A stretch of 35,297 nt of DNA from Candidatus Muproteobacteria bacterium RIFCSPHIGHO2_12_FULL_60_33. GTDB taxonomy: Bacteria > Pseudomonadota > Gammaproteobacteria > Acidiferrobacterales > Sulfurifustaceae. How positions within the stretch are numbered: position 1 is the stretch's first letter; the number at the start of each line of letters is the position of its first letter. The stretch is taken from NCBI GenBank assembly GCA_001785195.1, contig MFTB01000024.1, forward strand, positions 1 to 35,297, written 5' to 3'. The notes beneath the pieces were generated by a model. It did not search any database, was not told the origin of the DNA, and worked only from the letters and a program-made list of their open reading frames with translations. A program made the translations under genes and the position numbers. Positions 1 to 35,297 of this stretch are shown piece by piece.

Positions 1-1260
1 GCCGAGCTCGACGGCTACACCGCCGAGGCGCGCGCCGGCGAATTGCTGCTCGGCGTCGGCATCCCGCTGGAACAGCATACCGGCCCGATGAGCGCGGTGG
101 CGCCGGGCTGGAAGCTGCGCGTGTTGCTGGCGCAGGCGCTGTTCGCCGACCCGGACATCCTGCTGCTGGACGAGCCCACCAACCATCTCGACATCAACAC
201 CATCCGCTGGCTGGAAGACGTCCTCAACGCGCGCAACAGCACCATGATCATCATCTCCCACGACCGGCACTTTTTGAACGGCGTGTGCACGCACATGGCC
301 GACCTGGACTACGGCGAGCTGCGCGTCTATCCCGGCAACTACGACGAGTACATGACCGCCGCCACCCTGGTGCGCAATCAGCTGCTGTCCGACAACGCCA
401 AGAAGAAGGCGCAGATCGCCGAGCTTCAGACCTTCGTCAGCCGCTTCTCCGCCAACGCCTCCAAGGCCAAGCAGGCCACTTCGCGCGCACGTCGGATCGA
501 AAAGATCGAGCTGGCCGAGGTCAAGCCGTCGAGCCGGCAGAATCCGTTTTTGCGTTTCGATCAGGCCAGGCGGCTTTATCGCCTGGCGCTGGAAGTAAAG
601 AAGGTGAGCCAGGGCTATGGCGCGACGCCGCTGTTCCGCGGGCTCAGCCTGTCGGTCGAGGTCGGCGAGCGCGTGGCCGTCATCGGCCCCAACGGCATCG
701 GCAAGACCACGCTGCTGCGTACCCTGGTCGGCGAGCTCGCCCCCGCGAGCGGCACGGTGAAATGGTCGGAGAATGCCACGCTGGGTTACTACGCGCAGGA
801 CCACGCCGCCGACTTCGCCAGGGACATGTCGCTGCTCGACTGGATGAACCGATGGAAAAAACCCAACGACGACGAGCAGGCGATCCGCGCCGTCCTCGGC
901 CGGCTGTTGTTTTCCCAGGATGAAATTAAAAAAACGACGAAGGCGCTCTCCGGCGGCGAGCAGGGGCGCATGCTGTTTGGCAAGCTGATGCTGCAGCAAC
1001 CCAGCGTGCTGATCATGGACGAGCCCACCAACCACCTGGACATGGAATCCATCGAGTCGCTCAACACCGCGCTGGAAAAATACCCGGGCACGCTGATCTT
1101 CGTCAGCCACGACCGTGAATTCGTCTCGTCACTGGCCACGCGCATCATCGAAATGACCCCGCAGGGCGTCGAGAACTTCGGCGGCAGCTACGACGACTAC
1201 CTGCGCAGCCAGGAAGAGCAGGCAGGGCAGGCGCCGGGGCGACTGCAGAAGATTCGGTAA
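1..1260 (+). CDS. ybiT: ABC-F family ATP-binding protein, YbiT-like (5' end outside window)
   Basis: Frame +1 is open from base 1. Contains two ABC signature regions ([44 protein letters not shown]) and a YbiT-like C-terminus ([10 protein letters not shown]...[16 protein letters not shown]...YDDYLRS). Confidence 0.93.
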
Positions 1261-1539
1261 TCTCCGTATTTTTAAAGTCCGTAACGCGATGGCAAGCTAC
1301 ACAGCCAAAAAATATAAACACCTCACCTTCACGATGGCCGGTCGCGATGTGGCTCCCCCGTTATTTCCCTTTTTTGAATACTTGAAATTATAGCCCGCGG
1401 GACAGGGGCATATAACTCGCTGAATGCGTGCTGCATTTGCCGCTCGTATCGGCGGAGACTACCCATAAAAAACTTTTCTAGCGGGCTGCCAAAGCGTGGC
1501 TATTGTTTAAGGCATCTAGTAATCGTAAGGAGGTACCTT

Positions 1540-1932
1540 ATGTTCGATTTTCTCGACGACTTCAAACCCTACGGACATTGGCTGCTGCGGATCGCGTTGG
1601 GCAGCGTGTTCGTGATTCATGGCATCGGTAATTTCATGAATCTCACCGGCTTTGCGGCGGCTCTCAACGTGCCGCACATGGTGGGGTTGATACTCGTGCT
1701 GGCGGAGATTGTCGGCGGTGTCCTGGTGCTCTCGGGCGGCTTCATGGGTGACAAGATGACCCGGCTCGGGGCGCTGATGCTGATACCGGTCCTGCTCATC
1801 GTGATGTACATGGTGCACTGGAGCGAGGTGAGCTTTACGCTCTCCAAGGTCCATGTCGTGGGCGGGATAGAGTATCTGCTGGTGCTGTTCCTGGTATCGC
1901 TGTACATGCTGTTGAAGGGAAACAAGACATAA
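1540..1932 (+). CDS. DoxX-family small membrane protein
   Basis: 130 aa with about four hydrophobic segments and a DoxX-like N-terminus (LLRIALGSVFVIHGIGNF). Strong Shine-Dalgarno aaggaggt just upstream. Confidence 0.8.
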   Translation: MFDFLDDFKPYGHWLLRIALGSVFVIHGIGNFMNLTGFAAALNVPHMVGLILVLAEIVGGVLVLSGGFMGDKMTRLGALMLIPVLLIVMYMVHWSEVSFTLSKVHVVGGIEYLLVLFLVSLYMLLKGNKT

Positions 1933-1966
1933 CGGCCGCGTTTTCGCAGGCTGTTATTTTTTCCGG

Positions 1967-1996
1967 CTCCCACCCGCGAGGGTGGGAGTTTTTTTT
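1967..1996 (+). terminator. Rho-independent terminator downstream of doxX
   Basis: CTCCCACC-cgcgag-GGTGGGAG followed by 8 T. Confidence 0.9.
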
Positions 1997-2000
1997 CGCC

Positions 2001-2348
2001 TCAGTGGCAGAAATAGGAATGCTTGTAGCCGCGTTCCTTGCGCGGCTGGAGACAGCGGATGGAGTAGGAGGTGGCCACGTCGCGCCGGCGGGTGGCGTAG
2101 TTGCACAGCACGGAATCACCGCGATAGGGCGTGGAACCGATCAGGCTGAACTGCACGCGCTTTTTCGATTCGATGTTGGTGGGTTTGCGCTCCGGAAGGC
2201 TGTTGCTATCTACCTCGACCCAAACGTTGATCGTGGCCGCGCATTTCACGGTGTAGGGGCGGGTATGCAATGGTGCCGTGGCCTCTGCCGCGAGAACATC
2301 GGCCCCGGCAACGACAATGGCGGTCAAGGCGAGTAGTATCAGGCGCAT
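2001..2348 (-). CDS. Small secreted hypothetical protein
   Basis: 115 aa from MRLILLALTAIVVAGADVLAAEA, a clear signal peptide. Four Cys in the mature part. The longer ORF start at 2585 overlaps the + gene and is unlikely. Confidence 0.6.
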   Translation of the reverse strand: MRLILLALTAIVVAGADVLAAEATAPLHTRPYTVKCAATINVWVEVDSNSLPERKPTNIESKKRVQFSLIGSTPYRGDSVLCNYATRRRDVATSYSIRCLQPRKERGYKHSYFCH

Positions 2349-2457
2349 AGAACCTCTTTGTGCTTGCTTAATTGAGCCTAGCCGAGCGGCCCGTCCCGGC
2401 AAGGACCGCTGGTCAGGCCATTCTACGCAGACAGGCATGTGAGCGGTCGAGGTCACC

Positions 2458-2718
2458 ATGAAGAAACTGAACCATGAGGCGGAATTGGTCAAAGGCGCGA
2501 TTCTCGCCGGCATGAAGTACGGCGAGGACCGGGGCGCCGTCGTGTTCGAGCCGACGGATTCGGCCAGCGAGAAAATCCTGTTCATCTACCGGCTACTGAT
2601 CCACGACAAACTCATTCAAGCCTTGCCCGAAGATCAAGTCTCACAACAATCCATGCGGCATAAACTCGCCATCTGGTATTCCAGGCAACTGCCGAAGGAT
2701 CATCCACTTCTGAAATAA
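2458..2718 (+). CDS. Conserved small protein, DUF5062-like
   Basis: 86 aa (MKKLNHEAELVKGAILAGMKYGEDRG...IYRLLIHDKLIQALPEDQ); resembles my recollection of DUF5062. Confidence 0.6.
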   Translation: MKKLNHEAELVKGAILAGMKYGEDRGAVVFEPTDSASEKILFIYRLLIHDKLIQALPEDQVSQQSMRHKLAIWYSRQLPKDHPLLK

Positions 2719-2752
2719 CCCGGGAAATCGTCCTCACCGGAGGGTAGAGCCA

Positions 2753-3775
2753 ATGAACATCGACGAACTCAAATCCGTGGCAAGCGCCATCGTCGCGAAA
2801 CAGAAGGGCGTGCTGGCGGCGGACGAAAGCAGTCCCACGATCAAGAAGCGTTTCGATTCGATCAAGGCCGAGTCCACCGAAGAAAACCGCCGGCGCTACC
2901 GCGAAATACTTTTTACCACCGACGGTATCGAGTGCTATATCGGCGGCGTCATTCTCTTCGACGAAACCCTGCGCCAGAGCACCCGCGACGGCACTCCCTT
3001 TGCCAGGCTGCTGTCGAGCCGGGGGATCGCCCCCGGGATCAAGGTGGACAAAGGCGCCAAGGCGCTGGCGCTGTATCCCGGCGACAAAGTCGCCGAGGGT
3101 CTGGACGGCCTGCGCGAACGTCTCGCCGAGTACAAACAACTTGGAGCAAAGTTCGCGAAGTGGCGCGCGGTGATCGAGATCGACGAGCACAATATTCCGT
3201 CGGCGTTCGGCATTCGCGCCAATGCCCACGGGCTGGCGCGTTACGCCGCGCTCTGCCAGGAGGTGGACCTCGTGCCGATCGTGGAGCCGGAAGTGCTTAT
3301 GGACGGTGCCCACGGCATCGAACGCTGCGAAGCGGTAACGTCCCAGGTGCTGGAGGCGGTGTTCGCCGAACTGGACGCCCACCGCGTGCTGTTCGAGGGC
3401 ATGTTGCTCAAGCCGAACATGGTGGTCGCCGGCAAGAAGTGCGCGCGTCAGGCCGGCGTGCAACAGGTGGCCGAGGCCACGATGCGTTGCCTGACCCGCT
3501 ACGTGCCGGCGGCGGTCCCCGGGATCGTATTCCTGTCCGGCGGACAGAGCGCGGAAGATGCCACCGACCATCTGAACGCCATGAATGCGATGGGCGCGCA
3601 TCCGTGGCAGGTCAGCTTTTCATACGGGCGGGCGCTGCAGGCGCCGGTACTGGCCGCCTGGAAGGGGCAGGAAAGCAACGTCGTCGCCGCGCAGAAGGCG
3701 CTCTTGAAACGCTGCCAATTGAACGGCCTGGCGCGCGACGGAAAATATGCCCGCGCCATGGAGCAGGCTGGGTAA
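2753..3775 (+). CDS. Class I fructose-bisphosphate aldolase
   Basis: 340 aa with GVLAADES, TTDGIECYIGGVILFDETLRQ, WRAVIEI, the Schiff-base region LLKPNMV, and FLSGGQSAEDATDHLNAMN. Ribosome binding site ggaggg upstream. Confidence 0.95.
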   Translation: MNIDELKSVASAIVAKQKGVLAADESSPTIKKRFDSIKAESTEENRRRYREILFTTDGIECYIGGVILFDETLRQSTRDGTPFARLLSSRGIAPGIKVDKGAKALALYPGDKVAEGLDGLRERLAEYKQLGAKFAKWRAVIEIDEHNIPSAFGIRANAHGLARYAALCQEVDLVPIVEPEVLMDGAHGIERCEAVTSQVLEAVFAELDAHRVLFEGMLLKPNMVVAGKKCARQAGVQQVAEATMRCLTRYVPAAVPGIVFLSGGQSAEDATDHLNAMNAMGAHPWQVSFSYGRALQAPVLAAWKGQESNVVAAQKALLKRCQLNGLARDGKYARAMEQAG

Positions 3776-3835
3776 TTAGTCGATTTGTAATGAGACTTCT
3801 GCCCGCTTTCGCGGGAATGATAGATCAACAATAAT

Positions 3836-4042
3836 TCATCAGAGTCCAATGGCACTTACTTAAGCGCTTTGATCATGGATACAGCGCCTGGGCGCAACCA
3901 GTAGCCCGCATGAAGCGCCAGCGAAATGCGGGGAAAACGGCCGGCAATGCCATCTATTCCCGGATTCCGCTGCGCTCCATCCGGGCTACCCACAGGGGTT
4001 GTCATGGAGTCGGCGCTTAAATAAGTGCCATTCTCATCAGAG
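3836..4042. repeat. MITE-like nested inverted-repeat element bounded by a 9-bp direct repeat
   Basis: TCATCAGAG at 3836-3844 and 4034-4042. 20-bp inverted repeat AATGGCACTTA(C/T)TTAAGCGC at 3848-3867 and 4013-4032. Inner inverted repeat GTAGCCCG.ATG.AGCG at 3901-3935 and 3956-3989. Confidence 0.7.
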
Positions 4043-4068
4043 GTTTCTTAACGGGGCCGGGTGATTTA

Positions 4069-4518
4069 ATGCAAATCTGGGTCGACGCCGATGCCTGCCC
4101 GAATGTCATCAAAGAGATCCTGTTTCGGGCCGCGGAGCGGGTGCAGGTCTGCCTGACGCTGGTGGCGAACCAGCTTCTGCGAACGCCGCCGTCCGGTTAC
4201 ATCAAGGCCCTCCAGGTGCCCGCCGGTTTCGATGTCGCCGACAGCAAGATTGTGCAGCAGCTGCAACCGGGCGACCTCGTGATTACCGCCGACATTCCGC
4301 TCGCGGCGCTGGTCATTGAAAAGGGCGGCCATGCGCTCAACCCGCGCGGGGAATTCTATACCACCGAAAATATTCAGGAACGCCTCACCATGCGCAACTT
4401 CATGGACGAGCTGCGCAATACCGGCGTGAACACGGGCGGCCCGGCGGTACTCAGCCTGACTGACAGACAGGCGTTTGCGAATCAGCTGGATCGGTTTCTG
4501 ACGAAGACCAGAGGGTAG
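4069..4518 (+). CDS. yaiI: UPF0178/YaiI-YqxD family protein (DUF188)
   Basis: 149 aa, [24 protein letters not shown]...[34 protein letters not shown]...[11 protein letters not shown]. Confidence 0.93.
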
Positions 4519-4532
4519 GGTAAGCTTGTCAC

Positions 4533-5378
4533 ATGTCGAACCTGAATGACGCTCCACAAGAATTGTTAACCCGGCTCCCCGGCCTGGCGGTGCGCTGGCG
4601 CGCCGGGGACTTCGACGCGCCGGTGTTCGCGGCCTTGTATTTCCTCCATTGGCAAATTGCGATACACGGTCAGCAATTTGCTTCGCGCAAAAACAAGAGC
4701 GATCCGCGACCCGGCGCCAAGGGATGGCTGACCGTGATGGAGGCGGCGAAAGGGGAGGGCCTACGGGGGCGCTTGCTCGATTGGATGGAGCGTTACCAGT
4801 TTCGCGGCGTCATCGGCAATGTGCCGGTGGCATTGGTTCAGTGGCTGCGGGGCGTCTGGCCCTTGATCCTGCGCGAGAATATTCCAAAACCCCTGGATAT
4901 ATTGCGCATGCAGGCGCGCGGCAATCGCGCGGTGACGGTACTCACGGAGTATCCGCGACTGCGCCAGCCGGTGCTGAACAAACCCGATGCCTTTGTCTTT
5001 TTCCTGCATGACCTGGAGCATGCGTATAAGTTTTTCCACTCACCGGCATTGCGCGCCGGTCAGTGCGCGTTTTTCGCCGTGCTGGAAAACGCCTTCGACC
5101 GCGGCGTGTTTGCGCCGTACTTCGATGACGCCGAGTTCATTGCCAGGTTCCATTACCTGACGAGCGACATGAACACGCACCCGGAGCACAGCCGGCAGTA
5201 CCTGCGTGCGATCCTGGTGGAGCGCCATCTGCGCCGTGAACACAAGGCGCTCTCTGACCCGCTGTCATCGGCTGCGGAACGGGCTATTGAAGAGGTGATG
5301 CGTGCCCTGGGAACATCCGCGCACTGGTTGCCTGCGCGTGACGGCCCGATAATTTCCCGGTTTTGGCGGATTGGGTAG
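4533..5378 (+). CDS. Conserved hypothetical protein with an HDxxH motif
   Basis: 281 aa full-length ORF with normal GC-rich composition, containing FFLHDLEHAYKFFHSP. No family assigned with confidence. Confidence 0.7.
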   Translation: MSNLNDAPQELLTRLPGLAVRWRAGDFDAPVFAALYFLHWQIAIHGQQFASRKNKSDPRPGAKGWLTVMEAAKGEGLRGRLLDWMERYQFRGVIGNVPVALVQWLRGVWPLILRENIPKPLDILRMQARGNRAVTVLTEYPRLRQPVLNKPDAFVFFLHDLEHAYKFFHSPALRAGQCAFFAVLENAFDRGVFAPYFDDAEFIARFHYLTSDMNTHPEHSRQYLRAILVERHLRREHKALSDPLSSAAERAIEEVMRALGTSAHWLPARDGPIISRFWRIG

Positions 5379-5623
5379 AATTGCCGCGTACGCGCCGTGG
5401 CCCGAAACCATGTAGCATGCGTTTCGCCTGTTATGTGGCATGACAAAGTGCGACGAGTTTATGGACATCCGGCCATGTGTCGAAAGTCATGGACGAGCGG
5501 ACGCGGGTCTTCGGCCTGTGACCGGAATGACGGATATAACCAGGGGTTCTTTCAGGCTGGCCACGATCAGCCATAACAACGCGGACAAGCCCGCCTTCGC
5601 ATAGAACGAGCAAGGAAGAAACA

Positions 5624-6061
5624 ATGTCATCGGCACATGAACGGGCCAAAGAACTGGCCCGCGCAATGAAACAGGCCATCATGGAAGCAAAGACCGCCGA
5701 GGCGCGCGCCAAGCGGCTGGGCGAAGAGGTGATGCTGGCGCTGGCCGAGGCCAAGAAGGAGATTCAAGCGGCCAGCGAGATTGTCGAATATCCCGTCGGC
5801 CGTTATGAATGCAAACGTTGCGGGCAAAGTTCGATCTTCTCGCAAACCTACCGGGAACTGCCTCCCTGCGATAACTGCGGCAGCCTCGAATATCTTGGCG
5901 CTGAACCCACGATCACGAAAATCACGCCTCCGCCGCCTAAAAAACACGCCGCCGGCATGTATGAGTGCACCGGTTGCCGCACGCGCGTTGTCCTGGCGGA
6001 GGATCTGGACGAACTGCCGCCGTGCGACATCTGTGGCGCCCACAAACTCAAGGCGGTGTAA
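5624..6061 (+). CDS. Tandem zinc-ribbon protein with N-terminal helical segment
   Basis: Two CxxC...CxxC units: YECKRCGQ...LPPCDNCG and YECTGCRT...LPPCDICG. Upstream aaggaagaaac. Confidence 0.75.
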   Translation: MSSAHERAKELARAMKQAIMEAKTAEARAKRLGEEVMLALAEAKKEIQAASEIVEYPVGRYECKRCGQSSIFSQTYRELPPCDNCGSLEYLGAEPTITKITPPPPKKHAAGMYECTGCRTRVVLAEDLDELPPCDICGAHKLKAV

Positions 6062-6166
6062 GACGCGTCACGAGGCGGCGGGGAATAATTAATTATGGTT
6101 CATCGGGCGTCTGTTTCAAACAACGCGGCGAGCGGCGTCGCGTCTCACCTGACGGGAGCTACCATC

Positions 6167-6448
6167 ATGAAAATGAAATCGTTTGTGCCAATGCTGCTGG
6201 GGGCGATGCTGTCTTTTCCGGTCCAGGCGGCGGACGTGCTGAACGCCAAAATCATGACGCTCGACCTGGCGCGCGATATCGCCAACCACACCCTCGAGGC
6301 CTGTCGCAAGAAGGGCTTTCATCTGGCAGTCGTGGTAGTGGATCGCGCCGGTGGTTCGTTGATCGGCGCGCCCGGCGGCGAGAGGGACGAGGCCTGTGCT
6401 ATTGCTGGCATCAAGGCGGTGCAGGAGCGGCTGGATTTCGCGGAGTAG
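6167..6448 (+). CDS. GlcG/HbpS-like exported protein, apparently internally deleted
   Basis: From ATG 6167: signal peptide MKMKSFVPMLLGAMLSFPVQAA, then LEACRKKGFHLAVVVVDRAGG joined directly to the C-terminal block IGAPGGERDEACAIAGIKAVQERLDF. Confidence 0.6.
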   Translation: MKMKSFVPMLLGAMLSFPVQAADVLNAKIMTLDLARDIANHTLEACRKKGFHLAVVVVDRAGGSLIGAPGGERDEACAIAGIKAVQERLDFAE

Positions 6449-6554
6449 AGCGGTGGGCGATTGACCGGAGCGCTTGGGTTATCAACGGCCACGTCGTAAG
6501 ATGAAGGGCCTGAAAATTTGACCAATCGCATCAGCGCCTGTCGTCAATTTATCT

Positions 6555-7334
6555 ATGAAAAAAACAATGTGGTTGGTGGTGTTGCCGGTCCTGGGTGGCA
6601 TTGCCGCCGGCTTTTACTATTGGCAAACAGGCCAGCAAGAACCGCCGCCACCGCCCCCGGTAACGGCGCCGCCCGCGCCTCCACCCGAGCCGCCGATACG
6701 CCATCCGATCAAGGAAGCGGCGCCGTCGGAAAAGCCCCTGCCGGCGCTGGAAGCCAGCGATGACGCCATGGTCGAGGCGCTCTCGGGCTTCTTCGGCCAA
6801 AAAGCCGTTCAGGAATTTTTCGACGTGAAGGAAGTCGTGCGGCGCTTCGTGGTGACGGTGGACAACCTGCCGCGTCGGAAAGTGCCGCTGCGTTACCGGC
6901 TGTTAAAGCCGGTAGCGGGGCAGTTCCTCGCGACCGGGGAGGGCGAAAACAATCTCACCAATCCCGGTAATTACCGGCGCTATAAGTCCTATGTGTTGCT
7001 GGCCGATGCCGTGGACACCAAGAAGCTGGTCGCGGTGTACACGCGCTTCTACCCGCTGTTCCAGCAGGAATACATGAACCTGGGATACCCCAAGGGTTAC
7101 TTCAACGATCGTCTGGTGGAGGCCATTGACGACCTGCTGGCCGCGCCGGAGATCCCGGGGCGGATAAAGCTGGTCCGGCCCAAGGTCATGTACCAGTTCG
7201 CCGACCTCGCCCTCGAGGAGCTGTCAGCGGGGCAGAAGATCATGATCCGCATGGGGGTCGAGAACGCCGCGCGGATCAAAGCCCGGCTGCGTGAGGTACG
7301 GCAGGAGCTGACCGGGCAGGCGTCGCCGCCCTGA
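6555..7334 (+). CDS. DUF3014 family protein
   Basis: 259 aa. N-terminal transmembrane segment, Pro-rich linker, then VRRFVVTVDNLPR...KPVAGQFLATGEGENNLTNPGNYRRYKSYV, which looks like DUF3014. Confidence 0.8.
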   Translation: MKKTMWLVVLPVLGGIAAGFYYWQTGQQEPPPPPPVTAPPAPPPEPPIRHPIKEAAPSEKPLPALEASDDAMVEALSGFFGQKAVQEFFDVKEVVRRFVVTVDNLPRRKVPLRYRLLKPVAGQFLATGEGENNLTNPGNYRRYKSYVLLADAVDTKKLVAVYTRFYPLFQQEYMNLGYPKGYFNDRLVEAIDDLLAAPEIPGRIKLVRPKVMYQFADLALEELSAGQKIMIRMGVENAARIKARLREVRQELTGQASPP

Positions 7335-7424
7335 ATTCAGGCCAAACAATTATTAATGTTTATAATAAGTTTATGTATATAAATATTTGAAATTAGACAT
7401 AAAACTTTGATCTGCATGACCTGA

Positions 7425-7673
7425 TTTCGGCGTTACCATTTCTATATCGATGAGAAACAGGGCCTAGGCTCCAGCGTCGCCCGGGTGGGCGAATCCTCCG
7501 GTCTGGCTCGTGCCGTGGTCGCGGCGAACATCCTGCACGAGCTCCTGAATGCGACCAAGCATTACCTCGAGCGGGTAATGGCGCTCAAGGACGTGCCGGT
7601 TGTGAACAAGAAAAACCTGGCGGACCGGGTTAAATCGCTGCATGCCAGACTGGCTGGAGCAGGGGGCAAATAA
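7425..7673 (+). pseudogene. Possible 5'-truncated gene remnant in an AT-rich island
   Basis: Open frame FRRYHFYIDEKQGLGSSVARVGESSGLARAVVAANILHELLNATKHYLERVMALKDVPVVNKKNLADRVKSLHARLAGAGGK*. No ATG or TTG start before an in-frame TGA at 7422. First possible start is GTG 7485. Confidence 0.3.
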
Positions 7674-7688
7674 TCTGCAATTTGTTTT

Positions 7689-7712
7689 GAGCCTGAATTC
7701 GGCTCCTTTTAT
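7689..7712 (+). terminator. Possible Rho-independent terminator
   Basis: GAGCC-tgaattc-GGCTC followed by CTTTTATTATTTT. Confidence 0.45.
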
Positions 7713-7885
7713 TATTTTACATAATATACATTATACGAATATATGGGATTCCAAGCTTATGGCCGCCAGCCGGATTTACCACGCACTCCTGCATCTGCCT
7801 GCGGTTCATGGCATGGTTCGAATCCCGTTTTCGAGGCCTGTTTCTATCTCGTTTGGAACATGAAACAAAATATGAAAATAATTGT

Positions 7886-9025
7886 TTATAAAGAAACATC
7901 TTTTGACACCGGTACCAGCTTCCGGCGACGTTGCTCAAGAGAGGCGAACAGCTTGTCGAATGGCACAACAAATTTTTTCACTCCCTCTTCCTCCAACTGC
8001 TGGGCGACCGTCTCCAGGTCAATACCCAGCATTGCCAGCCCGGCCGTTACTTCGGTGGCCTGCGCCAGATCCTGTTCCAGTCGCAGGGCCGGATCGCCGT
8101 GCTTGCGGTAAGCATTCAGCGTCTCCGGCGGCAGGGTGTTGACCGTGTCCGGCCCGATCAGGGGCTCGACATACTTCACATCGCTGTAGGCCGGGTCCTT
8201 GGTGCCGGTGCTGGCCCACAACAGGCGTTGCGGCTGGGCGCCGCGGGTGGCCAGTCGGCGCCAGCGCTCCGAGCCCTGCGTTTCCTTGTACATCCGGTAA
8301 GCCAGGCGGGCATGAGCGATGGCCGCCGTCCCACGCAAGGAAGCGGCGGAACTGTCGCCGGAATGGACCAGCGCATCGAGCCGCTTGTCCACCAGCGCGT
8401 CGATACGACTCAGGAAAAAACTCGCGACCGAGGCGACGGACCCCAGTCTTAAGCCGGCTTTTGCGCGGTCTTCGAGGCCGGAGAGCCAGGCCTGGAGCAC
8501 CTCACGATAGCGGACAAGGCCAAACAACAGGGTGACATTGACGTTGATGCCTTTGGCGATGAGCTGCCGCACGGCGGGCAGGCCCTGAATGGTCCCCGGC
8601 ACCTTGATCATGATATTGGGGCGGTGCAGTTTCTCCCACAGCCGCACCGCCTCTTTCACCGTCTTGTCCGTGTCGTAGGCCAGATGCGGCGATACCTCGA
8701 TGCTCGCGAAACCGTCGCGCCCGCTGGTCTGTTCGTGCACCGGCAGCAACAGATCGGCGGCATGGCTGATGTCGTCCAGCACAATGGGCTCGTATATCTC
8801 GGCGGCGTTGCGAGCATGGCGCGCCAGCGCGGCGATATCCGCCTCGTAGTCTTCATGGCCGGTGATGGCCTTTTCGAATATGGCCGGGTTCGAGGTGATG
8901 CCCACCAACCCGTCGCGCTTGATAAGGTGCGCCAGCTCACCGCTGGCGAGCATGCCGCGCTCGATATAGTCGAGCCAGATGCTTTGACCCAGAGACTTTA
9001 TGACAAGCAAAGGATTGTGCATCAT
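7886..9025 (-). CDS. tal: Transaldolase
   Basis: 379 aa from MMHNPLLVIKSLGQSIWLDYIERGML; GITSNPAIFEKAI, IMIKVPGT, NVNVTLLFGLVRY, LLWASTGTKDPAYSDVKYVEPLIGPDTVNTLPPETL. Confidence 0.95.
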   Translation of the reverse strand: MMHNPLLVIKSLGQSIWLDYIERGMLASGELAHLIKRDGLVGITSNPAIFEKAITGHEDYEADIAALARHARNAAEIYEPIVLDDISHAADLLLPVHEQTSGRDGFASIEVSPHLAYDTDKTVKEAVRLWEKLHRPNIMIKVPGTIQGLPAVRQLIAKGINVNVTLLFGLVRYREVLQAWLSGLEDRAKAGLRLGSVASVASFFLSRIDALVDKRLDALVHSGDSSAASLRGTAAIAHARLAYRMYKETQGSERWRRLATRGAQPQRLLWASTGTKDPAYSDVKYVEPLIGPDTVNTLPPETLNAYRKHGDPALRLEQDLAQATEVTAGLAMLGIDLETVAQQLEEEGVKKFVVPFDKLFASLEQRRRKLVPVSKDVSL

Positions 9026-9216
9026 GCCCTCCTTGCCCTGAAGGACCGAACCGGAAACAAGTCTACCTGTGTCTTGTCTTGAGATAAATGTTTTCAGAGG
9101 AAATGATTTGTCTCGCGGTTCAGGCAACATCCTGCGTTGCCTTGATTTGACGGGGATTAACCGCGCCAGCGGCGGCAATAATAGCGGATAATTCAAAAAA
9201 TCGAGGAGATGCAGAC

Positions 9217-9681
9217 ATGGACAAACGTATTCTTGTCCCCGTGGATGGCGGCACAACATCCATGAACGGCCTGGAAAAGGCCATACGATTGTCCAGGGCC
9301 AGCGGAGCCAAACTGCGGATTCTGCACATGGTGGATGGCATAGCCTTTTCCCGCGATCACAGCATGTTCACCGCGACTGCCGATAAATTTCGCGAGTCAG
9401 GCAGAAAATCGATCAAGGAAGTCATGGCGCGCGTCCGGAAACAACAGGTGCAGGCCGATTCGCGCATGGTGGAAAATCTCACGGGCCGCGCCGCAGACAC
9501 GATCGTGAAAGAAGCCAACAAATGGCGCGCTGACGCGATCATGATGGGCACGCACGGACGCCGTGGGTTCAACCGGCTGGTACTCGGAAGCGATGCCGAA
9601 CTCGTGGTGCGCACCGCCTCCGTTCCGGTTCTGCTGGTCCAGCCTTCCAGGAAAATTCAACGCGGCAGGAAGAAAAAATAA
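9217..9681 (+). CDS. Universal stress protein (UspA family)
   Basis: 154 aa, KRILVPVDGG...ADAIMMGTHGRRGFNRLVLGSDAELVVRTASVPVLLVQ. Confidence 0.93.
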   Translation: MDKRILVPVDGGTTSMNGLEKAIRLSRASGAKLRILHMVDGIAFSRDHSMFTATADKFRESGRKSIKEVMARVRKQQVQADSRMVENLTGRAADTIVKEANKWRADAIMMGTHGRRGFNRLVLGSDAELVVRTASVPVLLVQPSRKIQRGRKKK

Positions 9682-9711
9682 CCAGAACCCAGCCCAAAAC
9701 AAAAAACACAG

Positions 9712-9797
9712 CAACCGCAGATAAACGCCGATTAGTAATAGAAGTTATTCTTTATCTGCGTTCATCCTAAAAATAAATCTGCGTTAGTCCGCGTTCG
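9712..9797. repeat. R1 intergenic inverted repeat (CGCAGATAAACGC type), copy 1
   Basis: aaccgcagataaacgccgat ... tttatctgcgttcatc ... aaatctgcgttagtccgcgtt. Lies between uspA and tatD. Confidence 0.8.
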
Positions 9798-10580
9798 TCA
9801 CGCGAGAGATTCTGCTTGTTTGAAAAGCGTGAAGAAATTTCGGGTCGTGTGCTCGGCGATGCCTTCAAGGGTCGTGGCGCGCAGCATCGCGAGGCATTCC
9901 GCCACGTGTTTCACGAACGCCGGTTCGTTGGTCTTTCCGCGAAACGGCGCCGGCGCCAGATAAGGTGCGTCGGTCTCGATCAGCAGACGGTCTGGCGGAA
10001 CCTGTTTCGCGACCTCGCGCAGGGCATCGGCGTTAAGGAAGGTCACGATGCCGGAAAAGGAAATATGGAAATTGAGATCGAGCGCCGCGCGGGCAACCTC
10101 CCAGCTTTCCGTGAAGCAGTGCATCACGCCGCCGATATCGCCCGCCTCTTCCTCGCGCATGATACGCAACGTGTCGGCAGCGGCTTCGCGAGTGTGAATG
10201 ATCAAAGGCTTGCCGGATTCTTTTGCCGCGCGGATGTGGCGGCGGAAGCGTTCCTGCTGCCAGACCATGTCGCCCTGGCTGCGGTAATAATCGAGGCCGG
10301 TTTCGCCGATGGCCACCACGCGCGCATCGTTGGCGAGAGTGGTCAGATCTTCCACGGACGGCTCGCGCCCTTCCCTTTCGTTGGGATGCACGCCAACGGA
10401 GGCGAACACGTTCGCATGATCGTGCGCCAGCATGCGTATCTCAGGGAAGGTTTCCAGCGTGACCGACACGCACAGCATGTGCCCGACCCCGTTGTCCCGG
10501 GCACGCTGGAGAATATCTTCCAGGCCGACGTTTAGAGGTTCAAAATTGAGATGACAGTGGGAGTCAACGAGCGGCGTCAC
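9798..10580 (-). CDS. ycfH: TatD-family hydrolase
   Basis: 260 aa, LVDSHCHLNFEPL, ASVGVHPNE, AIGETGLDYYRSQG, LIIHTREAAADTL, GVMHCFTES, LLIETDAPYLAPAPFRGKTNEP. Confidence 0.95.
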   Translation of the reverse strand: MTPLVDSHCHLNFEPLNVGLEDILQRARDNGVGHMLCVSVTLETFPEIRMLAHDHANVFASVGVHPNEREGREPSVEDLTTLANDARVVAIGETGLDYYRSQGDMVWQQERFRRHIRAAKESGKPLIIHTREAAADTLRIMREEEAGDIGGVMHCFTESWEVARAALDLNFHISFSGIVTFLNADALREVAKQVPPDRLLIETDAPYLAPAPFRGKTNEPAFVKHVAECLAMLRATTLEGIAEHTTRNFFTLFKQAESLA

Positions 10581-10581
10581 G

Positions 10582-10983
10582 TTACATCGTGTGCGTGAGC
10601 CGGTCGGAATTGAGCGCGCCGGCCAGAATGCCTTCGATCTTGTGGCGCGCGATGCCCGAATCTTTTTCGCTGAACTGGATGCCGATGCCGGCGGTGCGAC
10701 TGCCCTGCGCGCCCGGCGGCGTGACCCAGACCACGTGGCCGGCGACCGGAATCTTTTCCTTGCTGTCCATCAGCATCAGCAGCATGAACACCTCTTCGCC
10801 GAGCCGGTACGGCCGGTTGCTTGGCACGAAGATGCCCCCGCCTTTCACGAATGGCATGTAGGCCGCGTACAGGGCATTTTTGTCCTTGATGGTCAGGGAC
10901 AGGACGCCCGGACGCGCCGCGACCGGAATGGGTTTGGCCGCCTTGGCAGCGCCAGCGGTAGGGGCGGTGGTTTTGTCGTTCAT
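10582..10983 (-). CDS. pilZ: PilZ-domain protein
   Basis: 133 aa, GVLSLTIKDKNALYAAYMPFVKGGGIFVPSNRPYRLGEEVFMLLMLMDS; adjacent to holB as in many gammaproteobacteria. Confidence 0.9.
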   Translation of the reverse strand: MNDKTTAPTAGAAKAAKPIPVAARPGVLSLTIKDKNALYAAYMPFVKGGGIFVPSNRPYRLGEEVFMLLMLMDSKEKIPVAGHVVWVTPPGAQGSRTAGIGIQFSEKDSGIARHKIEGILAGALNSDRLTHTM

Positions 10984-11002
10984 GGGAAACTACAGTTTAA
11001 TT

Positions 11003-12644
<1,642 letters not shown>

Positions 12645-13706
12645 CTAACGGGTCTCGCTCATTTTCGATGTCTGTCCACGCGCGTTGGGGACATTTGGCG
12701 GTGAGGCATGGCGCGGTTTGCCTTTCAGTTGATATTTGAGCACGACTTTGTTGTGTTCTTCCAGCGTAGTGGAGAATTCGTGACTGCCATCGCCGCGGGC
12801 GACAAAAAACAGCGCGCCCGTCACCATGGGATGCAGCACCGCCTGCAATGATTCTTTCCCCGGCATCGCCACCGGGGACGGAGGCAGGCCCCGGCGCGTA
12901 TAGGTGTTATAGGGAGTATCGCGCCTGAGGTCCTTCAGCCGCAGGTTGCCATCGAACATTTTTCCCATGCCATAAATCACGGTCGGATCGGTCTGCAACT
13001 TCATGCCGTGACGCAGTCGGTTGATGAAAACCCCGGCGATCAGGCGTCGTTCATCGGCGCGGCCGGTCTCCTTCTCCACGATGGACGCCAGAATCAGCGC
13101 CTCGTAGGCATTCTTGAGCGGCAGGTTGCTCTCCCGGCCTTCCCACTCGAACTGCAGGAGCTTCTGCATTTTGTCATAGGCGTTTGCCAGAACCATAATA
13201 TCGGTCTGGCCGGCGGAGTAATAATAAGTGTCCGGGAAAAACCGGCCTTCGGGATGTTCCCCTTTATGTCCCAGCCTTTCCATGACGGCGCGCGGCGACA
13301 AACCGATGAGCGTGTGCGTAAGCTTGGGCGCCTCCTCGATCGCATCCAGAAACTGCCGGAAGGTCCAACCCTCGATCAGCACCACGGGATATTCGGCCAC
13401 CCGGCCGGCGACAACCTGATCCAGCAGTTCACGCGCTGTCATGCCGTCGCGGAAGCGGTACTCGCCTGATTTCAGATCGCGATCACGACCAGTCAAATGC
13501 GCGAGCCATACAAAGGAATGGCTCTCCCACAGCACGCCGCGTGCGCTCAGTTCGCGCGCAAAGGCGCGCAATGGCATGCCCGGTTTGACGTCATAGATTT
13601 CCGCGCCGGGCTTCAGCGAGTGGTTCCAGGCCCAAAAAAGGTAACCGGCGCCAATGGCGCAGGCGGCAGCCAGACCGGCCACCAGTCTAATCAACAACGG
13701 TCGCAT
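12645..13706 (-). CDS. mltG: Endolytic transglycosylase MltG (YceG-like)
   Basis: SGEYRFRDGMTARELLDQVVAGRV, LILASIVEKETGRADERRLIAGVFINRLRHGMKLQTDPTVIYG, YNTYTRRGLPPSPVAMPG. Confidence 0.95.
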   Translation of the reverse strand: MRPLLIRLVAGLAAACAIGAGYLFWAWNHSLKPGAEIYDVKPGMPLRAFARELSARGVLWESHSFVWLAHLTGRDRDLKSGEYRFRDGMTARELLDQVVAGRVAEYPVVLIEGWTFRQFLDAIEEAPKLTHTLIGLSPRAVMERLGHKGEHPEGRFFPDTYYYSAGQTDIMVLANAYDKMQKLLQFEWEGRESNLPLKNAYEALILASIVEKETGRADERRLIAGVFINRLRHGMKLQTDPTVIYGMGKMFDGNLRLKDLRRDTPYNTYTRRGLPPSPVAMPGKESLQAVLHPMVTGALFFVARGDGSHEFSTTLEEHNKVVLKYQLKGKPRHASPPNVPNARGQTSKMSETR

Positions 13707-14505
13707 CGCGAATGGCATCCTGAATCCGTTTTGTGACCGCACCCACCGGGTATTCCCTCGATTCTATCCGGCACACCGGCCACACTCCTATCAGGCTGTT
13801 GGTCAGAAACACTTCGTCGGCGCCGAGAATATTCTCCCGTCTCAATCCGGTCACGCGACAATCTATCGAAAGCGCGCCAGCACGTTCCATCACCAGGCCA
13901 CGCATCACCCCTGCCACACCGCTGTGCGTCAGGTCCGGCGTCAGCAGTGCGCCGCGTGACACGACAAATACATTCGCCATGGTTCCCTCAATAACGTGAC
14001 CGGTCTCATCCTGCATCAGACCTTCGGCGCAGTCGTTTTTCAATTCCATGCGCGCCAGGACCTGCTCGAGCCGGTTGAGATGCTTGAGTCCCGCCAGAAC
14101 ATTATGGCGTGTAATGAGGTTATGACAGAACTGCACGCTCACGCCCTCCATTCGATGGCGCGCGGGATAATCCGGCCATGGCAGCAGACCAACGGTACGT
14201 GTCGGCGTCGCCTCCCTGTTCAGGGCATAACCTCGTCCGGAAATGCCGCGCGTCAAAACAATCTTCAATACACCGCGTCCGGCGCCACGGCATACCTGCT
14301 CGGCTTCATGGCGCAGCAGTTCCTCGGAAGGCGCCATGAGCTTGAGCCGCACGGCGCCGTGAAAAAGACGTCGCATATGTCTGTCCCACAGGAACGGCTG
14401 GGCGTCGGCGACGGCCAGCGTTTCAAAAATCCCGTCGCCATACTGAAATCCGCGATCCAGTACCGATACGCTGTCGCCGGGCTCGCCGTTAATCAGTATC
14501 GTCAT
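13687..14505 (-). CDS. pabC: Aminodeoxychorismate lyase
   Basis: 272 aa from MTILINGEPGDSVSVLDRGFQYGDGIFETLAV. The ORF-track N-terminal extension is repeat-derived sequence. Confidence 0.92.
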   Translation of the reverse strand: MTILINGEPGDSVSVLDRGFQYGDGIFETLAVADAQPFLWDRHMRRLFHGAVRLKLMAPSEELLRHEAEQVCRGAGRGVLKIVLTRGISGRGYALNREATPTRTVGLLPWPDYPARHRMEGVSVQFCHNLITRHNVLAGLKHLNRLEQVLARMELKNDCAEGLMQDETGHVIEGTMANVFVVSRGALLTPDLTHSGVAGVMRGLVMERAGALSIDCRVTGLRRENILGADEVFLTNSLIGVWPVCRIESREYPVGAVTKRIQDAIRDATVVD

Positions 14506-14530
14506 TACAAAATACCTCAAAGTATGAGTA

Positions 14531-14614
14531 TTTGACGCGAAGGCGCGAAGACGCAAAGAAAAACTTGAAAAAACAACTGAAAAAACCTTTGCGTCTCTGC
14601 GTCTCTGCGTCAAA
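14531..14614. repeat. R2 intergenic inverted repeat (GACGCAGA type)
   Basis: Arms TTTGACGCGAAGGCGCGAAGACGCAAAG (14531-14558) and CTTTGCGTCTCTGCGTCTCTGCGTCAAA (14587-14614); 23/28 positions pair. Confidence 0.85.
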
Positions 14615-14624
14615 AACTAATAAA

Positions 14625-16037
14625 TCAGAATTCCCCTAATGCCGCGAGCATGCCCTTGGCCTTGGCGCGGGTCTCCGCCAATTCACGCTCCGGAACCGAG
14701 TCGGCCACGATGCCGGCCCCGGCGCGCAGGGAAATTTCCTGTCCATTCCGGATAATGGTGCGGATCAGAATATTCAAATCCAGGCTGCCATCGCGATTGA
14801 TATATCCCATGGACCCGGTATAGGCCGTGCGCGGCGCCTGTTCCAGCTCGGCAATGATCTGCATGCAGCGCACCTTGGGACATCCGGTGATGGTGCCGCC
14901 CGGGAAAACGGCGCGAATCACTTGCGCGGGCGTCACGCCCTCGCGCAACTCTCCAGTGACTTCCGAAACGATATGGTGCACATGCCGGTAGGACTCGAGC
15001 GTCATGAACTCCTTGACCTGGACCGAGCCGGGGCGGCATATGCGGCCCAGGTCATTACGCTCCAGGTCGATCAGCATCACATGCTCGGCGCGTTCCTTGG
15101 GATGGCGCAGCAAATCCTGCGACAAAGCGCGGTCCTGAGCGACATCGGGGCTGCGCGGATAAGTGCCCGCGATGGGGCGCGTGTGTACCGTGCGGCCGCG
15201 CACGGCTACCAGGCGTTCCGGCGACGAGCTGATGACCGCACGATCATTGTCCCAAGCCATCATGCCGGCAAATGGCGCCGGATTGGCCGCGCATAAGCGG
15301 CGGTAAAGTTGCGCCGAGCTTATGGGCGATCGCAAGGTCATGCGCCACAAGCGCGAAAGGTTTACCTGAAAGACATCGCCCGCGCGGATATATTCCTGTA
15401 CCAGCCGGACATGCTCGAGAAAATGCCGCGGTTCTTCTTCATGTATGTCCGTCAGGACTGGCGGTTCGGTGACTGCTACGGAGGATGTCAGCGCGTCATT
15501 CTCCAGTACCGGTATCAGATCCTTCGACTGTTCAGACTCACACATCAGCCAGGCCTGCTGCTTCGCGTGGTCGATAACGATGGCCGCCGGTATGCGCGTG
15601 GCACAGGCCACCGGAAAGGCCGTGTCAAACGTGACGCCCATGACCGTGGGCTCGATCTGGGCCACCAGTTCATAACCAAGAAAAACAAACCATCCGCCGG
15701 TAAAAGGCAGCGGCTCATCACCGGGCGCAACGTTCTCCCCGGCCGGGATGGCCTGCGCCTGCCAATCGCGATCAAAGGTGTTCAGAAAATCGCCGGGGCC
15801 CAGCGCCTGTCCGTCACGATACAGCCGGGAATCCGTTTGCAGCGACAGAGTTTCTCCGGGAAAGGCGAACAGGATGTCGTAGCGGGCGCGCGGCGTGCCA
15901 TGCGCCACGCTGGCCAGCAGATGCGGATAACGCTCGGGAAATCGGGAGTGCAGCGCGACGAGATCGGGGATAGATGTCAGACGACGACAGACATATCCCG
16001 GGGTGGTATTGGATTGCTGGGCCGGATGGGCCTTCAC
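14625..16037 (-). CDS. pabB: Aminodeoxychorismate synthase component I
   Basis: Chorismate-binding family: [77 protein letters not shown] start overlaps the fabF TGA (GTGA). Confidence 0.92.
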
Positions 16038-17293
16038 GCCAGTTTGCGGAACACCAGCGTCCCGTTGGTGCCGCCAAAACCGAAGGAGTTGGAGATGGCG
16101 ACGTCGATTTTCATCTGGCGCGCCGCGTTCGGCACGTAATCCAGATCGCATTCCGGGTCGGGCGTGGTGAGATTGGTCGTGGGTGGCGCGATCTGGTCGC
16201 GCACCGCGAGCGCCGTGTAGATCGCCTCGATGCCGCCGGCCGCGCCCAGCAGGTGGCCGGTCATGGATTTGGTCGAACTCATAGCCAGCTTGCGCGCGTG
16301 ACCGCCAAAGGCGGCCTTGACCGCGAGCGTCTCGGCGCGGTCTCCCAGCGGCGTCGAAGTACCGTGGGCGTTGATGTATTGCACCTGGTCGGGATTCAGC
16401 CCGGCGTTGCGCAAGGCGTTGCGCATGCAGCGCGCCGCGCCCTCGCCGCCTTCCGGCGGGCTGGTCATGTGATACGCGTCCCCGCTCATGCCGAAACCCA
16501 CGAGCTCGCAATAAATTTTCGCGCCGCGTTTTTTCGCGTGCTCATATTCCTCGAGCACCACCACGCCCGCGCCCTCGCCCAGGACGAAACCGTCGCGGTC
16601 CTTGTCCCACGGGCGGCTGGCGGTTTCCGGACTGTCGTTGCGCGTGGACAGGGCCTTGGCGTTGCCGAACCCGGCGACGGCGGTCGGCGTGATGGCGGCT
16701 TCCGCGCCGCCGGCGATCATGACATCGGCGTCGCCGTATTCGATCAGGCGGCCGGCATCGCCAATGCCATGGGTGGCCGTGGCGCAGGCGGTGACCATGG
16801 CGAGGTTCGGCCCCTTGAGGCCGAACATCACCGACAGGTCGCCCGAGATCATGTTGATGATGCTCATGGGCACGTAGAACGGCGAAACCCGGCGCGGTCC
16901 TTTTTCCTTGATGGTCAGCATGGTGTCCTCGATCGTGCCGACGCCGCCAATGCCGGAGCCGATGTGCACGCCGATTTGCTCGGCGTTGGCTTCCGTGACT
17001 TCCAGCCCCGAGTCCTTGAGCGCCTCGATGCCCGCCGCCATGCCCAGCTGGATGAAACGGTCCATGCGCCGCGCTTCCTTTTCGGAAATGCCGAACGCGG
17101 TGGGATTGAAATTCTTGACTTCACCGGCGATGGTGGCAGGGTAACCGCTGGCATCGAACAGCGTGACAGGGCCGATGCCGCTTTTGCCGGCCAGGATGTT
17201 GCGCCAGTTTTCGGCGACACCGATGCCAACGGGAGACAGGATGCCGAGGCCGGTAATGACGACGCGCCGCTTGCTCAAAGCCGAATCCCTCAT
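16034..17293 (-). CDS. fabF: 3-oxoacyl-ACP synthase II
   Basis: [77 protein letters not shown]. Confidence 0.97.
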
Positions 17294-17321
17294 TGTCTGG
17301 GCGCGGCTCCGCCGCGCTTTA

Positions 17322-17360
17322 TAAAACCAAAAGGCCGTCACCCGGTGCGGATGACGGCCT
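17322..17360 (-). terminator. Hairpin with T-rich tail between acpP and fabF (terminator or attenuator)
   Basis: Minus strand: AGGCCGTCA-tccgcaccggg-TGACGGCCT followed by TTTTGGTTTT. Confidence 0.75.
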
Positions 17361-17377
17361 CTTATTCTAATGAGTTA

Positions 17378-17614
17378 TCAGTTCAGACGGGAGTTGACGT
17401 AGTCGATGGCCTGCTGGACGGTGGTGATCTTTTCCGCCTGTTCATCGGGAATTTCGCAGTCAAATTCCTCTTCCAGCGCCATTACCAGCTCGACCGTATC
17501 CAGGGAATCCGCGCCCAAATCATCCACGAAGGAGGCGGCGGGCTTGACCTCGCCCTCGTTAACGCCCAACTGCTCCACGACAATCTTCTTGACGCGCTCT
17601 TCGACACTGCTCAT
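17378..17614 (-). CDS. acpP: Acyl carrier protein
   Basis: 78 aa, [18 protein letters not shown]...[45 protein letters not shown]. Confidence 0.98.
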
Positions 17615-17733
17615 GGGTGATCATTCCTCCAAGAATTGACGTTGCTGCCCTCGTGCGGGCGCCTAGTTAACACCATTTGTACAAAACCGTCCAGCCGATC
17701 ATTTAACCGGGTTTTTTCAGATAGATATCCACT

Positions 17734-18477
17734 TTAGTTCATGTACATCCCGCCGTTCACGTGCAGGGTCGTGCCGGTAATATAGCCCGCCGGCGGCGAG
17801 GCCAGAAATGCCACGGCCGCGGCCACTTCTTCGGCCAGCCCCAGTCGCCCCAGGGGGATCTGCTTGAGCAGCGCCTCCTTCTGCGCCTCGGGCAGGGCGC
17901 GGGTCATGTCGGTGTCGATGAATCCCGGCGCCACCGCATTGACCGTGATGTGGCGCGAACCCACCTCGCGCGCCAGCGCCTTGGTGAATCCGATCAGGCC
18001 GGCCTTGGCGGCGGCGTAATTTACCTGCCCCGCGTTGCCGATCGCTCCCACCACCGAACTGATGCTGATGATGCGCCCCGAGCGCGCCTTGGTCATGGCG
18101 CGCAGACAGGCCTTGCTCATGCGGTACACCGATTTGAGGTTGGTATTCAGAATGACGTCCCATTCCTCCTCGGACATGCGCAGCAACAGATTGTCGCGCG
18201 TGATGCCGGCATTGTTGACCAGAATTGTCGGCGCGCCGCCGGATTTTTCGATTTCGGACAGAACGGCGGCGATCGATTCCGCGCTGTTCACGTCCAGCAT
18301 CATTCCTTTTCCCGCGACGCCCTTTGCTTTCAGCGCCGCGCTGATCTTTTCCGCGCCCTCGCTGGAGGTCGCGGTGCCAAACACCTGCGCACCCTGCCGA
18401 CCCAGCTCGAGCGCAATCGCCTGTCCGATGCCGCGGCTGGCGCCGGTGACCAGCGCGATCTGACCTTTCAACAACAT
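17734..18477 (-). CDS. fabG: 3-oxoacyl-ACP reductase
   Basis: 247 aa SDR: ALVTGASRGIGQAIA, ILVNNAGITRDNLLLRM, ISSVVGAIGNAGQVNYAAAKAGLIGFTKALAREV. Confidence 0.97.
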   Translation of the reverse strand: MLLKGQIALVTGASRGIGQAIALELGRQGAQVFGTATSSEGAEKISAALKAKGVAGKGMMLDVNSAESIAAVLSEIEKSGGAPTILVNNAGITRDNLLLRMSEEEWDVILNTNLKSVYRMSKACLRAMTKARSGRIISISSVVGAIGNAGQVNYAAAKAGLIGFTKALAREVGSRHITVNAVAPGFIDTDMTRALPEAQKEALLKQIPLGRLGLAEEVAAAVAFLASPPAGYITGTTLHVNGGMYMN

Positions 18478-18505
18478 AAAAATAACTCCAAATAAAAAAA
18501 TAAAT

Positions 18506-18774
18506 GGACAGGATTTACAGGATTAACAGGGCGAGCCGGAAAGAGACGAAGACACTTAACGTGTCTTCGTCCCGGCGAGCGCCCCGCCACGGATGGCGGG
18601 GCCGAGCATATCGAGGTCTTCGTGGCCACGCCAGGGATGGCAAGCATGCCGTCCCTGGCGTCGCCACCGGAACTCCGATTTACCCCGGCCCGCACATCCC
18701 TGCGCGGGCGCTCAGCGGCGCCGATGCACGTTAAGTGCATCGGCGACAACCCCGCCTCGCCCTGTTAATCCTGT
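18506..18774. repeat. R3 compound repeat: ACAGGATTA-type arms enclosing several hairpins
   Basis: Perfect 19-bp inverted repeat ACAGGATTAACAGGGCGAG (18517-18535) / CTCGCCCTGTTAATCCTGT (18756-18774). Internal hairpins at 18545-18571, 18581-18602, 18625-18665, 18688-18709 and 18720-18744. Confidence 0.9.
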
Positions 18775-19716
18775 CTATTCCGTTTTTCCAACGACGTTCA
18801 GTGCTTCACGAAGCGTGGCTGGATCGTATACTGGCAACGTCTCGACGGTTTTCACGATACGCTTGTTCAGGCCGGCCAGCACCTTGCCCGGACCGCATTC
18901 TACTATCCGGGTCACGCCGGCGGCGGCCATTTTCTGAATGGTTTCGACCCAGCGCACCGGCGATTCTATCTGGCGCACGAGCGCATTTCTAATCGCTTGC
19001 GGGTCGGATTCCGCCTGCACGTGCGTGTTATGGATCACCGGTATTTGCGGGCGGCGGATGTCCGCCTGTTTCAGCCGCTCGGCCATCTGCTGCGCCGCCG
19101 GGTGCATGAGCCGGCAATGCGAAGGCACGCTCACCGGCAACGGCACGGCGCGCTTGGCGCCGGCGGCCTTGGATTGTTCCACGGCGCGGGCCACGGCCGC
19201 GGCGGCGCCGGCAATTACGGCCTGACCGGGCGAATTGAAATTCACGGCCTCGAGCACCTCGCCCTGTGCCGCCTGCTCGCAAAGTTTGCGCACCGCGTCA
19301 GCGTCCATTCCCAGAATCGCCGCCATGGCGCCCTGTCCGGCCGGCACCGCCTGCTGCATGAAGCGCGCGCGATCCGCGACCAGTTTCACGGCCTCGGCAA
19401 AACCGAGTGCCTCGGCGCACACCAGCGCGGAGTATTCGCCCAGGCTGTGGCCGGCCATGGTTTGCGGTCGTGGGCCGTTCGCGGCCAGCCACGCGCGCCA
19501 GGTCGCCACGCCCGCCGCCAGCATGGCCGGCTGTGTGATCTCGGTCTGATTCAGTTTTTCCTCCGGTCCCTGTTCCACCAGTTGCCAAAGGTCTTTACCC
19601 AAAGCCTCGGATGCTTCGGCGAAGGTTTGTTTGACAATGGGAAAATCAGCGGCCAGCGTATTCATCATGCCGACCGACTGCGAACCCTGACCTGGAAACA
19701 CGAAAGCGAGCGTCAT
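18775..19716 (-). CDS. fabD: Malonyl CoA-ACP transacylase
   Basis: 313 aa, LAFVFPGQGSQSVGMM, MAGHSLGEYSALVCAEAL, GKVLAGLNKRI. Confidence 0.97.
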   Translation of the reverse strand: MTLAFVFPGQGSQSVGMMNTLAADFPIVKQTFAEASEALGKDLWQLVEQGPEEKLNQTEITQPAMLAAGVATWRAWLAANGPRPQTMAGHSLGEYSALVCAEALGFAEAVKLVADRARFMQQAVPAGQGAMAAILGMDADAVRKLCEQAAQGEVLEAVNFNSPGQAVIAGAAAAVARAVEQSKAAGAKRAVPLPVSVPSHCRLMHPAAQQMAERLKQADIRRPQIPVIHNTHVQAESDPQAIRNALVRQIESPVRWVETIQKMAAAGVTRIVECGPGKVLAGLNKRIVKTVETLPVYDPATLREALNVVGKTE

Positions 19717-19731
19717 ATTTAAATTTTCATT

Positions 19732-19841
19732 AACCGCAGATGAACGCAGAATTATATATCGCAGATAAACGCTGATTTACAGATATCAGACTTTGATCAA
19801 TCTGCGTTCATCCAGATTTCATATCTGCGTTTATCTGCGGT
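19732..19841. repeat. R1 intergenic inverted repeat, copy 2
   Basis: aaccgcagatgaacgcaga...cgcagataaacgctgat ... atctgcgttcatccagatttcatatctgcgtttatctgcggt, between fabH and fabD. Confidence 0.88.
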
Positions 19842-19849
19842 AAAAATTA

Positions 19850-20833
19850 TTAGTATTTGAGTAGTACAGATCCCCAGGTAAAACCGCCGCCGAAGGCTTC
19901 CATCATGACCACATCGTCCGATTTGATGCGCCCGTCGCGCACCGCCTCGTCGAAGGCCAGCGGGATCGAGGCCGCCGAGGTATTGCCATGGCGGTCCACC
20001 GTCAACACCACGCGATCCATGGACATGCCCAGCTTCTTCGCGGTCGCGGCAATGATGCGGTGATTGGCCTGATGCGGTACCAGCCACTGGATATCGGATT
20101 TCTTCATGTGATTCGCCGCGAGCGTTTCGTCCACGATGCGCCCGAGCGTCTTCACCGCCACCTTGAACACCTCGTTGCCTTCCATCTTCATGTAGGCCGT
20201 GCCATTGATCACCTTGTCATAACCCTTGGAGATGCCGGCGGGAACGCTCAGCAGGTCCTTGTACCGGCCGTCGGCATGCAGGTGCGAGGAAATAATCCCG
20301 GGCCTGCCGGAAGCCGCCAGGATCACGGCGCCGGCGCCGTCGCCGAACAGCACGCAGGTGGTGCGGTCGGTCCAGTCGGTGATGCGCGACAGGGTTTCGC
20401 TGCCGACGACCAGCGCGCACTTGGCCGACCCGGTGCGCACGAACTTGTCCGCGATACCGAGCGCGTACACAAAACCCGTGCATACCGCCTGCACGTCGAA
20501 GGCGGCGCAGCCGTGAATGCCGAGACGTTCCTGCAGCAGGCAGGCGGTGCTGGGAAATACCTGATCGGCCGTGGTGGTAGCGACAATGATGAGGTCAATG
20601 TCTTTGGCGGTAATGCCGGCCGCTTCCATGGCGCGCCGCGCGGCCTGCTCGGACATGGAGGCGGTGGTCTCGTCTTTGGCGGCGATATGGCGCTCGCGGA
20701 TACCAGTGCGATCAAAGATCCACTGGTCCGTCGTTTCGACCATCTTTTCGAGGTCGTGGTTGGTAAGTATCTTTACCGGCAGGTAGCCGCCAGTGCCGAT
20801 GATGCGCGAATAGGCCCCTGCCCTGCGGCTCAT
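19850..20833 (-). CDS. fabH: 3-oxoacyl-ACP synthase III
   Basis: [76 protein letters not shown]. Confidence 0.96.
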
Positions 20834-21084
20834 GCCCGCCACCTCCGAAAGACTACGCAAGACAATTGCTCCTTGTTGTCGGTGGCCTGTGTCAATTCGC
20901 CGGTCGCATCCCCACTTCGTGGGGGGCGCCCCGGAGCGTCGCCCGAGGGACCCGCGCAGCGGGATCGGGCAGCGGAGGGGACGCCAGCGACCGCGATCGG
21001 GACGCCTGCATCTCGCGCAGCGGTCGCATCCCCGGAGGGGCCCCTGCTCCGCGCTGCGCGCTCGCCATCTCCGCGGCTCATGCC
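20825..21084. repeat. Insert between plsX and fabH bounded by a 12-bp direct repeat
   Basis: GCGGCTCATGCC at 20825-20836 and 21073-21084. Internal 13-bp direct repeat CGGTCGCATCCCC at 20901-20913 and 21021-21033. Confidence 0.6.
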
Positions 21085-22106
21085 ACTACACCCTTTTCCG
21101 CCATTGCCGCGAGCTCGCGCCCGATGCGTTCGGGTACGTTATTTTTTACTTCGGCGAGCGCCTCGAGGATGGCGTGCTCGAAGGCGAACGCATCGGCCCC
21201 ACCGTGGCTCTTGATGACGGTTCCATTCAGGCCGATGAAGGTGGCACCGTTGTAACGGCGTGGGTCCACGCGTTTTTTGAACGCGTGCAGCACCGGCAGC
21301 GCGACCAGCGCGGACAGTTTCGTGAGCAGGTTGCGCTTGAATTCCTGCTTGATGAAATGGGTGATCATGCGCGCCAGCCCCTCGCTGGTCTTGAGCATGA
21401 TATTGCCGACAAAACCGTCACACACGATCACATCCAGGTCGCCAGTATAGATCTCATCGCCTTCGACGAAACCGGCATAGTTGAGACAACTGGAACGCAA
21501 CAGTTCATGCGTCTTCTTGACGATCTCATTTCCCTTGATGTCTTCCTCGCCCACGTTGAGCAGTCCCACGCGCGGGCGCGTCTTGCCCTCCAGCGCGCTG
21601 ACCAGGATTGAGCCCATGATGGCAAACTGCAGCAGCTGTTCCGGCGTGCAATCCACGTTGGCGCCCAGGTCGAGTACGTGCACATGATCGTGCATGGTTG
21701 GCAGCGTCGTGATGATCGCCGGCCGGTCGATACCCGGCAGGGTCTTGAGCACAAAGCGCCCGGTCGCCATGAGCGCACCGGTGTTGCCGGCGGATACGGC
21801 CGCCTGGGCCGCTCCCTCCTTCACCAAGTTGATAGCCACGCGCATGGAAGAATCTTTCTTGTTGCGCAGGGCCTGGGCGGGAGGTTCGTCCATGCCGACG
21901 ATTTCAGAGGCGTGATGGACGGTAAACTGGTCGCTCGCGGCCGCGTGATGGCGCCTGAGTTCGGTTTCGACGGCCTCACGCTGGCCAACGAGAATGAGCT
22001 TCAACGCCGGTTGATGTTTCAGCGTCTGGAGGGCCGCGGGCACGGTGACACCGACACCGTGATCGCCCCCCATGGCGTCGAGGGCAATCGTGATCATGTC
22101 CGTCAA
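21078..22106 (-). CDS. plsX: Phosphate acyltransferase
   Basis: [65 protein letters not shown]. Confidence 0.96.
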
Positions 22107-22136
22107 TTCCCTGTACGGTTCCGGTTCAAGCCGGAA

Positions 22137-22316
22137 CTATTCCGCTTTAGTGTCCAGCACCTTGCGGCCGCGGTAATAACCGTCGGCGGTGACATGATGC
22201 CGGCGATGCGTCTCGCCGCTCGTCTTGTCGACCGAAAGTGCCGACTTCTTGAGTGCGTCATGTGAACGACGCATACCGCGGCGTGAAGGTGATACTCGGC
22301 TTTTCTGTACGGCCAT
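22137..22316 (-). CDS. rpmF: 50S ribosomal protein L32
   Basis: Hand-translated 59 aa: [59 protein letters not shown]. Below the ORF-track size limit. Confidence 0.97.
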
Positions 22317-22348
22317 GGTAAATCCTCGTCAATTAAAAATAATCGGCA

Positions 22349-22897
22349 CTATTTTGTCTTCTTCAATCTGCTTAGAACTGAAAACGGGCTCTTCCCGCCG
22401 CGTCCAACATGATCTGAAGCGGCGCTGGCGACGCTCGCGGCATGGACCCTGGCCGGGCACCGGTCCGGTTCGTGCATCGGCACCATCGGCAAGGCCAGCA
22501 GCAATTCGTCCTCGACCAAGCCGCTCAATGACAGCGGTTTGTCCGCCACCAGGATATCAGCGTCGCCCTCCTGCCGCTCCAGACGCTCTCCCGACTTCAG
22601 CAGGATGAGCCATGGCGCGGCCTTGAGCTCCAGATCCATCGCTTCCAGACAGCGCTGGCAGGTCACTCGCAGGTGCGCGCGCAGCGCACCGTGCACGATA
22701 AATATCTTCTCGCCTTCCTGCCGCTCAAAGGCAAGATCGACCATGACGTCGCCCGAACCTTCCAGACTGCCTTGCGCGAGGCGCGGCATGCTCTGCAGCG
22801 GGAGCGTGCCGGTCAGATACGCGCCCCTTTCCGCGAGCTGGATCGGATCTATGGTCCCCGGTAAATGCCCGTGTGACTCTTTCCAGGATGACGCCAT
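22349..22897 (-). CDS. yceD: YceD/DUF177 family protein
   Basis: 182 aa, VHGALRAHLRVTCQRCLEAMDLEL...SLSGLVEDELLLALPMVPMH; directly upstream of rpmF. Confidence 0.92.
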   Translation of the reverse strand: MASSWKESHGHLPGTIDPIQLAERGAYLTGTLPLQSMPRLAQGSLEGSGDVMVDLAFERQEGEKIFIVHGALRAHLRVTCQRCLEAMDLELKAAPWLILLKSGERLERQEGDADILVADKPLSLSGLVEDELLLALPMVPMHEPDRCPARVHAASVASAASDHVGRGGKSPFSVLSRLKKTK

Positions 22898-22987
22898 GAT
22901 ACCCTCACAGAATCGGTCGTATCCGTTGCGGGCTTAACCTCCGGAATCGGACGGTTTTGCGGGCAGGCGGCCAGATACAGGCCGCGC

Positions 22988-23016
22988 ATCATATATTTGC
23001 TGCAAACTTGTGTCAA
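22988..23016 (-). promoter_or_regulatory. Sigma-70 promoter for the yceD-rpmF-plsX-fab operon
   Basis: Minus strand TTGACA-N17-TATGAT. Confidence 0.75.
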
Positions 23017-23054
23017 AATAGGGTTTTAGACGCATCAGCAGGCAGTAAATGTTA

Positions 23055-23083
23055 TTGACAGTACCGCCCCCTTTCCGTACAAA
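23055..23083 (+). promoter_or_regulatory. Sigma-70 promoter for the pyruvate carboxylase operon
   Basis: TTGACA-N17-TACAAA, upstream of the biotin carboxylase gene. Confidence 0.6.
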
Positions 23084-23137
23084 ACGAGGCACAGCGCCAT
23101 GGCGGGCGCCGGCAGGTCAGCTCAGCGGAGTTTCAGC

Positions 23138-24556
<1,419 letters not shown>

Positions 24557-24572
24557 GAGACGAGCGACATCC

Positions 24573-26414
24573 ATGGCGTCCTCATCAAAGAAAGTTCATG
24601 TCACCGAAGTGGTGCTGCGCGACGCGCACCAGTCGCTGCTCGCGACGCGCATGCGCACCGAGGACATGCTGCCGATCTGCGACAAGCTCGACAAGGCCGG
24701 TTACTGGTCGCTCGAGGCCTGGGGCGGCGCCACCTTCGACGCCTGCCTGCGTTTCCTGAAGGAAGACCCGTGGGAGCGTCTGCGCAAGCTGAAACAGGCG
24801 CTGCCCAAAACGCCGATTCAGATGCTGCTGCGCGGCCAGAACCTGCTCGGCTACCGCCACTATTCCGACGACGTGGTTGAGGCCTTCGTGAAGAAGTCGG
24901 CGGAATGCGGTGTGGACGTGTTCCGCATCTTCGACGCCATGAACGACATGCGCAACATCGAGGTCTCGGTCAAGGCCGTGCTCAAGGCCGGGAAGCACGC
25001 GCAAGGCGCGATCTGCTACACCACCAGCCCGGTGCACACCACCGGACATTTCGTCGACATGGCGCGCCAGATGGAAAAAATGGGCTGCCAGTCCATCGCC
25101 ATGAAGGACATGGCCGGCCTGATCACGCCGGCGCGCACGGTCGAGCTGTTCGCGGCGCTGTCCAAGGCGGTCAAGGTACCGCTCGCGTTCCACTCGCACA
25201 CCACCGTCGGCATGGCCAACATCAGCATGTACCTCGCGGTCGAAAACGGCGCGCGCCACGTGGACACGGCGATATCGTCCCTTTCCTGGGGCACCAGCCA
25301 TTCGCCGACCGAAAGCATGGTGGTGGCGTTCCAGAACACGCCCTACGACACCGGCCTGAAGCTGGAGCTGCTGCAGGAGATCGGATTCTATTTCCGCGCG
25401 GTGCGCAAGAAGTATCACCAGTTCGAAAGCGAGTACGCCGAGATCGACACCCGCGTGATAGTCAACCAGGTGCCGGGCGGCATGATCTCGAACCTGTCGA
25501 ACCAGCTCAAGGAACAGGGCGCGTTGAACCGCATGAACGAGGTGCTGGCGGAAATCCCGCGCGTGCGCGAGGACCTGGGCTTCCCGCCGCTGGTGACGCC
25601 GACGTCGCAGATCGTCGGCACCCAGGCCGTGCTTAACGTGCTCACCGGCAAACGCTACAAGAGCATCACCAACGAGGTGAAGCTCTATCTTCAGGGCCGC
25701 TATGGAAAAGCGCCGGGCAAGATCAATGAGACCGTGCGCAACATGGCCATCGGTGACGAAGAGGTCATCACCTGCCGTCCGGCGGACAAGCTCAAGCCCG
25801 AGATGCACCGTCTGCGCGATGAAATCGGCGAGCTCGCCAGGAGCGAGGAAGACGTGCTCACCTACGCGATGTTCCCCGAAATCGGGCGCAAGTTCCTCGA
25901 GGAGCGCGCCGCCGGCACCCTCAAGCCGGAGGAACTCAAGCCGCCGAAATCCGCCGAGGCCGCCAGCCTGCCGGCCTACGCGCCGACGGATTTCAACGTC
26001 ACGATGCACGGTGAGACCTATCACATCCGTGTCACCGGCGCCGGACACAAGACCGAGGAACAGCGTCCATTCTTCGTTTCGGTCGACGGCGTGCCGGAGC
26101 AGATTCTCATTGAAACGCTCACCGAGACCGTGCCGACCGAGGCCGGCATGGTGGACACGCGTCGTGCCTCCAGGGGATCGAAGCGGCCGAAGGCGTCGAA
26201 GGAAGGACATGTCACCAGCTCCATGCCCGGCACCATCGTGGACATCCTGGTCAAGGCCGGCGCCAAGGTGAAGGCCGGCGACCCGGTGCTGGTGATCGAG
26301 GCCATGAAAATGGAAAACGAGGTTCCGGCGCCGGTCACCGGCATGGTCAAGGCGGTGAACGTCGCCAAGGGCGACAGCGTCAACCCTGACGAGGCGCTGG
26401 TCGAGATAGAATAA
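24573..26414 (+). CDS. pycB: Carboxyltransferase plus biotin carrier subunit (PycB/OadA type)
   Basis: VTEVVLRDAHQSLLATRMRTEDML, WGGATFDACLRFLKEDPWERLR, MLLRGQNLLGYRHY. C-terminal biotinyl motif VIEAMKMENEVPAP. Confidence 0.92.
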   Translation: MASSSKKVHVTEVVLRDAHQSLLATRMRTEDMLPICDKLDKAGYWSLEAWGGATFDACLRFLKEDPWERLRKLKQALPKTPIQMLLRGQNLLGYRHYSDDVVEAFVKKSAECGVDVFRIFDAMNDMRNIEVSVKAVLKAGKHAQGAICYTTSPVHTTGHFVDMARQMEKMGCQSIAMKDMAGLITPARTVELFAALSKAVKVPLAFHSHTTVGMANISMYLAVENGARHVDTAISSLSWGTSHSPTESMVVAFQNTPYDTGLKLELLQEIGFYFRAVRKKYHQFESEYAEIDTRVIVNQVPGGMISNLSNQLKEQGALNRMNEVLAEIPRVREDLGFPPLVTPTSQIVGTQAVLNVLTGKRYKSITNEVKLYLQGRYGKAPGKINETVRNMAIGDEEVITCRPADKLKPEMHRLRDEIGELARSEEDVLTYAMFPEIGRKFLEERAAGTLKPEELKPPKSAEAASLPAYAPTDFNVTMHGETYHIRVTGAGHKTEEQRPFFVSVDGVPEQILIETLTETVPTEAGMVDTRRASRGSKRPKASKEGHVTSSMPGTIVDILVKAGAKVKAGDPVLVIEAMKMENEVPAPVTGMVKAVNVAKGDSVNPDEALVEIE

Positions 26415-26424
26415 TATTTTCTTC

Positions 26425-26528
26425 ACGCAGATAAACGCAGATGATGAATACAGAAGAACTCAGATTTGTAAATTCACATTTCAGAAAATCCGCGTTTATC
26501 TGAGTTTTCATCTGCGTTCATCTGCGGT
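26425..26528. repeat. R1 intergenic inverted repeat, copy 3
   Basis: acgcagataaacgcagat ... atccgcgtttatctgagttttcatctgcgttcatctgcggt, between pycB and maf. Confidence 0.88.
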
Positions 26529-26539
26529 CCCAATTTTTA

Positions 26540-27121
26540 ATGCCTTTAAAACTAATTCTCGCTTCGTCCTCGCCCTATCGCCGTGAGCTGCTGGAACGCC
26601 TCAAGATTCCCTTCGAAGTAATGGCGCCCGAGGTGGACGAGACGCCGCGTCCCGGCGAGACCCCGGAAAAACTGGTGGAGCGGCTGGCCATCGAAAAGGC
26701 GCGCAAAATCACCGGACAAAAGGCGGGTACGCTGGTGATCGGATCGGATCAGGTGGCGGTCTACAACGGCAGCATCGTGGGCAAGCCGCACAACCATGAC
26801 AAGGCCGTGGAACAACTGCGGTCCGCTTCCGGCAAAACCGTCACGCTCTACACCGGTCTGGCGCTGGTCAACGCCGATACCGGACGCGTGCAGCACGAAG
26901 TCATTCCCTATCGCGTAACGTTCCGCGCACTCACCGACGCGCAGATCGAATCTTATCTGCGCAAGGAACAACCCTACTCCTGTGCCGGCAGCGTCAAGTC
27001 GGAGGGATTGGGAATCGCGCTGCTGGAGAAATTCGAGGGCGACGACCCGAATACGTTAATTGGTCTGCCACTCATCCGCCTGGTGCGGATGCTCGAAAAC
27101 GAGGGGATTAAGATAATATAA
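26540..27121 (+). CDS. maf: Maf/YceF family nucleotide pyrophosphatase
   Basis: 193 aa, LILASSSPYRRELLERLKIPFEV, LVIGSDQVA, SCAGSVKSEGLGIALLEKFEGDDPNTLIGLPLIRL. Confidence 0.95.
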   Translation: MPLKLILASSSPYRRELLERLKIPFEVMAPEVDETPRPGETPEKLVERLAIEKARKITGQKAGTLVIGSDQVAVYNGSIVGKPHNHDKAVEQLRSASGKTVTLYTGLALVNADTGRVQHEVIPYRVTFRALTDAQIESYLRKEQPYSCAGSVKSEGLGIALLEKFEGDDPNTLIGLPLIRLVRMLENEGIKII

Positions 27122-27130
27122 AAACGAAGC

Positions 27131-27225
27131 AACCGCAGATTAACGCGGATGAACGCAGATTACAGCAAGAAATAAACTCGAAGTTTTATGTTTTGATCCG
27201 CGTTTATCTGCGTTCATCTGCGGTT
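27131..27225. repeat. R1 intergenic inverted repeat, copy 4 (cleanest)
   Basis: Left arm AACCGCAGAT-TAACGCGGAT-GAACGCAGAT (27131-27160), right arm ATCCGCGTTTATCTGCGTTCATCTGCGGTT (27196-27225). Confidence 0.93.
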
Positions 27226-27231
27226 CCAGAA

Positions 27232-28215
27232 TTATTTCAACACTGGGGTGCGGCCGAGGAGATCGGTACCAATCGTCTGCGCCATGGCAGTGCCCAACCG
27301 CCGCGCGAAACGATCGAAGACGTTTTCGCGATAGGTGTAGTCGACAATTTCTTCCGCGCCGATCACCTCGCGTGCGACATAACTGGCCCCGCCCAGACTG
27401 TCCACCAGTCCCATCTTGATCGCCTCTTCGCCGGTCCAGAAAAGTCCCGAGAACATATCCCTGGTTTCCTTCAGCGTCTTGCCGCGGCCCTGGCGCACCG
27501 TGTTAATGAATTGCTGATGAATCTCGTCCAGCATCAGCTGGGCATGCTTGGCTTCCGCCGGCTTCACCGGCCCGAACGGATCGAGAAAGCCCTTGTGTTC
27601 GCCCGCGGTCATGAGACGGCGTTCCACGCCGACTTTTTTCATGGTGTCCACAAACCCAAAACCGTTCATGAGCACGCCGATGGATCCGACGACACTGGCC
27701 TTGTCGGCGTAAATTTTGTCCGCCGCCGCGACCGCGTAATAACAACCGGAAGCGCATACATCGCCGATCACGGCATATATTGGAATCCGCGGATACTTGG
27801 CGCGCAGACGTTTGATCTCATCATTGATGTAGCCGGCCTGCACCGGGCTGCCGCCGGGACTGTTGGCGCGCAGGACAATGCCTTGTGCGGAAGTACTTTC
27901 GAACGCGGCACGCAATCCTGAGATGACGTTGTCGGCGCTCGCCAGGCTGTCAGCGCTGATCACGCCTTCCATCTCGATCAACGCCGTGTGGCGCGCCGCC
28001 AGCCCCTTGCCGCCCCAGTTGTTCGACTGCGCGATGACCAGGATCAGCACCAGATACGCGGCAAAGAACAGCTTGAAGAAAATTCCCCAGCGCCGCGCGC
28101 GGCGCTGCTCGGTAAGCGAGGCAAACGCCAGGCGCTCGAGCAGATCGCGCTCCCAGCGCGGGGGGCGTCCCTCGGCGCCGGATGACACAGGGGCGGAACT
28201 AGTGTCGTCTGTCAT
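27232..28215 (-). CDS. sppA: Signal peptide peptidase SppA-type S49 peptidase
   Basis: IEMEGVISADSLASADNVISGLRAAFES, GIVLRANSPGGSPVQAGYI, GDVCASGCYYAVAAADKIYADKASVVGSIGV. Confidence 0.94.
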   Translation of the reverse strand: MTDDTSSAPVSSGAEGRPPRWERDLLERLAFASLTEQRRARRWGIFFKLFFAAYLVLILVIAQSNNWGGKGLAARHTALIEMEGVISADSLASADNVISGLRAAFESTSAQGIVLRANSPGGSPVQAGYINDEIKRLRAKYPRIPIYAVIGDVCASGCYYAVAAADKIYADKASVVGSIGVLMNGFGFVDTMKKVGVERRLMTAGEHKGFLDPFGPVKPAEAKHAQLMLDEIHQQFINTVRQGRGKTLKETRDMFSGLFWTGEEAIKMGLVDSLGGASYVAREVIGAEEIVDYTYRENVFDRFARRLGTAMAQTIGTDLLGRTPVLK

Positions 28216-28317
28216 GGAAATAACCTCATGAACCGCTATCTGAATTTACCAAGTGTATATCATCCCCCGATTCGAACAGGACGTCGCTATTGTCCCCGAT
28301 TAATCGAAAAAACGCCC

Positions 28318-29004
28318 TCAATTCGCGGCTGCGGCAGATGACGGACCGCTCGCCTGTTGCAACCACGCATAAACCTCGTGGAAGGAATCCAGACAGGCCA
28401 GCGGGCTGTGTTCCACGAGCAGCTCGCGCCCGTGCACACCATACGTCACGGCCAGGCTGTCCATGCCGGCATGGCGCGCCATCAGCATGTCATAGGTGGT
28501 GTCCCCTACCATCAACGCCTTGTCCGCCTCCATGCCGGTCTGTTCCAGAATATCCTCCAGCATGCGCGGATGCGGTTTGGAAAACGCCTCGTCGGCGCAA
28601 CGCGTGGCGCAGAAGAGATGCGCCGTGCCGGTATCGCGCAACACGCGGTCCAGTCCGCGGCGCGCCTTGCCGGTCGCTATCGCGAGCAGATAACCTTGCG
28701 CCACGAGCGACTCCAGCCCCGCGCGCACGCCGGGGAAAAGCGGCATGTCGGTCTGGTCGAGATGCAGAAAATGCCGGCGATAGCGTTCCACCACCTGCGC
28801 GCGTGTGTCGGCATCCACCTGCGGCAACAACGTCGCGACCGCCTCCGCAAGACCGAGGCCGATGACATGACGCGTGGCGTCTTCGCCGGGATGAGGCGCA
28901 CCCACATCGTCCAGCGCCGCCGTGAAACAGCGCACGATCTTGGCGATGGAATCCATGAGCGTTCCGTCCCAATCGAAAATAATCAATTCACGAGGCAGTT
29001 TCAT
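28318..29004 (-). CDS. HAD-family phosphatase (phosphoglycolate phosphatase-like)
   Basis: ELIIFDWDGTLMDSIAKI, AIATGKARRGLDRVL, SKPHPRMLEDIL, ALMVGDTTYDMLMARHAGM. Confidence 0.92.
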   Translation of the reverse strand: MKLPRELIIFDWDGTLMDSIAKIVRCFTAALDDVGAPHPGEDATRHVIGLGLAEAVATLLPQVDADTRAQVVERYRRHFLHLDQTDMPLFPGVRAGLESLVAQGYLLAIATGKARRGLDRVLRDTGTAHLFCATRCADEAFSKPHPRMLEDILEQTGMEADKALMVGDTTYDMLMARHAGMDSLAVTYGVHGRELLVEHSPLACLDSFHEVYAWLQQASGPSSAAAAN

Positions 29005-29962
29005 GCGCGAGGCGTTCAAGCAAGGAAGAAAGTTCGGCGGGAAGCGGGGCTTCCACATCCATTTTACAACCGTTCACCGGATGCATGAATCGCAGCCGCT
29101 GGGCGTGCAGAAACATGCGCTTCAGCCCAAGCCGCTGCAGGCGCCGGTTGAATTCACGATCGCCGTATTTGTCGTCCCCCGCAATCGGATGGCCCAGATG
29201 GGCCGCGTGCACCCGCGCCTGATGGGTGCGTCCGGTGAGCAGCCGGATCTCCATGAGCGAGGCCGATCCGAAGCGTTGCTGTGGCGTGAAATGACTCGCC
29301 GCCTCCCTGCCGTCTTCGGAAACCTCCACCATGCGCTCGCCCGACCGCGGACGGTTTTTCTCCAGCGACGCCCTGACCGCGCGCGCGCCGCCGCGCCAGG
29401 TTCCGGCGACCAGGGCGAGATAGCGCTTCTCCATCTTGCCGTCACGCAACATCCGGTGCAGCGCGATCAATGCCGGCCGACTCTTGGCCAACAGCAGGCA
29501 ACCCGAGGTTTCGCGGTCCAGGCGGTGCGCCAGTTCCAGAAATGGTGCCTGCGGTCGCAGTCCACGCAGGGCCTCGATCAGCCCCACGCTGACGCCGCTG
29601 CCCGCATGCACGGCCAGCCCGGCCGGCTTGTTGACCACCATCAGGTCGTCATCCTCGAACAGGATGCGCGGCAGCAGCCAGGCATATCCTTCCGCGGCCT
29701 CCGGCCCCCCGGCCTTGAGCGGCGGGGGCGCCTGTCGCAAGGGGGGTATCCGCACCACGTCCCCCTCTTCCAGGCGGTAGTCCGGGCGCGCCCGGCCTTT
29801 GTTAATTCGCACCTCACCCTTGCGCAGGATGCGGTAAATATGGCTCTTGGGAACACCTTTGAGGGTGGCGATCAGGAAATTGTCGAGCCGCTGGCCGGCG
29901 CGGGTTTCATCGATTTCGAGGTAACGGACGGCGGGAGTGGCGGGGTCTACGGCCTTTTTCAT
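28988..29962 (-). CDS. rluC: 23S rRNA pseudouridine synthase RluC
   Basis: GQRLDNFLIATLKGVPKSHIYRILRKGEVRINKGRARPDYRLEEGD, LELAHRLDRETSGCLLLAKS, LLTGRTHQARVHAAHLGHPIAGDDKYG. Divergent to rne. Confidence 0.94.
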   Translation of the reverse strand: MKKAVDPATPAVRYLEIDETRAGQRLDNFLIATLKGVPKSHIYRILRKGEVRINKGRARPDYRLEEGDVVRIPPLRQAPPPLKAGGPEAAEGYAWLLPRILFEDDDLMVVNKPAGLAVHAGSGVSVGLIEALRGLRPQAPFLELAHRLDRETSGCLLLAKSRPALIALHRMLRDGKMEKRYLALVAGTWRGGARAVRASLEKNRPRSGERMVEVSEDGREAASHFTPQQRFGSASLMEIRLLTGRTHQARVHAAHLGHPIAGDDKYGDREFNRRLQRLGLKRMFLHAQRLRFMHPVNGCKMDVEAPLPAELSSLLERLAHETAS

Positions 29963-29982
29963 GCCGGGGCGATAATAACAGA

Positions 29983-30012
29983 TTGCTGGGGAGTCCATTC
30001 GTTTGCTATAGT
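29983..30012 (+). promoter_or_regulatory. Candidate sigma-70 promoter for rne
   Basis: TTGCTG-N18-TATAGT about 460 bp before the rne start. Confidence 0.4.
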
Positions 30013-30473
30013 ACGAATGTGTACTTTTAGTGAATTCTTTGAATTTGACACAAGTGCACGAAATGCAACGGATTTTCGCGCCAGGTAAAAGCCGGCGCGG
30101 GCTCTACCGCACCGTTGCCCCGGCGCAGCGCCGGTTAGCGAGATGCATAAACGCGACTGGAGCCCAAAAAGGGTGACACGCCTCTCCCCTACTTCCTGTA
30201 GAGGCGTATGGATTAGACGCTCATAAAGCGAGCACCTGCCGACACACACAGGCAGACGACGCGTGGGACAGCAAAACTGTTCACGGCGTGATTAAAGTCT
30301 GAATTTGCCCAACCCGCGCACAGCATCAGGCGCGGAATCAAAGCAGAAGGCCGTCAACCCTACATTAGCGGTCTCTGCACCCTGTCGGCAGGACGACGTT
30401 CCGTCATGTCGCGCTGAAACAACAGCGCGGGCGGGATTGCGCGCCAAACCGGGCGTCGGGGACATCAACAACA

Positions 30474-32846
30474 ATGAAGCGTATTCTCTTTAACGCAACT
30501 CATCCCGAAGAGTTGCGGTTGGCTGTGGTCGACGGCCAGAAACTGATCGACCTCGACATCGAATCCTCGACCTACCAGCAGAAAAAAGGAAACATCTACA
30601 AGGGCAAGGTCACCCGCGTGGAGCCGAGCCTGGAAGCCGCTTTCGTGGACTACGGTTCCGAACGCCAGGGCTTCCTGCCCCTCAAGGAAATTTCCCGCAT
30701 TTACTTTCAGGGTTACAACGAACGCACCCCGATGAGTCAGGTGCGTATCAAGGACGTAATCCGCGAAGGCCAGGAATTGCTGGTGCAGGTGGACAAGGAA
30801 GAACGCGGCACCAAGGGTGCGGCGCTCACGACCTTTGTCAGTCTCGCCGGCCGCTATCTGGTGCTCATGCCCAACAACCCCAAGGGCGGCGGTATCTCCC
30901 GCCGCATCGAGGGCGAGGAACGCGCCGAGCTGCGCGAGGCCATGTCACAGCTCAAGCTGCCGGACGACTATTCCGTCATCGCCCGCACCGCCGGCATCGG
31001 CCGTTCGGCCGAGGAATTACAGTGGGACCTCGATTACTTGATCAATCTGTGGGACGCCATTTACAAGGCCTCCCAGGAACGCGCCGCGCCCTTCCTGATC
31101 TACCAGGAAAGCAACCTGGTGGTGCGCGCCACCCGCGATTACCTCAAGGCCGATATCGGCGACATCATGGTGGATAACCCGGAGATCCACGAACGCATGT
31201 CGAAATTCATGCAGCAGGTGGCGCCGCAGTTTCTGGACAAACTCAAGCTGTACAAGGACGAAACGCCGCTGTTCTCGCGCTTCCAGATCGAACACCAGAT
31301 CGAGTCGGCCTTCTCGCGCGAGGTGCGCCTGGAATCGGGTGGCGCGGTCGTGTTCGACAAGACCGAGGCGCTGGTCACCATCGACGTCAACTCGGCGCGC
31401 GCCACCAAGGGCGCCGACATCGAGGAAACCGCGCTCAACACCAACATGGAAGCGGCGGAAGAAATCGCCCGCCAGCTGCGCCTGCGCGACCTCGGTGGCC
31501 TGATCGTCATCGACTTCATCGACATGACACCCGAGCGCAACCGGCGCGATGTGGAAAACCGCCTGTTCGAATCCCTCAAGGTGGACCGCGCCCGCACCCA
31601 GGTTGGCCGCATTTCGCGCTTCGGACTGCTCGAGATGTCACGCCAGCGGCTGCGTCCCTCGCTCGGCGAATCCTCCAGCCTGATCTGCCCGCGCTGCCGC
31701 GGCACCGGACATATTCGCAGCGTACAGTCCTCGGCGCTTTCGATCCTGCGCATGATCCAGGAAGAGGCCATGAAGGAAAACACCGCCGCGGTGCACGTGC
31801 ACCTGCCGGTGGAGACGGCCACGTACCTGCTCAACGAGAAACGCATGGAAATGAGCGCGATCGAATCGCGCATCGGCACACCCATCATGATCATTCCGAT
31901 GTCGGACATGGAAACGCCGCACTACCACATCCGCCGCCTGCGTATCGACGAATACGAAGCCGAGGCCGACGTGCCGAGCTACGAGATCGACCTGGTCGAG
32001 GACGAGGAAGAGGAAGAGCGCAAACCCGCTCAACCCACGCCGGTTTCCGCGGAAGCGGAAAAGCCGGTTATCGGTCCGCTCACGCATGCCGCCGCGCCGC
32101 CGGAACGCCCAAAGCCTGCCGCCAACGGCGGCGGCGTCATCAAGAAGTTCATCACCGGCCTGTTCGGCAAAAAAGAAGCGGAGGAAAAGAAACCGGCGGC
32201 CCCGGAAAGCCGTCCCGCGCGTCCACAACAACCGGGTCGCGGCCATGGCGGCGGGCGTCCGTATCATCGCCCCCAGCACGGTCAACGGCATGAGCGTCAC
32301 GCGCGTTCCGACCGTCGTCCCGGCGGCCAAGGCCAGGGTCAGGACCAAAACCGTCCGCGCCCACCGCAGCCGCCACAGGCCGGCGGCGGTTCCGGCCCGG
32401 GACCAAGTCCCGGCAACGAAACCAATCCGCCTCAACGTGAACGCCCTGAAGGTGGTGGCGGAAGACGCCGGCGTCGCGGTCGTCGTCGTGGCCGGGGTCA
32501 GGAAGGCAGGCCGCCGCAGGACCGGCAGGACATCAACGTGCGTAACAATGCTCCTGAGCCAAATGGTCCGTCTGACAGGCCGGCACGGGAATCACAGCCC
32601 CCACGCGAAGAAACGTACAAGGCGCCGGCCAGCACGGCTGGTGGCGTGACGGAATCCTTCATGGAAACTCCGTCTTCGGTTTCATCCCGGGACAAGCCGT
32701 CGGAACAAAATGACGGATGGCATACACCGTCGGCGAGTCCGTCTGAACATGAAGCACACCATGATTCGGACAGCCGTGAATCCTCTCCCAAGCCGGAAAT
32801 GGTTCAGATCGAGACCCGGTCCGACACGGACAACGGGAACAAGTAG
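30474..32846 (+). CDS. rne: Ribonuclease E
   Basis: 790 aa, MKRILFNATHPEELRLAVVDGQKLIDLDIES, EGQELLVQVDKEERGTKGAALTTFVSLAGRYLVLMP, Zn-link CPRCRGTGHIR. Arg/Pro/Gly-rich disordered C-terminus. Confidence 0.97.
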   Translation: MKRILFNATHPEELRLAVVDGQKLIDLDIESSTYQQKKGNIYKGKVTRVEPSLEAAFVDYGSERQGFLPLKEISRIYFQGYNERTPMSQVRIKDVIREGQELLVQVDKEERGTKGAALTTFVSLAGRYLVLMPNNPKGGGISRRIEGEERAELREAMSQLKLPDDYSVIARTAGIGRSAEELQWDLDYLINLWDAIYKASQERAAPFLIYQESNLVVRATRDYLKADIGDIMVDNPEIHERMSKFMQQVAPQFLDKLKLYKDETPLFSRFQIEHQIESAFSREVRLESGGAVVFDKTEALVTIDVNSARATKGADIEETALNTNMEAAEEIARQLRLRDLGGLIVIDFIDMTPERNRRDVENRLFESLKVDRARTQVGRISRFGLLEMSRQRLRPSLGESSSLICPRCRGTGHIRSVQSSALSILRMIQEEAMKENTAAVHVHLPVETATYLLNEKRMEMSAIESRIGTPIMIIPMSDMETPHYHIRRLRIDEYEAEADVPSYEIDLVEDEEEEERKPAQPTPVSAEAEKPVIGPLTHAAAPPERPKPAANGGGVIKKFITGLFGKKEAEEKKPAAPESRPARPQQPGRGHGGGRPYHRPQHGQRHERHARSDRRPGGQGQGQDQNRPRPPQPPQAGGGSGPGPSPGNETNPPQRERPEGGGGRRRRRGRRRGRGQEGRPPQDRQDINVRNNAPEPNGPSDRPARESQPPREETYKAPASTAGGVTESFMETPSSVSSRDKPSEQNDGWHTPSASPSEHEAHHDSDSRESSPKPEMVQIETRSDTDNGNK

Positions 32847-32866
32847 GAAACAGGCCGTCAAAACAA

Positions 32867-32892
32867 AAGGCCCGCGCAAGCGGGCCTTTTTA
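32867..32892 (+). terminator. Rho-independent terminator of rne
   Basis: aaaGGCCCGC-gcaa-GCGGGCCttttt. Confidence 0.92.
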
Positions 32893-33000
32893 TTTGGGTA
32901 TTTGGAATCCCTGGAGTCCAGCGTGAAAAGTCTAGTAATGCTTCCCCGGTCCATCCCCACCACTTCACTATTGAAAAACAGTGGGAATGGCTCTTTTCAA

Positions 33001-34576
33001 CCTATTCCGTTGAAAAACTCGCTGTTGAAATGATCCGGGGCTGAAGCAGTTGGGGTGTTCGAACTGGCGGGCGAGGATTATTTTTGTTTTTTGTGTTTCT
33101 GCGATCTGGAACTCTTCGGTTTCTTCATTTTCCTTGACGTTACGCGGGGATCCAAGGTGGTTCCGGCGCGGGTGGTGCGAGCCACTTCACCATTCTTCGT
33201 AAGTTCTGGGCTGTGGCGGCCAGCAGGAACTCATCCTGGGCACCACTGAGACCGCGTAATCGCAGCCGATCGAGCTTCAATATCCGTTTGAGGTGCGCGA
33301 AGAGCATCTCGACCTTCTTCCGGTCCTTGCGGGATTGCTGGTACGCCTCGGTCTTGGCGAGGGCGCGCGCCACATCGCGGGCGGATTCATGGGGGCTGCG
33401 ATCAATCTTGCGAATCGCCATGTTGGGGCTGCACCGGGCCTTGAGGGCGCAAGGCTGGCAGTCGTACAGACTGGCGCGATAGCGAAACGGATCCTTTTTC
33501 CTGCTGCGCCACGCCGTCTTCAGAAATTTGCCGGCCGGGCAAACATACCGGTTGTGCTCGGCATCAAAGATGAAACTCGATCGCCCGAAGGTGCCGTCCG
33601 ACCGCTCGGACTTGTCCCACACCGGCACGTGCGGTTCGATCTTCTTTTCGTCGACCATCCACCCGAGGAGGGCCGCCGTGCCATAGGCCGTGTCACCGAT
33701 GAGGCGCTGTGGCTTTTTGCCAAGACGATGCTCGACGCGGTCGATCATCGTCTTGGTGGCATTGACCTCGTCGGATCGATACGCCGGTGTGGCCTCGACG
33801 TCCACCACGATGCCGGCGTGCGTATCGACCAGATAATTCGTCGAGTAGGCGTAGAACGCCGGACCACCCGGGGCGGCCGTCCACTGCGCCGCGGGGTCGG
33901 TCAGAGAGATATTCTTGGGCACCTTCTTCTCGCCATCCGCTTCATCCAGCGCCGCCAGATACTCGCGCACCGGGCGGCTGATCGCGCTGACCCGGGACCA
34001 ATCGATGTCGTTGCCCGGCAGGCCACGCTGACGGTTGGCGTCCGCCTTTACCACGCTGGCGTCGATGGCGAAGCCTTCTCCGCCCACCAGACCTTCGCGG
34101 AGGCAACGATCCAGGACACGTTCAAACACAAAGCGCAGCGTGTCGCTGTCGCGGAACCGGCCGTGCCGGTTCTTGGAGAAACTCGAGTGATCCGGCACCG
34201 GATCCTCCAGGCCCAGCCGGCAGAACCAGCGGTACGCCAGGTTCAGATGTGCCTCCTCGCACAGCCGCCGTTCGGAGCGGATCCCGAAGCAGTAGCCGAC
34301 GATCAGCATGCGGATCAGGAGTTCCGGATCGATCGAGGGCCGGCCGGTGTGGCTGTAGTAAGGACTGAGGTGCTGGCGCAAATCGCTGAGATCGAGGAAT
34401 CGATCAATGCCGCGCAACAGGTGGTTGGGTGGAACGTGATCGTCGAGGTGGAAGGAATAGAACAGTCGGTTCTGATTGCCGCTGTGGTGACCCATCATCT
34501 GGATGAACTCCGTGCGTTGGCTTGTTACTCAGACCTTCGCAGCGTGTTGTGGTTCAGGGTTTTTCAACAAAATAGG
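33001..34576 (-). mobile_element. IS1182-family insertion sequence (ends tentative)
   Basis: Intact transposase ORF. Candidate terminal inverted repeats CCTATTCCGTTGAAAAACTC (33001-33020) and GGGTTTTTCAACAAAATAGG (34557-34576). Target-site duplication not identified. Confidence 0.7.
33140..34498 (-). CDS. IS1182-family transposase
   Basis: 452 aa, RLFYSFHLDDHVPPNHLLRGIDRFLDLSDLR, GRPSIDPELLIRMLIVGYCFGIRSERRLCEE, FAIDASVVKADANRQRG, MLFAHLKRILKLDRLRLRGLSGAQDEFLLAATAQNLRRM. Confidence 0.93.
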   Translation of the reverse strand: MMGHHSGNQNRLFYSFHLDDHVPPNHLLRGIDRFLDLSDLRQHLSPYYSHTGRPSIDPELLIRMLIVGYCFGIRSERRLCEEAHLNLAYRWFCRLGLEDPVPDHSSFSKNRHGRFRDSDTLRFVFERVLDRCLREGLVGGEGFAIDASVVKADANRQRGLPGNDIDWSRVSAISRPVREYLAALDEADGEKKVPKNISLTDPAAQWTAAPGGPAFYAYSTNYLVDTHAGIVVDVEATPAYRSDEVNATKTMIDRVEHRLGKKPQRLIGDTAYGTAALLGWMVDEKKIEPHVPVWDKSERSDGTFGRSSFIFDAEHNRYVCPAGKFLKTAWRSRKKDPFRYRASLYDCQPCALKARCSPNMAIRKIDRSPHESARDVARALAKTEAYQQSRKDRKKVEMLFAHLKRILKLDRLRLRGLSGAQDEFLLAATAQNLRRMVKWLAPPAPEPPWIPA

Positions 34577-34643
34577 CCGTAAGTGGACAGACTATCCTCT
34601 CCAAGGGTGGACTAACCTTGCTTTCATGCACAGATTCCCCCTG

Positions 34644-35216
34644 TTACGCCCTGTGCCGACTCTCACCGCTGGCGATACCGCCGGCGATGAGATGCGCCGT
34701 GCGCAACGGCTCCGGCAAGCGGCTGTGGACCGCGAAGCGTTTAATGAGTTCGCTGGTTTTTTCCAGTGAGATTCCCGCCCGCTGCACAAACACCCCGGCC
34801 ACGGGCTCCATCGGCCCCAACTGCTCGATCAGCGCCCACTTGCGCCGTCCGCCCGGCACCCGCTGCAGCAGCGCGCGGCGGATGGCGGGGAAGCCTGGCT
34901 GTTTGCGCGCTATGGCGATGACCGGCACGCCCAGCGCCTGATGCAATTCGCCCAGGTCGATGACGTTGAATCCGGCGAAGGCAATACCCTGCAACAGAAT
35001 CGCCTGGGCGTGTGCGGCAAAACGGGATTGCGAAACCAGACGGATCAGTGTCCGGGTGGAATTCGCGCCGTCGCGCCGCACCTTGCCGCTCAGCACGCCC
35101 TCCAGCCGTGCCCCCGCGTACACCGCGCCGACCACCAGCACGTCGCCACGATGCGCGCGGTCGAAAGGCGCATCGTCAAAGCCAATCACATGCGATATCC
35201 GTCGCGGCATGGCCAT
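34644..35216 (-). CDS. DUF99 family protein (archaeal endonuclease dU-like)
   Basis: 190 aa, HVIGFDDAPF, ILLQGIAFAGFNVIDLGELHQALGVPVIAIARKQPGFPAI, C-terminal PEPLRTAHLIAGGIASGES. Confidence 0.85.
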   Translation of the reverse strand: MAMPRRISHVIGFDDAPFDRAHRGDVLVVGAVYAGARLEGVLSGKVRRDGANSTRTLIRLVSQSRFAAHAQAILLQGIAFAGFNVIDLGELHQALGVPVIAIARKQPGFPAIRRALLQRVPGGRRKWALIEQLGPMEPVAGVFVQRAGISLEKTSELIKRFAVHSRLPEPLRTAHLIAGGIASGESRHRA

Positions 35217-35229
35217 AAGAGTTAAATGA

Positions 35230-35248
35230 CCCCCGGCAAAGCCGGGGG
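35230..35248 (-). terminator. Hairpin between the partial upstream gene and DUF99
   Basis: CCCCCGGC-aaa-GCCGGGGG. Poor T-run, so terminator function is uncertain. Confidence 0.45.
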
Positions 35249-35249
35249 C

Positions 35250-35297
35250 TTATTGGGTGAGCGCCTCAAAGGCGCCAATAACACCGTGAGCCGCCTG
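35250..35297 (-). CDS. Possible C-terminal end of an upstream gene (...QAAHGVIGAFEALTQ*)
   Basis: Open minus-strand frame from the window edge to TAA, followed by the 35230-35248 hairpin. Confidence 0.35.
   Translation of the reverse strand, partial: QAAHGVIGAFEALTQ

Follow-up and report, generated by a model that had tools for sequence, protein, structure and literature searches.

The hairpin island between fabD and fabG in a Candidatus Muproteobacteria genome is probably a composite of non-autonomous mobile palindromic repeats

Introduction

In Candidatus Muproteobacteria bacterium RIFCSPHIGHO2_12_FULL_60_33, an island of compound hairpins separates fabD from fabG. Is it a structure of the fab mRNA, or DNA that came to this site independently of the genes around it? 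We addressed this question within the window, i.e. the whole stretch of 35,297 nucleotides analysed (contig MFTB01000024.1, positions 1 to 35,297), as well as in the rest of the genome and in its relatives.

Structure of the island

The island, which holds five hairpins in all, occupies positions 18508-18783. It contains a perfect 19-bp inverted repeat (ACAGGATTAACAGGGCGAG, 18517-18535, and CTCGCCCTGTTAATCCTGT, 18756-18774), surrounded by a longer, imperfect inverted pair (18508-18539 and 18752-18783, 84%). The perfect repeat had been reported in a first-pass annotation of the sequence, as had three inner hairpins with their GGATG motifs and a right arm directly against the fabD stop codon, and all were found again: the arm ends at 18774 and fabD, on the minus strand, occupies 18775-19716. 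The two outer hairpins, both with perfect 11-bp stems, were located at 18545-18571, as annotated, and at 18719-18745, for which the annotation (18720-18744) was one pair short. Their cores, CACTTAACGTG (18553-18563) and CACGTTAAGTG (18727-18737), are indeed exact reverse complements. Folding of both strands, which had been proposed as a check, gave energies beyond chance, with no shuffle equally good: -184.6 kcal/mol on the plus strand (z -15.7) and -193.1 kcal/mol on the minus strand (z -12.9).

The island had been presented as one structure; it is a two-unit composite of half-elements nested in an older ACAGGATT palindrome. It resolves into two half-elements of 111-113 nt each (~112 nt), at 18531-18641 (+) and 18648-18760 (-), placed tail to tail. 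From its 5' end, a half-element is characterized by the sequence G[CT]GAG, a P1 helix, and hairpins A, B, and C. Hairpin A has an 11-bp stem, with a core that is usually CACTTAACGTG; a second type has GTCC[AG]GTGGAC. The left hairpin C (18630-18641) can alternatively pair with 18648-18659, at the palindrome centre. The features are as follows (R1 is a covariance model).

18508..18530, plus strand: left ACAGGATT arm of the older host palindrome (ACAGGATTTACAGGATTAACAGG); from ACAGGATTAACAGG copies in the genome and the arms-only S. limicola locus
18531..18641, plus strand: left half-element (P1 and hairpins A, B, and C); model R1, 99.6 bits
5' junction of the left half-element, plus strand: ..ACAGG^GCGAG
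18535..18576, plus strand: P1 helix, GCCGG (18535-18539) with CCGGC (18572-18576), closing hairpin A; from sequence and as covarying helix 1
18545..18571, plus strand: left hairpin A (11-bp stem, TTAAC loop); from sequence and covariation
18581..18602, plus strand: left hairpin B, with an ACGGAT loop (C-ANGGAN-G); from sequence and covariation
18630..18641, plus strand: left hairpin C, with an AGGGAT loop; from sequence and fold
18648..18760, minus strand: right half-element, inverted; model R1, 121.3 bits, E 3e-27
18760/18761, minus strand: 5' junction of the right half-element, ..ACAGG^GCGAG
18648..18659, minus strand: right hairpin C, with an AGGGAC loop; from sequence
18688..18709, minus strand: right hairpin B, with an AGGGAT loop; from sequence and covariation
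18719..18745, minus strand: right hairpin A (11-bp stem; its core reads CACTTAACGTG on this strand); from sequence and covariation
18761..18774, minus strand: ACAGGATTAACAGG arm on the right, directly next to the stop codon of fabD; from sequence
18775..19716, minus strand: fabD, the upstream neighbour; TIGR00128, 366.6 bits (NCBIfam)
17734..18477, minus strand: fabG, the downstream neighbour; NF004197, 407.2 bits (NCBIfam)

No terminator-like or promoter-like pattern was found in 18440-18830, and a simple terminator was rejected on this ground. A second iterated palindrome family (CGCAGATAAACGCAGAT / ATCTGCGTTTATCTGCG) was observed elsewhere in the window, at 9702-9793, 19721-19846, 26419-26532, and 27120-27228.

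Copies and distribution

In the genome of origin (a 1.86-Mb, 116-contig assembly, 79% complete), BLAST returned three more copies that are nearly complete (89-90% identity), along with several partial copies. The searches for the arms and for the hairpin module that had been suggested were both productive: the ACAGGATTAACAGG arm, with at most one mismatch, is present about 145 times in this genome, almost equally on the two strands (control pattern, 0), and model R1 recovered 47 half-elements. Elsewhere within the window, no additional copy of the arms was found. Counted with R1 at E <= 0.01, the model's E-values being rough, each of the eight genomes scanned contains 10-58 half-elements: besides the genome of origin, 58 in G016, 40 in G005, 22 in G011, and 10-32 in four others. 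We took G005 to be Sulfuricaulis limicola HA5 and G011 to be Sulfurifustis variabilis skN76 (PMC5024460). By BLAST, the element was found in 25 out of 145 relatives, mostly of the same family, in searches that covered sampled genomes among the candidates listed; named matches were to Sulfuricaulis, Acidiferrobacteraceae, Candidatus Muproteobacteria, and Gammaproteobacteria. Within the Acidiferrobacterales, the half-element is scattered through the genomes, with tens of copies in each.

Phages, viral contigs, and E. coli genomes gave no match to the element at the settings used. Rfam gave no match in the window, and at other loci only tRNAs and sub-threshold matches; the open-access literature searched contained no description of the half-element family. 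A fragment related to the P1-B part was observed on a small Pseudomonas aeruginosa plasmid, pHPA0008-4 (R1 40.5 bits; L312 1462-1572). We also observed type II elements, in which an A module with a GGGTGCA..TGCACCC hairpin lies inside other palindromes, CTCCCCTTGCGGGAG and TCATTCCGGCGAAAGC (L065, L071, L016, L243).

Presence and absence at the same sites

The gap between fabD and fabG was compared among relatives. S. limicola and four other relatives have the arms-only ACAGGATT palindrome, without half-elements; G003 and G002 have two unrelated palindrome families; and in G001, G007, G010, G012, and G013 the gap is about 20 bases. The palindrome occupying this gap in G003 is related to the second family of the window. 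Judged from these sites, the ACAGGATT palindrome would be older than the half-elements it hosts. Moreover, the four composites of the genome of origin and nine composites of relatives have no flanking DNA in common.

The uvrC gene carries an in-frame half-element in G005 and G009 (L189 677-787; L261 666-776); among the remaining relatives that were read at this gene, none has it. Units in tandem at a single site can be as different from each other as copies elsewhere (e.g. 0.78 versus 0.81), a sign that insertion may have recurred at one GG. In other cases tandem units are identical, which suggests that they multiplied locally, and some arrays (L112-L114) have the look of local amplification more than of recurrent insertion, a point against the mobile-repeat reading.

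Junctions and target duplication

The half-elements follow a 5' GG joining rule, and at many sites their target is duplicated. The 5' end lies directly after GG in 126 out of 139 half-elements and after AG in 9; the junction reads GG^G[TCA]GA, mostly with GYGAG after GG. The 3' end is variable. In 42 out of 138 cases, the target sequence that precedes the junction recurs behind the element (score >= 12; with swapped flanks, 99% scored <=9, with a maximum of 12 in 414), some of these being units of one tandem array, so that independent events are fewer. The duplication is of variable length, from 15 to 78 nt or more. At the composite of the window no target duplication was found, a point against the mobile-repeat reading.

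Among the targets are tRNA genes, entered at the T arm for 3' ends (..AGG^ATTYGAACC) and after the D-loop GG for 5' ends. Duplicated tRNA ends are carried at tRNA-Met, -Pro, -Phe, -Thr, and others, and in the closed genome G075 half-elements form an array around the tRNA-Met gene, every one of them having a 5' or 3' piece of the tRNA (L112 1380-2820). An intact tRNA lies within 60 nt of 10 out of 83 half-elements in four genomes; the expectation is ~0.5% by area in S. limicola, or nearer 5% when restricted, more fairly, to intergenic DNA. Other targets are the starts of rng, of a response-regulator gene, and of another gene (names read by eye). At the 3' ends of rpmJ and pstB (genes read by eye; L195, L245; L100, L238), the GG^GTGAG of the element supplies the TGA stop. 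Since the target is duplicated, tRNA genes and gene starts stay whole.

These junctions bear on an alternative in which no dedicated enzyme acts: hairpin-induced template switching during replication, primed by GG microhomology, with quasipalindrome correction keeping the palindromes perfect. Many targets can themselves fold into hairpins (tRNA genes, palindromic repeats), the stems are nearly perfect, the 3' end is variable, and the uvrC target itself contains GGCGAG, resembling the 5' end of the element, all of which agrees with such errors. However, the 5' end is constant, the loops are conserved, and tens of copies are dispersed, which points to a recognised unit, and we consider replication errors an unlikely origin.

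Stem covariation

The first-pass annotation had claimed that pairing in the stems is kept despite changed sequence, and the alignment of 27 half-elements bears this out. In the proposed structure, 99.7% of cells are paired; sliding the partners by 1-3 columns lowers pairing to 27-40%. Both sides have changed in 16 out of 27 pairs, and 89 double-change cells were counted versus 20.5 ± 3.6 in shuffles, a count that kinship among these related sequences can inflate. Neither of the outcomes that had been named as speaking against the claim, unpaired stem substitutions in other copies or the absence of any other copy, came true.

Among 83 distinct A hairpins, we found 897 Watson-Crick pairs, 4 G-T pairs, and 12 mismatches. 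Since G-U pairs should be tolerated in an RNA helix that is under selection, their near absence argues for a DNA palindrome. We infer that the stems belong to palindromic DNA, which recognition or correction keeps perfect, rather than to an mRNA structure. A fabD-fabG mRNA structure, implied by the earlier annotation, is unsupported, because relatives lack the element at this locus, the unit occurs at other genes, and G-U pairs are few. Conserved fab regulation was rejected on the evidence of those same relatives. Between fabD and fabG, the element most likely rides along as a passenger and gives the mRNA a hairpin of high stability, and its effect on expression of the fab operon, if any, would be secondary.

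A role in RNA could also be sought in CsrA/RsmA binding, with a transcript that binds CsrA and regulates fabG, or with the copies serving as a CsrA sponge. The published CsrA/RsmA consensus is (A/U)CANGGANG(U/A) (PMC6692469), and the loops of hairpins B and C match it: in the seed alignment they read C-ANGGAN-G, with A and GGA constant and both N variable. The ANGGA motif is in hairpin loops of the window as well as in the seed alignment, but in part of the family only, i.e. in 31 out of 55 distinct B hairpins and not in type II copies. The fold is very stable, yet the stems covary with almost no G-U pairs, and the element lies on both strands, in many contexts, and is missing between fabD and fabG in relatives. 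For part of the family, an RNA role in line with the fit of the loops to the consensus has a low probability; as an account of the island, this explanation appears improbable.

Candidate enzymes

Genes for Y1 transposases were found in the genome of origin and in most element-bearing relatives. Y1 matches were not found in some carriers (G001, G014, and G015), all with few element matches, and no clear copy of the element was found beside the Y1 genes examined (~1.5 kb) or the reverse transcriptase genes examined. A core match with one mismatch near a Y1 gene (L078) lies inside a coding frame and was attributed to chance. We therefore rejected Y1/RAYT as a linked enzyme, since it is widespread but not linked to the element. 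No transposase tied to the element was identified, and this counts against the mobile-repeat reading.

Reverse transcriptase gave no match in the genome of origin and in several carriers. Retroposition of a bacterial SINE-like kind, in which the 3' GG of the target would prime reverse transcription of a complementary-strand RNA, agrees with a junction that is fixed on one side only and with target duplications that differ in length, the opposite end being variable, but is very improbable given that RVT_1 has no match in the genome of origin or in G007 (99% complete, 32 copies), that no clear element copy lies at the reverse transcriptase loci examined, and that the stems are Watson-Crick only.

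Comparison with known systems

A likeness was found in E. coli rtT (tyrT/tyrV, rttR), which is described as one locus. Read by eye, rtT consists of hairpin-bearing tandem units of ~178 bp that carry the tRNA-Tyr 3' end, as half-elements carry tRNA ends, and its break falls at the T-arm position seen in the half-element family (antisense ..AAGG^ATT). In contrast to this single locus, the half-element family is at tens of sites. Model R1 gave no match at the E. coli locus (NC_000913.3 1285800-1287900), nor did the element in E. coli genomes by blastn or the half-elements in Rfam, which lists an RtT family. By the sequence tests run, rtT and the half-element are not relatives. A stretch resembling an E. 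coli rtT unit (GGTTCGA...GAGTAATC) was observed adjoining a half-element (L009 1600-1960).

REP and BIME, the elements that go with RAYT (TnpA-REP) transposases, are likewise short extragenic palindromes with tens of copies, inverted pairs, and Y1 genes in most carriers. The 5' mark of REP is a GTAG-type tetranucleotide; the half-element has GG^GYGAG instead, lacks a linked RAYT gene flanked by the repeat (within ~1.5 kb around the Y1 genes examined), and differs further in its target duplications. MITEs (ERIC, Correia) are small, palindromic, non-autonomous, and mostly intergenic, as here, and share with the half-element a non-coding, dispersed state in many copies without a transposase of their own. 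They have terminal inverted repeats and a fixed short duplication, whereas half-elements have unmatched ends and long, variable duplications; the ACAGGATT composite does have inverted repeats. With IS200/IS605, the half-element shares insertion 3' of a short conserved target and a subterminal left-end hairpin (GG^, then P1/hairpin A). IS200/IS605-type insertion is precise and gives no target duplication, in contrast to the 42 out of 138 duplicated copies, a further point against the mobile-repeat reading. REP, MITEs, and IS200/IS605 each fail in at least one defining feature.

Integron attC sites were rejected, as the similarity is of motif only: attC has its core sites at the base of the folded site, and here the attC-like ACTTAAC/GTTAAGT is found in the apical loop. 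Rickettsia palindromic elements (PMC10969869) also insert in frame into coding genes, as the half-element does in uvrC, but differ in having unrelated hosts; tRNA and gene-end targets with duplication are prominent in the half-element family.

Proposed mechanism and significance

Neither an excision nor a fresh insertion was seen as such, which counts against the mobile-repeat reading. On the evidence as a whole, the island is probably a composite of non-autonomous mobile palindromic DNA repeats. As to the enzyme class, a single-strand transposase (Y1/HUH or RAYT-like) is our tentative candidate. A trans-acting enzyme would mobilise the half-element as hairpin DNA, a single-strand transposase recognising hairpin A, and the 5' end of the element would be joined to the 3' end of the target at GG. 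The other end might be resolved by repair synthesis that restarts upstream and copies the target again; essential genes would survive because the duplication rebuilds them.

We further put forward, as a speculative and somewhat doubtful extension, an undescribed mode of mobility in which the 5' end of hairpin DNA is joined to a target 3' GG and 15-80 nt upstream of the nick are recopied, allowing repeated entry into essential tRNA and protein genes while rebuilding them, and of which E. coli rtT would be another product.

The stems offer a caution, as strong covariation alone is no proof of structured RNA, and here the scarcity of G-U pairs points to DNA. In this family, natural sites that combine a fixed 5' junction with duplicated targets and a variable opposite end are numerous, and these features make the insertion mechanism tractable by comparison. 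The family also provides a comparative handle on the origin of repeats that carry tRNA ends, such as E. coli rtT.
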